Source of the DNA: Kordiimonadales bacterium
GTDB lineage: Bacteria; Pseudomonadota; Alphaproteobacteria; Sphingomonadales; Kordiimonadaceae
Length of the DNA: 64,000 bases
Reading direction: 5' to 3'
NCBI GenBank assembly: GCA_002401685.1
Contig: NVTU01000007.1
Location: forward strand, 23,130 to 87,129
The notes under the pieces: generated by a model
Databases searched by the model: none
What the model saw: the letters and a program-made list of their open reading frames with translations, nothing else
What the model was told of the DNA's origin: nothing
Made by a program: the position numbers and the translations under genes
In this document: positions 1-64,000 of the stretch, piece after piece
Layout of the letters: each line of letters opens with the position of its first letter
Position numbering within the stretch: the first letter of the stretch is position 1

Positions 1-951
1 GAGATGGCACTTGATCACGGTGTAAATTTCCTCGATACAGCCGAAATGTACTCTGTGCCTGCAAGCCCGGAGACATACGGCGCCACTGAGAAGATCATTG
101 GCAGTTGGTTTGAAAAAACCGGCAAGCGCAAAGATGTTGTGCTTGCCACAAAAATCGCAGGTCCTCTAGGCACTCTGGATCATATCCGACCTGAGCTGCA
201 GCGCGACGGTATCAACAATCTAGACCGTGCCGCGGTGATTGCCGCCTGTGACGCCAGCCTAAAGCGTTTGCAGACTGACTATATTGATCTCTACCAGATC
301 CACTGGCCCAGCCGACGCACCAACTTCTTTGGTGTTCTTGGCTATTTGCCCACCCCTGGTGAAAATCCGGTTCAGCTTGAAGAAACGCTTTCCGCGATGC
401 AGGAGTTGGTTGATGCGGGCAAGGTCCGCGCAATTGGCCTATCAAATGAGACCGCGTGGGGAGCTATGCACGCCCTCAAGCTTTCAGAAACATCAAATGT
501 GCCGCGCGTTGCAACAGTACAGAACGCGTATAATCTGCTTAACCGATCTTATGAAGTTGGTCTGGCAGAACTCGACGATAAAGAGAACTGCGGCTTACTG
601 GCATACTCACCGCTCGCGTCTGGCTTCCTTACCGGCAAATACTGTGGCGGTGCCCAACCAGCAGGTGCGCGCTTCACGCTCTTTAAAAACACGTTTAACC
701 GCTATATGACGCACAACGGTGTACAGGCGATGGAAGCATACGTGGCCCTAGCGCGTGAGCACGGCTGGGACCCCGCCCAGATGGCCAACACATTTGTAAA
801 CATGATGCCGTTTGTAACCTCCAACATCATCGGCGCGACCAAGCTGGACCAGCTTAAAACAGCGCTGGATACACACGACATGATGTTATCGTCGGAACTG
901 CTCGAAGGCATCGGCGCCATTGGCAATACCTATACAATGCCCTGCCCTTAA
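1..951 (+). CDS. Aldo/keto reductase (Tas-like), 5' end cut by window edge
   Basis: ORF with LDTAEMYSVP, DYIDLYQIHWPSR and GLSNETAWG motifs; starts mid-protein relative to family members. Confidence 0.9.
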   Translation, partial: EMALDHGVNFLDTAEMYSVPASPETYGATEKIIGSWFEKTGKRKDVVLATKIAGPLGTLDHIRPELQRDGINNLDRAAVIAACDASLKRLQTDYIDLYQIHWPSRRTNFFGVLGYLPTPGENPVQLEETLSAMQELVDAGKVRAIGLSNETAWGAMHALKLSETSNVPRVATVQNAYNLLNRSYEVGLAELDDKENCGLLAYSPLASGFLTGKYCGGAQPAGARFTLFKNTFNRYMTHNGVQAMEAYVALAREHGWDPAQMANTFVNMMPFVTSNIIGATKLDQLKTALDTHDMMLSSELLEGIGAIGNTYTMPCP

Positions 952-1013
952 AAAGGGTCTGCGCCGACCTGAAATTAAGCCCCCGCGCAGCACAGGCTGT
1001 TGCGGGATTTTCT

Positions 1014-1808
1014 TTAGGCTATGCGTTTTTTAAAGAAACCGAGCATTTTAGCATACGCCTGCTGCGTTGGATGATCCGGGTCCTCGCTGGCATCAATTGT
1101 CAGAACGGCGTGCGCGTCCTTCCTGATATTATGCTCCGCGTACAATGATGCATCAATATCAAAGCGGATAAAATTCTCACCAAATTCTCGTTCCATTGTC
1201 GTGAACCGGTCGGGTGGGCAAAACGGATCATTCTGAAACCGCAGTCCTAATATACACAAACCGTCGTCCCTGACACGCGCCTTGGCCTCTGCCAGTTCGC
1301 TTTCGGGGATACCAAGTGTGGCTGCCTTTTTTGCATTGCCGTGCCCGCCAGGGTGGCCGGGCTGCGACATAACCGGTGCTGTCATTGATTTTTCTACCAT
1401 CAGGGACAGCACAAACCGCCCAGTTAGGCACATACCAATAGCACCGATGGGGCGCTCCCCGTTCTCAGTAGAGATAAACCGGCAAAGCGCCCTCAACCAA
1501 TTGGTGATAGGGCTAGGCTTACGCCAGGCCAGAAAATTGAATTCCTTCTGCAGGCACAGCCGCAGCGCATTTTTGGCTACGGCGATCGGCGCTGCAATAT
1601 CTCCGAACAAGTGGGGCAAGTAAACAACAAAGCCATCACTTACAAGTTTCTCCGCAAGCGCCAGCGTGTGCACGGTCATGCCAGGAAGTTCCTGCATAAT
1701 CAGGACAGGGGGGCACCCCAAATCGCCCAGTCGGTATACAGGCTTTTCAATACCCTCGTCACAAAATGACGTTTTGGTAAACCCTTCAAGGGCCTGGATC
1801 TCTGTCAT
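1014..1808 (-). CDS. Dienelactone hydrolase family protein
   Basis: 264 aa alpha/beta hydrolase-like; IGAIGMCLTGRFVLSL resembles the DLH GxCxGG nucleophile region. Confidence 0.75.
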   Translation of the reverse strand: MTEIQALEGFTKTSFCDEGIEKPVYRLGDLGCPPVLIMQELPGMTVHTLALAEKLVSDGFVVYLPHLFGDIAAPIAVAKNALRLCLQKEFNFLAWRKPSPITNWLRALCRFISTENGERPIGAIGMCLTGRFVLSLMVEKSMTAPVMSQPGHPGGHGNAKKAATLGIPESELAEAKARVRDDGLCILGLRFQNDPFCPPDRFTTMEREFGENFIRFDIDASLYAEHNIRKDAHAVLTIDASEDPDHPTQQAYAKMLGFFKKRIA

Positions 1809-1813
1809 AAAAA

Positions 1814-1843
1814 ATGCCCTCCACCAAACATGCTGAAGGGCAT
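1814..1843 (-). promoter_or_regulatory. Hairpin leader overlapping the Shine-Dalgarno of the 1014..1808 gene, followed by U-tract and ATG
   Basis: Minus strand ATGCCCTTCAGCATGTTTGGTGGAGGGCATTTTTTATG; about 12 of 13 pairs, 3' arm contains GGAGG. Confidence 0.6.
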
Positions 1844-1915
1844 CATTGCGTAGCCAAACAATTTACACAAGAACGCTACGGATTCTTAGCGTCGACGCGC
1901 AGCCTTCCACCAAAG

Positions 1916-2680
1916 TTAGCCGACCGGCTTCATGTACAGGTGCGTGAAACGGTCACTTTCACCGATGGCTTTGTATTTTTTGCTGTTCGGGCCACTTAGC
2001 GTTGGCGGCAACGAGTAAACACCGCGCGGATGGTCTTTTGTATCTAACGGATTCCTGTTTACGTCACTGGTTTTTACAAGAACAAAACCAGCTTTTTCAG
2101 CCATTGCCCGGAAGTAGCTTTCCTTCACGTATCCGTCTTCAGAAACCGGATCTTGTTCGCCGCCAGCTTCATCACCTGCGTGATCCACAATGCCGAAGTA
2201 TCCACCTGGCTTAAGCATTTTAAACAGATCATCTACATGGTCCTGCGCAGGGCTGTCATAGATCAGGAAACCATGCACCCGGAATACAAACGCCATATCA
2301 ATGGTGCCGTAGATAATTTCGTCGCGGGCTTCATCTGGCCATGATCGGTTGAGCGGCACGGGATAATAGGAGCCGCCTTCGCTGCTTTCTATGAATGGCT
2401 CAATGATACGCCGATACCAGCCGCCCGGCCCGCCTGGATCAATTTCAACAATCTTCATGTCGGACTTAAGGCCCATAAAAGCCAGTGTTTCAGCAGGGTG
2501 GCGGTACTTATCACGGGCACGGTGCCGCGCAGGCCTGTCATCACTGGCAATTAGCTGCTCAAGTGAACGTGCATCACGGGCCGAATAATTGATCTCTGCC
2601 GGACCACGTGCATAAGAATAGGCGCCTACGCCCACAATCAAAACAGCCGCCGTCGCGGCAACTTTGGTAAACAGTTTCAT
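1916..2680 (-). CDS. Exported class I methyltransferase-like protein (COG4798-like)
   Basis: N-terminal hydrophobic signal/anchor, then MKIVEIDPGGPGGWYRRIIEPF degenerate motif I; paralogous to neighbours. Confidence 0.75.
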   Translation of the reverse strand: MKLFTKVAATAAVLIVGVGAYSYARGPAEINYSARDARSLEQLIASDDRPARHRARDKYRHPAETLAFMGLKSDMKIVEIDPGGPGGWYRRIIEPFIESSEGGSYYPVPLNRSWPDEARDEIIYGTIDMAFVFRVHGFLIYDSPAQDHVDDLFKMLKPGGYFGIVDHAGDEAGGEQDPVSEDGYVKESYFRAMAEKAGFVLVKTSDVNRNPLDTKDHPRGVYSLPPTLSGPNSKKYKAIGESDRFTHLYMKPVG

Positions 2681-2686
2681 AAAAAA

Positions 2687-2714
2687 TACCCTCCAACAAT
2701 ATTGCTGGAAGGTA
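2687..2714 (-). promoter_or_regulatory. Hairpin leader overlapping the Shine-Dalgarno of the 1916..2680 gene (homologous to 1814..1843)
   Basis: Minus strand TACCTTCCAGCAATATTGTTGGAGGGTATTTTTTATG; 12-bp stem including G-U pairs, AUAU loop. Confidence 0.6.
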
Positions 2715-2770
2715 CATTTTTTTGCCTAATGCGGCGATTCACTTTAGCGTCATAACGCCTTGAAGCCGCT

Positions 2771-3541
2771 TTATTTTACAAACTTGAAAACAAAGCGGTC
2801 TGTCTTCCGTCGGATAGATGGATCGAACGGCGATTTTGTATGTGTATCCTCAGCGTTCACAAACATGTCACTGGTGCTTTCTAGCTTAAAGCCAGCGGCA
2901 AGAACCTGTGCTTTCAACAGCTCAGGGTCAATCCGGTGCAGCGAGTTACCAGCCTCGGTACCGCTACCTGTTGGAGCAACATGATCTATAACTACAAACG
3001 CGCCGCCTGGCTTCAATGACTTATAAAGTGAAGCAAGAATTGCAGGAACGTCTTCATTCTTGGTCCGCATTTTATGTTTGAAATAATAGTCATGGTACGC
3101 AAGCACCGACAGAATAACATCGACGCTGTTTTCAGCGATCTCAACTTCTTCGGAAACTCCGCGTATAAGAGTTACATTGCTCAGACGGTCTTTATAGCGC
3201 TTATCAATATCTTTCTTTACGAATTCCCAATAAACAGGGCCATTGTGGGCATAAACACGACCATCTTTACCAACAACGCCTGAGAGAATTTCGCTATAAT
3301 AGCCACCGCCCGAATTTACATCGAGAACAGTCATACCAGCGTGAATTCCAGCAAATGCCAGAACTTCTGCAGGGCGACGCAGCACATCGTCTTTCAAATC
3401 GTCAGCGGGTCTGCCATCCTGAGAAAGGGCCGCCAAAACCTGGTCTTCAGGTGCGTGGTGGCCTGCGTTCACAGGCGCGAATACGGCCGAAGCCAACAGC
3501 GTCGTAGCTGCAACTGCTTTAAGTAACGTGGATTTTTTCAT
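2771..3541 (-). CDS. Exported class I methyltransferase-like protein
   Basis: Signal peptide MKKSTLLKAVAATTLLASAVFAPVNAG; GMTVLDVNSGGGYYSEILSGVVG. Confidence 0.8.
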   Translation of the reverse strand: MKKSTLLKAVAATTLLASAVFAPVNAGHHAPEDQVLAALSQDGRPADDLKDDVLRRPAEVLAFAGIHAGMTVLDVNSGGGYYSEILSGVVGKDGRVYAHNGPVYWEFVKKDIDKRYKDRLSNVTLIRGVSEEVEIAENSVDVILSVLAYHDYYFKHKMRTKNEDVPAILASLYKSLKPGGAFVVIDHVAPTGSGTEAGNSLHRIDPELLKAQVLAAGFKLESTSDMFVNAEDTHTKSPFDPSIRRKTDRFVFKFVK

Positions 3542-3758
3542 CGGGGATCCCCACTAATGATTGTCTAAAGTCTTAATTCAACCAGTCGGGACCTTACCTC
3601 GCATCCCCCCAAGCGCAAACATTTTTTCCTGTGCGGCTATACTTGCGTTTACCGACGGTGACGAAACGCAGCGTTTCTGGGACAAAACAGAGACCCAACA
3701 ACAACAAAGGCAGCAGAGCCATGCCCAACTGCCTTCAAAGTATCATACCACTAATATG

Positions 3759-4658
3759 TTACGCAGGTTTGCGGAACTTCAATGTCATACGGTCGCTTTC
3801 ACCGATCGCAGCCATTTTGGCTTTCACAGCTTCATCTTTGTTTGCAGCACCACCAAGCGAAGGCGGCAGGCGCCATACAAAGTCACCCACAACAGGCTTA
3901 TCTTTAGGGTTGGCGTTAATTTCGCTGGAAGCAACAAACTCGAAACCAGCAGCTTTCATCGCTGCAACGAGCGGCGCTTCTTTGATGTAACCGTTAAAAC
4001 CCCGTGCCCAGTCATCATCACTATCAGCTGGTGCGCGGTGCTGTACAATGCCAACAATGCCGCCCGGCTTAAGCGCTGCGTATATGTCTTTCAATGCGTC
4101 AGTACGCGTGCCACCAGTTTCTTCATGCTTAGTCAAATGGTGCATAGCGCGGAACAAAAGGAATGCATCTGCTTTGCCCTTAAGGTCTTCTGGCAGCTCG
4201 CCGAAAAGAAACGCGCCGACTTCCGTTTTGCCTTCACCGCGCCACATGGTCGCGTTTTTAACGAAGCCTTCAGGCCACATGCGCGTACGTTCCATCCGCT
4301 CCGCATTGTCGCCAAAGTCAATCGTACGGTGTTTAATAGAATAATGAACGCCCATTAGGCCGCCCTTATCGCCGAGGTATGGCAGCAGAATATTGCTATA
4401 GTATCCACCTGGCAGAGTATCAATCACAGTCATGCCCGGCGCAATGCCCAGAAACTCAAGCGTTTCTTTAGGGTGACGGAATTCGTAACGTGCCTTTACT
4501 TCATCGGGCTGTGCCACCAGAATCTTCTCAAGTTTGGCACCATCAAATTTCATTTTCTCTTCGCCGTGGCGAATAAAAAGCTCTGTGCTGCTCGCAATTG
4601 TCGTAGCCGAGGCCGCCAAAAGCGCAACCGCAGCAACGGCTGTCAGTAATTTTCTCAT
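3759..4658 (-). CDS. Exported class I methyltransferase-like protein
   Basis: Signal peptide; GMTVIDTLPGGYYSNILLPYLG; ALKPGGIVGIVQHRAP. Confidence 0.8.
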   Translation of the reverse strand: MRKLLTAVAAVALLAASATTIASSTELFIRHGEEKMKFDGAKLEKILVAQPDEVKARYEFRHPKETLEFLGIAPGMTVIDTLPGGYYSNILLPYLGDKGGLMGVHYSIKHRTIDFGDNAERMERTRMWPEGFVKNATMWRGEGKTEVGAFLFGELPEDLKGKADAFLLFRAMHHLTKHEETGGTRTDALKDIYAALKPGGIVGIVQHRAPADSDDDWARGFNGYIKEAPLVAAMKAAGFEFVASSEINANPKDKPVVGDFVWRLPPSLGGAANKDEAVKAKMAAIGESDRMTLKFRKPA

Positions 4659-4830
4659 CAGTATTCCCTAGACTGTTTCGATTTTAAGTTATTTTTTTAT
4701 ATATTTTGCATTCAGGCCGAACACTAAACGCAAGCGCTTACTGATGTAACTAGTTACGATCCAAAAATAAACGTAAGTTTAGAAAGATCACAGTATTATG
4801 TTATGGAGGGAAAGCTCGCTGCGGATACAG

Positions 4831-4864
4831 AAAAGACGGCAAAGCTCCCGCTCTGCCGTCTTTT
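4831..4864 (-). terminator. Rho-independent terminator (likely bidirectional)
   Basis: AAAAGACGGCA...TGCCGTCTTTT perfect 11-bp arms, downstream of the 4888..5817 gene. Confidence 0.8.
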
Positions 4865-4887
4865 CCCTAGATTAAGCCATCAAGCCT

Positions 4888-5817
4888 TCATTGTGGCTTG
4901 CGGAACTTCAGCGTCATGCGGTCAGTCTCGCCGATTGCAGTCATTTTGGCGATCCGAGCCGCTTTTACGTCTTCGGCTTCATCGCGGCCGCCCTGCAATG
5001 CAGGTGGTAAACGCCATACAACTTCCGTGTCTGTTGGCTGGTCCTTAGGATTGGCGTTGATCTCGCTTGCTGCCAAAAACTCAAAGCCAGCCGCCTTCAT
5101 TGTTTCAATCACATAAGATTGCTTCATATAACCAGCATGGCCCACGGAAGCCGCTTCACCACGTTCTTCAGAACCACGGTGCTGTACAATACCAACAATG
5201 CCGCCAGGTTTAAGTGCCGTATACATATCTTTCAGGCCAGGCATCAAGAAATCACCTTTGTCCTCAAAGCGGTTCAGATGGTGTATTGCGCGCGGCAGCA
5301 AGAAAACATCAACGCTACCTTTCATGGCATCAGGAAACGCTCCAAGCGCCGTTGCGGTGACAACAGCACTACCTTCGCCCCGCCACTTCTGGCCATCCTC
5401 CGCCCACGTACCGGCCCATGTCTTGCGCTCTTCACGGAATTTCACGGCGCGTTCGCTATCACCCGCGACCCAAAAGTCCCACATGGCGATATTGTAATCT
5501 ACACCAATAACTGTGCCTTTTTCGCCGAGGTAGTTTATGAGTATTTTTGAATACCAACCGCCACCAGGAAGAACCTCAGCAACTGTCATGCCGGGCGTTA
5601 CGCCAAAGAACTCAAGCGTTTCTTTAGGGTTCCGGTACTGATAACGTGCTTTTACGGCATCATCCTGTGCCGCGAGAGCTTTGTCCATCATTGCACCGCT
5701 AAATTTCATCATTTTGCCTTCAGCGTGATGATCCATCGCCGCCGGGCCGTTTGCTACTGCTGCACCAGCAGATGCCATCAAAGCCGCTGCCGCCACGGCC
5801 GTTAATAAATTACGCAT
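4888..5817 (-). CDS. Exported class I methyltransferase-like protein
   Basis: Signal peptide; GMTVAEVLPGGGWYSKILINYLG; ALKPGGIVGIVQHRGSE; closest to the 3759..4658 paralog. Confidence 0.8.
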   Translation of the reverse strand: MRNLLTAVAAAALMASAGAAVANGPAAMDHHAEGKMMKFSGAMMDKALAAQDDAVKARYQYRNPKETLEFFGVTPGMTVAEVLPGGGWYSKILINYLGEKGTVIGVDYNIAMWDFWVAGDSERAVKFREERKTWAGTWAEDGQKWRGEGSAVVTATALGAFPDAMKGSVDVFLLPRAIHHLNRFEDKGDFLMPGLKDMYTALKPGGIVGIVQHRGSEERGEAASVGHAGYMKQSYVIETMKAAGFEFLAASEINANPKDQPTDTEVVWRLPPALQGGRDEAEDVKAARIAKMTAIGETDRMTLKFRKPQ

Positions 5818-6146
5818 TTGGTTTCCCTTATTTAGGTTTTGTTTTTAGAAATCTGGCCGATCTTCCGCCTGCCAGAAACGTGAGTGTGTGTTTTTTCTTT
5901 CCCCAGCAAAGAACGAATACATACTATTCCCGCTGAACGTAGGCCCACATAAAGCCGAACGCTACTCCAGTGAGACAGAATTATCTCACAACCCTGTGAT
6001 GAAACGGCTTTTTGGTGGGATTAAACCAATCAAAAGCTCACCGCCAAGGCAGCTCGGCACTCGCCCAAAACGAAGGCAGCCTTCTCCGTGCTACGGGCGC
6101 AATACGCGCGACTGTCGCTTATGAGCCAGAGCACCGCCCCACCGGC

Positions 6147-6191
6147 ATTGAGAACGCTGGCATTAAGAACGTGGGCTGTGAGAACGCCGGC
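6147..6191 (+). repeat. Three tandem 15-bp repeats
   Basis: attgagaacgctggc / attaagaacgtgggc / tgtgagaacgccggc. Confidence 0.7.
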
Positions 6192-6268
6192 CTTTGATCA
6201 ACGCGTTAACTCAAGCGCTTAGTTCAGCCGTCATGCCGCCTGCAATCATTAATCCAGAAATTCTTAGT

Positions 6269-6745
6269 CTAAACGGGCTCACCGGCAGGGTCGAAAGCCT
6301 TCTTAAAGGTAAAGGCTTGAGGCCCCGGCCCGTGCTCCCGCAGGTAAGATAAGCGCTTACCGGCTTCTTCAATGGTAGGTTTGTGCCCTGCAGGTATCCA
6401 CCACAGCACCGATGTGCCCTCCCGCACGACTTGGAACCATTCCTTGCGCCGCGCGAGAAACTCGGTATGCGCGGATTTATAAACATATTCGAACAGGCTT
6501 TCGCGGTCGCGCCATACGCTCATATTAGGGATGGTTTTCTCATCAAACAGGGTGAAGCTCATCGCGTTGCCGTTATCATCCTGCATGCGCCAAATAAAGC
6601 CGTCAGATGCCTCTGCCAGTGCATTAATCCTGTCGAGCGCAGCCATAAAGTCTGCCATCTCAGGGCCATCAAGCGGGTACTCAGTTGTGGCGATGTTTAG
6701 CTGTGCCAATTGAAAGGCAGGGCCAGGCTGAATTCCGTGCGGCAT
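6269..6745 (-). CDS. DUF3291 domain-containing protein
   Basis: FQLAQLNIATTEYPLDGPEMADFMAALDRINALAEASDGFIWR; start at MPHGIQ chosen over the longer ORF. Confidence 0.8.
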   Translation of the reverse strand: MPHGIQPGPAFQLAQLNIATTEYPLDGPEMADFMAALDRINALAEASDGFIWRMQDDNGNAMSFTLFDEKTIPNMSVWRDRESLFEYVYKSAHTEFLARRKEWFQVVREGTSVLWWIPAGHKPTIEEAGKRLSYLREHGPGPQAFTFKKAFDPAGEPV

Positions 6746-7295
6746 AGGTCTCTCCTGTTCGGTAGGATAAAAGCCTACGGCCAATGCGAGTATTTCCGTA
6801 ACCAGATTTTCTTTAGATCAGCAGGATGAATTCTAAGCGCACGAAAAACTGCCCGCCAATTGGCCGGAATTATTGCAAAAACGAATAAAGTTAATGGCGC
6901 GGCAATCGGTACAACAATTAAATTACCGCTGCGAAACAATTCAATTTTCAGCGTGTGCTTTTTCCGCCGGCCCCACATCAACAATAGTGCGCTTAATCCA
7001 GGTCAGTATATCTTTCTTGTCAGCGTTTTTTTGGGGGCACTATAATAAAAAGTGGCATATCGGGCACCACCACATCCCTGATGCCTACCATGCTCAGTAT
7101 ATACATAACTTGTCCGGCTTCCGCTCTGCAGCCCAAAGCATATTGGCCGCGACGGGCTCTGAGCATACATTTTCGTTGGCGTTACGCCCAGATGGCTGCT
7201 AGAAAACCGGCAATCACACAAGACTATCCGAAAGGTTAAGTCGACGGTGTTTTTTGTGCTCAGCGCACCGAAACCGAACAGATGAAAGCTCCTCT

Positions 7296-7574
7296 ATGCC
7301 TGACCTGCCCTATGTTGACTTACTTGGCTATGTCGCCGCCACCCTCACAACGCTGGCATTCGTACCGCAGGCGCTGCTTGTATGGCGAACCGACGATACC
7401 AAGGCAATATCGCTGGGCATGTACTGCTTAACGGTTACGGGCATTGGCATGTGGTTTATCTACGGCCTTGTTATTGACAGCGGACCCCTGATTGTTGCCA
7501 ATTTTATCACGATCTGCCTGTCCGGCAGCATCCTGGCTAAAAAGATCCAGCATGTGCGGCGTGGTGACGCATAG
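7296..7574 (+). CDS. SemiSWEET family sugar transporter
   Basis: About 92 aa 3-TM protein: LGYVAATLTTLAFVPQALLVWRTDDTKAISLGMYCLTVTGIGMWFIYGL. Confidence 0.9.
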   Translation: MPDLPYVDLLGYVAATLTTLAFVPQALLVWRTDDTKAISLGMYCLTVTGIGMWFIYGLVIDSGPLIVANFITICLSGSILAKKIQHVRRGDA

Positions 7575-7606
7575 CCTTTGAACTTATTGAAATGTTGAGG
7601 ACGGCC

Positions 7607-7641
7607 AACCACTTGCGTACTAACTAACCACTTGCTTACTA
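7607..7641 (+). repeat. Direct repeat pair, 19-bp period
   Basis: aaccacttgcgtacta and aaccacttgcttacta. Confidence 0.6.
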
Positions 7642-7743
7642 GCCAGCGCTTGACGACTAGAAGGAAATATTCTGCCCGAAAACAAGCAGGCCGGAATTTT
7701 CAGCTCGCTCTTCAAGCCGCCGAAAACGAGCGGAGTAAAGCCA

Positions 7744-8214
7744 ATGGACACGACTGACGGGCCAGCCAAGACAAAACCTGAACCTGTAGCGAATACCGCT
7801 GCGGCCCCAGCTTGCACAACCAGCTATTATAACGGCGCTTGTCCGATCTGCCGCAGCGAGATGATGCGCTACAAACGGCACGGCGAGAAAGCAGGTGCTG
7901 CGCTCAACTGGGTTGATATTTCCAAGCCAGAAAACGCCGACGCGCTGAAAGACTATGCCATCACTCAGGATATGGCTTACCGCCGTATTTATACCATCGG
8001 CGCGGACGGAAAACCCGCTGCGGGCGTCGACGGGTTAATAAAAATATGGACCGAAATTCCGCGCTGGCGCTGGTTAGCGACCGTCCTGAAGTGGCCTGTC
8101 ATACACCCAGTCACGGCGTGGCTGTATGAGCATGTCCTAGCCCGTGCTATTTACGACTGGAACCGCTACCGCATGCGTAGAACTGAGCAAAAACAAGCGG
8201 AAAAGCACCCTTGA
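7744..8214 (+). CDS. DCC family (DUF393) thiol-disulfide oxidoreductase-like protein
   Basis: YYNGACPICRSEMMRYKRHGEKAGAALNWVDIS. Confidence 0.85.
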   Translation: MDTTDGPAKTKPEPVANTAAAPACTTSYYNGACPICRSEMMRYKRHGEKAGAALNWVDISKPENADALKDYAITQDMAYRRIYTIGADGKPAAGVDGLIKIWTEIPRWRWLATVLKWPVIHPVTAWLYEHVLARAIYDWNRYRMRRTEQKQAEKHP

Positions 8215-8238
8215 AGTTACCCAAAAGCGCGCCTGCAG

Positions 8239-9039
8239 TTACGCCGCTTTTGTCATAACCATATAGCCAATAACGCCCGCAACAATCAATATAATCACCA
8301 ATAACACAATTACCACCAACCAGAAGACGGAAAGCAACGTGCGCAGGAAGCTGCTGATCCCACTACGTCCCTGCAGGTTTTTATAGGCGAAGAAGAAGAA
8401 GATAAACGTCAGCCCCGTGGCAGCTGCCGAAAACGAATTTATAACCGTCACCATACGTGGGTCGGCGAGCAGAACCTGATAAGCAATATGTTGCGGCAGC
8501 GTCAGCCAAATCGTGCTGGAGACTGAGCAATAAGCCGTAAACACCAGCGCGCGGAAATACGGCATTTTACCGTACGCTGCCCATTTGAAAGCAAGCGCAT
8601 AAAGCGGCACAAAAATCAGAAACGAAACAAACGGGAACTCACCCAGCAAATTCAAGAAGGGCAGCATGAAGCTGTTCGCCTTCTCTGCGCTAGCTTGTGC
8701 CTCTTGCGCGGCAGCGAGTTTTTCTGGGGTATCAGCGTCCACGAATAGGCCAACCTGCTGGCTTTGCTGCATCGCCACCAGCATTTCGTCCATCGGGAAA
8801 AAATAATATAGAACAACCATAACAGCCGAAATCGTCAAAATCATGCTGACCGGGTTTGAAACGCGCGGGTCATGGGCATCCATATAGTCGCGGCAGGCGC
8901 GCCACGGTTGGAAAAGCACCATACGCGCGGTGTATAACACCCCGTGCTCGAAGGATAATCGTTCGCCCAAATTCTCTTTGATGAGCTGCTTGAAATTTTT
9001 CGGCTGCACGGCGGCTTCGCCGTTTTGCTCTTCAATCAT
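8239..9039 (-). CDS. DUF3667-like multi-TM membrane protein, copy 1
   Basis: LFQPWRACRDYMDAHDPRVSNPVSMILTISA plus about 5 predicted TM segments; highly similar to 9645..10457. Confidence 0.75.
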   Translation of the reverse strand: MIEEQNGEAAVQPKNFKQLIKENLGERLSFEHGVLYTARMVLFQPWRACRDYMDAHDPRVSNPVSMILTISAVMVVLYYFFPMDEMLVAMQQSQQVGLFVDADTPEKLAAAQEAQASAEKANSFMLPFLNLLGEFPFVSFLIFVPLYALAFKWAAYGKMPYFRALVFTAYCSVSSTIWLTLPQHIAYQVLLADPRMVTVINSFSAAATGLTFIFFFFAYKNLQGRSGISSFLRTLLSVFWLVVIVLLVIILIVAGVIGYMVMTKAA

Positions 9040-9175
9040 AATTATCCCCAGAGATTTGAAACTAAACCAGAAACTAAACTATAGATAATTGTTAGGGTTC
9101 ATTGCTAAGGATTGCAAGCTTTACAAGGACTTAAACCCTAGCCGCCGGCACACCCAAACCGCACCTAAAAGCCGT

Positions 9176-9235
9176 TGGGTATTACCAAACTCGCATCCCC
9201 GCCGCCATGCTGACGCCAACGCCCAAACGTAACAG
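9176..9235 (+). pseudogene. Decayed fragment of XRE-type regulator coding sequence in spacer
   Basis: taccaaactcgcatccccgccgccatgctga...ccaacgccc aligns to the 12533..12751 relic and the 12049..12471 gene. Confidence 0.5.
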
Positions 9236-9300
9236 CACCCGGCCAGATACTGGGTAGGTAACCACCGGCCAGAGGCACGCCTGCCCCAGGATATGCACAA

Positions 9301-9345
9301 GATAGGCTTGGGATAGGCTTGGGATAGCCCTGGGACAGGCCCTGG
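9301..9345 (+). repeat. 11-bp tandem repeat, about 4 units
   Basis: gataggcttgg x2, gatagccctgg, gacaggccctgg. Confidence 0.8.
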
Positions 9346-9424
9346 GCGGCAGGCACGGGGTACAATTCCTTGCCTGCGCTCGTCTTTTCTTTGTGGTTTG
9401 GGCTCGCGGCTAGTCAGCCGGCAC

Positions 9425-9639
9425 GCCGCCCGTGAAAGTAAGGAACGTGGCGGCCACGCTCACCGCGACCACAACAAAAAACAGCGTACAGTAAATCAGG
9501 GCAAGTACGGTGCGTAGCAGGCTGCTGGCCACAGTGCGGTCCTGCAGGTTTTTTAAGCAAAGAAGGAAAATACGAACATCACCGCCAGAGAGATAACGGT
9601 AAGCGCATTCATGAAAGCCGCAAAAAAGGCCGAAGCGCC
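9425..9639 (-). pseudogene. Truncated 3' remnant of DUF3667-like gene (copy 3 type)
   Basis: Near-identical to 10820..11040, but a 1-bp deletion creates FVFSFFA*; stops abruptly at GCCGAAGCGCC. Confidence 0.85.
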
Positions 9640-9644
9640 CGCAG

Positions 9645-10457
9645 CTACGCGGCTTTTGTCACAACCATATAGCCAACAATTATTGCGGTAATTACCATAA
9701 GCACCAACAATACAATCACCAACAACCAGAAGGCGGAAAGTAATGTGCGCAGGAAGCTACTGACCCCACTGCGTCCTTGCAGGTTTTTATAGGCAAAAAA
9801 GAAGAAAGCCAATGTCAGCAACACGCCTGCGGCCGTAATCAAATTTATAACCGTTACCATAAGGGGGTCGCTGAGGAGAATTTGATACGTAATTTGTTGC
9901 GGCACCGTGAGCCAAATTACGCTAGAGACTGAGCAGTAGGACGTAAACACCAGTGCCCGAAAATACGGCATTTTACCGTATGCTGCCCATTTGAAAGCAA
10001 GCGCATAAAGCGGCACAAACATCAAAATACCAACAAACGGGAACTCACCCAGTAAATTAAAGAAGGGGCGCATGGCGCTGTTCATCTTCTCTGCATTAGC
10101 TACCGCTTCTTGCGCGGCGGCGAGTTTTTCTGGCGTATCAGCCTCTGCGATTACACCAGCGTGCTGGCTTTGCTGCATCGCCGCCAGCATTTCGTCCATC
10201 GGAAAAAAATAATACATAACAACCAGAACAGCCGAAACCGTCAAAATCATACTGATCGGATTTGAAACACGCGGGTCATGGGTATCCATATAATCGCGGC
10301 AGGCGCGCCACGGCTGAAACAGCACCATGCGCGCGGTGTATAATAGCCCCTTTTCAAAGGATAATCGTTCACCCAAATTATCTTTGATGAGCTGCTTGAA
10401 ATTTTTCGGCTGCACGGCGGCTTCGCCGTTTTGCTCTTCAATCATGATTATCCCCAC
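9645..10457 (-). CDS. DUF3667-like multi-TM membrane protein, copy 2
   Basis: Near-duplicate of copy 1 (MIEEQNGEAAVQPKNFKQLIKDNLGERLSFEKG); likely start at MIEEQN, a few codons inside. Confidence 0.75.
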   Translation of the reverse strand: MGIIMIEEQNGEAAVQPKNFKQLIKDNLGERLSFEKGLLYTARMVLFQPWRACRDYMDTHDPRVSNPISMILTVSAVLVVMYYFFPMDEMLAAMQQSQHAGVIAEADTPEKLAAAQEAVANAEKMNSAMRPFFNLLGEFPFVGILMFVPLYALAFKWAAYGKMPYFRALVFTSYCSVSSVIWLTVPQQITYQILLSDPLMVTVINLITAAGVLLTLAFFFFAYKNLQGRSGVSSFLRTLLSAFWLLVIVLLVLMVITAIIVGYMVVTKAA

Positions 10458-10604
10458 ACTAGAAACTAAACTATCGATAATTGTTAGGGTTCCTTGCTAA
10501 GGATTGCAAGCTTTACAAGGGCTTAAACCCTAACGGCCGGCACAGCCGCATCCGCCAAGCCGCCCTAACCCGCGCCCTCAGTAGCCCCAAGCACGACCTA
10601 AAAC

Positions 10605-10665
10605 CCGTTGGGTATTACCAAACTCGCATCCCTGCCACCATGCTGAACGCCAACGCCCAAGCGTA
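10605..10665 (+). pseudogene. Decayed fragment of XRE-type regulator coding sequence in spacer
   Basis: taccaaactcgcatccctgccaccatgctga...acgccaacgccc, same origin as 9176..9235. Confidence 0.5.
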
Positions 10666-10723
10666 ACAGGACCCGGCTATATACTGGGTAGGTAAACGCA
10701 GGCCAGAGGCACGCCTGACACAG

Positions 10724-10745
10724 GATAGGCTTGGGATAGGCTTGG
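10724..10745 (+). repeat. 11-bp tandem repeat, 2 units
   Basis: gataggcttgg x2; the paralogous spacer has about 4 units. Confidence 0.75.
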
Positions 10746-10809
10746 GCGGCAGGCACGGGGTACAATCCCTTGCCTGCGCTCGTCTTTTCTCTGTCATGTG
10801 GCCTCGCTG

Positions 10810-11616
10810 CTATCCAGCATGCCCCACGCCCGTGAAAGTGAGGAACGCGGCGGCCACGCTCACCGCGACCACAACAAAAAACAGCGTACAATAAATCAGC
10901 GCAAGCACGGTGCGTAACAGGCTGCTGGCCACAGTGCGGTCCTGCAGATTTTTATAGGCAAAGAAGAAAAATACGAACATCACCGCCAGTGAGATAACGG
11001 TAAGCGCATTCATGAAAGCCGCAAAAAAGGCCGAAGCGCCAAAAAACCAATAAGCAATATATTGCGGCAGGGTGAACCAAAGGCTGCTGGCGGCGGAGCA
11101 ATAGCCCACAAAAACCAGTGCCCGGAAGTACGGCATTTTTCCGAAAGCGGCCCATTTGAAAACCAGCGCAAAAAGCGGCACAGTTATCAGGAACGGAATG
11201 AACGGAAACTCACTGACCAAATTGTAAAAGGGCCCCAAGGCATTGTTGATCTGTTCCGCGTCGGCCTGGGATTTCTGAGCGGCAGCGAGCTTTTCAGGCG
11301 TGTCTGCTGCAGCAAAGGAAGAAGCATCCTGGCTTTGCTGCATGGCATCCGCCATATCGGTGGTGGGGGAAATATACGCCAAAATCACCAATATCGCCGA
11401 CAGCGCCAAAATCAGTTTTACCGGGCTTGCAACACGGGGATCATGGGCATCCAAATACCCACGGCACGCACGCCACGGCTGGAACATCACCATGCCCGCA
11501 GTATAGAGCACACCGCGCTTAAACGATAAATGTTCGCCAAAGCTTTCTAGAATCATCCGTTTGAAATTTTTGGGCTGAATAGCAGTCGTATCATGGTGCT
11601 TGTCAGGCATCGGCAT
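10810..11616 (-). CDS. DUF3667-like multi-TM membrane protein, copy 3 (divergent)
   Basis: MFQPWRACRGYLDAHDPRVASPVKLILALSAILVILAYISP; same architecture as copies 1 and 2. Confidence 0.75.
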   Translation of the reverse strand: MPMPDKHHDTTAIQPKNFKRMILESFGEHLSFKRGVLYTAGMVMFQPWRACRGYLDAHDPRVASPVKLILALSAILVILAYISPTTDMADAMQQSQDASSFAAADTPEKLAAAQKSQADAEQINNALGPFYNLVSEFPFIPFLITVPLFALVFKWAAFGKMPYFRALVFVGYCSAASSLWFTLPQYIAYWFFGASAFFAAFMNALTVISLAVMFVFFFFAYKNLQDRTVASSLLRTVLALIYCTLFFVVVAVSVAAAFLTFTGVGHAG

Positions 11617-11634
11617 CCTCCGTCAAACGGCCGT

Positions 11635-11646
11635 TTATTACAGCGC
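11635..11646. promoter_or_regulatory. Perfect 12-bp palindrome upstream of copy 3
   Basis: AAACGGCCGTTT, about 20 bp upstream of the start codon. Confidence 0.4.
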
Positions 11647-12048
11647 ACTCTTACGAACCTAAATCCTCGATTGCAACATTTTTCAGTGCCTACTTTTTAC
11701 GGTGCCGTACCGCCTGCAACGCCAGCCCCCGGCCGCCCCTTATAAGCGCGCCATTAACCATAAGCGCTTGCGCGTTGGCAGAGTTGGCCCTACCTTGGCG
11801 GGGCATCCGGCAAAATCCGGGTGTGGGGACCGGAAAGCCCCTTAATTATCGAAGGACGGTCGATTTTGTCGCGCACGTCCCACAGCTGATTTGTGCCTAT
11901 TACCCTTCGGGGTAATCGCCCGGACGGCTTGGGAACAGTGTTTCGGCATAATACCTCGCACCCGTTTTCCTTTGGTAGCGGGTCTTTCCGGCGTCCGAGC
12001 GTTAAGCGCCCGGCATCCCCTATTTTATTGCAATTTGGGGAACACACG

Positions 12049-12471
12049 ATGAAGACCACACCATTAAACCAGCCCGCCACCACTGAAACCGCCGCTGAAG
12101 CCGCCACTGAATTAGGCCCGTTTGACAAGCATATTGCGCTGAAAATCCTCATCCACCGTATGCACTGCGGGATGAGCCAAGCCGAACTTGCCTTGGCAGC
12201 AGGCATTCCCATAGCGGCGCTAATCGCCTATGAGCAAACCGAAACCCGCATCCCCCCTGCACTGTTAATCCCCATCGCAGAGGCCCTTGGCACCCAGTTA
12301 AAAACCCTGTTAGCAGCCCACGGCAACACCGCAGGTGCCGCCGACGTCAAATCCCTGCAAAGATACACCGCCGCCACCCTGATGGACGGCATCATGACCC
12401 TACCCCCAGCGGAGCAAGCCAAATACCAAAATTTGCTCAAAGCCCTTTCAGACAGCAAAACCAGCCCCTAA
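12049..12471 (+). CDS. XRE-family helix-turn-helix transcriptional regulator
   Basis: MHCGMSQAELALAAGIPIAALIAYEQTETRIPPALLIPIAEALG; start chosen at MKTTPLNQ rather than the upstream ATG. Confidence 0.8.
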   Translation: MKTTPLNQPATTETAAEAATELGPFDKHIALKILIHRMHCGMSQAELALAAGIPIAALIAYEQTETRIPPALLIPIAEALGTQLKTLLAAHGNTAGAADVKSLQRYTAATLMDGIMTLPPAEQAKYQNLLKALSDSKTSP

Positions 12472-12485
12472 GGCTGGCCAAAAGC

Positions 12486-12519
12486 GGGCTATGCAAGCAA
12501 ACCACAAAGCATAGCCCCC
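12486..12519. terminator. Hairpin downstream of XRE gene
   Basis: GGGCTATGC ... GCATAGCCC inverted repeat; no strong T-tract. Confidence 0.4.
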
Positions 12520-12532
12520 AGCAAACATACCC

Positions 12533-12751
12533 AACGAGCAGTACCAAACCCGCATCCCCGCCACTCTGCTGATCCCCATCACCAACGCCCTAAACACACA
12601 GTTAAAAGCGCTGTTAGGAGGCTACTGTCCCGATGTAGAAGCGGTGGATTTGCAAGCGTACATACTGAATTTCCTAAAGGATGCGCTGATGGCATTGCCC
12701 GGTGATGAAAAAGTAAATTTTGCGAATTTGATGGATAGAATTCACAAATAA
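12533..12751 (+). pseudogene. 5'-truncated paralog of the XRE regulator
   Basis: Translates as NEQYQTRIPATLLIPITNALNTQLKALLGGYCPDVEAVDLQAYILNFLKDALMALPGDEKVNFANLMDRIHK*, colinear with YEQTETRIPPALLIPIAEALGTQLKTLLAAHG... Confidence 0.8.
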
Positions 12752-12811
12752 TAGAAGCCGAGGAACGCTACAAACCAAAAAATATTATCTATAAATGTGT
12801 AAAGAGAATCA

Positions 12812-13375
12812 CTATTTCTTATTCAAATATTGTATGGTGATCGGACTCTTTTCTTTCTTGGCTTCACTACCCTCAAACAAAGGAACACCCATTGCTTGTA
12901 TGAGATACAGCAAAGAAATGAAGCCCCACAGTATCGTTGACCAAAACGACAATGTAATCATGTGCTGAGTAACCGAGGGTTTTTTAACTGTAAGCTTATC
13001 AATCCATTTACGAAAAGCAGGTTTTCCTTCGGACTGGAAGGCGTTCTCAACTTGCAAGGTTATATCAACCATGCTCCTCTTGAAGGATTCTATACCCAGT
13101 TCTTCAGCGAGGATTGTGACTTCAACTTCCCAACTTTCCTGCCAAAACTTTGATCCCAAATTAGTTCGAAACCATAATAACGAGCTTAAACTAGCAAAGA
13201 ATGAAATAGGTACTGACAACCAAATGTTTTTGATTGCGAAAACACCCACTCCCAGCGCGGTTATTAAAACTAGGAAGTAATTTGTCCTTTGCCAAAACAA
13301 CTGAATTTCAAATGCCCTATTTTCAAGAGCAATATCTAATTCTTTCCATCTTTTTTCTTTAAATTCGTCGCTCAC
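12812..13375 (-). CDS. Membrane protein with N-terminal TM hairpin and a C-terminal TM helix (effector-like layout)
   Basis: NYFLVLITALGVGVFAI, WLSVPISFFASLSSLLWF, ITLSFWSTILWGFISLLYLIQA hydrophobic segments; last gene of a compact operon. Confidence 0.65.
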   Translation of the reverse strand: MSDEFKEKRWKELDIALENRAFEIQLFWQRTNYFLVLITALGVGVFAIKNIWLSVPISFFASLSSLLWFRTNLGSKFWQESWEVEVTILAEELGIESFKRSMVDITLQVENAFQSEGKPAFRKWIDKLTVKKPSVTQHMITLSFWSTILWGFISLLYLIQAMGVPLFEGSEAKKEKSPITIQYLNKK

Positions 13376-13385
13376 AAAATAGCCT

Positions 13386-14348
13386 TTAAAACCGAATATT
13401 ACCTTGAAAAATGTTTTGTAAAATCATACCTGACCATAAGTCGTAGTCACTGAGGTCGTTAAGCCTATGATTTAGATCGAGCCAGCTCAGTTGGTTGATT
13501 GAGAGCTCCCCTTTTTTGGGTAACTCCTGCGACTTATGACTAAACGCGACCAAAATCGCAATATGGTGCTCAGCGTCATCACTATCATCAACATTTACAT
13601 AGCCAATTAATTTAGCTCGCTTTTCAACAGAATTGATATTTGTATATAAGTCGTCTAGAAAAAGTTCTTCCCTTAATTCTCTAGCCGCAGAGTACAACAA
13701 AGCGTTACCACCAGTTTCAAAAAGGTTAAAGTCTTGGTCGTTAACATGCCCCCCAAATCCAACGCTTAATTGTCCCTTTAATCTGTCGCTCGTCGTTGTA
13801 AACTTGCCTCGTCTATAAACTAATAATTTTCGTTCATGGTGCACTAAAGTAAAGGTTACAAATTGCTTAACTGTCTGATCTTTTTCAGCTTTCTCTCTAT
13901 CCATAAAAAAGCATTCATCACGGAATATGTCTAAAAAATCAACCTCAGAATAGGGACTGTAACTTCCTTGAGCGAGCGACCTGAGGGCAGATCGAGGGGC
14001 CACCAGTACATTTTCTTTTCGAATGGATTTAGATCTTAGTATTCCCCTAAATGCCGTCTTATATTTTTTGGGCGTTTCAGCTAGTTTAGCTAAGTCACGA
14101 ACAAAGAATTGTGCAGGCCCCGTCCTATAAAACTCTGACTTGCTGCTATTTTCACGTATATAAACAGCCAATCTCGCAGACAATGTCTTATGTGGAGTAG
14201 CCCCATGCAAATGAGAGGGCATAAAGCCTTCTTCAGAAGCAATCTTAAGCATTTCTTTAGGTGATAACGGGCGTTTAGCACTCAATATTGCCCTATAAGC
14301 CAAATTTAGGTAAGCATTTTTCCCAAACTGTCTAAAATCATCACCCAT
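13386..14348 (-). CDS. HARE-HTH domain + NUDIX hydrolase domain fusion
   Basis: N-term NLAYRAILSAKRPLSPKEMLKIASEEGFMPSHLHGATPHKTLSARLAVYIREN...SEFYRTGPAQFFVRDL (HARE-HTH); C-term GGNALLYSAARELREELFLDD (Nudix box). Start at MGDDFRQF. Confidence 0.75.
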   Translation of the reverse strand: MGDDFRQFGKNAYLNLAYRAILSAKRPLSPKEMLKIASEEGFMPSHLHGATPHKTLSARLAVYIRENSSKSEFYRTGPAQFFVRDLAKLAETPKKYKTAFRGILRSKSIRKENVLVAPRSALRSLAQGSYSPYSEVDFLDIFRDECFFMDREKAEKDQTVKQFVTFTLVHHERKLLVYRRGKFTTTSDRLKGQLSVGFGGHVNDQDFNLFETGGNALLYSAARELREELFLDDLYTNINSVEKRAKLIGYVNVDDSDDAEHHIAILVAFSHKSQELPKKGELSINQLSWLDLNHRLNDLSDYDLWSGMILQNIFQGNIRF

Positions 14349-14352
14349 TATG

Positions 14353-15012
14353 CTACGGTACTTTTTTAAAAACAAATAAATAAGTATGACTATCATCTAT
14401 CTCTGAGCTTCTCATATCCACAAGATGGAATCCAGACTTTATCATGTGGCCAACTACGTGGCCCAATCTATGGGCAATAAACGGATAGTCAAGATTAGTG
14501 AACTTATCAATTTTCTGAATTTTACAGCTATTGGTAAGGTATTCTCTTATAAGCGTAACGTCTTTTTTTGCAGCATTAAAGACGTCAACCAAACAGTCTG
14601 GCAAAGCAACGTAAACGCATCCAGCACGATTCAGAGAATTATATAGGCGGTTGCAGAGTAAATCATTCATCTGCATTTCCAGCAACGTGAATACAATCAA
14701 AATCGCGTTAAACGATTGCCTACGCACTAGCAGACTTTCGAAAGAGATGGTTTGAGCATCCATTTTCATATCCGCTGGGGCGTGCTCGGCGCTAAAATTA
14801 ATCCTCTCTCTCGATAAATCAATAACAGTCCAAAAAGGCTTATAAGCGAGCAATGCGTGAAGCATTCTAGGTATATACGCAGTACCTGTGCCTAAATCCA
14901 AGATTTGTTCTGGGGTGTTCCGATTAAACTCCTCGGCCAAAAAAGGTATAATGAACTCATTTCTAACTATATCCGTACTACAACCGATATCCCAATTTTC
15001 TGTACCTGCCAT
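14353..15012 (-). CDS. Class I SAM-dependent methyltransferase
   Basis: ILDLGTGTAYIPRML motif I; WTVIDLSRERINFS; promoter-proximal gene of the operon. Confidence 0.75.
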   Translation of the reverse strand: MAGTENWDIGCSTDIVRNEFIIPFLAEEFNRNTPEQILDLGTGTAYIPRMLHALLAYKPFWTVIDLSRERINFSAEHAPADMKMDAQTISFESLLVRRQSFNAILIVFTLLEMQMNDLLCNRLYNSLNRAGCVYVALPDCLVDVFNAAKKDVTLIREYLTNSCKIQKIDKFTNLDYPFIAHRLGHVVGHMIKSGFHLVDMRSSEIDDSHTYLFVFKKVP

Positions 15013-15231
15013 GCTCTACCCAATATAAACCTATGCTGTTACTGCCTTGAATTCATTAATGCAATTTTTGAGAGCATAGGCAATGGCAAGTTGATTGATT
15101 GCCGAGATAAATTGTATTTTACCGCCGTTTAACAATTACACATGACTTCGGAACAGCATTTTTCGACGAAATTGTTTCAGCAGCTTCCTGTACAGCGATG
15201 AACTCAATAGTAACTGCCGCCAAATCGCGAC

Positions 15232-15262
15232 AAAAAGGCCGAGGGAAATTGCCTCGGCCTTT
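15232..15262 (-). terminator. Terminator of thiC
   Basis: aaaggccgagg...cctcggccttt, poly-A on + strand. Confidence 0.8.
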
Positions 15263-15299
15263 GGTCGTTCATCAAGTTTAAGTGCTAGCGGCTAACGCC

Positions 15300-17284
<1,985 letters not shown>

Positions 17285-17368
17285 GAACACGTTAAATTGG
17301 ACGTTTGGTGTACGCCTCTAACGGCGCCCACGCAAGCTGTTAGTGGGGTGGATTTTGTTCAGCCGCAT

Positions 17369-17443
17369 CACCAGCCCGCTCCCCCACCCGACCACCCACG
17401 GGAGTATACTTATAGGGTGGTCGGGTGGGGGCGCGGGCTGGTG
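17369..17443. repeat. 29-bp inverted repeat with 17-nt spacer
   Basis: CACCAGCCCGCTCCCCCACCCGACCACCC / GGGTGGTCGGGTGGGGGCGCGGGCTGGTG, one mismatch; partial third copy gtggtcgggtggg at 17464..17476. Confidence 0.9.
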
Positions 17444-17748
17444 TTGCAACCATAAAGGAATTAGTGGTCGGGTGGGCCAAAGAAACTATCTTGGGCTGGT
17501 GACGCAGCTTACAAAAAGATCTCTTTCAAATTATCGTTACCCTTTGCCCGCATCTGCCTAACAGTTTGATTCAAATGCGTGCTGTAACACGCTGATTTAT
17601 CTGTATTTTACTGAAGTCTCGGCCGCCAAAAGCCTCAGGCACCTAAAGCTATACAACCAAAGTGGGCGTTGTTATAGTCGCGGCCTTGTTCCTAGTTTTA
17701 AGGGCCGCTCGGGGGCCAACGCACAGAAAACACTTTGGAGCCTATCTA

Positions 17749-18516
17749 ATGAAACAATCTATCCAACGCATCAGCCGGTCAGTGATTATCGGCGCAGCCT
17801 GCCTCGGCGTTAGCTTTACCGCTTTCGCAGACGGACATTTGGCGAAAGCCGTATCAAACGACGCCCGCCCTGCAGACGAGATTGCACGCGACGCTGGCCG
17901 CAAGCCTGCCGCCGTGCTCGGTTATTTGGGGTTAGAGACCGGCATGACCGTGTTCGAATACGGCGCATCTGGTGGGTATTATACCGCGATTATATCAGAC
18001 GCAGTGGGCGAAAAGGGCAAAGTACATGCGCAGATCGGCGAACGCTTTTGGCCACGTCTGAAAGATACAGTAGGCCCGCGCCACAAGGCACTCGGCAATG
18101 TTGATACTTATGTCGGCGCAATGGGCGACTTTAAAGGCACGGACAACAGCGTTGATATGATGATAATCTCGCTGATCTATCATCACCTGCATTTCAGCGA
18201 AGAAACGGGCGACGTAGCGCCGGGCTTTGCCAACGATATTTACAAAAGCGCGCTCCGCGTTCTGAAACCGGGCGCTGTGTTCGCGATCATTGAACACCAG
18301 GCCCCTGACGGCACGGCGCGTTCCGCCAGTGCAGCGAACCACCGCGCTGCGCTTGAGAATGCGATCACTGATCTTACAGCAGCCGGGTTTGAATATATCG
18401 GCAGTTCCGATTTACTGGCCAATGCTGATGATCCGCAAAACATTCCGTTCCGCGATTTGGCGTCAGGCCGCGATACAAGCCAGCGCTTTATTGCAAAATT
18501 CCGGAAGCCTGCTTAA
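17749..18516 (+). CDS. Exported class I methyltransferase-like protein (fifth paralog)
   Basis: Signal peptide MKQSIQRISRSVIIGAACLGVSFTAFADG; GMTVFEYGASGGYYTAIISDAVG; VLKPGAVFAIIEHQAP. Confidence 0.8.
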   Translation: MKQSIQRISRSVIIGAACLGVSFTAFADGHLAKAVSNDARPADEIARDAGRKPAAVLGYLGLETGMTVFEYGASGGYYTAIISDAVGEKGKVHAQIGERFWPRLKDTVGPRHKALGNVDTYVGAMGDFKGTDNSVDMMIISLIYHHLHFSEETGDVAPGFANDIYKSALRVLKPGAVFAIIEHQAPDGTARSASAANHRAALENAITDLTAAGFEYIGSSDLLANADDPQNIPFRDLASGRDTSQRFIAKFRKPA

Positions 18517-18672
18517 TTGCTTTGCCAAATGGGGGGAAGTTCCCATTTGGCGCTCAGACGTCCCCTGACATAATTCAAGGGCTGGTGCTTTAGCGCATAA
18601 AAGGCGGCGTGCAGTTGCACCTTACTGGAGATCGGCGCAGCGACGCTAAGAGCGAAACACAACGAAACGAAA

Positions 18673-18700
18673 ACGGCCCCAGAATGGATTCTGGGGCCGT
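18673..18700. terminator. Bidirectional terminator between convergent genes
   Basis: ACGGCCCCAGAA TGGA TTCTGGGGCCGT perfect 12-bp stem. Confidence 0.8.
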
Positions 18701-18734
18701 CTTCATAGTTGGACCTAGAGCCAAAAAGGCGCGT

Positions 18735-19214
18735 CTAGAAGCCTTTCACATAGCAATATTCGGTTGTGTCAGAAATGTCGCCTAAATGTCTCGTTTGAGA
18801 CTGCCTTACGTAGCCCTCTCGCTCATAAAAGCTGTGGGCACGTTTGAAGCGGGTATCGGTCCATAATTCCATTTCCGTCGCGCCGCCGGCTCTCGCTAGA
18901 TTTTCCACATGACGGAGAAGAATGAGCCCTGCCCCGCTACCGCGCAATTTATTGGAAAGATAGATCCGCTTCAAAACCGAGCGTCCGCCTTCATCTTGCA
19001 GGTATGAAACCAGCGCAAGCACTTCATCATCACCGTCAACAACAAAGGCTTGTCCGCCAGCATCAGCCATATAAGTCGCATAAGCTTTAAGGTCAGCGTC
19101 GTAACCATCGCGCTCGAGGAACACCCCTTCATGCTCAGAAAAGCAGTCGCCCACGAGTTTAAACAGTTTTTCAGCGTCACTGTCTGTCACAGGGCGCAAA
19201 GTGATTTCGGACAT
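18735..19214 (-). CDS. GNAT family N-acetyltransferase
   Basis: LKRIYLSNKLRGSGAGLILLRHVENLARAGG; ELWTDTRFKRAHSFYEREGY. Confidence 0.9.
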   Translation of the reverse strand: MSEITLRPVTDSDAEKLFKLVGDCFSEHEGVFLERDGYDADLKAYATYMADAGGQAFVVDGDDEVLALVSYLQDEGGRSVLKRIYLSNKLRGSGAGLILLRHVENLARAGGATEMELWTDTRFKRAHSFYEREGYVRQSQTRHLGDISDTTEYCYVKGF

Positions 19215-19237
19215 AGGTTTTCCTCGTAGAATTCTTG

Positions 19238-19927
19238 TTAAGGCTTTTTCTGAAACGGCTTGGCCGGGTTGCCAACAACCACTGTATTGGCAGGCACATC
19301 CTTGGTTACAATAGCGCCCATGCCGACAATCGCGCCTTCACCGATAACCAGCGGCCGCCCTTGCGCACCCTGTTTTATAACAGCACCGGTTCCAATATAC
19401 GCGTGGTTTTCAATTTTGACATTTCCGTTGCAACTCACCCGCGGAGCAAAAGTTACATAGTCCCCAATTTCGCAATCATGCGCCACGTAGGAATAAATAT
19501 TTGCATGGAAAAACTTACCGATTTTTGCGTTGGAAGTGACCATGCAATTATCGCAAATTATAGCGCCTTCACCAATTGTGTTCTCTTCGTACACTACAGC
19601 CGACGGAGCGTGAAACGATAGTGGGCGACAATTATTCGCGGTAAACCGCTCAGCGATTGCCTCCCTCACATGGGAATCTCCAATGGCGATATTGAAATGC
19701 TTTTCGTCAGCGGGGAGGTCAAAAAAGTCTTTTTCTGACAGTATCTTATGGCCATTGACGCTCTCTGCGGCAGGCGCTGTTTCAACTAGGAAAAACTCGA
19801 ATTCGGCTTCACTATCGCCTTCAGCCATCGCGGCGATATGTTTTTTGACAAACGAGATGACCTCTCTTGCAAAGCCACCTGCGCCAACCAAGCCTACTAG
19901 TTTTTTCTTCACAGTATTCCCCGCCAT
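19238..19927 (-). CDS. NeuD/PglD-type sugar O-acetyltransferase (left-handed beta-helix)
   Basis: LVGLVGAGGFAREVISFV, hexapeptide repeats IGEGAIVGMGAIVTKDVPANTVVVGNPAK. Confidence 0.85.
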   Translation of the reverse strand: MAGNTVKKKLVGLVGAGGFAREVISFVKKHIAAMAEGDSEAEFEFFLVETAPAAESVNGHKILSEKDFFDLPADEKHFNIAIGDSHVREAIAERFTANNCRPLSFHAPSAVVYEENTIGEGAIICDNCMVTSNAKIGKFFHANIYSYVAHDCEIGDYVTFAPRVSCNGNVKIENHAYIGTGAVIKQGAQGRPLVIGEGAIVGMGAIVTKDVPANTVVVGNPAKPFQKKP

Positions 19928-19943
19928 TCGTCAAAGCCACTTC

Positions 19944-19980
19944 ATAAAAAAAACCGTCCAGTACGAATACTGGACGGTTC
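19944..19980 (-). terminator. Terminator of rpsD with UUCG-loop hairpin
   Basis: Minus strand AACCGTCCAGTA TTCG TACTGGACGGTT TTTTTT. Confidence 0.85.
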
Positions 19981-20031
19981 TTATATTGTTTGCAATGCTC
20001 CAATTCCTGCATAAGGAATTGTGTGCAGCTA

Positions 20032-20643
20032 TTAGCGTGAGTAAAATTCCACAACCAGATTTGGTTCCATAATTACTGGGTAAGGAACTTCGTCAAGGCT
20101 AGGTACACGCACGTAAGTAGCTTTGAAGCCGCTTACTGCAATATACTCTGGAATTTCGCGCTCAGGGCTTTGGCCTGCTTCGATAACCATTGGAATGCCG
20201 CGTGATTTTTCGCGCACTTCAATAACATCGTCAGGGCCAACCATCCGGCTAGGGATGTTACAACGTTGGCCGTTAACAGTAACGTGGCCGTGGTTCACGA
20301 GCTGACGTGAGGAAAATACAGTTGGTACAAACTTGGCGCGGTAAACAACAGCGTCAAGACGGCACTCAAGAATACCAATCAAGTTCTCGCCTGTATCACC
20401 TTTACGGCGCACAGCTTCATCATAGTAACGGCGGAACTGTTTCTCAGTGATGTTACCGTAGTAACCCTTAAGCTTCTGCTTAGCGCGGAGCTGGATACCA
20501 TAATCGGAAAGCTTGCCTTTACGGCGCTGACCGTGCTGGCCTGGGCCATAATCACGTGTGTTTACTGGAGACTTGGAACGGCCCCAGATATTTTCGCCCA
20601 TACGGCGGTCGATTTTATATTTCGCTTGGATACGCTTGGTCAT
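20032..20643 (-). CDS. rpsD: 30S ribosomal protein S4
   Basis: [58 protein letters not shown]. Confidence 0.98.
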
Positions 20644-20850
20644 GCGAATCGCTCCTTCTAAATAAGCGCTATGAGCTTGTGCGACCAGTAATTCAGTGCA
20701 CTATGTGCTCACACGGACAGGATCACCATGGCCCTGACCATTCTTAACGAGCCGCGTATATAACCTGCCGCTAAGCTCGTCAATGGTTTTCTACCTAAAT
20801 CCAACAGTTAACTTAACCAGCCAATGCAAATTCACATGACTGCAGATTAT

Positions 20851-21735
20851 TTACCCCCGAAAACGACGGATAAGGCTGGAGGTATCATTCCGATTCCCGC
20901 CCATTTTCTGTACGTCCGCGTAAAACTGATCCACCAGCGCCGTCATTGGCAACGAAGCGCCCAAGTTGTTTGCCTCTGAAAGCACAATACCCAAGTCTTT
21001 GCGCATCCAATCCACAGCAAAACCGAAGTCGAACTCACCTTTAATCATAGTGCTTGCCCGATTCTCCATCTGCCAGCTTTGTGCTGCGCCTTTGCTTATA
21101 ACGTCAACAACAGCGTTAGCATCGAGCCCCGCTTCCATGGAGAAATTGATCGCTTCGGCAAGGCCTTGCACAATACCTGCGATGCAAATTTGGTTCGCCA
21201 TTTTCGTAAGCTGCCCTGCACCAACATCGCCGAGAAGTTTCACTGATTTCGCATACGCTTGCATAACAGGATCTGTCAGAGAAAACGCACCGGCATCCCC
21301 GCCACACATAACAGTAAGTTGACCGTTCACGGCGCCCGCCTCGCCGCCAGAAACCGGGGCATCAATGAAACCGAGTCCTTTGCTAACTGCAGCCGCGCCA
21401 ATTTCCTGCGCGCATTGAGCGGACGCTGTCGTGTGATCAATGAAAATAGCGCCCTCTTTCATCGAACTGAAAGCACCCTCTTCGCCAAGGCAAATTTCGA
21501 AGACATCCTTGTCGGCACCAACGCAGGCAAAGACAAAGTCCGCATCTGCAGCTGCCCCAGCCGGCGTCGGGGCCACACACAATTCGGGACCGCCATCATT
21601 GTCAAATTCTTCGAGCCATTTTTCAGCAACAGAGGTTGTTCTATTATAAACAGTTACTTGGTGTCCTGCGGCTACTAGATGGCCGGCCATCGGGTACCCC
21701 ATCACTCCCAGACCAATGAATGCAACTTGCGCCAT
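20851..21735 (-). CDS. NAD(P)-dependent 3-hydroxyisobutyrate dehydrogenase-family oxidoreductase
   Basis: AFIGLGVMGYPMAGHLVAAGHQVTVYNRT; FIDAPVSGGEAGAVNGQLTVMCGG. Confidence 0.92.
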   Translation of the reverse strand: MAQVAFIGLGVMGYPMAGHLVAAGHQVTVYNRTTSVAEKWLEEFDNDGGPELCVAPTPAGAAADADFVFACVGADKDVFEICLGEEGAFSSMKEGAIFIDHTTASAQCAQEIGAAAVSKGLGFIDAPVSGGEAGAVNGQLTVMCGGDAGAFSLTDPVMQAYAKSVKLLGDVGAGQLTKMANQICIAGIVQGLAEAINFSMEAGLDANAVVDVISKGAAQSWQMENRASTMIKGEFDFGFAVDWMRKDLGIVLSEANNLGASLPMTALVDQFYADVQKMGGNRNDTSSLIRRFRG

Positions 21736-22003
21736 TATAAACTCCCGAGTTTGTGCGGCTGGTCACGATCACCCCCGCTTTATTTCTATGTTCCATAGGG
21801 ACGCTACAGCTTGCTGTCCAGTAGCTTGCAAAGAAAAACGAGCCGCCCCCATTTTTCCTGCAATTCAAGATACCAACCGCTTAACATAGGTTTCAATAGA
21901 AGCGTCATTTACCAATCATTCACAAAGCGCTTGTACAAATTAACATTGAGCGTCTAATCTGATATGTAAGAGCGTATGTTTTCTAAGGACTTAGGAGCCA
22001 CTT

Positions 22004-22918
22004 TTGGCGGATGATGACAAAGTACGGCCTATAATAAAAAAGGTCATTAAAGTTTCAGGCGGCGGCCACCACGGCGGTGCCTGGAAAGTGGCGTACGCAG
22101 ATTTCGCGACGGCAATGATGGCCTTTTTTATGTTGATGTGGCTCTTGAACGTCGCCCCACCAGAGACGCTTGCTGGCCTTGCCGATTATTTCTCGCCCAC
22201 TTCGGCTGACGTACCGGGCAGTAGCGGTGTGAAAGAGATCAATCCCGCTGAAGCCGACAAAACTGGCCAAAACCCTTCTGAAACAGTCCTCATTTCAAAT
22301 CCAGGCCCTCCAGCATCAGGGGCTGAGAATGACGGAGACAAAACATCCTCGAATTTAGAAAGCAAAAGCGCAGACGAATTGGCGCTAGAACTGCAAGAAC
22401 GAATGCAGGAGCTTGAAGACGAAGCGTTCGAAGAAATTCAGGAACAATTACGGCTTGCAATACAACAATCACCCGCGTTGTCGGAAATTTCAGACCAATT
22501 AATCCTGGAAATCACCGAAGATGGGCTGCGCATTCAGCTTATTGATAAAGACCAACGGGCTATGTTTCGCCCTGGATCGGCTGACCTTTATAATTATGCC
22601 CAAGCGATGATCCGCGAAGTTGGTCTATCAGTACAGGACCTACCCAACCGCGTGGCTATTGTTGGCCACACAGACGACGGCAACTTCCTTGCCCCAGACG
22701 GCAGCTCCAACTGGGATCTGAGTGCAAACCGTGCCAATTCAGCGCGTAAAGTGCTAGGAAGTTCCGGCGTAACAAATGACCGTATTTTTGAGGTCACGGG
22801 CAAAGCTGGAAACGATCCATTATATCCTGACCAACCCAATAGGACCGAAAATCGTAGGATCACCATTCTTATCATTCGGGAAAGCCCGGTTGTCCCACCC
22901 AGCTTCCGCAGCAACTAA
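22004..22918 (+). CDS. motB: Flagellar motor protein MotB
   Basis: HHGGAWKVAYADFATAMMAFFMLMWLLNV and C-terminal OmpA-like NRVAIVGHTDDG; TTG start. Confidence 0.92.
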   Translation: MADDDKVRPIIKKVIKVSGGGHHGGAWKVAYADFATAMMAFFMLMWLLNVAPPETLAGLADYFSPTSADVPGSSGVKEINPAEADKTGQNPSETVLISNPGPPASGAENDGDKTSSNLESKSADELALELQERMQELEDEAFEEIQEQLRLAIQQSPALSEISDQLILEITEDGLRIQLIDKDQRAMFRPGSADLYNYAQAMIREVGLSVQDLPNRVAIVGHTDDGNFLAPDGSSNWDLSANRANSARKVLGSSGVTNDRIFEVTGKAGNDPLYPDQPNRTENRRITILIIRESPVVPPSFRSN

Positions 22919-23043
22919 TTCTATATCAATTTGTCAGCTAAATTCATGTTGATTGTGTCTTGTAGATGCACCGCCCGCGCTGTAAAGCTGTTATAAGCCC
23001 TTGATTATACGAAGAACGCAGCAGAGGACTATTGTTAACCAGC

Positions 23044-24882
23044 ATGGAATTTGTCGAACCAACACTTCAGATGTGGCTAACCTTTGCAATCGTTGTCGGG
23101 GCAATTATAGCCTATGCGTATGATAAAATTCCGTTAGAAATTTCTAGTATTGCTACTGTTGCATTGCTCCTTTTTGTTTTCGAACTTGCCCCGCTCTATA
23201 GCGATGTCGGGGACAAAATCATAACAACGACTGACCTACTAAAAGGATTTGCCGATCCTGCACTGATAACGATCATGTCCTTGTTGGTGGTTGGTCAGGG
23301 ATTGATCCAGACCGGCGCTTTGAACGGTCCAGTACGTGTTCTAGTGTCGCTCGGCAAAAGTTGGCCAAAACTTATTATCGTTGTCTGTTTGATAATCGTA
23401 ATGCTTATTTCTGGCATCATGAATAACACGCCCGTTGTCGTTATTTTCATTCCTATTTTAGCAGCTCTTGCCGATAAGCTTGGTAAGCGGTCCGCAACGG
23501 TGATGATGCCGCTTAGTTTTGCAGCCATCCTAGGCGGGAATATGACCAAAATTGGCTCTAGCACCAACTTGCTGGCTATCAGCGCTTACGAACAAGCTGG
23601 CGGGGCCGAGGTCCACTTCTTTGATTTCATTATTCCAGGCGCAGTGCTCGCTGCAGTCGGCCTAGTATATGTCGCCCTCATTGCGCCCCGCATGCTGGCT
23701 GGGCGTGAAGGCATCGCCTCAAAATTAGGCAGTAAAAGCGGCAAACAATTCCTGTTTCAAATGGAGTTAAGCCACGATAGCGCCATGGTTGGGCATACCG
23801 CTGTTGCCGGCATGTTTCCTGGCCTAAAAGAAGTAACCGTCCGTCTGATCGAACGAGGTGGCGAGAAATTGTTGCCGCCTTATGACGATCTTTCGCTCAT
23901 GGAGGGTGATGTCGTGATGGTTGCTGCTACCCGCAGTGTAATGACAGAGCTGCTTAATGCATCGCCTGAAATTGTATCTAGCGCCGAAGGGGCCGAAGAA
24001 ACCAGCGACGAAAGTGGTGGCCTGCGACAGGTTATTGCAGAAGCCGTCATTGCCCCGGCTTCCCGTATGGATGGCCGTACGCTATCGCAAACCGGGTTCC
24101 GTGCTGAGACGGCCTGTACTGTGCTCGGCGTCCAGCGTCGTAGCCGCATGATCCGTGCAGCTTTGTCACAATTACGTCTTGAGGCAGGTGATGTGCTGTT
24201 GATCATGGGCACACGCTCGAACGTTTTGGCCCTCCGTGAAAACCGCGACGTTATGTTGATGGAATCTTCCGCCACCGATTTGCCAATGCGTCAATATTCG
24301 GTCCGGGCGTTACTGATTTTTGCTGGCATTGTATTTACGGCCGCCCTAGAGATTTTGCCGATTGTAATCGCAGCAATGGCGGGGGCGACCTTAATGATGG
24401 TTTTCCGCTGCTTGAACGTGCGCCAAGCTGGCCGTTCCATCGACCGACGAGTATTCACCATTGTTGGTGCTGCGCTCGCGCTTGGTACTGCGATGCAAGG
24501 CACGGGCGGTGCAGCATGGCTTGCACACGGCATGGTTGGACTTTTGGATGACGCACCCACTTGGGGACTTCTGTCAGGCTTCTTCATAATGGTAGCATTG
24601 TTAACAAATGTGCTATCGAATAACGCGACTGCCGTACTCTTTACACCTATAGCACTCTCCCTAGCGGGACAGCTGAATGTTGACCCGATGCCGTTTTTAC
24701 TTGCCGTCATCTTCGGCGCAAACTGCAGTTTTGCTACGCCTATGAGTTACCAGACCAATCTGCTGGTGATGGCGCCCGGGCACTATAAATTCTCGGATTT
24801 CTTAAAAGTCGGTACCCCGTTAATTTTTCTCATGTGGTTTACCTTTTCTATGTTTGTTCCGTGGTACTATGGTCTCCTGTAA
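23044..24882 (+). CDS. SLC13 family permease with TrkA-C domains
   Basis: IPLEISSIATVALLLF; GNMTKIGSSTNLL; ANCSFATPMSYQTNLLVMAPGHYKFSDFLKVGTPL. Confidence 0.88.
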   Translation: MEFVEPTLQMWLTFAIVVGAIIAYAYDKIPLEISSIATVALLLFVFELAPLYSDVGDKIITTTDLLKGFADPALITIMSLLVVGQGLIQTGALNGPVRVLVSLGKSWPKLIIVVCLIIVMLISGIMNNTPVVVIFIPILAALADKLGKRSATVMMPLSFAAILGGNMTKIGSSTNLLAISAYEQAGGAEVHFFDFIIPGAVLAAVGLVYVALIAPRMLAGREGIASKLGSKSGKQFLFQMELSHDSAMVGHTAVAGMFPGLKEVTVRLIERGGEKLLPPYDDLSLMEGDVVMVAATRSVMTELLNASPEIVSSAEGAEETSDESGGLRQVIAEAVIAPASRMDGRTLSQTGFRAETACTVLGVQRRSRMIRAALSQLRLEAGDVLLIMGTRSNVLALRENRDVMLMESSATDLPMRQYSVRALLIFAGIVFTAALEILPIVIAAMAGATLMMVFRCLNVRQAGRSIDRRVFTIVGAALALGTAMQGTGGAAWLAHGMVGLLDDAPTWGLLSGFFIMVALLTNVLSNNATAVLFTPIALSLAGQLNVDPMPFLLAVIFGANCSFATPMSYQTNLLVMAPGHYKFSDFLKVGTPLIFLMWFTFSMFVPWYYGLL

Positions 24883-24901
24883 AGCGTAAGGAAGAGCACA
24901 G

Positions 24902-25654
24902 ATGACCGATCAGGGACTGCAGTTTCCCAAATTTTATGTTACCGCCCCATCGCCCTGTCCCTATATCGAAGGATTGGTAGAGCGAAAAGTATTCACCGAA
25001 CTACGAGGGCCTGATGCTGCGGCTTTAAGCGAGGCCCTTGGCCGTGTAGGATTTCGGCGCAGCCAGTCGGTTGTTTACCGCCCTGCATGCGAAAGCTGTT
25101 CGCAGTGCGTAAGTGTACGCGTACGGGCTGGCGAATTTAAAATATCGAAATCCCAGAAGAAAGTTTTACGCAACAATCAGGACCTTATCCCCACAGTCTT
25201 GCCTGCCGAGATAACCGACGAACAATTTGACCTGCTGCAGAGCTATCTTGCAAAACGCCACAGCCAAGGCACGATGGCAGACATGACTAAGAACGAATTC
25301 CGCGACATGGTAGAATCGAGCCCGGTATCAACCGTAATCGTCGAGTATCGCCGCGCAATAGATAAGAAGCTGATGGCAGTTGCTCTTTCAGACCAGCTTA
25401 CTGACGGCCTATCAATGATATACAGCTTCTTTGATGTGGACGACAAACGTCGCAGCCTAGGCACGTATATCATCCTCGATCATATTGGCCGTGCAGCACA
25501 CAGTAACCAGCCGTTTGTCTATTTGGGTTACTGGGTCAAAGAGAGTTCAAAAATGAGCTACAAATACCGCTTCAAGCCGCTAGAGCAATTAGGCCCCAAC
25601 GGTTGGTTTAATGCCGAAAGCAGCGAAGAACACACGCAAGAAAATCACTTTTAG
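24902..25654 (+). CDS. bpt: Arginyl/leucyl-tRNA-protein transferase (Bpt/Ate family)
   Basis: CPYIEGLVERKVFTEL; FRRSQSVVYRPACESCSQCVSVRV; YLGYWVKESSKMSYKYRFKPLEQL. Confidence 0.93.
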   Translation: MTDQGLQFPKFYVTAPSPCPYIEGLVERKVFTELRGPDAAALSEALGRVGFRRSQSVVYRPACESCSQCVSVRVRAGEFKISKSQKKVLRNNQDLIPTVLPAEITDEQFDLLQSYLAKRHSQGTMADMTKNEFRDMVESSPVSTVIVEYRRAIDKKLMAVALSDQLTDGLSMIYSFFDVDDKRRSLGTYIILDHIGRAAHSNQPFVYLGYWVKESSKMSYKYRFKPLEQLGPNGWFNAESSEEHTQENHF

Positions 25655-25876
25655 TCACGAGCTTGCGCGATCTATGCGTCTTTATTGCGTATGAGCTGTC
25701 TCGGTGCTAACGCCTTTTTTTGTTGGCTCATAATCCTTTAAAAAATCCTTTTAACACAAGATATTGTTAGATGAGGCCACAAGGCTTGCTCATCAAGCTT
25801 TGCTGCCTATACTGTGCGCAAACGAATCGGCCCCGCGAATCGCGGTGTTAGTTTCTGTGATCAGGGAGAGACGTCA

Positions 25877-27043
25877 GTGCACAAACAACCAAAGAAAATA
25901 GCCTCCTCGAAGGCTATCAAAACTGACGTCAGTCGCCGCAACTTAATTAGAGGCGCCGGTATAATTGGTGCTGCAGCCCTAGTTTCTGCGTGTGATAGCG
26001 GTGCCAGCGAAAAGCCGCTCGGCGGCCCTGCGGTACTTACCAAAAAACGCTCACTGAAAATGGTGACAAGCTGGCCTAAGAATTTCCCTGGTCTCGGGAT
26101 TGGTGCTGAACGCCTCGCGAACCGTATTGTTGAGCTCTCAGACGGCTCGATACAGATTAAAGTTTATGCGGCGGGCGAACTTGTCGGTGCATATGAGGGC
26201 TTTGATGCCGTTAGCCAAGGCAAAGCTGACATGTACCATGCCGCCGAATATTACTGGCAAGGCAAGTCCCCTGCTTTTAACTTTTTCGCTGCTGTACCAA
26301 TGGGCATGACAGCAAGCGAGATGACTGCTTGGATACGCTTTGGCGGCGGACAGGAACTGTGGGATGAGCTCGCCGGCAAATTCAATGTTAAGCCTCTGCT
26401 CGGCGGCAACACTGGCACGCAAATGGGCGGCTGGTTCCGCAAGGACATGAACAGCATTGAAGATTTTCAGGGCCTTCGCATTCGTATGCCTGGTCTTGGT
26501 GGTGAGGTTATGCGCCGGGTGGGTGCAACACCTGTTACCAAATCAGGCGGAGAAATATTCCAGGCACTCAGCCAAGGAAACATTGACGCCACAGAATGGA
26601 TCGGCCCGTGGAATGACTTGGCGTTTGGTTTCCATACCATCGTCAAGAAATACTATTACCCCGGCATTCACGAACCCGGTACAGCGCTTGGTTTCGGTAC
26701 AAATAAAGACCTGTGGGAAGACTTCAGCGAAAAAGAACGCACTATCTTCCGGCACGCTGCAATGGCTGAAAACGACTACATGTACAGCGAGTTTAATGCC
26801 AACAATTCCCGCGCGCTTGATACGCTTATCAACGACCACGACGTTCAGTTGCTACGCTTTAGCGACGAAATATTGACAGAGCTTGCCAAGGTTTCAGCTG
26901 AAGTGGTTGCGGAAGCTGCCAATACGGATGATCTAAGCAAACGTATATTTGATAGCTTCTCAGAAGCGCGCCGCGGTAGCATTCGCTGGGGAGCCATTTC
27001 TGAACAAGCCTTCACCCAGGCGCGAAGCCTAATCGAAGGCTAA
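25877..27043 (+). CDS. TRAP transporter substrate-binding protein (DctP type), Tat signal
   Basis: SRRNLIRGAGIIGAAALVSAC twin-arginine lipobox; WPKNFPGLGIGAERLANRI; GTG start chosen. Confidence 0.9.
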   Translation: MHKQPKKIASSKAIKTDVSRRNLIRGAGIIGAAALVSACDSGASEKPLGGPAVLTKKRSLKMVTSWPKNFPGLGIGAERLANRIVELSDGSIQIKVYAAGELVGAYEGFDAVSQGKADMYHAAEYYWQGKSPAFNFFAAVPMGMTASEMTAWIRFGGGQELWDELAGKFNVKPLLGGNTGTQMGGWFRKDMNSIEDFQGLRIRMPGLGGEVMRRVGATPVTKSGGEIFQALSQGNIDATEWIGPWNDLAFGFHTIVKKYYYPGIHEPGTALGFGTNKDLWEDFSEKERTIFRHAAMAENDYMYSEFNANNSRALDTLINDHDVQLLRFSDEILTELAKVSAEVVAEAANTDDLSKRIFDSFSEARRGSIRWGAISEQAFTQARSLIEG

Positions 27044-27049
27044 TCACGG

Positions 27050-27550
27050 ATGCTCTACCGTCTTTCTGAAAAAATCGAGGCTTTGCTCGAGGCAAGCGGC
27101 CAAATATTGGCTTTCCTGCCCTTAATCCTTATTCTCGTGCAGTTCACTGTCGTTTTGATGGTCTATGTATTTGCGTCCGGCAGCATTCAACTGCAAGAAA
27201 GCCTACAGTATATCAATGCAATGATGTTCCTTGGCGGCGCGGGCTACGCGGCGGTGCGCGACGAACATGTGCGCGTTGATATTTTTTACAGCACATTCAG
27301 CAAAACAAGCAAAGCTAGGGTAGATTTTTACGGCACGCTTTTTCTGTTAGTTCCTTTTCTAATTTTATTTTGGATAACCACTGTACCGTATGTCGCTCAA
27401 AGCTGGCGTGAACTGGAAGCTAGTGTCGAGACAAGTGGCTTGCCCTACGTCTACATCCTGAAAACCACGCTCATACTCTTCGCCTTAACGCTCACCCTGC
27501 ACGCGATCTCCGCCCTAATTCGGTCCTTCGCCGCCATGAGGAAAGAATAG
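27050..27550 (+). CDS. TRAP transporter small permease (DctQ)
   Basis: 4-TM protein between DctP- and DctM-like genes; HVRVDIFYSTFSKTSKARVDFYG. Confidence 0.88.
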   Translation: MLYRLSEKIEALLEASGQILAFLPLILILVQFTVVLMVYVFASGSIQLQESLQYINAMMFLGGAGYAAVRDEHVRVDIFYSTFSKTSKARVDFYGTLFLLVPFLILFWITTVPYVAQSWRELEASVETSGLPYVYILKTTLILFALTLTLHAISALIRSFAAMRKE

Positions 27551-27555
27551 TCCTT

Positions 27556-29142
27556 ATGGATATGTCGCTTATTCTCACGATCAGCATGTTTCTGGCACTT
27601 GTCGGCTTCCTAATGTCCGGCTTTCCAGTTGCCTTCACCCTTGGCGGCACCTCGCTTTTGTTTGGGCTTATTGGCGTTGCGACAGGCACGCTCGACATTA
27701 CTTTCCTTGAGCTTTTGCCGAACCGGCTTTTCGGAAATGTGGTTCGGAACGAATTATTATTTGCGATACCGCTATTCGTGGCAATGGGCGTCATGCTGGA
27801 GAAATCCAACGTTGCCGAAGACCTGCTCGAAAACATGGCCCGACTTTTTGGACAATTGCGTGGTGGTTTGGGCATTTCCGTTACAATTGTTGGCGCCCTG
27901 CTCGCAGCATCCACGGGAATTGTTGGCGCGACAGTCGTTACGATGGGGTTGTTATCGCTACCTATCATGCTGAAGCGAGGCTATGATCCGGCATTGGCGA
28001 GCGGCACAATCGCCGCAGCTGGCACGCTCGGCCAGATCATCCCGCCTTCAATCGTCCTCATTCTGCTAGCGGACGTGCTTTCTTCTGCATGGCAACAAGC
28101 ACAACTTAGTAACAATATTTTCTCACCCACGCCAATGAGTGCTGGTGAACTGTTTGCGGGCGCGCTCGTTCCTGGCCTTGCTCTTGTAGCGATGTATATT
28201 CTCTACCAAATCGCAGTCGCTATTCTAAAGCCAAACTCGAGCCCAGCCATGCCGCGTGTAGACGGCGAAAAACTCGACGGTCGGTTTTACAGGACCCTGT
28301 TTGCAGCGCTCTTGCCCCCGTTCGTTTTGATCATCGCCGTCCTTGGTTCGATACTATTTGGCATTGCTACTCCGACAGAAGCCGCCTCGGTGGGGGCTAT
28401 CGGAGCGATACTCCTTGGCGCTGCGCGGCTTGACGGCAAATCCCGCAAAATCGTATTTGCCACACTTGCGGCGCTAATTGCCTTACTCATGATCTCGAAC
28501 TTTGCTGATCTACGCCTCGCGCGCACCAATGTGCCAACCAGTGATACTGTGTTTTTCTGGATAGCAGTGCTGCTAACGGTTTTATTTACATTGGGCCTGG
28601 CGCGCGCCTTATGGAAAACCCACAAAACAGGCATCCTAGGTGAGGCCATGCGTTCAACAGTACGCATCTCCACCATGATCTATACTATCCTGATCGCCGC
28701 AGCTCTGTTCAGCCTGGTTTTTCGTGGCCTCGGCGGTGACCAGATCATCGAAGACCTTCTAACCGGCCTGCCCGGCGGTCAATTCACTGCCATTCTACTC
28801 GTCATGATATTGATGTTCGTGCTGGGTTTCTTCCTTGATTTCATCGAGATCACCTTTGTAGTGGTCCCCATTGTAGCGCCCGCACTGCTAGCGATGGACG
28901 GCACCTACGGCCCCATCTGGCTCGGTGTATTGATGGCGATGAACTTGCAAACCAGTTTCCTAACGCCTCCCTTTGGATTTGCCTTGTTTTATCTACGCGG
29001 TGTAGCGCCAGACAGCGTGCCGACCTCTGCAATTTACCGCGGCGCCTTGCCGTTTGTAGCCATTCAGTTGCTGGCGCTTGTGCTAATCGCGACCTTCCCT
29101 GAACTGGTTACATGGTTGCCAGGCAAGATATTCGGCAGCTAA
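27556..29142 (+). CDS. TRAP transporter large permease (DctM)
   Basis: SGFPVAFTLGGTSLLFGLIG; IAAAGTLGQIIPPSIVLILLAD; TPTEAASVGAIGAILLG. Confidence 0.93.
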   Translation: MDMSLILTISMFLALVGFLMSGFPVAFTLGGTSLLFGLIGVATGTLDITFLELLPNRLFGNVVRNELLFAIPLFVAMGVMLEKSNVAEDLLENMARLFGQLRGGLGISVTIVGALLAASTGIVGATVVTMGLLSLPIMLKRGYDPALASGTIAAAGTLGQIIPPSIVLILLADVLSSAWQQAQLSNNIFSPTPMSAGELFAGALVPGLALVAMYILYQIAVAILKPNSSPAMPRVDGEKLDGRFYRTLFAALLPPFVLIIAVLGSILFGIATPTEAASVGAIGAILLGAARLDGKSRKIVFATLAALIALLMISNFADLRLARTNVPTSDTVFFWIAVLLTVLFTLGLARALWKTHKTGILGEAMRSTVRISTMIYTILIAAALFSLVFRGLGGDQIIEDLLTGLPGGQFTAILLVMILMFVLGFFLDFIEITFVVVPIVAPALLAMDGTYGPIWLGVLMAMNLQTSFLTPPFGFALFYLRGVAPDSVPTSAIYRGALPFVAIQLLALVLIATFPELVTWLPGKIFGS

Positions 29143-29146
29143 CTGC

Positions 29147-29179
29147 CTGCACCCCGAGGCAGCGAAAGGCGCGGGGTGC
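29147..29179 (+). terminator. Putative terminator after TRAP operon
   Basis: GCACCCCG...CGGGGTGC inverted repeat. Confidence 0.5.
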
Positions 29180-29230
29180 TCACGATAGCTTTATTTGAAA
29201 CTGAACGTGCCCGTTGTTACATGCTAACCC

Positions 29231-29686
29231 ATGAAAATATCGTTTAAAAAGACTTTCGCTTCCGTCGGAATATCCGGCCTTCTTATCGCAGCACTCTGGG
29301 GTAACCTCATTTACATGAACCTGCGTGAATCAGACCCCATTCTACCGGGCTGGGAGGAGTATAATGCTGAGCGCTTCAACGCGCTAATGGCTACGGGCGA
29401 ACCCGTATTGGTCGAAATATACGCCTCGTGGTGTCCGACCTGCCTGCTGCAGCACCGGGCGCTGGATACGTTACATCAGGAAAACAGACCGCTTAACATG
29501 CGTGCTATTCGTGTGGATTATGATCGCGATGAAGCATTTCGGAAAAAACATGGCTACCATTACACTGGCATCATGACGATTTTCCAGAACGGACGCGAGC
29601 GCGCTCGAGAGTCTGGCCTCATAACTGCGGACAAGATTGAAGATTTCGTCGACGCTTACCGCCGCAAAACGGCGCGAAGCCGCTAA
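29231..29686 (+). CDS. Thioredoxin family protein, membrane-anchored
   Basis: VLVEIYASWCPTCLLQHRAL; N-terminal TM. Confidence 0.88.
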   Translation: MKISFKKTFASVGISGLLIAALWGNLIYMNLRESDPILPGWEEYNAERFNALMATGEPVLVEIYASWCPTCLLQHRALDTLHQENRPLNMRAIRVDYDRDEAFRKKHGYHYTGIMTIFQNGRERARESGLITADKIEDFVDAYRRKTARSR

Positions 29687-29788
29687 CGCCGAAAAATGCA
29701 TAGAAGCCATTCAGTTTTGATAGCTTTTTATCTGTGCTAGGCTCCCGATATGAGAGAAGAATTAATCTAAAATAGAGGGAACATTATC

Positions 29789-30169
29789 ATGATTGGTTAT
29801 TCAACAATCGGCACGAACAACATGGAAAAAGCGGCAGCATTCTACGATGCATTGTTTGCTGAACTTGGCGGCAAACGCACATGGGACAGCGATGGCTTTA
29901 AAGCGTGGGCAAACACTCCTACAGGCGCTTTCGCAATCTCTAAGCCGTTTGATGAAAAAGACGCAACTGTCGGCAATGGCAGTATGATGGCGCTCGCTGC
30001 ACCTGACCGCGAAACAGTTGACAAAATGTATGCTAAAGCCATTGAACTAGGTGCAACATGTGAAGGCAAGCCTGGACCACGTGGCGGCGACGACAGTGCC
30101 TTCTACGCCGGCTACTTCCGCGATCTAGACGGTAACAAGCTCAACTTCTTCCATCTCCGCAGAGACTAA
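29789..30169 (+). CDS. VOC family (glyoxalase/bleomycin resistance-like) protein
   Basis: MIGYSTIGTNNMEKAAAFYDALFAELGGKR; GYFRDLDGNKLNFF. Confidence 0.9.
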   Translation: MIGYSTIGTNNMEKAAAFYDALFAELGGKRTWDSDGFKAWANTPTGAFAISKPFDEKDATVGNGSMMALAAPDRETVDKMYAKAIELGATCEGKPGPRGGDDSAFYAGYFRDLDGNKLNFFHLRRD

Positions 30170-30178
30170 CCAAAACAC

Positions 30179-30210
30179 TTGCAGAGACAGCACTCCCGTT
30201 GTCTCTGCAA
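30179..30210. terminator. Hairpin between VOC paralogs
   Basis: TTGCAGAGACA...TGTCTCTGCAA perfect 11-bp arms; no T-tract. Confidence 0.5.
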
Positions 30211-30334
30211 TCCCCGATGACGGTTTCCTTTTCGAAAAAAGATACTCCTCCTGCAAGTCTACTGACACTTTCTGGCACACGGTTTTGTATTCTGTTTGTT
30301 CTTCACTCAATTTACAAACATGAGAGCAAAAGAC

Positions 30335-30718
30335 ATGATCGGTTATATTACAGTAGGCACAAACGACTTCCCCAAAGCGTGCGATTTTTACGATACAGTT
30401 TTGGCGGAAATGGGCACAAAGCGCCTAATGGATTCCGAAGCATTTGTGGCTTGGGGCGTTGAAATGGATCAGCCTCTTTTTTCAGTCACCAAACCATTCG
30501 ACAAAGAAGCAGCCACGGTTGGCAACGGCGTGATGATCGGCCTTGCCGCAACTGACCGAGCTATGGTTGATAAAGTATATAATGCTGCCATCGCAGCAGG
30601 CGGGACATGCGAAGGAAAGCCTGGCACTCGCCAGGAATCAAGTGATTTTTATGTCGGCTATTTCCGTGACCTAGACGGCAACAAGATAAATGCTTTCTTT
30701 ATGGGCAGCGGCGAATAA
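30335..30718 (+). CDS. VOC family protein, paralog of 29789..30169
   Basis: MIGYITVGTNDFPKACDFYDTVLAEMGTKR; GYFRDLDGNKINAFF. Confidence 0.9.
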   Translation: MIGYITVGTNDFPKACDFYDTVLAEMGTKRLMDSEAFVAWGVEMDQPLFSVTKPFDKEAATVGNGVMIGLAATDRAMVDKVYNAAIAAGGTCEGKPGTRQESSDFYVGYFRDLDGNKINAFFMGSGE

Positions 30719-30741
30719 ACCAGTTTAAATTTCAAATGCGA

Positions 30742-30769
30742 AAGGCGCCTTGCGGGCGCCTTTTTTTTT
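30742..30769 (+). terminator. Rho-independent terminator
   Basis: AAGGCGCC TTGCG GGCGCCTT TTTTTTT. Confidence 0.9.
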
Positions 30770-30837
30770 GAAGCTTGTATATACCAGCCCGCCCATTAAG
30801 CTGCTGATAAATTGAATGTTTTTGAAGGAAAACAGTT

Positions 30838-31377
30838 ATGAGTTTCTCTCGCATCTCGGTTACCTGTTTCGTGGCCATAAGCATCCTAAGCATGGCAGCT
30901 CATGCAACTGAGGCCTCTTTCGCTGGAAACAGTGCAGCGAGGCAAGCTTTTGAAAAACTTGGCACGCTGGTGGGTAGCTGGAAGCCGCAGGACACACCCA
31001 ATTCAAAACTAACTATCATTTTCTCCCACACAGCAAATAAGACCGTGCTGCTGGAAACTTGGATGTCTGGCGAACGACAACACTCGCTGACAGTTTATCA
31101 TTTAGACGGGGAAAGCCTGCTAGCAACGCATTATTGCCCACAAGGCAACCAACCGCGTCTAAAAATGGAAGCTGCGAAAACAATTGGATTGATTAAATTC
31201 GGATTTATGGACGCCACGAACTTGGCAAACACCGAGCAATCTCACCAACACTCGCTCAGCTTTACCGTGCCAAAAAATGGCACGGTACTTTTAAGAAACG
31301 AAACTTACTTAAGCGGTGAAGGCATTGACACTTCAGAACTAAAACTAGTTCGATCTGACAAGGGCATGGAGCCGTAA
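30838..31377 (+). CDS. Secreted hypothetical protein
   Basis: Signal peptide ISVTCFVAISILSMAAHATEA; no recognised domain. Confidence 0.65.
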   Translation: MSFSRISVTCFVAISILSMAAHATEASFAGNSAARQAFEKLGTLVGSWKPQDTPNSKLTIIFSHTANKTVLLETWMSGERQHSLTVYHLDGESLLATHYCPQGNQPRLKMEAAKTIGLIKFGFMDATNLANTEQSHQHSLSFTVPKNGTVLLRNETYLSGEGIDTSELKLVRSDKGMEP

Positions 31378-31383
31378 CTCGCG

Positions 31384-31770
31384 CTATGCTTTGGCAAGCA
31401 TCGCCCCCATCATCTCGTGAACTTTATTCACAGCCTTAAGGGGGCGCAGCATTACCTTGAATTCGATGATTTTACCTTCATCGTTCCACGTGATCATGTC
31501 AATTCCGTCGATACGAATACCGTCGATAACCGTGTTAAATTCAATTACAGCACCGTTTTCAGATAGATATTCACCAACATATGCGAAGTTATCTCCGCTC
31601 AGCACTTTGCCTGCTGCCGACAAATACAGAAACGTAATGGCTTTGCCTTCTTGCGGCGTATGAACAACGGGCGAATGAAACACCACATCATCAGCCAGCA
31701 TATCGCTAAGCGCTTTAGTGTCGTGTTTTTCAACAAAATCATACCATTTTTGCAGGTTCGCTTTGCTCAT
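31384..31770 (-). CDS. Nuclear transport factor 2 / SnoaL-like protein
   Basis: LQKWYDFVEKHDTKALSDMLADDVVFHSPVVHTPQEGK. Confidence 0.85.
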   Translation of the reverse strand: MSKANLQKWYDFVEKHDTKALSDMLADDVVFHSPVVHTPQEGKAITFLYLSAAGKVLSGDNFAYVGEYLSENGAVIEFNTVIDGIRIDGIDMITWNDEGKIIEFKVMLRPLKAVNKVHEMMGAMLAKA

Positions 31771-31794
31771 TTCATATCCTTACATCAAGAAAAA

Positions 31795-31823
31795 GGGCGT
31801 TGATGCACTTAACACCAACGCCC
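31795..31823 (-). terminator. Terminator downstream of parC
   Basis: GGGCGTTG...CAACGCCC followed by T-tract on minus strand. Confidence 0.75.
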
Positions 31824-31851
31824 AATAACCTTAAGTCAAATTAGCTACGTT

Positions 31852-34110
31852 TCAACTGCCACCCCGGAATTTATTGTTCCTTGGGAAACCCATTGGCGGT
31901 AGACGCCCCGCATTACCCCGCTTTCCGGTCCACGGGTCCAGTTCTGTCTCTGTACGCCAACGATCGCCAGAGCCGCCCATGGGCCATGTAAGCCCTTCTT
32001 CCCGGCGGAAGGTCATCACGTCTGCAAGCAACCCACCTTTATAGCGTTGGAGTGCCACGCCTTGCCCACGGTTCATTGTCGGCAGTTCGTCAAGGCCAAA
32101 CACTAGGAGTTTACGGTTTTCGCCAATCACGGCTACGCTATCGCCGTCGACGGCAAAACAGTGCGTCGCAACGGCGTCGCCTGGCAAATTCAATATCTGC
32201 TTACCGCCTTTTTTCAAAGCAATGGCATTATCAACTTCGGCCATAAAGCCTTTACCTATCGAGGACGCTACAAACAGTTTGCCGCCCGGCACCGCCGTTA
32301 ACAGCGCAACGATTTCGTCGTTCGCATCCATATCCACCATCAGGCGCACAGGCTCACCGTTACCGCGCCCGCCCGGCAACTTATCACCGCCAAGCGTAAA
32401 CAGCTTTCCGTTGGTAGCAAAAAGGAAGATTTTATCTGTTGTATAGGCGTGGAAGCGGAATCTCTCTTCGTCGCCTTCTTTGTATTTCAGAACTTCTTCA
32501 GCTTTACTGTGGCCCTTCAGCCCACGTATCCAACCGCGTTTCGAGCAGATCACTGTGATCGGTTCTTTTTCGATCATCGCCTCAGGTGGCACATATACAA
32601 CATCAGGTACATCTGCGAAGAGGGTGCGGCGTTTACCCAGTTCCGTTTCCTGGCCAAATTTACGCTTTATCTCGAGGATGGCGTCACCAACAGTGATCCA
32701 CTGTAGATCAGAGGATGCGATCAGAGCCCTCAGTTTCTTGCCCTGAGCCGCCAACTTATCGTGCTCAGTGCGTATTTCTATTTCCTCAAGCTTACGCAAG
32801 GACCGCAAGCGCATATTCAGGATCGCTTCTGCCTGAACATCCGTCAGTTTAAAGGCCTGTATCAACCCGGCCTTGGCATTATCTTCTTCGCGAATAATGC
32901 GGATCACTTCGTCCAAGTTCAGGAAAGCAACCATATAACCGGTGAGTATCTCCATCCGGTGCTCGACTTTATTGAGCTTGAAATTGCTGCGACGCAGCAA
33001 CACATCAATCTGGTGGTCAAGGAAACTTTCAAGCATTTCCTTAAGCGACAACACCCGAGGTCGATTATCAGAGGCAATCACATTCATATTGAGAGAGAAG
33101 CGCGTCTCAAGCTCTGTCAGCTTATAGAGGCTTTCCATCAGAACTTTATCGTCAACCGTCCGGTTTTTTGGCTCGATAACAATGCGAATATCTTCGGCAG
33201 ATTCGTCGCGTACGTCTGTCAGGATCGGCAGTTTCTTATCAGAAATCAGATCGGCAATTTTCTCGATCAGTTTGGATTTCTGAACCTGATATGGAATTTC
33301 AGTAACAACGATATTATAAAGCCCGCGCGGCAGCTCTTCCCGTTCCCATTTAGCCCGCAGGCGGAATGACCCCCGACCCGTTTCGTAGGAATGAATGATG
33401 CTTTCCTTAGGCTCTACAATCGTGCCGCCGGTTGGGAAATCCGGGCCCTGGATATGCTCCAGCAGATCACGAACAGTAACTTCAGTCCCTGGATTACGGC
33501 GCGCTTCAATAAGAAGCTGCATGCCGTCCACCAGTTCGCCAACATTATGCGGCGCAATATTAGTAGCCATGCCCACCGCGATGCCAGTGGAACCGTTAGC
33601 AAGCAAATTCGGAAAAGCCGCTGGGAAAACAATAGGTTCGTCGTCTTCACCATCATATGTTTCGCGCATATCGACAGCGTCTTCTTCAAGACCCTCCATC
33701 AGCGCAGCACCAACTTCCGTCAGCCTTGCTTCTGTGTACCGCATCGCAGCCGCATTATCGCCGTCGATGTTACCGAAGTTACCTTGGCCGTCTACAAGCG
33801 GATAGCGAACCGAGAAATCCTGCGCCAAGCGCACCAAGGCATCATAAACCGATTGGTCACCATGCGGGTGATATTTACCGATCACATCGCCGATAACACG
33901 CGCACACTTTTTATAGCCGGTCTTCGGATCCAGCTTCAAAAGCCGCATCGCATACAGCAACCGCCTATGAACAGGTTTCAGCCCGTCTCTTACGTCAGGC
34001 AAGGACCGCGACATGATTGTAGCCAATGCGTACGCTAAATAGCGATCGCTCAACGCCTTGGAAAAAGGCGTCTCGATGATATTTTCAGGAAACTCAGAAT
34101 GCTGTGACAT
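31852..34110 (-). CDS. parC: DNA topoisomerase IV subunit A
   Basis: LPDVRDGLKPVHRRLLYAMRLLKLDP; GKYHPHGDQSVYDALVRLAQDFSVRYPLVDGQGNFG. Confidence 0.95.
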   Translation of the reverse strand: MSQHSEFPENIIETPFSKALSDRYLAYALATIMSRSLPDVRDGLKPVHRRLLYAMRLLKLDPKTGYKKCARVIGDVIGKYHPHGDQSVYDALVRLAQDFSVRYPLVDGQGNFGNIDGDNAAAMRYTEARLTEVGAALMEGLEEDAVDMRETYDGEDDEPIVFPAAFPNLLANGSTGIAVGMATNIAPHNVGELVDGMQLLIEARRNPGTEVTVRDLLEHIQGPDFPTGGTIVEPKESIIHSYETGRGSFRLRAKWEREELPRGLYNIVVTEIPYQVQKSKLIEKIADLISDKKLPILTDVRDESAEDIRIVIEPKNRTVDDKVLMESLYKLTELETRFSLNMNVIASDNRPRVLSLKEMLESFLDHQIDVLLRRSNFKLNKVEHRMEILTGYMVAFLNLDEVIRIIREEDNAKAGLIQAFKLTDVQAEAILNMRLRSLRKLEEIEIRTEHDKLAAQGKKLRALIASSDLQWITVGDAILEIKRKFGQETELGKRRTLFADVPDVVYVPPEAMIEKEPITVICSKRGWIRGLKGHSKAEEVLKYKEGDEERFRFHAYTTDKIFLFATNGKLFTLGGDKLPGGRGNGEPVRLMVDMDANDEIVALLTAVPGGKLFVASSIGKGFMAEVDNAIALKKGGKQILNLPGDAVATHCFAVDGDSVAVIGENRKLLVFGLDELPTMNRGQGVALQRYKGGLLADVMTFRREEGLTWPMGGSGDRWRTETELDPWTGKRGNAGRLPPMGFPRNNKFRGGS

Positions 34111-34184
34111 GCGGCGACTATATCAGCATGATTTTAGATGGCTACAAGATGTTGTGGTTTTCCACAGAAATTTTACGAAGGCGG

Positions 34185-34949
34185 CTACGGGTGGGGTTGA
34201 ACTGTCGCCAAAAGCGACGAAAACAACCGCTCTCGCGCGGCCGGTTGGCCTTTACCGTGTACAATCCAAATATTGCGCTCCAGAAAATACCCGGTGAGTT
34301 TAAGCCCATTTATCACGTCATCCAGCGATGGAGCGGATACCGCACCCGACGCCACGAAAGCTGGAAGATCAAGCAATCTCCCTTTATAAGGCATGCCAGC
34401 TTCGCCGCTAACTGCGCGGCCTGACTTTGGCGAAACATAAATGAGATTTTCTTTCGTACCCGTCGATGCACATTCGCTGAGATCAAGGCCAAAGCCAACT
34501 GCTGAAAGAATGCCGAGTTCAAGCTTTGTCAGTGCAGCAGCCCAGTCTTGCATACCACTGCTGTCATGCTCCAGAAGGTCGAGTACCACCTTCAAGCCCG
34601 CATAAACGCCTTCGTGCAGTTCCCGTTCGTTCATGGTGGAAGCAACGGTCGCTGTAACAGCTGACAAAGCCGCTAGTCTGCTACCGTCCCCCAACATTAG
34701 GCCAAGCGGACTATGCACAAGTTCAACAGTGAAACGGCCAAGGTTGGTTTCTAGACGTGACCGCCATGTAACCGCGAGCTGGTTACCGGGTTGCAGGTTT
34801 GCTTTATTGCGCCGCCCTAACCCACCCTTTATAAAACCGCGCGCGCGGCCGTGGTGGGGTGTCATCACTTCAAGCACCGCGTCGGAATCGCCGAGACGCG
34901 CAGCAGAAAGAACAATAGCTTCGTCTGTCCACTCCACGCTGCGCCCCAC
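34185..34949 (-). CDS. recO: DNA repair protein RecO
   Basis: WTDEAIVLSAARLGDSDAVLEVMTPHHGRARGFIKGG; adjacent to era/rnc. Confidence 0.93.
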   Translation of the reverse strand: MGRSVEWTDEAIVLSAARLGDSDAVLEVMTPHHGRARGFIKGGLGRRNKANLQPGNQLAVTWRSRLETNLGRFTVELVHSPLGLMLGDGSRLAALSAVTATVASTMNERELHEGVYAGLKVVLDLLEHDSSGMQDWAAALTKLELGILSAVGFGLDLSECASTGTKENLIYVSPKSGRAVSGEAGMPYKGRLLDLPAFVASGAVSAPSLDDVINGLKLTGYFLERNIWIVHGKGQPAARERLFSSLLATVQPHP

Positions 34950-34965
34950 CTTACCCTGAAAGCCG

Positions 34966-35877
34966 TTAGTCTACGAAATCGAGACCCATGTCCTGATACA
35001 TCGCGCGGTCATCCGCCCAGCGCTCAGTTGTCCTTACATGTAGGAACAAATGCACTCTGTGGCCGAATTCCGCTTCCATTTCTTCGCGCGCCATCTGACC
35101 GAGAAGCTTAAGCATACTGCCGCCCTTCCCGATCACAATGCCCTTTTGCGTTTCGCGCTGAACATGAACTACCTGTTCAATACGAACCGAGCCATCATCG
35201 CGCTCGTCCCACTTTTCGGTCTCAACCGTTGTGTGATAGGGCAGTTCATCATGAAGGCGCAGATATATTTTCTCGCGCGTAATTTCAGACGCCAACAGCC
35301 GCATCGTAACATCCGCGATCTGATCTTCAGGGTACATCCACGGGCCAACTTCAGCTTGTGCCGCCAGATGCGCCTTCAAATCGTCAACGCCGTCACCCTT
35401 TAAGGCGGAAATCAGGAACGTGTCTGTAAACAGGCCAGTGTCATTCAGCTCTTGCATCATAGCCAGCAAGCTGTCACGGCGCAGACCGTCAATCTTGTTA
35501 AGAACCAGAATAGGCTTCGCTTTCGCCCGTTTGAGGCCCTGAATAATATTATTCACTTCATCGGTAAGCCCTCGGCGTGCATCCACAAGCAGCAATGTTG
35601 TCTCAGCGTCTTCGGAGCCTTTCCAGGCGGCTTTCACCATGGCGCGGTCGAGCCTGCGCTTCGGCTCAAAAATACCAGGTGTGTCGATGAACACCAGCTG
35701 CGCATTTTCAAACATACCAATGCCGGTAATACGGGTGCGCGTTGTCTGCGCTTTATGGGTTACAATCGCCACCTTAGCACCCACAAGGGCGTTCAAAAGT
35801 GTCGATTTTCCAGCGTTAGGAGCTCCTAGTAGAGCAACAAAGCCACAGCGTTTTTCTTGTTCTGGCGTCTTCGCCAT
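34966..35877 (-). CDS. era: GTPase Era
   Basis: CGFVALLGAPNAGKSTLLNALVGAKVAIVTHKAQTTRTRITGI; KH domain GKGGSMLKLLGQ. Confidence 0.97.
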   Translation of the reverse strand: MAKTPEQEKRCGFVALLGAPNAGKSTLLNALVGAKVAIVTHKAQTTRTRITGIGMFENAQLVFIDTPGIFEPKRRLDRAMVKAAWKGSEDAETTLLLVDARRGLTDEVNNIIQGLKRAKAKPILVLNKIDGLRRDSLLAMMQELNDTGLFTDTFLISALKGDGVDDLKAHLAAQAEVGPWMYPEDQIADVTMRLLASEITREKIYLRLHDELPYHTTVETEKWDERDDGSVRIEQVVHVQRETQKGIVIGKGGSMLKLLGQMAREEMEAEFGHRVHLFLHVRTTERWADDRAMYQDMGLDFVD

Positions 35878-36566
35878 CAGTTTTCTCCAGAAAGTTTTTT
35901 ATAGAGCATCTGTGCGGATGCCTGCTCAGCCAACCGTTTGGCTGAACCCTTTGCTGAGGCAGCACCTTTGCCTTCAACGGTCACTTTAATTTTGAATATT
36001 GGATCATGATCAGGACCTGTCCTGTCGGTAACTGTATAAATAGGAAGTGGCAGCGCTCTTGCCTGACACCATTCCTGCAACAGAGTTTTGCTGTCCCGTA
36101 CAGCATCCAGCACAGCGCCCGCGGCAAGCGGTATCCAGTGCTGACGAATAAATTTGTTTACTGCCTCAAAGCCTGCATCGAGGTATATTGCGCCGATCAC
36201 GCTTTCGCACACATCCGACTGAACAGCTTCCTTCGTCCGCGTGCCTTCGGTTTCAGCGCCTGGCGTCAGAAAAATTGCGTCAACAATACCGAGCTTTACC
36301 GCCATCTCCGCTAGCGTTTCTTTACGAACGAGTGACGCATATCTGCGGTTCAAGCTGCCTTCAGCCTCGTTTGGAAAAGCTTCCAGGAGCCACGTAGAAA
36401 TCACTAGCCCTAAAACCCTATCACCAAGAAATTCAAGCCGCTGGTAATTATAGGTTCCCGACAAAGATGGATGCGTTAAGGCTTCTTCCAACAAGGCTGG
36501 GTTTTCGAAATGGTGCCCAACTAATTCTGTTGGGATTTCCCTTTTGATATTTTTCTTAGCCATCAA
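35877..36566 (-). CDS. rnc: Ribonuclease III
   Basis: YQRLEFLGDRVLGLVIS; C-terminal dsRBD. Confidence 0.97.
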   Translation of the reverse strand: MMAKKNIKREIPTELVGHHFENPALLEEALTHPSLSGTYNYQRLEFLGDRVLGLVISTWLLEAFPNEAEGSLNRRYASLVRKETLAEMAVKLGIVDAIFLTPGAETEGTRTKEAVQSDVCESVIGAIYLDAGFEAVNKFIRQHWIPLAAGAVLDAVRDSKTLLQEWCQARALPLPIYTVTDRTGPDHDPIFKIKVTVEGKGAASAKGSAKRLAEQASAQMLYKKLSGEN

Positions 36567-37297
36567 ACGCGTGCCTCATCCATAAGACGGCGCATTTCAA
36601 CGATGGACGTTTCCAATCCGTGGAAGATCGCCTCACCAATAAGAAAATGCCCGATATTCAATTCCATCAGCTCCGGTATTGCAGCTATATCTGTAACGGT
36701 ATCATAACTTAAACCGTGTCCAGCATGCATCTCAAGGCCTCTCTCGAAACCGTACTTCGATGCAGCGCGGATGCGTTCAAGCTCTTCAAGCCGTGCCTCG
36801 CCGGTTTTTTCGCAGTAGGCCCCCGTATGCAGTTCAGCAACAGGCGCCCCAAGTGACAATGCCGCATCGAGCTGCTCAACATCAGGATCAACAAACATGC
36901 TCACACGAATTCCGGCATCAGAAAGCTCATTCACAAAATGCTTTAGCCGGTTATGCTGTCCCGCAACATCAAGGCCACCTTCTGTTGTAAGCTCTTGCCG
37001 CTTTTCGGGCACAAGACAACATGCATTCGGCTTGTGGCGTAGCGCAATCTCCAACATTTCCTCGGTTGCCGCCATTTCAAAATTCAGTGGCACGGTTAAA
37101 ACATCTGCGAGTGTTGAAATATCATCGTCTGAAATATGGCGTCTGTCTTCCCGCAGGTGCGCGGTTATACCATCCGCCCCAGCACGCACAGCTAGCCCAG
37201 CTGCCCTCACGGGATCAGGATGTCGGATGCCGCGTGCGTTCCTAATGGTCGCCACATGGTCAATGTTCACACCAAGCCGTAATTTACCGTTGGTCAT
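36563..37297 (-). CDS. pdxJ: Pyridoxine 5'-phosphate synthase
   Basis: LRLGVNIDHVATIRNARGIRHPDPVRAAGLAVRAGADGITAHLREDRRHI. Confidence 0.97.
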   Translation of the reverse strand: MTNGKLRLGVNIDHVATIRNARGIRHPDPVRAAGLAVRAGADGITAHLREDRRHISDDDISTLADVLTVPLNFEMAATEEMLEIALRHKPNACCLVPEKRQELTTEGGLDVAGQHNRLKHFVNELSDAGIRVSMFVDPDVEQLDAALSLGAPVAELHTGAYCEKTGEARLEELERIRAASKYGFERGLEMHAGHGLSYDTVTDIAAIPELMELNIGHFLIGEAIFHGLETSIVEMRRLMDEARV

Positions 37298-37325
37298 CGC
37301 CTATTCCACAAAGTACTTTTGTCTT

Positions 37326-37913
37326 TCAAACGCTTGGTCCATCACCATTTTGGCTCTCTGTAGACAAACTTTTAAGGGCACGCCTAGCTCGACGCCGCTC
37401 ACGGTAGCCAGTGATCGTGCTTTTCACGCTTATATAGCACACTATCCAAACAAAAATCGCTACCGGAATTCCGCCAATAAGCAACGGGAAGACTATTGGG
37501 AAGAATGAGGCCATATAGGCCATCGGATCTTCCCACAAAGTCACAAAACTAAGCGGTGGCACATAGGCCGAAACATCTTGTCCCAACAAAAACGCACCCA
37601 CGGCGCTGGTTAACGCAAAAATCAGCGGGAACGTCCACGGGTTACCAACTGCGGTACCAATCGCTGCGGCCCACATATTTCCCCGTGTAAACCATGCCAA
37701 GATGAACCCCAACAGGAAGTGAAGGCCCAGAAATGGTGTAAAAGAAACCGCCGCGCCGGATGCCATGCCTGCAGCAATACTGTGCGTACTGCCCGGCAAG
37801 CGCCCAATTCGGTGGAAAATATATGTCCAGGCACGCTTCAGCCCCGTGCGCGGCCAGAGCCAACTAAGCACGCGCTTCCATAAAGGCAACTGATGTTTAC
37901 GTCGAAATAACAT
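37326..37913 (-). CDS. DUF2062 domain-containing membrane protein
   Basis: GSTHSIAAGMASGAAVSFTPFLGLHFLLGFILAWFTRGNMWAAAIGTAVGNPWTFP. Confidence 0.92.
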   Translation of the reverse strand: MLFRRKHQLPLWKRVLSWLWPRTGLKRAWTYIFHRIGRLPGSTHSIAAGMASGAAVSFTPFLGLHFLLGFILAWFTRGNMWAAAIGTAVGNPWTFPLIFALTSAVGAFLLGQDVSAYVPPLSFVTLWEDPMAYMASFFPIVFPLLIGGIPVAIFVWIVCYISVKSTITGYRERRRARRALKSLSTESQNGDGPSV

Positions 37914-37932
37914 TAATAATAACTTATACTTA

Positions 37933-38517
37933 TCAGGATTTCAGGCCGCGGCTGCCAGGTTTAATAGCAGGGACTGCCGCCAACTCTGCAGGAACATCTT
38001 CAGGCTTATATGTTGGCGCATCAATTGTCGCAAGCGCAGTGATCGGCGCCCCAACTTCGGCCTTTCCGTTCGACCGATTAATCAAGCACCCAGCAGCCAC
38101 AACATTGCCGCCCCAGGCGTTGATGGTTTTAATACATTCGCGCGACGACAAGCCCGTTGTGATGATATCTTCCATCATCAGAACTTTAGCGCCTTCAGGA
38201 ATGGCGAAACCGCGGCGCAGCGCAAATTCACCCTCAACTCGCTCTGTAAATACGTTGGGAACGCCGAGTTGACGCGCCACTTCGAAGCCCACTATCACGC
38301 CGCCCATTGCAGGGCTAACAACCAAATCAATTTCCGCGCCAGTGGCCTTTAACTTCTCAACAAATGCCCCACAAAGCCGCATCGCTCGTTTTGGATCCAT
38401 CAAGACACGTGCACACTGAAGGTAGACAGGGCTGTGCAAGCCGGACGACAGTTTAAAATGTCCTTCGAGAAGAGCCTCGGCATCCCGAAATTCAGCGAGT
38501 ACGGCTTCCTGATCCAT
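37933..38517 (-). CDS. pyrE: Orotate phosphoribosyltransferase
   Basis: LEGHFKLSSGLHSPVYLQCARVL; VLMMEDIITTGLSSRECI. Confidence 0.95.
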   Translation of the reverse strand: MDQEAVLAEFRDAEALLEGHFKLSSGLHSPVYLQCARVLMDPKRAMRLCGAFVEKLKATGAEIDLVVSPAMGGVIVGFEVARQLGVPNVFTERVEGEFALRRGFAIPEGAKVLMMEDIITTGLSSRECIKTINAWGGNVVAAGCLINRSNGKAEVGAPITALATIDAPTYKPEDVPAELAAVPAIKPGSRGLKS

Positions 38518-38626
38518 TTATGTTTCCTTTTGCGTGCCCAAGGCATCGATTTTCTCTAAATTACTTGAGCGCGGATACCGCTCATAACCCGCAGCGTCAA
38601 GCGATTTATGTCGACGGGTCCCGTAG

Positions 38627-40765
38627 TTACCCAAGGACACGGTCCACTGCCCCGATCACTCTGCTTACGCGCAGTGCCCGCGTAACTTTATTCAAGTGTT
38701 TCACATCTTTTACTTCAAGGTCGATTAACATCACATAAAACTCGGGATCACGGTCCGAAATATCAACGTTTGAAATATTGCCGCCACTCTTCGACACAGT
38801 GGCAGCAATGGCCGCAAGCGCTCCGCGTTCGTTGATCACCTCAAGCCGCAGGCGCCCTACATAAAAGATATTATCGTCTTTTTTGTCTTCCCAGTGCAGA
38901 TCAAGCCATCGTTCGGGCTCGTTATCCAAATCATCAAGCGTAGAACAATCGATGGTGTGAATTTCTGCGCCACGCCCCGGGATCAAAATCCCCACAATTC
39001 TATCGTCTTTTACCGGGTGGCAACAATCAGCGAAATGCACGGCAGAATCGCGGCTCACGCCGGCGATTGGAACAACACCGGCTTTCATTTCTTCCCAGTC
39101 CTGATGGACAGAGGGCAACCCTTCGGAGCGCGCATCTTCTTTATAGCCTGGATAGGCCGCACGTAGCACATCATCCTCTGTGATAGTGCCCTCGCCAACC
39201 ATGGCGAACAGCATTTCATTGTCTTCCAGATTTAAAACTTTAGAAGCTTCATCAATAACCTGAGCAGAAAAATCAAGCCCGTTTCTGCGACAGGCTTTTT
39301 CGATCAGCGTTTTACCTAAAACACTATATTCTGCATGCTGCTGGTGTTTTACATATCGACGAATTGCCGACCGCGCTTTACCTGTAATGACGAAGTTCTC
39401 CCAACGCAGGGATGGCATCTGTCCCTCGGAGGTCAGAATCTGCACCTGATCGCCATTTTCTAGCTGGTGTCGAAGTGGCACCATACGGCCGTTCACTTTG
39501 GCGCCAACGCAGTGGTCGCCCACCTCGGTGTGCACGGCATACGCAAAATCTACCGTCGTGGACCCGCGCGGAAGCGATACCAGTTCGCCCTTTGGCGTAA
39601 AGCAAAACACTTTATCCTGGAACATAGCGAGCTTTGTGTGCGCCAAAAACTCTTCAGGATCCTGCGTTTGCTCCAAAATCTCCAGCAGCTCCTGCACCCA
39701 CACATATTGTGTGCCTTCCGCCTTCGACGCTTTTTGCTTATATTGCCAGTGTGCTGCGATTCCAATCTCAGCTTCTTCGTTCATCTCGTGCGTTCGAAGC
39801 TGAATCTCTAATCGATTATTTGAAGGCCCAATCACAGTGGTGTGGATTGATCGGTACAAGTTCCGCTTAGGTGTCGAGATATAATCCTTAAACCGACCTG
39901 GGATCATGGGATAGTTTTGGTGTACAATACCAAGCGCACGGTAACATTCTGCCGGGTCTTTCACTTTAATTCGGAAAGCCATCACATCTGAAAGCTGTTC
40001 AAAAGCGACATTCTGGCGTTCCATTTTTTTCCAAATGGAATAAGGCCGTTTGATCCGGCCTTTCACTGTCGCCTCAATGCCGTTATCCGCCATAAGGTCT
40101 TCGAGCGCTTTCACCATATCTGCTTCTAGGTTGGGACTTTTCTCAATCAGGAAATCGAGCCGCGCTTTAATCGATTCCATCGCTTCAAGCTCAAGGTTTT
40201 CAAAAGCCGCGTGCTCGAGCTCATCCTTCAGATCGTGCATACCCATGCGCTCCGCAAGCGGCGCATAAATCTCAAGCGTTTCGTTAGCAATTCTCCGGCG
40301 CTTGTCCATTTTCTTGATATGCTTCAGAGTGCGCATATTATGGCAACGGTCGGCGAGTTTTACCAGCAACACCCTAATATCATTAGACATTGCAAGCAGG
40401 AACTTCCGGAAATTTTCCGCCTGTCGGACGCTTTCTGTTTGGAGCTCAATTTTCGAAAGCTTGGTGACACCGTCTACTAGCTCCGCAATCTTATCACCGA
40501 ACACGTCGCGAATTTCGTCAATTGTAGCAACCGTATCCTCGACAACATCATGCAAAAGAGCTGTCGCGATTGTATCACAATCGAGCTTCATATCTGTAAG
40601 GATCGCCGCAACTTCCAGCGGGTGCGAAAAGTACGGATCGCCCGACGCCCTCTTCTGCGTTCCGTGTGCCCGCATGGCAAAAACATACGCGCGGTTCAAC
40701 AGCGCTTCATCGACATTTTCGTCGTACGCACGTACCAAATCTACAAGTTCAAACTGCCGGATCAC
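38627..40765 (-). CDS. rsh: Bifunctional (p)ppGpp synthetase/hydrolase (RelA/SpoT)
   Basis: HD domain HDVVEDT, TGS, ACT domains; FKDYISTPKRNLYRSIHTTVIGP. Confidence 0.96.
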   Translation of the reverse strand: MIRQFELVDLVRAYDENVDEALLNRAYVFAMRAHGTQKRASGDPYFSHPLEVAAILTDMKLDCDTIATALLHDVVEDTVATIDEIRDVFGDKIAELVDGVTKLSKIELQTESVRQAENFRKFLLAMSNDIRVLLVKLADRCHNMRTLKHIKKMDKRRRIANETLEIYAPLAERMGMHDLKDELEHAAFENLELEAMESIKARLDFLIEKSPNLEADMVKALEDLMADNGIEATVKGRIKRPYSIWKKMERQNVAFEQLSDVMAFRIKVKDPAECYRALGIVHQNYPMIPGRFKDYISTPKRNLYRSIHTTVIGPSNNRLEIQLRTHEMNEEAEIGIAAHWQYKQKASKAEGTQYVWVQELLEILEQTQDPEEFLAHTKLAMFQDKVFCFTPKGELVSLPRGSTTVDFAYAVHTEVGDHCVGAKVNGRMVPLRHQLENGDQVQILTSEGQMPSLRWENFVITGKARSAIRRYVKHQQHAEYSVLGKTLIEKACRRNGLDFSAQVIDEASKVLNLEDNEMLFAMVGEGTITEDDVLRAAYPGYKEDARSEGLPSVHQDWEEMKAGVVPIAGVSRDSAVHFADCCHPVKDDRIVGILIPGRGAEIHTIDCSTLDDLDNEPERWLDLHWEDKKDDNIFYVGRLRLEVINERGALAAIAATVSKSGGNISNVDISDRDPEFYVMLIDLEVKDVKHLNKVTRALRVSRVIGAVDRVLG

Positions 40766-40938
40766 GTAGCGTCCTAACCAATTAAAATCACATTGCGAAA
40801 GAGATACCCTTTCCGCGAACTAATTTCAGCCCATTTCTTTGTAATATAAGCCTTTTGAGGCAAAAGGGGCGAAATGATTTTCGGCAAACGTAAATCGCCC
40901 TGCGGAAAAACTAAATTCTGGGTCTGGGAGGACACAAA

Positions 40939-41925
40939 ATGACGGTAAAAATGATGCGGGCGATCACCATAAGCAAATATGGGCGCACAGAGGTTTTAGA
41001 GCAAATTGAACGCGCAATCCCAACTCCAAAAAGTGACCAGGTTCTTGTTAAAGTAAAAGCTGCTTCTATAAACCCGCGCGACTGGCTTTTGATGCGAGGC
41101 ATCTACCCTTTCAAGAAAACCGCAGAACCAATGCCAATTACGCTTGGCAGCGATATGTCAGGCACTATCGAAGCGATTGGCTGCGATGTTAAATCGCTGA
41201 AGATAGGAGACGACGTATTCGGCATGCAGCCGCTAAGCGGAAAATTTGGTGCATTCGCGGACTATATCGCTATCAGGGAAAGCGCGGTTGCCATCAAACC
41301 CAAGGCTCTTTCCCACGCCGATGCAGCAGCCACACCCTGCGCAGGCATGACCTCTCTGCAAACCATTCGTGATTTAGCTGCGATAAAAAAGGGTGAAACA
41401 ATTCTCATTAACGGCGCGTCAGGCGGGGTTGGCAGCTATGCCGTGCAAATCGCCAAAGCATATGGCGCGCATGTTACCGCTGTATCGAGCGCCGCGAATG
41501 CAGAGCTGTGCAAGTCACTTGGGGCTGATGAAGCCATTGATTACAAAGAAGTAAATTTCGAAGCTGGCGCGAACAAATATGATGTAGTGTACGATGTAAT
41601 TGGCCGGTCATCACCCAAGAAATGCAAAGGCGTTCTCAAAAAAAACGGCCGCTATATAACCACTATCCCAAGTCCTGGCACAGCGGTTGCCGCCGTTTTC
41701 AGCAAGTTAACAAAGCATCTCCCGTTCAGCAAAAAGCTGAGTGCGCATCTGATCCTCGTGAAACCGGCGGGGAAAGACTTAGCTGAAATGGCCAGCCTGA
41801 TTGTCAGCGGAAAAATGTACAGCTTGATCGATGCTCGTTACTCTTTGGAGCAAGCGACGGAAGCATTCGAGAAGAGCCAGTCGTGGCGTTCTCGCGGCAA
41901 ATTGGTTTTTGAAATAAACGACTAA
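40939..41925 (+). CDS. MDR-family NAD(P)-dependent alcohol dehydrogenase / quinone reductase
   Basis: GETILINGASGGVGSYAVQIAKAYGAHVTAVSS. Confidence 0.9.
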   Translation: MTVKMMRAITISKYGRTEVLEQIERAIPTPKSDQVLVKVKAASINPRDWLLMRGIYPFKKTAEPMPITLGSDMSGTIEAIGCDVKSLKIGDDVFGMQPLSGKFGAFADYIAIRESAVAIKPKALSHADAAATPCAGMTSLQTIRDLAAIKKGETILINGASGGVGSYAVQIAKAYGAHVTAVSSAANAELCKSLGADEAIDYKEVNFEAGANKYDVVYDVIGRSSPKKCKGVLKKNGRYITTIPSPGTAVAAVFSKLTKHLPFSKKLSAHLILVKPAGKDLAEMASLIVSGKMYSLIDARYSLEQATEAFEKSQSWRSRGKLVFEIND

Positions 41926-41955
41926 GATTATACGGCCAAATTGCAGGCAATAAAA

Positions 41956-41976
41956 AACCCGGCCAAAAGCCGGGTT
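41956..41976 (-). terminator. Terminator of rpoZ (possibly bidirectional)
   Basis: AACCCGGC ... GCCGGGTT followed by TTTT on minus strand. Confidence 0.85.
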
Positions 41977-41998
41977 CATTTAGCAAGCTGAAACGAGA

Positions 41999-42304
41999 TT
42001 AGTCAGTTTCAACTTTTGCAACGGTATCCATACCCGCCATCAGAATGTCGAGATCAACTTCTTCCGACTCATCTGATTCGACAACCTTGCGAAGGCCCAT
42101 GACGATCGAATCGATTAGATCATTTGGAACCACTTTTTCTTCAGCAATTTCACGCAGCGATACAACAGCGTTTTTGTCGTTATCACGCTCGACTTCGAGC
42201 GGTGCACCGGCCGAAATTTGGCGGGAACGCTGAGCCGCAGCTAGCACTAGATCAAAGCGGTTGTTTACTTTATCAACGCAGTCTTCAACGGTGACGCGAG
42301 CCAT
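41999..42304 (-). CDS. rpoZ: DNA-directed RNA polymerase omega subunit
   Basis: [33 protein letters not shown]. Confidence 0.97.
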
Positions 42305-42406
42305 TCATTATCTCCAAATATTGTGCCAGCACCGCGCTTTCGCAGCCTCAGCCATACAAGCGCCCGCTTATACAAGCGCAAACAAAGGCTGTAAAGTAAG
42401 GAATCG

Positions 42407-42979
42407 CTAGAGTTTGGCAGAAATCTCACTTATTGACCAAAGCTGATCTGTAATGGGCTCGGAATCCAACATTTCCTGAACTGTTTGGCCGAGATACGGG
42501 TGTCTCCATGATGGTGCAATATCAGCCAGCGGCTTCAGAACAAATGCACGTCTGTGAAGCCGAGGGTGTGGCACAACAGGCTCAACAAGAAAAGCAGCTG
42601 GGTCCTTGTTCTCAACGACAGCCAGCCACTGCGCAAGGTCAGGCAACACGGCATCGCCGCGCGTGAGCAAATCAATATCCAAGGTCCGCGCACTCCAGCG
42701 TTCTGCAGGCTTCCGGCCAAGGGACGTTTCCACCGCCTGAAACAGGCCAAGCAAATCAGATGCCGATAGCTCGGAGCTAATGCGGACGGCAATATTGATA
42801 AAGTGGGGCTGATCAGATACCGGATACGCCACAGTTTCGTAGACTTTCGATACCTGCGTGATACCCACCCCGGCCCCAGCCAGCAATTCAAGAGCTCGCT
42901 TAAGCGTAGCCCTTGGCTTGCCCGCAGCAGACGGCAAATTGGCCCCCAGCCCTATCAATATCGACCCAGTTTCGATCAC
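42407..42979 (-). CDS. folK: 2-amino-4-hydroxy-6-hydroxymethyldihydropteridine diphosphokinase
   Basis: LIGLGANLPS; RWSARTLDIDLLTRGD; VVPHPRLHRRAFVLKPLADIAP. Confidence 0.95.
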   Translation of the reverse strand: MIETGSILIGLGANLPSAAGKPRATLKRALELLAGAGVGITQVSKVYETVAYPVSDQPHFINIAVRISSELSASDLLGLFQAVETSLGRKPAERWSARTLDIDLLTRGDAVLPDLAQWLAVVENKDPAAFLVEPVVPHPRLHRRAFVLKPLADIAPSWRHPYLGQTVQEMLDSEPITDQLWSISEISAKL

Positions 42980-43127
42980 TTTGCTCCTTTAGAGCCAGAC
43001 GGTAGCCTTTGTTGGTCCGGATTTACTATTATTTAACGCTAATCCTTAAGGCTGTATCCATGCATTTTCTTTTTTTTGTATTTTAGTCCCTTTGATCTTC
43101 ACCCATTCCCCATGATTGGAATAGGCT

Positions 43128-43718
43128 ATGCTAATTTACCCTCAGGAACGCCTTGCCCTATTTATTGACGGCGCTAACCTATATGCCACCGCCCGAGCCC
43201 TAGACATTGAGATAGATTATAAAGCACTACGGGCTTTTTTCGCACGAAAAGCCCGGCTGATACGGGCCTTCTATTATACTGCAATTTTGGAAGATCAGGA
43301 GTATTCACCCCTGCGCCCCCTCATTGATTGGCTGGACTATAACGGTTTCACTTTGGTGACTAAACCCGTGAAAGAATTCACTGATGACCATGGCAGGCGT
43401 AAGATTAAAGGCAACATGGATATTGAGATCGCAGTGGATATGCTGAATATTTCACATTCGCTTGATCACGTGGTTCTATTTTCAGGTGATGGTGATTTCC
43501 GCAGGCTTATTGAGGCAATCCAGCGCCGAGGGACCCGGGTTACTGTTGTAAGTTCGAACAGCACACAGCCCTCCATGATCGCAGATGAGTTGCGGCGGCA
43601 AGCCGACCAGTTCATCGACCTTGAGCAGTTGCGTGACATGATCGGCCGCGCGCCAAACGGCAAAGACCATGACGATGCCCCTGGAGATGCCGCTTATAAA
43701 GATCATCTGGATGATTAG
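43128..43718 (+). CDS. NYN domain (LabA/DUF88) protein, putative RNase
   Basis: RLALFIDGANLYATARAL; LFSGDGDFRRLIEAIQRRGTRVTVVSS. Confidence 0.92.
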   Translation: MLIYPQERLALFIDGANLYATARALDIEIDYKALRAFFARKARLIRAFYYTAILEDQEYSPLRPLIDWLDYNGFTLVTKPVKEFTDDHGRRKIKGNMDIEIAVDMLNISHSLDHVVLFSGDGDFRRLIEAIQRRGTRVTVVSSNSTQPSMIADELRRQADQFIDLEQLRDMIGRAPNGKDHDDAPGDAAYKDHLDD

Positions 43719-43785
43719 CAGGTACGCTTGACGCGTCGCTGAAAACACTGCAGTTTCCTCGCTCACCGAGCCCAAGGAAACTGCC

Positions 43786-44433
43786 ATGCCCTCTGCCCCC
43801 TTTATAGAGCCTGACCGCGAATGCACATTATGTCCAAGGCTGGTTGAATTTCGAACATCGAATAAAACTGAATACCCAGACTATTTTAACGGTGCCATTA
43901 CAAGTTTTGGTGCAATGGACGCGCCGTTTCTCATCATTGGGTTAGCCCCGGGCCTTAAGGGCGCCAACAAAACTGGACGCCCCTTCACTGGTGACTTTTC
44001 TGGGGCACTATTGTTTAAATGCCTTGAGCAAATGGGTTGGGCAAACGACAAAAACCAAAATACGCCAGGCGACGGGTTTGAGTTGATAGGCACATGCGTC
44101 ACCAACGCGGTTTGTTGTGTACCACCGCAAAACAAACCAACGGCGGCTGAGGTGAATAACTGCCGCCCTTTTCTGCTGTCACGGCTGGATCATATGCCCA
44201 ACGTAAAAATATTGATGGCTCTCGGCCGACTAGCCCACGACAGCACGCTCCGAACATTCGGCCTCCGCTTGGCAGATTATAAGTTCGGCCATGCTGCACG
44301 TCACCTTTTGCCAAACGGCTTGATATTGGTCGATAGCTACCATGTCTCTCGCTACAACGTGAACACAGGCGTCCTGACGGAAGACATGTTCATGGATGCC
44401 CTTAGGCTTGTTGAGCGGGAAATCACAGCTTGA
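43786..44433 (+). CDS. Uracil-DNA glycosylase family 5 (UdgB-like)
   Basis: LIIGLAPGLKGANKTGRPFTGDFSGALL; DSYHVSRYNVNTGVLT. Confidence 0.85.
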   Translation: MPSAPFIEPDRECTLCPRLVEFRTSNKTEYPDYFNGAITSFGAMDAPFLIIGLAPGLKGANKTGRPFTGDFSGALLFKCLEQMGWANDKNQNTPGDGFELIGTCVTNAVCCVPPQNKPTAAEVNNCRPFLLSRLDHMPNVKILMALGRLAHDSTLRTFGLRLADYKFGHAARHLLPNGLILVDSYHVSRYNVNTGVLTEDMFMDALRLVEREITA

Positions 44434-44729
44434 TTTTAGAGACAGCAACTTTATGCATCAAACCCGGCAAGCAGCTTGAGTTTGAGGCCGCGATGCAGGA
44501 AGCAAAAACAATTATCGCCTCAATGAAGGGCTTCATCAGTCTAGCGGTACGGCCTTGCTTTGAACAGGACAGCCAATATTTGCTTGAGGTAAGATGGGAA
44601 ACGCTTGAAGATCATACGGTGGGCTTCAGAGGCTCCCCAGAGTATCAGCACTGGAAAGCGCTACTTCATCATTTCTATGATCCGTTTCCCACCGTCAAAC
44701 ATTACGGTGAGCCGCGCATAGAAGCCTAA
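44430..44729 (+). CDS. Antibiotic biosynthesis monooxygenase (ABM) domain protein
   Basis: ETATLCIKPGKQLEFEAAMQEAKTIIASMKGFISLAVRPC; overlaps upstream stop. Confidence 0.85.
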   Translation: MILETATLCIKPGKQLEFEAAMQEAKTIIASMKGFISLAVRPCFEQDSQYLLEVRWETLEDHTVGFRGSPEYQHWKALLHHFYDPFPTVKHYGEPRIEA

Positions 44730-44735
44730 CTGCGT

Positions 44736-44999
44736 TTAATACTGTGTCGACAACCAATCGGACAAGTTCGCCAACTCATTCTTGCCGGATAGCTTTTCTG
44801 CGGCGTCTGCCCCCGCGACCAAGTGGTATATTTTATGAGCTGCTGGCGCATCACCACTGGCAACTGCCGTGCGCAGTGCCTGCATCAAGCTTGGGCGCAG
44901 CGCAGCAAGTGAGCGCACATAGGTTTCTGGGAGCTTGTAAGGACGCAGTTTGGGGGTGAGACCCGCGGGTCTCGACGTGCTATGAAAGTGACCTGTCAT
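44736..44999 (-). CDS. Small hypothetical protein (weakly HPt-like helical pattern)
   Basis: 87 aa from MTGHFHSTSRPAG...; upstream palindromes; no clear domain. Confidence 0.5.
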   Translation of the reverse strand: MTGHFHSTSRPAGLTPKLRPYKLPETYVRSLAALRPSLMQALRTAVASGDAPAAHKIYHLVAGADAAEKLSGKNELANLSDWLSTQY

Positions 45000-45062
45000 G
45001 GGAACGACTCTCCTTTGGTTTTCGCCCCCATTACACCGTATATTGTATAAAATATCGTTAAA

Positions 45063-45078
45063 ATACCATATATGGTAT
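45063..45078. promoter_or_regulatory. 16-bp perfect palindrome, candidate operator
   Basis: ATACCATATATGGTAT, 64 bp upstream of the 44999 start; degenerate second site nearby (ccgtatattgtata). Confidence 0.5.
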
Positions 45079-45112
45079 ACATAATTAAATGCGCTGCATG
45101 GCAATCTGGCAT

Positions 45113-45137
45113 AAAAAAAAGGCCCCGAAGGGCCTTT
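45113..45137 (-). terminator. Terminator of TonB receptor gene
   Basis: Minus strand AAAGGCCC TTCG GGGCCTTTTTTTT. Confidence 0.88.
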
Positions 45138-45161
45138 GGTCATCGTAGAAATTCGCTTGTT

Positions 45162-47417
45162 TTAGAAGTTGAACTTCGCACCAACGATAAGCGTCTGAGG
45201 CTTACCCGGACGTAGACCATACGGCCGACGAGAAACGACAAACGCCTTGTCGAACAGATTTTGCACTTCACCGAACAGACGGACTTTATCAGCCACCTGG
45301 AAGTGCGCAGCCAAATCAAACACAACGCGGCTACCAACGCGTTGGAACTCATTGATTGCACCCTGGCCAGCAACAGTACGAATATTGCCCGTGTACTGAG
45401 CCGCAAGCGTTATGCTTTTCACATCGTCTTCAACACCGATTGAGAAATACCCCTGATTACGGCTTACGTTAGGGATTTTGTCACCGACCACAACATCACC
45501 GAAGAAGCTGCTATCAAACTGTGAGCGGAACTCTGCATCAGTGAATGTGTAATTTGCGTTGATCGGCATACGGTAGCCGCCAGCAAGATCAAACACCACG
45601 TTACCGGCAAATTCAAATCCAGTGATATTGGCTTCACCGCCATTAAATTGATCACCCGGGTCGCAGTTGCCCTGCCCTGACGAGGCCGTGCAAGTTCCAA
45701 GCAGGTTGGAGTAGTCGTTATAGAAAGCGATAAGCTCGAAGTATGAGTTCTCGGTGCTGTAACGGAGGCCTGCTTCATAATTGATGCTTTCCTCAGGCTT
45801 CACGTCCTGTCTACTGCTTGCCCCTGGAGGGTTAAAGCCTTTGTTGACGCCCGCGATGAACGACAGGTTATCAGTGGCATCATAAACCACACCTAGACCT
45901 GGGAGTGCCACTGTCAGGCTATTTTCTCGTGTGCCTGTAGGGCCTTCAGAGCGGTCGCCGTCAGAGGTTGAATAGTCAAGGCGGCTAAGGTTGATGACCT
46001 CAACCCGCAAGCCCGGTACAAAGCGCCAGCGCCCAGTAGTGATCTCATCTTCAATATAGAAAGCCCATGCATTCGCTTTGGCTTCACGATTAGCCTGGCT
46101 ACCCGGCAAACCAACTGATGTCTGAATCAACGCGCCATTGTCAATGCGGAAGCTCTCTCGGAACTGCAAACGATCTTCTTCGTCCTGATGGAAACGAGCA
46201 GAGAATTCAACATCGTGGTTCACACCGCCGCTTTCGAAGTTCCAGCCAATAACTGTCTGAATGCCTGCAGAGTAATAATTGCGGGCATTGTGACGGTACT
46301 GAACTGCGTCGTCCGGGCTTACACCGTCACCGCGCAAGTTATCGAGGACTGAATTACAGAATGCGTCGCAGTTAGCAGGGTCACCGTAAAGCGCCGTTGG
46401 ACGGAAGCGGCCCTGGCCGAAATCTAGATCATCAAGCTTGAACCAATCACGGAAGAAATCATTATAATAAGCCACTGTCGTAACGTCGACGCTGTCAGAT
46501 ACGGCAATATGGTGCGTTAACTGAAATTGCTTGTGCTCGGTCTGAATATTATCAAGTGCAGACGCAGCGTAACGTCGGTATGGATTAACCGCGAAATCGG
46601 CGTCTGTCAGGCCGGTGTAGGATGCGTTACTATCATTGTTGGTATTACCAACTTTCAGCTCAAGATAATGCTGGTTGCCACCAGTTCCATCAATATTCCA
46701 GCGGAATTTTCCGACATAGTCCTGAATGCTAAAGCCAGTGTCTCCGCCACCGTCTAGCTGAGCAAAACCGTCGCTGGATGCTTGAAATGTTTCAATCAGA
46801 TAGGCGAAATCATCATTTGAGCCACCGATGCCAGCATGAACCGTCAAGGAATCGAAGCTACCAAAGCGTGTATTGATAAAGCCCGCAAAGTCTTCCGTAG
46901 GAATTGGCGTGCTGATCAGGTTAATTGCTCCGCCAGTCGTACGAGGACCAAATTTAATCGCTGCGGAGCCCTTCCGGACTTCAACCGCAGATAGGCGGCC
47001 AGCTACGGGGAAGTAATAGGCCGACGGTGCAGCGTACGGCGCTGGGGCAATAAGGATGCCGTCTTCCATCAAAGTAATATTAGCCGAACGGTCTGTTTCC
47101 GTGCCGCGAATACCAATATTCGGGCGCAGGCCAAGGCCTTCTTCTTCTTCAATATTCACACCTGGCACAAGGCGCAGGATCCGGTTGATGTCCTGATACT
47201 GGAATTTCTCAAGCTCAGCTTTACCGATATAATTAGCGGCTCCAGCGATTTCTTTCACTTTTGCCCGGCTACCAATAACCTGAATGCGTTCTATCGCCTT
47301 TTCAGTTGGCTTTGCTTCCGCGTCAGCGGTGCCTGCGGCATCTGCTGCCGATACAGAAGTTGCGCCCACAAGAAGGGCTGCAACCGCAGCTGAAGTGCTG
47401 TGTCTAAAATTCATCAA
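45162..47417 (-). CDS. TonB-dependent receptor (FecA-like)
   Basis: Plug domain IQVIGSRAKVKEIAGAANYIGKAELEKFQYQDINRILRLVPGVNIEEEEGLGLRPNIGIRGTETDRSANITLMEDGI; C-terminal aromatic F. Confidence 0.93.
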   Translation of the reverse strand: MMNFRHSTSAAVAALLVGATSVSAADAAGTADAEAKPTEKAIERIQVIGSRAKVKEIAGAANYIGKAELEKFQYQDINRILRLVPGVNIEEEEGLGLRPNIGIRGTETDRSANITLMEDGILIAPAPYAAPSAYYFPVAGRLSAVEVRKGSAAIKFGPRTTGGAINLISTPIPTEDFAGFINTRFGSFDSLTVHAGIGGSNDDFAYLIETFQASSDGFAQLDGGGDTGFSIQDYVGKFRWNIDGTGGNQHYLELKVGNTNNDSNASYTGLTDADFAVNPYRRYAASALDNIQTEHKQFQLTHHIAVSDSVDVTTVAYYNDFFRDWFKLDDLDFGQGRFRPTALYGDPANCDAFCNSVLDNLRGDGVSPDDAVQYRHNARNYYSAGIQTVIGWNFESGGVNHDVEFSARFHQDEEDRLQFRESFRIDNGALIQTSVGLPGSQANREAKANAWAFYIEDEITTGRWRFVPGLRVEVINLSRLDYSTSDGDRSEGPTGTRENSLTVALPGLGVVYDATDNLSFIAGVNKGFNPPGASSRQDVKPEESINYEAGLRYSTENSYFELIAFYNDYSNLLGTCTASSGQGNCDPGDQFNGGEANITGFEFAGNVVFDLAGGYRMPINANYTFTDAEFRSQFDSSFFGDVVVGDKIPNVSRNQGYFSIGVEDDVKSITLAAQYTGNIRTVAGQGAINEFQRVGSRVVFDLAAHFQVADKVRLFGEVQNLFDKAFVVSRRPYGLRPGKPQTLIVGAKFNF

Positions 47418-47949
47418 GTACCATCCTGAATATAAGAATTATTATCAAAAACTGACGTCGATGTAACATCCCGCAAATGCTATTGCAAGTCATTCTCAAC
47501 ACTTAACTCCAGAAGGTTAATTTATTACTAACTATGTGTTGTTTTCCAGCAGGTTATGCCATTTCTGACGTTAGAATAAGAAGGCCATTACCCATAAAAC
47601 CAGGTCATAAAGTCCTGCAGATTGGGTTTAGTTGATAAGGCCAAGCCTTCTCAAGCAGGCACGCCTACGCGCGCAATTCAGGCATCAATGATACAATCAA
47701 CCTATTGTCACTGGATTTTGGCAAACACCGGACCAGCCTATTCAAGGGCTATGGTGGCAAAACAAAGTGCTGCCGACGACGCGACCTGCAGACTGTTTGC
47801 CTGTAATACTCAAACCCATTTGGATACCAACGCGCATAGTGAACCGGGCTGTATATCGCGCAGGTCTGCCTCAAATAAATGGCTGAGCCTTTACAGCTCA
47901 GCCAATCAATAAAGCTATTTTCTCGATAAGAAGTTAACCAGCAGCACGG

Positions 47950-49998
47950 CTAATCCCCGGCCTTCGGCGCATACTCCTCAAACCACTTTCGTACATAGAG
48001 CTGCGTGCGCATAAAGTTTGAAGGGATACTGCCGGTGCCGTGATATTCGCCGCGCATCGGAATTAATTTAGTAGGTATACCCAAGGCCTTAAGCGCTCCG
48101 TAATATTCCTCAGCTTGTGCAAGAGGCGTGCGCAGGTCACGGTCGCCTGTCATCAGCAGAACCGGCGTTGTTACTTTGGCTACATGCATTATCGGAGAAT
48201 GTTCCAGCCATTTAGTTGGGTCTTCCCAGAACGGTGGGCTAAAGAAATTCGTAGCCCAGCCAGCAACGTCTGTTGTACTGGCCATAGATATCCAGTTCAC
48301 AACAGGGCAGCGTGCAACTGCAGCTGCAAAACGCTGTGTCTGCCCAACAATCCATGTTGTCAAAATTCCGCCGCCAGAACAGCCTTCTACATAAAGGCGA
48401 TCAGTGTCGATATAGCCTTTCTCAATGGCGAAATCGACGCCAGCCATCAGATCACTGTAATCGCGTTCGCCGGGGTAAGCATCCTGAATGGCATTTGCAA
48501 ATGCATCGCCGTACCCAGTTGACCCGCGCGGGTTAGTATAAAGCACCACATACCCGTTTGCGGCGTGCTCCAGCCGACTAAAGCTGAACCCTGCATTATA
48601 CATTGCATGCGGCCCGCCATGGATAGAAAGATAAAGGGGGTACTTTTTAGAAGCATCAAACTTAGGAGGCTTAACAAGCCACCCCTGCACTTTTGTACCC
48701 TCGGTGGATGTATACCAAATTTCCTCTACAGTGCCCAAGTCCACACCTTGAAGAACATCAGCATTCACATCCGTCAGCACTATAAATTTGCTACCAGTCT
48801 TAACGTTAAAACGCACAACATCTGCGGGATCTGTGAAACTGCTAAGCGTCCCGACGGCAGTACCGTTGTCACTGATGTTAGAAAAGCGCAGCACATGCAT
48901 GCCTTTCGTCACATCCCGCATCTTTTCTTTCAGCGACACATGATAAAGATTCACATGCCCGCGACTGTTCATTGAGAAATAAACGCCACGGCCCCTTTTA
49001 TCCCACGTTAGCTGATTTGGACCGTCATTTAGCGCGGTGGCTAGGACACGGCCATTTTTCCCATCAGCATCCATAACCAATAAGTCTGGCGTCGGGGAGG
49101 TTCTATTCCAGGCAGGAATTCCGCTGTAGGCGATCGATTTCCCGTCCGGGGAGAACTTTGGGTTTGCCCAAGTTCCTTTGCCTTCGGTAAGCGCCGATAG
49201 CTCTCCCGTAGCAATGTTGACCGAATACAGTTGGGAGACAAAAAAATCCTTTTCCCAATCATCAGCGGCGTTACCATCAAAGACGATTTGCGTCCCATCT
49301 GGTGACCAATCAAGACTTGGAGCAGATGCGATTGCACCGAGAATTCGGCGTCCGACATTCCAGTCACCTGATGTCAGCTGACGAGGCGTGCCGCCTTCAG
49401 CGGGCACCACATACAGATGATCATTTGTGTTGATATAGCTACCGACCCGATCTTGCCGGTAGTGGTATTTATCAATTACTAACGGATCTGGCGTCCACTT
49501 CGCGCCTTTAGGCCGCGCTGGCAGCTTGATAGTCCAAGCGTTTTTCTGTGGTACACGGGCTACAAAAGCAATCTGCTTTCCGTCCGGCGACCATTTCATA
49601 CTCCGAGACCGCAAATCGCCGTGTGTGACTTGACTGGTCGCGCCCTCTGCATCCATCCAACGCACAAAAATTTGCGGCTGGCCTTCCGCATCTGGCTTAA
49701 CAAAGGCAATCCGTGTCCCGTCTGGCGACCAATTGGCGTTAAAGCCTGACGTCAGTTGCCGGTTCCGGCTGCCGTCGACATTCATAATCCACAAAACAGA
49801 AGCCCTACGGTCCTTCTTTTTATCGATCCTGCCGCGCGTATAAATAATTTGTTTACCGTCAGGGGATATCTGCGGCCCACCCACGGTTTCAAAATCCAAA
49901 AAAGTTTTTAGTTGTAAAGATTTATCTGCCGCATTCAGCGTCGTTGAAATCAACATCGCGATGGCTGCAGCAATGAACGTGCGCCCAATTACACTCAT
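47950..49998 (-). CDS. S9 family peptidase (prolyl oligopeptidase/acylaminoacyl peptidase type)
   Basis: WSPDGTRIAF beta-propeller repeats; LYVEGCSGGGILTTWIVGQ nucleophile motif; start at MSVIGRTF. Confidence 0.92.
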   Translation of the reverse strand: MSVIGRTFIAAAIAMLISTTLNAADKSLQLKTFLDFETVGGPQISPDGKQIIYTRGRIDKKKDRRASVLWIMNVDGSRNRQLTSGFNANWSPDGTRIAFVKPDAEGQPQIFVRWMDAEGATSQVTHGDLRSRSMKWSPDGKQIAFVARVPQKNAWTIKLPARPKGAKWTPDPLVIDKYHYRQDRVGSYINTNDHLYVVPAEGGTPRQLTSGDWNVGRRILGAIASAPSLDWSPDGTQIVFDGNAADDWEKDFFVSQLYSVNIATGELSALTEGKGTWANPKFSPDGKSIAYSGIPAWNRTSPTPDLLVMDADGKNGRVLATALNDGPNQLTWDKRGRGVYFSMNSRGHVNLYHVSLKEKMRDVTKGMHVLRFSNISDNGTAVGTLSSFTDPADVVRFNVKTGSKFIVLTDVNADVLQGVDLGTVEEIWYTSTEGTKVQGWLVKPPKFDASKKYPLYLSIHGGPHAMYNAGFSFSRLEHAANGYVVLYTNPRGSTGYGDAFANAIQDAYPGERDYSDLMAGVDFAIEKGYIDTDRLYVEGCSGGGILTTWIVGQTQRFAAAVARCPVVNWISMASTTDVAGWATNFFSPPFWEDPTKWLEHSPIMHVAKVTTPVLLMTGDRDLRTPLAQAEEYYGALKALGIPTKLIPMRGEYHGTGSIPSNFMRTQLYVRKWFEEYAPKAGD

Positions 49999-50101
49999 TT
50001 TACCCTCCCTATGATCCTGCAGAGCATTAAACCCAGAACCTAAGGATTTGTCACGCATTCAATTACATAGGGAAAATTAAACAGATGGGAAGCCAACGGG
50101 C

Positions 50102-50581
50102 TTAGGCGTGATCTTTCATCAGGCGAGCCTTTTGCCTGCTCCAATCGCGCAGCTTTTCAGTTTCGCGCTTATCATGCAGCTTTTTGCCCTTGCCAATACC
50201 GATCAATATTTTGGCCCGGCCTTTATCATTAAAATAGAGCTTTAATGGCACAAGCGTCATGCCGCCGCGCTGAACCTTGCCGCCCAAACGATTAATTTCG
50301 CGCTTATGCATCAATAACTTACGTGGCCGTCTAGGTTGGTGATTATACCGGTTACCATGCGAAAACTCAGGGATATGCGCGTTTACCAACCACAGTTCAC
50401 CGTCTTTTTCTTCGGCGTAGCTTTCGCGGATATTAGATTCCCCTGCCCGTAGTGACTTGATCTCTGTTCCGGTCAGCATAATGCCCGCCTCATATTCCTC
50501 TTCGATGAAATATAAGTGACGGGCCTTTCTATTATCGGCCACCGCACGGGATGGGTTGAGGTCTTTTTTCTTCTTTGCCAT
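50102..50581 (-). CDS. smpB: SsrA-binding protein SmpB
   Basis: [41 protein letters not shown]. Confidence 0.97.
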
Positions 50582-50585
50582 AGCT

Positions 50586-51476
50586 TTAATTAAAATTCAC
50601 TGGCTCAAGCTCAAGTGTCTCAATGATGGAGCGAAGCGTCGCCCTAGTATGCTCACTTGCAGCTTCAATTGGCAATCGCACATGCTCATGACAAATCCCA
50701 AGAAGTGAACCAGCATACTTCGCAGGTGCAGGACTTGGTTCCATAAACATCGCACGGTGCAGCGGTAGCAGTTTATCTTGAAGGGTCAGTGCTGTCGCAT
50801 AATCCCCCGCCAACAGCGCCTCCTGCACTTGGCTAACCAGCTTAGGAGCAACATTTGCGGAAACACTGATACAGCCGACCCCGCCCATTGCATTAAAGCC
50901 GTGCGCGGTCGCGTCTTCACCAGAAAGCTGAATAAAGTCGGGCCCCATGGCAGCGCGTTGGCTGGCGCATCTATCCAGATCGCCGGTCGCATCCTTTAGG
51001 CCGACAATCCGCGGCAACTCAAACAACTTCGCCATTGTTTCCACGCTCATATCAACAACAGAACGACCAGGAATATTATAGATGATGATAGGTAGGTCAG
51101 ACGCGTCGTGAATGGCTTTAAAATGCGCGTATAAGCCAGACTGGCTAGGCTTATTGTAATAGGGCGTCACGATCAGCGCGCCGTCAGCGCCCGCTTTTTC
51201 CACATACTGAATAAGCTCAACAGCTTCAGATGTGTTATTTGAGCCAGCGCCTGCGATAACCGGCACGCGGCCATCAGCCGCTTCAATACACAATTTTACG
51301 ACTAGCTTATGCTCATCATGACTAAGGGTTGGGCTTTCACCCGTTGTTCCCACCGGCACTAGTCCGTGTGAGCCCTGTTTTATCTGCCAGTCCACCAACT
51401 TTTGAAAACCATCAGTATCAACGGTATCCTCAGGGGTGAACGGAGTAATTAGAGCTGGGATGGAACCCTTAAACAT
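50586..51476 (-). CDS. dapA: 4-hydroxy-tetrahydrodipicolinate synthase
   Basis: [55 protein letters not shown]. Confidence 0.96.
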
Positions 51477-51628
51477 TTTTAGCGCCTCAAGTGTTAAATT
51501 CAAATTTGGCGCACCCTAACGCCCGCCCTATAAAAGGGCAAGCGTCGGTATGGTTTGTTTATGTCACAAAAAAGCTACCGTTAACCTTTATCGAGCTTTT
51601 AAGACAAAGGCCACGGGTTTGCTGTAAC

Positions 51629-52195
51629 CTAGCGCTGCTTGCGCATGCGTCTGTGACCACCTCTGGCACCACGACCGCGGTGCGATTTCGCTGCGACTGC
51701 CTCTTCACTTGTGACCGTGCCGTCACCGTTCGCATCGGCGCGCTTGAACATATGTGTTGGCTTTTTGGCAAACTCGACAAGAGATACTTTCTCATCACCA
51801 TCTTTATCAAGGCGCGCAATGAAGCTTATCCGCGTTGGCTTACGCCTATGCATCATCTTCCTTTTCTTGCCGCGCAGTGCTTCATCATCTTGAGAATGGT
51901 TTTCACGCATCTTGCGCTTGTTTTCTCTCATGTCTTTTTTGATGTGCCGCATAGGCAAGACACTGGACATATCCTCTGGTAATTCTGAAAGCTCGATGAA
52001 GCCGTCACCGTTCTTATCTAGACCAGCAAATCGCTTACCAATGGCGGCCGTCATTTCAGCGTGTGTCACTGTACCATCACCGTTCGCATCAGCCTTTTTG
52101 AAGTGGTCCATTTTTTCTGCATCGTCTGCAGCAGTTACCCCAACTGTCGCAAACACGATCATTGAGGCCGCAGCTATCAATTTATTACTTCGCAT
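51629..52195 (-). CDS. Secreted EF-hand protein
   Basis: Four DxDxDG-type loops (DANGDGTVTHAE, DKNGDGFIELSE, DKDGDEKVSLVE, DANGDGTVTSEE); signal peptide. Confidence 0.9.
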   Translation of the reverse strand: MRSNKLIAAASMIVFATVGVTAADDAEKMDHFKKADANGDGTVTHAEMTAAIGKRFAGLDKNGDGFIELSELPEDMSSVLPMRHIKKDMRENKRKMRENHSQDDEALRGKKRKMMHRRKPTRISFIARLDKDGDEKVSLVEFAKKPTHMFKRADANGDGTVTSEEAVAAKSHRGRGARGGHRRMRKQR

Positions 52196-52511
52196 TTTTC
52201 TTCCTGTCGTTTTTACTTTTGTTAATCGTCTCCCTAGTTACGTAATGTTGTCACGTTACCCTTCGCCAAAACAAATGAAGCATTTGCGCGGGCTACTGCC
52301 GCAATTTTGCAATGAGGGTAGAAACATACTGTTAGGGGCCTTTTAACGTTCCGCTGCGATAATCCAGTTAGGCACCGAGTAGACCGAACAATACCGTTAG
52401 CTGCGCTTAACCTGAGCGTACGGCAGAAATACGTGTTCTTTCTTTGACTTAGCCATTATTAAATTTGAAAAATGCAGGGATATCGCATAGCCTGCTTTTC
52501 TATACTTATAG

Positions 52512-53654
52512 TTGGCACAAAACCTAGGCGTTTATATTTTGGAGAAAGCAGAAACAATTCAGCTCTTTACGTTTATAGGAGCTTTTGCTTTATTAATACT
52601 TTACCCAATGCCGGATTATGCCGCCAGTTTCGTGGGTCTCGTCATTCTAGGTCTATATCTGAAAGCCCTTTTTCAATCGAAGCCTTCGCTGGATTCAAAC
52701 CAGTTCCTCCTCAATACTGAAAACCTTTCAGATGCTTTCCTGTTAACTAGTTTGGACGGAAAAGTTCGTTTCCTGAATGCTGCGTGCCGCAACCTGTTCC
52801 CCGACCATGAGAATGCCAGCACCATCGCCCAACTATTTGATGACTGGCATGGGGAGCTTACCGACCGTAGTCAGGCAGATGAAATACTCGAAACCATTAA
52901 TGGGGCCCCGCAAATGCAGTTCACGGAAACGCTGAACTTTAAAGACGGCCGCGTTTTTGAACGCTCAACGCGCGCCATCGAAAACGGAGGGGCCAGAACA
53001 TGGATTCTACGGGACATCAGCTATCTGGAAACAGCTGGCCGCGATAGTGAAATGCATTCCACTCTCCTGGAAGCAGACGCTGCCCGCACCGCAGAACTTG
53101 CCGAACAGCTATATCACGCTAAAGACGCGCTTGAGGCCAAACAGGCGGAGCTTACCAAGCTGGCGAATACAGATTCGTTAACCGGCCTCTTGAACCGGCG
53201 GCGCTTCACAGCCCTTGGCGAGCAAGCCATTGAAAACACGCCCACTGATAACATTTGGGTAATAATGTTGGATATCGACCACTTTAAACGCATCAACGAT
53301 ACCTACGGTCATGCGGCGGGCGATACTGCTATACGGGATTTCGCGGACATTATAAGAAACCGCGTTGGCACAGACGGTTTTATTGGCCGCATGGGTGGTG
53401 AAGAATTCGCAGCTATTCTTGAAAACTATGAAATGAACAGCGCCATAAAAATGGCCGAGGAAATTCGCCAAGAAACAGCAGCGCATATAACGGTCCACGA
53501 GAGTGAGAAATTTCGTTTCACAGCCAGCCTTGGCGTAGCCCAGTGGCACAAAGGCGAAATCACTATCGAAGCCGCGCTTGATCGTTCTGACCAAGCCCTC
53601 TATAGCGCTAAAGCATATGGTAGGAACCGCGTGGTCGGGTATGAAACGACTTAG
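52512..53654 (+). CDS. GGDEF domain diguanylate cyclase with TM/PAS-like N-terminus
   Basis: IMLDIDHFKRINDTYGHAAGDTAIRDFA; RMGGEEF. Confidence 0.93.
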   Translation: MAQNLGVYILEKAETIQLFTFIGAFALLILYPMPDYAASFVGLVILGLYLKALFQSKPSLDSNQFLLNTENLSDAFLLTSLDGKVRFLNAACRNLFPDHENASTIAQLFDDWHGELTDRSQADEILETINGAPQMQFTETLNFKDGRVFERSTRAIENGGARTWILRDISYLETAGRDSEMHSTLLEADAARTAELAEQLYHAKDALEAKQAELTKLANTDSLTGLLNRRRFTALGEQAIENTPTDNIWVIMLDIDHFKRINDTYGHAAGDTAIRDFADIIRNRVGTDGFIGRMGGEEFAAILENYEMNSAIKMAEEIRQETAAHITVHESEKFRFTASLGVAQWHKGEITIEAALDRSDQALYSAKAYGRNRVVGYETT

Positions 53655-53666
53655 ATTTCGCCAATA

Positions 53667-54194
53667 ATGATATCCTGCTTTTCCCTAAAAACTTGGCCCA
53701 CACTCCTCATAGCTGTGGCGATGATTGTAAGCTACGCGCCGCGAGCGTCGTCACATCCCGTTTACACGTCTCTTACGACCATAGAATGGAATTCTGCTGA
53801 CAATTCCTTAGAAATCATTTTGGAGATACAGGCGCACGAACTTGCTGATGCCTTGCAGAAAACTACCGGGACTACCCTTCAAGGGAAGCGACGTAAATCG
53901 CCAACAGACCGATCCGGTCCGATTTCCAACTTAATTGACAAAAATATTGGCCTGAAAATAGCAGGAACACTCGTTAGTCCAGTATTTATTGGCAGCGAAA
54001 CGGTGGGTTCTAATGTTTTTGTCTATTTGGAAGCAGACTGGCCAGTCGCGCCGTCCTCCATCACATTTTTAAATACACTTTTTCTTGATACTCAGCGTGG
54101 TCAGATAAATTCAGTTATTGTTAAAGTTGGCGGAAAAAGGCAAGCCGCCGAAGTAACTAAAACCACAGGCGCTATAACCTTCGTGTTCGACTAA
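53667..54194 (+). CDS. DUF6702-like exported protein
   Basis: SHPVYTSLTTIEWNSADNSLEIILEIQAHELADAL. Confidence 0.65.
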   Translation: MISCFSLKTWPTLLIAVAMIVSYAPRASSHPVYTSLTTIEWNSADNSLEIILEIQAHELADALQKTTGTTLQGKRRKSPTDRSGPISNLIDKNIGLKIAGTLVSPVFIGSETVGSNVFVYLEADWPVAPSSITFLNTLFLDTQRGQINSVIVKVGGKRQAAEVTKTTGAITFVFD

Positions 54195-54305
54195 CTATCT
54201 TTGCTTGCCTCCTCACAGACACAAAGCTACTGTAACTGTCATCAAGTCATTGCAGCAGCACCATACACTGCGGCTATAAATCCAACGCTGACCACCGAGT
54301 AGTTT

Positions 54306-54677
54306 ATGCGACTAAATTCGAAAACCGTTCCTGTTCTTTTGTTGATTTCCCTATCCGCTACAACAGCAGTGTTGGCTCAGGACGCGCCGAAGCAACCGCC
54401 ACAATCCGCCCAGGAACAACGTCTCATGCAAATGGCTAGACAAAGCGGCACGATCGCCGGCGGGGCTGAGTTTTGCCGGCTAGACAGCGATGACATAGAT
54501 GCTTTTATTAGCCGGACTTATGCTCAAATAGCAGTAAGGTCTCGTGACAACTTCCAAAAAATTCTGGCCCGTCTTGAGTTCAAGAATTTAAAAGTAGCAG
54601 CCAGCGGCAAGGAACCAGAAGGCGGCTGTAATAAACTGACTGCCCAATTCAAAGACATCTTGAATAAAATCGGCTAG
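54306..54677 (+). CDS. Small exported hypothetical protein
   Basis: Signal peptide VPVLLLISLSATTAVLAQDAPK. Confidence 0.65.
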   Translation: MRLNSKTVPVLLLISLSATTAVLAQDAPKQPPQSAQEQRLMQMARQSGTIAGGAEFCRLDSDDIDAFISRTYAQIAVRSRDNFQKILARLEFKNLKVAASGKEPEGGCNKLTAQFKDILNKIG

Positions 54678-54896
54678 TCAGCCGCGACCCTGTTTCACAC
54701 CCTTCACGATCACAATGCGATGAACCGTTCTATCCGAGGGTTAGGCTGTAACAATTTGTATTGACTATTTTCTGCCACAATTGAAAACTCCCCTTAGTTC
54801 GATCCGCCAGTTACGGAGAGAAAGCGAGATCAGTGTATGTTCCAGACCAACTGGATACGAACACTCGTAGAAGCCAACAAAATAGGGAGAACCACG

Positions 54897-57602
54897 GTGA
54901 AAAACCTGGACACCACACTGCGCCATTTGCTTGCCGGCGTTGCACTGGGCGCGCTTACAATAGCCGCGCCAGCTTTCGCACTTCAACATGAACCTGCGAA
55001 GCCGACAGCTGAGAAAAAGCAAGACCAAAAGAAAACTGACGAAGACGCAAAAGACGCCAAGGACGGCGACAAAAAAGAAGATGCAAAAGGCGACGACAAA
55101 AAGAAGAAGAAAAAGAAGGATAAAACCTTAGAAGAAGTCGTTGAAAAATTTGAAGCCATCGATGGTTTCTTCAAAATGTACCGGGACAAAAAAACCGGTG
55201 ATCTCTATATGGAACTAACGGAAGATCAGCTCGACAAAGAATTTATCTATTTCTCTCAAATCGTTGATGGCCCTGGCGCAGGCGGCACCTTCCGCGGCGC
55301 ATACCGCGGCACCAAAGTAATTAAGTTCTCAAAGCATTTCCAGAACATCGAAATCACTGAGCAAAACGCCAATTTCTATTTTGACCCGGACAACGCTTTA
55401 TCTCGCGCTAAAGAAGCCAATGTCGATAGCGCTTCTATATTTGTCAAAAAATTCAAAGCCAAATCGAAAGACGGCAAAAGCTTTCTTCTCGCAGTGAACG
55501 GCCTGTTTAAATCAGAAGCTCTCAGCCAAATTAAGCCGCCACGTTTTCCAGGCGCGCGCCCCGGCCAATTTTTCACACTCGGCAAGCTCTCCGGTTCTAA
55601 GTCACGCATCACCGAGGTTAAAAATTATCCTGAAAACACGTCAATTACGACTGACTATGTTTACACGAACGCAACACCGCTTAATGGTGGCAATGGCGGC
55701 ATCACAGATGCTCGTAACGTCACGGTTCGCTTGAACCACACTATACTTGCTATGCCAGAAAACGATTTTAAGCCGCGTTTTGATGATGCGCGCGTTGGGT
55801 ATTTCCTGACATATGTCAACGACATGACAAACCCTAGCGCCACGCCTTGGCGCGATGTAATCCACCGCTGGAACCTTGTAAAGAAGGACCCTAGCGCTGC
55901 GATCTCCGAGCCCGTAAAACCAATCGTATGGTGGATCGAAAATACAACGCCTGAAAACATGCGCCCTGTTATCAAAAAGGCTGTGGAAGCATGGAATATT
56001 GCTTTTGAAAAAGCTGGTTTCAAAAATGCCGTACAGGTAAATATTCAGCCTGACGATGCTGATTGGGACGCTGGCGATATTCGCTACAACGTGCTGCGTT
56101 GGACATCTAGCCCGCAAGTTCGCTTTGGCGGGTACGGCCCACACTTTGCAAACCCACGTACAGGCGAAATTCTCGGCGCCGACATCATGCTGGAATATGC
56201 GTTCCTTACCAATCGCCTCAATTCAGCAGAACTATTTGAAACATCTGGCCTGGCGTTAAGCCAAGAAGCTGAGGAAACACGTCACCTTAATTTCTACCAA
56301 AAGCATGAGCAAATTTGCTCCATGGCTGGTCAATTGCAAATGAGCAACATGCTCGGCAATATGTTTGCAACCACAATGGATGCTGGCCCTGACCTCTCGA
56401 CCAAACTGGTAGAAGAAAGCATCTATTATCTGATGCTGCACGAAGTTGGCCATACACTTGGCTTGAACCACAACATGAAAGCCTCGCAAGCACTGGCCTA
56501 CGAAGATGCGCATGACATTAGTAAGCAAGGCGGCGGCCTCGTTGGGTCTGTGATGGATTACCCGTCCATCAACATTGCAGCCAAAGGCAAAGAGCAAGCG
56601 CACTTCTATACTGTACGCCCCGGTGATTATGATATCTGGGCAATCCAGTTTGGCTATTCCCCTGATATGGACGATTTGGCAACACGCGGTGCACACCTCG
56701 CCCGGTCCAATGAAAAAGGTCTGGCGTTTGGTAATGACGCAGACGATATGCGAGCGCCAGGCGGCGGCATTGATCCTCGTATAAACATCAGTGACCTTAC
56801 CGACAACGCCGTTCAGTATGCTCAGGACCGGCTTGAACTTGAAGCAGATATCCTTGCCAACCTTAAAGACAAATACACCAAAGAAGGCAGGAGTTACCAG
56901 GAACTGCGCAATGCATACCTGATCCTAACAGGGGATATGTTCTCGCAGGGCCGCACGGTGTCCCGTTATATTGGCGGCGTTTACGTCGATCGCTCGGTAG
57001 CAGGACAGGACGGAGCAAACGCGCCGTACGTGCCCGTTGAAGAGGCGAAACAGAAGCAGGCAATGAAACTGCTTCGTGACTTTATCTTCTCACCGGACGC
57101 GTTCAACACTGACCCTGAATTGCTACAGCATATCGCCTTGCAACGTCGCGGCTTCACGCAGCGTGCTGGCGGTAACGAAGACCCGAAACTCCACGGCCGA
57201 GCCGCCGCTGTTCAAGCCAATGTGCTTGCACACTTGCTGCACCCAAGGGTCTTAACGCGTATCACCGACACACAGCTTTACGGCAATACATATAGTGTTA
57301 CTGAAATGATGGGTGATCTGACGGACGCTATTTTTGAAGATGACAGCCGCAGAGCGGTCAACACATACCGACAGCAATTACAGGTGTCGTATGTGAACCG
57401 TTTGATCGGTATTTTCAGAAGTACTAACAACCCTATTCCCAACAGAGCTTCTTATGATCACATTGCGCGGTCCAATGCCTTTGGTAACTTGCGTAAAATC
57501 GCAAAAGACATGACCCGCTGGCGGGGTGGTGCCTCAACACGGGCGCACCGCGATCATGTTAAATTCATCATTGATAAAGCGCTGGAAGTGAATAACGGAT
57601 AA
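54897..57602 (+). CDS. Exported zinc-dependent metalloprotease (DUF5117/DUF4953 type)
   Basis: HEVGHTLGLNHNMKAS; GTG start then signal peptide; Lys/Asp-rich linker. Confidence 0.9.
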   Translation: MKNLDTTLRHLLAGVALGALTIAAPAFALQHEPAKPTAEKKQDQKKTDEDAKDAKDGDKKEDAKGDDKKKKKKKDKTLEEVVEKFEAIDGFFKMYRDKKTGDLYMELTEDQLDKEFIYFSQIVDGPGAGGTFRGAYRGTKVIKFSKHFQNIEITEQNANFYFDPDNALSRAKEANVDSASIFVKKFKAKSKDGKSFLLAVNGLFKSEALSQIKPPRFPGARPGQFFTLGKLSGSKSRITEVKNYPENTSITTDYVYTNATPLNGGNGGITDARNVTVRLNHTILAMPENDFKPRFDDARVGYFLTYVNDMTNPSATPWRDVIHRWNLVKKDPSAAISEPVKPIVWWIENTTPENMRPVIKKAVEAWNIAFEKAGFKNAVQVNIQPDDADWDAGDIRYNVLRWTSSPQVRFGGYGPHFANPRTGEILGADIMLEYAFLTNRLNSAELFETSGLALSQEAEETRHLNFYQKHEQICSMAGQLQMSNMLGNMFATTMDAGPDLSTKLVEESIYYLMLHEVGHTLGLNHNMKASQALAYEDAHDISKQGGGLVGSVMDYPSINIAAKGKEQAHFYTVRPGDYDIWAIQFGYSPDMDDLATRGAHLARSNEKGLAFGNDADDMRAPGGGIDPRINISDLTDNAVQYAQDRLELEADILANLKDKYTKEGRSYQELRNAYLILTGDMFSQGRTVSRYIGGVYVDRSVAGQDGANAPYVPVEEAKQKQAMKLLRDFIFSPDAFNTDPELLQHIALQRRGFTQRAGGNEDPKLHGRAAAVQANVLAHLLHPRVLTRITDTQLYGNTYSVTEMMGDLTDAIFEDDSRRAVNTYRQQLQVSYVNRLIGIFRSTNNPIPNRASYDHIARSNAFGNLRKIAKDMTRWRGGASTRAHRDHVKFIIDKALEVNNG

Positions 57603-57631
57603 GGCCCGAATTTCATTTTGAAGTAACAAGA

Positions 57632-57655
57632 CGGCGACCCTGTTTGGTCGCCGTT
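57632..57655 (+). terminator. Rho-independent terminator
   Basis: ACGGCGACC CTGTTT GGTCGCCGT TTCTT. Confidence 0.85.
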
Positions 57656-57709
57656 TCTTATAACAAACACATCGCTGGCGCACCGCTTCACAAAATATGC
57701 TATCTGTTG

Positions 57710-58003
57710 CTAATGTACCGTGTCCCATTGCCGCGCCAAACGCAGAGCCTTTGCAATATCCCGCGCGGTTAGCTCGAGTGCGACATCACAGCGATCGCCC
57801 GCAGCGCGTCCAATCCCGTGAATGGCCGCCAAGTTAAACCACTTGTGCGCCTCTATGAAGTTTTGATCTACACCGTGCCCGGTTGCATAGAGTAGCCCCA
57901 GATCATATTGAGCTTCCGCGCCACCTGCCTCAGCTTGGACTAAGCGCTTGTGAACATCGACTTCCAGTAATTCAAGCATGGGCCCGCTATATTTCTGCCC
58001 CAT
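57710..58003 (-). CDS. Sel1-like repeat protein
   Basis: AEAQYDLGLLYATGHGVDQNFIEAHKWFNLAAIHGIGRAA. Confidence 0.8.
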   Translation of the reverse strand: MGQKYSGPMLELLEVDVHKRLVQAEAGGAEAQYDLGLLYATGHGVDQNFIEAHKWFNLAAIHGIGRAAGDRCDVALELTARDIAKALRLARQWDTVH

Positions 58004-58415
58004 TTTTCTTCTCCATCTAGCCACCCTGATTGCGATCAAACAGGGGCAACAACAGTATAAAATCATGTGAACAAAAACCACATAATCAACTGGCGCACAC
58101 GGCTACATATAACGGGGCATAACGGACTTGGTGGATATTTCCAGAAACGCACTTTAGTTGGAATTCTGGGAATTTCGATTTCGATGGTAGCAAAATATAC
58201 TGCTTTTCAGAAGCAATTTTATTTTGTCAACGACGCCCGAGGCTTATCACACTCCAGCGCGTTAGGACTCTCTTAGGCAGAGTATGGCATCCTACAGGCT
58301 GGTTGCTTTTCTATTTCCGCCAAAGCGCATCATTGCAAGATCGTTATTGAAAAAAATGCTTGATCCACTCGGCGAAAAAAAACCAGCAACATGTCTTGCT
58401 GTACGCGGCACGCTG

Positions 58416-59711
58416 ATGTTTAAACAGGAGCATAGATTGGAGCTTGAAAAGGTACCTGCGCGCGTCTTATTGGTGGAAGACTCGAAGTTCTATTCTGCTG
58501 TCATAAGGCAGCAAGTCGAAACTTTACCAAACATCATTCTTGATAGTGCCACAACCCTAAAAGATGCCAGGCAGCTCCTTGAGGCTCATAGCGGGCACTA
58601 TACCATGGCCTTAGTCGATCTGAATTTGCCGGATGCACCTAACGGGGAAATAGTCGACGTAGTAGGTAAGCATGAAGTTCCAACGGTTGTTTTTTCCAGC
58701 AATTTCAACCCAAAAACCAAAGAGAAGCTCTTTGCCAAAGGGATTGTCGACTATGTGATGAAAGATAGCCCGGTTGCCTTGGAGTACCTTGTTGAACTTG
58801 TCAAACGACTACTTTCACAGTCTGAGAAAAAGGTTCTGGTAGCCAGTAAGTGTGCCAAGGCACGGCGCAAACAAGTGCAATCACTCAACAACTTACAGCT
58901 TTCCTGCTGGGCTTGCGAAAGCGGCGACGAAGCCGCCAAAATCCTTCGAAAACACGAAGATATTGCCCTTGTGCTGATTGGCGACGAACTAAAGGATTGC
59001 TCCGGTGTGGAACTGGTTAGTAAACTTCGCAAGGACTTCCGGTCCTCGCACCTTTCAATCTTGGCTATTCCCGACACAGAAACAGATTTCGCGTCCCAGT
59101 ATTTGAGGTACGGTGCGAATGACTTTCTGCGCCAACCCTATTCCCCGGAAGAATTTCAATGTCGCATCAATAACGCGCTTAAGTCACAAAAATTGCTCAC
59201 CGAATTAGAGGCCGCAGCAACACGTGATTTTCTGACCGGCCTTTTCAACCGCCGGGCTTTTTTCGACACAGCAGCGACCACACTGGCCTTTGCAATGAGA
59301 AACAACCAACCTTTGGCCCTCGCTATGGTCGATATTGATCATTTTAAGAACGTCAATGATACGTATGGTCATGATGTGGGGGATTTCGTTATCAAGAAGG
59401 TTGCCGAAGTCCTCCAAAAAGAAGTTCGAGGTGGTGATACTGTGGCCCGTGTAGGCGGCGAGGAATTTTGCCTATTAATGCCAAACTTAGATTCTGACAA
59501 CATCAACACTATATTCACCCGCGTTCGCGCAGCCATCAATGCTATCTCCGTTCCGACCCCTCAAGGCGTAGTCCATGTTAGTGCAAGTTTCGGCATCACA
59601 ATTAAGATTACGCCGGACATTGAAGTGATGATGAAAGCGGCTGATCAGGCGCTGTATCAGGCCAAAAGGTCCGGCCGCGATAAATTCGTCATGGCAGAGC
59701 AAACCAGTTAA
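58416..59711 (+). CDS. PleD-like response regulator diguanylate cyclase (REC-REC-GGDEF)
   Basis: VLLVEDSKFYSAVIRQQ...ALVDLNLPDAPNGE; second REC; RGGDTVARVGGEEF (I-site and GGEEF). Confidence 0.9.
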   Translation: MFKQEHRLELEKVPARVLLVEDSKFYSAVIRQQVETLPNIILDSATTLKDARQLLEAHSGHYTMALVDLNLPDAPNGEIVDVVGKHEVPTVVFSSNFNPKTKEKLFAKGIVDYVMKDSPVALEYLVELVKRLLSQSEKKVLVASKCAKARRKQVQSLNNLQLSCWACESGDEAAKILRKHEDIALVLIGDELKDCSGVELVSKLRKDFRSSHLSILAIPDTETDFASQYLRYGANDFLRQPYSPEEFQCRINNALKSQKLLTELEAAATRDFLTGLFNRRAFFDTAATTLAFAMRNNQPLALAMVDIDHFKNVNDTYGHDVGDFVIKKVAEVLQKEVRGGDTVARVGGEEFCLLMPNLDSDNINTIFTRVRAAINAISVPTPQGVVHVSASFGITIKITPDIEVMMKAADQALYQAKRSGRDKFVMAEQTS

Positions 59712-59839
59712 TCGTCGGTTCAGCCAACAAAGCATAATCTTAATCGTTGCCCCAACTTTGCCTTTATACTGCCCCTATTAACCAACAGGATGCAGGCTAA
59801 GGATCTAACGCTGGTATCTTATTGGAATGGGATTATGAC

Positions 59840-60358
59840 ATGAAGAATAAAACAACAATGTTACTGGCCTTGCCGCTTGCGCTTTTTGCTGGGGCCTGCG
59901 CGCCAAATCTATCATCAAACTCATATGACGCCTATTCCGTTGGCGAAGTCCGCCGGGTCGAACGCGGCACGATACAGAGCTACCGCTGGGTCGAAATTAA
60001 TACCAGAACAGGCGTTGGAACCGTAGCTGGCGCGGGCATTGGGGCTGCTGCAGGATCAACCGTAGGAGACGGCGCTGGCGGTGTAATTGGCGCGATTGGC
60101 GGCGCCCTACTAGGCGGGCTTATCGGGTCCTCGATAGAAAAGTCGGCCAACAAGCGTACCGGGTATGAATATGTGATATTAACGGCAAGTGGATCACTGG
60201 TTAGCATTGTTCAGGCCGACCGTGCACCCCTTCCCGAAGGTTCGCCGGTTCTTATTCAGTTCAGCGGGCAGCGCAGCCGTGTGATATTTGATCATAACGC
60301 AATCGATGAAGCTGCGGCTGATCGGCGTTCGAGCGGTGATGGCCAAGGGGGCTATTAA
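59840..60358 (+). CDS. Glycine-zipper outer membrane lipoprotein (SlyB/Pcp-like)
   Basis: LPLALFAGACAPN lipobox; GVGTVAGAGIGAAAGSTVGDGAGGVIGAIGGALLGGLIGSSIE. Confidence 0.88.
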   Translation: MKNKTTMLLALPLALFAGACAPNLSSNSYDAYSVGEVRRVERGTIQSYRWVEINTRTGVGTVAGAGIGAAAGSTVGDGAGGVIGAIGGALLGGLIGSSIEKSANKRTGYEYVILTASGSLVSIVQADRAPLPEGSPVLIQFSGQRSRVIFDHNAIDEAAADRRSSGDGQGGY

Positions 60359-60483
60359 ACCTACCTAATATCTTATCAAAAAAAAGGGCCGGACCACAAA
60401 GTCCTACCCTTTTTCTGGCCAAGAGGCACTTAGCGGAAAGAGCACTTGTCATAAGCGCATTATAGGCAAAGCATTTTGTCTGC

Positions 60484-61212
60484 TTAACTAAGATATAAAA
60501 GAGTAAGTCCCAGTGTATTGGCAAGGCCGTGCGACAGCGTTAAGGGCCAAATATTACGTTTCAGAAAAACATAGAAAATCCCGCTCACCAATGCGATTGA
60601 ACCAGTAGCTAACGCCCCCCCTATTCCTTGATAGTAGAGATGTTGTTGCCCGAACAAAATCGCCTGCAAAATAATCGCAATCCCGATGGCAAAAGGCGCC
60701 TTTGAAAACAGTTTTTCAAATCGAGAAAGCAAGATTCCCCTGAAAAGCAATTCCTCCGTAAAGCCGCCAATAACCCATGCGATAGTGACCCAGTAAATAT
60801 ACACAGGAAAATTCCCGGGAATATTGGAAAACCTATCCCGGTACCGAGCATCAATCTCCATCGCATCGGAATTCTCGACCAAACCAGAGGAGCTCATTAG
60901 GCCTTCTACCAATTGGCCTAGCACGATGGTTATGACCATAATTGCGAGTGCCCACAGGAGCGTACGGACCAGACTTTTGGGCCTCTTCAACCCAATATCA
61001 GCCCAATTTTCGTTAGCCGCACGCAAGCATAAAGTCGCGACGCCCAAGCTGGCGATTAACGCTACTGGGCCTGCATATGTCCAGAGCCCATCAAAACTGA
61101 GCAACACCGCTTTTACAGTAAACAACGTTCCCAGGACGAAAATTAAATCCCGAGCTGCTGCACGTACAGTGTTTGAGTTCGCTTCTGTATTTGTCATATC
61201 AATATCTCGCAA
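60484..61212 (-). CDS. CPBP family intramembrane glutamic endopeptidase
   Basis: GGFTEELLFRGILLSRFEKLF; SHGLANTLGLTLLY. Confidence 0.9.
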   Translation of the reverse strand: MRDIDMTNTEANSNTVRAAARDLIFVLGTLFTVKAVLLSFDGLWTYAGPVALIASLGVATLCLRAANENWADIGLKRPKSLVRTLLWALAIMVITIVLGQLVEGLMSSSGLVENSDAMEIDARYRDRFSNIPGNFPVYIYWVTIAWVIGGFTEELLFRGILLSRFEKLFSKAPFAIGIAIILQAILFGQQHLYYQGIGGALATGSIALVSGIFYVFLKRNIWPLTLSHGLANTLGLTLLYLS

Positions 61213-61228
61213 AAAAGAATGGCTTGGT

Positions 61229-62197
61229 TCAATTCAAACACCAATTAGGAGGCTGCTTGCCTCTCGGGTCTGCAGGATGAGGGAACAAGATAAATTCGCC
61301 ATAGGATTTAACCCTGGGCTTGTCGCCCATTGCGGTTAAAGCCATTTGGATATCACTTACAATTGCCACAGGTAATTCCAAGATATGTTCCCCGCGCCGA
61401 GAACCGTTTTCTGACGCGAACGCCTCGCCTGCGACTGCCTTCATTTCTACATGCCCGCCAAGTAGCCAACGCACGTCATTTTCTCGAGTAAACTCAGCGA
61501 CGCGGCTCATAGACTTTGTATAGGTCTCTGATAGTCCGCACTGGAAATACAGCCTACCTGGATAGATAACGTCTCCGCTGAAAAGGGCTTTTGTGACAGC
61601 GTCAAACACCATTACGTGCGACGGGTGATGCCCCGGCGTTGGAATGATATCCACGCTACGGCCACCCAGATCAAATGACGCGGTTTGAGCAGGCCAGTTT
61701 TCAATTCCGAAGAAGCCAGCGATATCTTTCGGACTGTGGCCAACAACCACAGTATCAGGACGGTCTTTGAAACTTGCGTCTCCTCCAACATGGTCGCCGT
61801 GCCCGTGAGAGTGCATGACGACCAATTGTATGGCTTCACGCTGGTTCTGCGCGAGCCAAGCTTCAATATGGTCGTCAACAACCCTCCGCAGGTCCACTCC
61901 CCCGGCACCGGTATCGATAAGGAGCACTTTTTCCTGTCCGAAAATAAGATAGAGAAAAGGCGCTTCAAAGGAAGTTTTCAGCGATTGCCGAATAACAAAT
62001 GTATTGGCATCCAGTTTTTGGGAATGAAATGCCGGTTCATTTGCATCTCGCCCAGCGTTCCACGGCTGGAGGAATAGCGTTGAAGCGCCGTATTTTTCAG
62101 ACACTTGAGACTGTTTTTGACCAACAGCACCGGCAGAAGTTAAGCCGAAGGAAGCCAAGATTAGCGAAGTAACGGCAAGCAGTTTAGGGGAAAACAT
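61229..62197 (-). CDS. Exported MBL-fold metallo-hydrolase
   Basis: VVMHSHGHGDHVGGDASF; TPGHHPSHVMVFDAVTKALFSGDVIY; start at MFSPKLLAV. Confidence 0.9.
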   Translation of the reverse strand: MFSPKLLAVTSLILASFGLTSAGAVGQKQSQVSEKYGASTLFLQPWNAGRDANEPAFHSQKLDANTFVIRQSLKTSFEAPFLYLIFGQEKVLLIDTGAGGVDLRRVVDDHIEAWLAQNQREAIQLVVMHSHGHGDHVGGDASFKDRPDTVVVGHSPKDIAGFFGIENWPAQTASFDLGGRSVDIIPTPGHHPSHVMVFDAVTKALFSGDVIYPGRLYFQCGLSETYTKSMSRVAEFTRENDVRWLLGGHVEMKAVAGEAFASENGSRRGEHILELPVAIVSDIQMALTAMGDKPRVKSYGEFILFPHPADPRGKQPPNWCLN

Positions 62198-62231
62198 GAA
62201 CGATGACCTTTGGAGCGTGAATATGTGAGCG

Positions 62232-62735
62232 CTATGATGTTGGACCGTTTTGCAGAGATTTGACACGATCGAGAATAGAAGAGCGACTGAGCGCTTCGAT
62301 TGCAGTTATGGCAACGGTTGGCAGGTCACATGCTATTTCTTCAAAAAGCTCAGCGAAGGCTAGTTCAGCTTCAGCAAGCCGCGTTTTCAATGAATGAAAT
62401 TGTGTCTCGCCTGCGCTGGTAAGCCTCAGAACCTTTCGTCGACCATCTTTCGGATCAGACATGCGCTCTACGACGCCGAATTCAAGCAGCAAATCTATCC
62501 GCTGCGTAACGAGCTGGTGCGGCTGATCAAGTGTTTTGGCGATGTCTGCAGCGGACATAGCGCCTTGCTCACCCAGCAGCAACACAGAGGACACAGCGCG
62601 CGACGGGAACTTAATGGCGACATCTTCCAAAAGATCGTCGCCCTGCGTGACAATAAGATCCACGAGGTGCCGAAGAATATTCCCAACAAACGCATCGCGC
62701 ATGGGATGGTTATTTATGAAAGCGTTGGTAGGCAT
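62232..62735 (-). CDS. MarR family transcriptional regulator
   Basis: MSAADIAKTLDQPHQLVTQRIDLLLEFGVVERMSDPKDGRRKVLRLTSAG. Confidence 0.9.
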   Translation of the reverse strand: MPTNAFINNHPMRDAFVGNILRHLVDLIVTQGDDLLEDVAIKFPSRAVSSVLLLGEQGAMSAADIAKTLDQPHQLVTQRIDLLLEFGVVERMSDPKDGRRKVLRLTSAGETQFHSLKTRLAEAELAFAELFEEIACDLPTVAITAIEALSRSSILDRVKSLQNGPTS

Positions 62736-62750
62736 AGAGTTCTCACTACT

Positions 62751-62780
62751 TATACAACTAATTGTGCAATTGATTGTATA
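62751..62780. promoter_or_regulatory. Candidate MarR operator
   Basis: TATACAACTAATTG TG CAATTGATTGTATA, 12 of 14 matching arm positions, just upstream of the marR-type gene. Confidence 0.6.
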
Positions 62781-63003
62781 AATAGATAATCCCTTAGCTT
62801 CAACCTGTCAAGCGCTCAAAGCTGAAGCATCCCAGCATTGCCAAAACACCACAGCTTTGGGCCGTCAATATCAATGACTTAGGGGAAAAAAAATCTGATA
62901 GAAAGCCCTCGAGGACCAACATCCTATTTGACAAAATGCCTTATCCAACCAGCTCTAGCTACCAATTCCGTTATTTCTCTCAGCTGGCACTGACGACAAC
63001 AAC

Positions 63004-63031
63004 AAAAAAGGGCAGCCAAATGGCTACCCTT
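63004..63031 (-). terminator. Putative terminator of the 63054..64000 gene
   Basis: Minus strand AAGGGTAGCC ATTT GGCTGCCCTT TTTTG, one mismatch. Confidence 0.7.
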
Positions 63032-63053
63032 CTCAGCGTCCGGCCTTATGGCC

Positions 63054-64000
63054 TTAATCGCTCCCGTCGTCTTCGTCATCATAGATATATTCAATGGACC
63101 ATTTTGTGCAAATATAGTTTCCGCGAACTGTTTCATACCGTAAGCAAGTTCTGATTTCTCTCGGTGGAGTGTAGGTCTCATTCTCATTGCGGTGACGACC
63201 ATTGTTATCATAATCACCCTCATATGGGCCCTCATCGGCATACCGTACCGATCCGTATGACCGATCACCTGACGTGGCATTCGCACCAATGCTTGCGCCG
63301 ACAATTGCGCCTATGGCAGCCCCCGCTCCTCGGTTATGTCCGCCGTCAATCTCAGCGCCGATAATACCCCCGACAATACCGCCAAGCAGAACACCAGCAA
63401 GATTATCGCCACCGCCGTTGTTATAGTAGCCAGCGGAGGAATAATTGCTGCCGCCATGAACATTCGGGCAGTAACTACCATAGTGATAATGGTGATGCCT
63501 GTGGTTCCAACCCCAGTAAGACCGAGCCTGAAAATACCCGCTTGAGTGTGGCCAATGGCCAAAGAACCCATAATCATCGCCGTACCAATAGCCATGCCGA
63601 AATCTGCTGCCAAAGCCGAAACTATAACCACTGGAATAGCCAAGTCCATAATTTCCAAACGAATGACCGAAGCCGCCATAATAGTGGCCAAAGCCGAAGA
63701 ACAGACCAAAGTTATTGTTGTAGCCGCCCCCACGGTGCCCTCTCCTATTGCCTCGATTGTAGCCACGATCACGCCGGTGCCGCCGATCGCGGTCAAAATT
63801 GTTTCGGCCACGGCGGTGATCAGCACGACGTTCTCGTCTGTCCCGTCTATCGATATTATTACCGCGTCGGCTGCTGGTACCAAAAGCCGGTGCAGAATCA
63901 TTATCTCTAACTATTGGAACACGACGTCTACCGCCTTCTCTGTAGCCATCATTCCTGCCACTGTTACGATTACGGGCTCTGCTACGCCGATTATCCTGGC
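63054..64000 (-). CDS. Gly/Tyr/Arg/His/Asn-rich protein with C-terminal glycine-zipper domain, partial (start beyond right edge)
   Basis: Open minus-strand frame without stops from the window edge: ...RRDRGYNRGNRRGHRGGGYNNNFGLFFGFGHYYGGFGHSFGNYGLGYSSG...AGVLLGGIVGGIIGAEIDGGHNRGAGAAIGAIVGASIGAN...CTKWSIEYIYDDEDDGSD*. Confidence 0.8.
   Translation of the reverse strand, partial: QDNRRSRARNRNSGRNDGYREGGRRRVPIVRDNDSAPAFGTSSRRGNNIDRRDRRERRADHRRGRNNFDRDRRHRRDRGYNRGNRRGHRGGGYNNNFGLFFGFGHYYGGFGHSFGNYGLGYSSGYSFGFGSRFRHGYWYGDDYGFFGHWPHSSGYFQARSYWGWNHRHHHYHYGSYCPNVHGGSNYSSAGYYNNGGGDNLAGVLLGGIVGGIIGAEIDGGHNRGAGAAIGAIVGASIGANATSGDRSYGSVRYADEGPYEGDYDNNGRHRNENETYTPPREIRTCLRYETVRGNYICTKWSIEYIYDDEDDGSD

Follow-up and report, generated by a model that had tools for sequence, protein, structure and literature searches.

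SlyB is described as assembling into transmembrane rings that enclose outer-membrane proteins where the membrane is poor in LPS, protecting that membrane (PMC13067283; PMC13082787). In P. aeruginosa, slyB keeps the outer membrane intact during exposure to polymyxin or SDS, and loss of the gene weakens it (PMC7916210). A second described group, the 17-kDa surface antigens, combines a PF05433 glycine zipper with a CREY...C..DG.W domain, and most of its members are short lipoproteins. Analysis of a Kordiimonadaceae contig uncovered an exported glycine-zipper protein with a long basic arm, encoded close to a slyB-type gene. In the best reading, with a probability of about 0.4, this would be an outer-membrane-associated protein that acts with SlyB to protect the envelope, a function that we infer from sequence.

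The analysed window, a stretch of 64,000 nucleotides (G000:C58:23130-87129 of a 2.68-Mb assembly, 77% complete), ends inside the gene. A minus-strand frame runs without interruption from 63998 to a stop codon at 63054-63056 and encodes 314 residues within the window; following the contig past the edge revealed approximately 505 nt more, up to an in-frame ATG at L001:2949. The full gene spans G000:C58:86183-87634 on the minus strand (window 63054-64505) and encodes 483 aa, with residues 170-483 and the stop inside the window (63054..64000). The start context is cggagg-tattg-ATG, in which a GGAGG Shine-Dalgarno site lies 5 nt before the ATG, and nearly all orthologues have a purine-rich Shine-Dalgarno-like site ahead of the start. 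A Sec-type signal peptide is read from the sequence (MLHKFLALLVAAAFLVPSTAVLA ahead of DD). The preliminary description had proposed a missed gene with a glycine zipper, to be abandoned if the frame lacked a start or ribosome-binding site or was frameshifted relative to a real gene; because an in-frame ATG and Shine-Dalgarno site were found, the proposal holds.

Comparison with a sister genome (L033, MAG Kordiimonadaceae NORP254) yielded a dN/dS of 0.08 for the whole gene; by region the values are 0.11 for the basic low-complexity part (residues 24-260), 0.05 for the Gly/Tyr/His-rich part, and 0.04 for zipper plus tail. Third codon positions account for 210 of the 324 base differences. In 500 first-order Markov sequences simulated to match the gene in length and dinucleotide composition, the longest ORF over six frames had a mean of 122 codons and a maximum of 245, so that none reached 483. 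Together these results indicate that the open minus-strand frame is a real gene under purifying selection that is absent from the ORF list. The two ORFs listed in its place (62924..63304 and 63311..63901) are poorly conserved and prove to be shadow frames when judged by dN/dS, by codon-position pattern, and by comparison with L033; the longest shadow frame in the gene measures 199 codons here vs. 110 in L033. The locus shows why an ORF list can settle on shadow frames when a gene of this sort lies at the end of a window or contig.

The gene is probably transcribed alone, because terminator-like hairpins occur both after gatB, which lies upstream on the same strand, and after the stop codon, where an intrinsic-terminator-like hairpin of 13 pairs is followed by a T-run (63005..63034, minus strand; L001:1478-1449). 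A promoter scan was uninformative (5 found vs. 2.4 expected), and a search of 19 upstream regions for sigma-EcfG control returned a single sporadic EcfG-like match.

Other apparently exported proteins are encoded in the window. Five methyltransferase-like paralogues, four of them in tandem (1916-2680, 2771-3541, 3759-4658, and 4888-5817 on the minus strand; 17662-18516 on the plus strand), each appear to have a signal peptide, which would be odd for SAM-methyltransferase-like proteins because SAM is cytoplasmic. A multi-helix membrane protein is likewise present as three tandem paralogues (8239-9039, 9645-10457, and 10810-11616, minus strand).

The 483-aa protein consists, in order, of the signal peptide, a strongly basic region, a Gly/Tyr/Phe/His-rich region, the PF05433 zipper, and a tail with two cysteines, so that approximately 340 residues of low complexity precede the zipper. 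All elements quoted in the preliminary description are present, namely the RR/RGG/NRG-rich stretch, GFGHYYGGFGHSFGNYG..., HHHYHYG, AGVLLGGIVGGIIGAEI...GAAIGAIVGASIGAN, and DDEDDGSD. The basic region is rich in Arg, Asn, Gln, and Ser overall, begins after the signal peptide, and ends in an Arg/Asn/Asp/Gly-rich basic low-complexity stretch (residues 170-260; 63726..63998, minus strand). Its sequence and length vary freely among species, with whole proteins of 276-577 aa, while composition is kept and the net charge ahead of the zipper ranges from +15 to +75 in 25/25 relatives. This pattern, in an exported protein, would suit a structural surface or matrix protein active in biofilm formation or adhesion, with the polybasic Tyr-rich stretch serving as a glue for LPS, exopolysaccharide, or extracellular DNA and the zipper as its outer-membrane anchor. 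We consider such a role doubtful, as the protein has no secretion or surface-anchor domain and the linkage to slyB would be left incidental.

The RGG/NRG/RR-rich composition had also suggested phase separation, and a cytoplasmic, nucleic-acid-binding protein of RGG type would share that composition. Condensate proteins of the RGG type work on cytoplasmic RNA, however, and since this protein is exported, an RNA-binding condensate role is unlikely. The complete orthologues also carry a signal peptide, cysteines and a membrane zipper are conserved, and RNA-binding families gave no match, which together make a cytoplasmic condensate protein very improbable. Nor is the composition unusual in bacteria, as had been thought: exported Gly/Arg/Tyr/His-rich proteins with a PF05433-like zipper also occur in Sphingomonadales and other Alphaproteobacteria (L059, L050, and L052, and, with RcnB, L061 and L062).

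Within the Gly/Tyr/Phe/His-rich stretch (residues 261-365; 63411..63725, minus strand), same-genus alignment defines a candidate metal-binding site, GHWP...G.......W.W...H.HYHYG.YCP (residues 316-347; 63465..63560, minus strand), in which WP...G, W.W, H.HYHYG, and CP do not vary across 17 aligned sequences. Metal or cell-wall binding, as proposed earlier, is therefore possible for this protein given the genus-invariant His/Cys motif and the basic charge, although RcnB is unmatched. A rival explanation would make the protein a periplasmic or surface metal buffer acting like RcnB, in which the His/Tyr/Cys motif binds Ni, Co, Cu, or Zn and the zipper merely anchors. The invariance of H.HYHYG.YCP fits such a buffer, as do the Sphingomonadales zipper proteins that carry a true RcnB domain together with PF05433, and the source genome, itself incomplete, yielded no RcnB protein to do the job. 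We nevertheless consider a metal buffer unlikely: the 483-aa protein has no match to RcnB (PF11776) at E<=10, no metal-transport genes were recognised adjoining its gene, and the motif is missing in most other genera, where the zipper, the cysteine tail, and the adjacency to slyB are all kept.

The glycine zipper, a predicted 2TM hairpin (PF05433, residues 371-410; 63276..63395, minus strand), scores 26.6 bits on the full protein, above the curated cut-off of 24.2, and the domain is matched in 23/23 relatives (E<=0.1). It is followed by the two-cysteine tail CLRYETVRGNYICTKW (residues 454-469; 63099..63146, minus strand), with the pattern R.C..Y...Y.C..W, whose R, C, Y, Y, C, and W residues are invariant across 23 relatives. 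The acidic end DDEDDGSD (63057..63080, minus strand) is present in L033 and variable elsewhere. Two AlphaFold models built from one or two sequences are of low confidence (mean pLDDT 42 and 56), but in both the zipper forms two helices and the C-terminus a beta-hairpin. In the model of the 115-aa tail the predicted helices span residues 2-17 and 24-43 with a low pLDDT of ~57, and the hairpin bearing both cysteines is modelled at pLDDT ~70-74, so the tail is possibly a disulfide-stapled beta-hairpin.

A profile of the zipper plus tail (A1) recovered orthologues in 27/30 Kordiimonadaceae genomes, with full matches of 80-170 bits. Among ~450 further genomes sampled from the order and class, none gave an A1 match above 55 bits, and the matches there fall mainly on the zipper. 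We regard the protein as a Kordiimonadaceae variant among PF05433 envelope proteins. In one genome (G025), two exported Gly/Phe/His-rich ORFs lie between a slyB-like gene and gatB (L104:1477-2184 and 2324-3031, minus strand), one of which has a zipper but lacks a tail, while the other has the tail-like RRCAAFRFQGDRYVCARY but lacks a zipper. This arrangement might represent a split gene or a fusion not yet formed, a reading that is suggestive only because the tail-like match is weak (E=0.13 among 7069 ORFs).

The SlyB-type glycine-zipper lipoprotein gene lies at 59840..60358 on the plus strand, and its product, a true SlyB orthologue, aligns with E. coli SlyB over almost its full length (7ojf_A, residues 14-143; E=1.8e-10). 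In 25/26 genomes having this SlyB the zipper gene is its convergent neighbour, at gaps of 0.1-3.1 kb, and in the remaining genome (G019) the two genes are on separate contigs. Neither gene is found in two near-complete genomes of other genera (G026 and G027), in which only 17-kDa-type zipper proteins remain, and two fragmented assemblies (G008 and G023) contain the zipper gene with SlyB undetected. In the source genome (77% complete), the zipper gene and its slyB-type neighbour are the only PF05433 hits.

Here the pair is separated by genes for a MarR regulator, an MBL-fold hydrolase, and a CPBP protease (60484-62735, minus strand), and the same trio adjoins the orthologue in L033. Because the trio is common to L033 and its genes did not group with those of the other compared relatives, it is probably an insertion in the common ancestor of the source genome and L033.

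Most relatives conserve a larger block, metalloprotease - slyB - zipper gene - gatB - gatA, and since gene order is kept across this whole block, the adjacency to slyB is possibly hitchhiking. Convergent genes have no common promoter, and no regulatory site common to slyB and the zipper gene was found. The protein could accordingly be a surface protein like the 17-kDa antigens, with an unspecified role in the envelope and no functional connection to SlyB, kept adjacent by conservation of the flanking block, gatBA and the metalloprotease included. Several observations make this explanation rather unlikely: the link to slyB persists at four loci where gatB was not found near the zipper gene (L084, L086, L087, and L089), the gene is retained nearly universally in the family, and both genes are absent together from G026 and G027, although this co-absence may be one evolutionary event.

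Outer-membrane protection alongside SlyB remains the best-supported reading because the predicted hairpin is of the type found in SlyB, the zipper protein is exported, and the linkage between the genes is stable. In a mechanism of this kind, the protein would be exported by Sec without lipidation, its two Gly-zipper helices would form a hairpin inserted in the outer membrane, and these hairpins would oligomerise with themselves or with the matching hairpin of SlyB. The C-terminal cysteine tail would fold into a small disulfide beta-hairpin, and the polybasic and His/Tyr-rich stretch would bind LPS phosphates, capsule, or peptidoglycan, or a divalent metal. If the basic arm binds envelope polymers or metal in this way, the protein would stabilise or tether the outer membrane under stress. 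We infer the steps beyond an exported zipper protein linked to slyB, namely insertion, oligomerisation, and binding of LPS, peptidoglycan, or metal.

A more specific proposal, which we view as quite improbable, is a dedicated non-lipidated SlyB partner whose zipper co-assembles in SlyB rings and whose polybasic His/Tyr-rich arm links the rings to LPS or peptidoglycan; if true, SlyB nanodomains would contain, besides SlyB, a lineage-specific component that E. coli lacks. The role of SlyB as an outer-membrane guard was recognised recently and little is known about its partners, for which the zipper protein is a concrete and testable candidate. The interest of the locus lies in its conserved pairing with SlyB and not in composition, and it also illustrates how long basic arms of biased composition are acquired by glycine-zipper envelope proteins.

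When the family profile was compared with solved structures, SlyB 7ojf ranked first, over the zipper only (SlyB residues 61-111; E=0.005). The A1 profile also matched prion protein weakly among PDB entries (E 0.2-1), which we attribute to chance arising from Gly/Ala- and Tyr-rich composition, and PADLOC gave no match to anti-phage defence. SlyB of E. coli (PDB 7ojf/7ojg) and the zipper protein are alike in their PF05433-type zipper, predicted to form a 2TM hairpin in the zipper protein, and in its likely envelope location. SlyB, however, a lipoprotein of 155 aa, has a C-terminal domain of its own, whereas the zipper protein has a 340-residue basic region and a different cysteine tail; with no cysteine before residue 346 it also has no lipobox, and its alignment is confined to the zipper and does not extend over the full length. 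It is accordingly not a SlyB.

Rickettsia-type 17-kDa surface antigens resemble the protein in that a short C-terminal region containing two cysteines and a tryptophan comes after the zipper, and the 17-kDa-type alphaproteobacterial members L050 and L052 have an exported Arg/His/Tyr-rich N-terminal stretch as well. No significant homology of the cysteine tail to the antigen domain was found: no Pfam match of the tail to a CREY...C..DG.W-type domain was obtained and hhalign pairs Y.PP.evRtC.rY with Y....yCREy of the antigens without significance (probability 0.4%). The Sphingomonadales proteins L061 and L062 (390-405 aa) are likewise exported and Gly/Arg/Tyr-rich with a PF05433 zipper, and differ in carrying PF11776 ahead of that zipper; the zipper protein is not an RcnB protein. 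It may nonetheless work like SlyB, RcnB, or the 17-kDa antigens.
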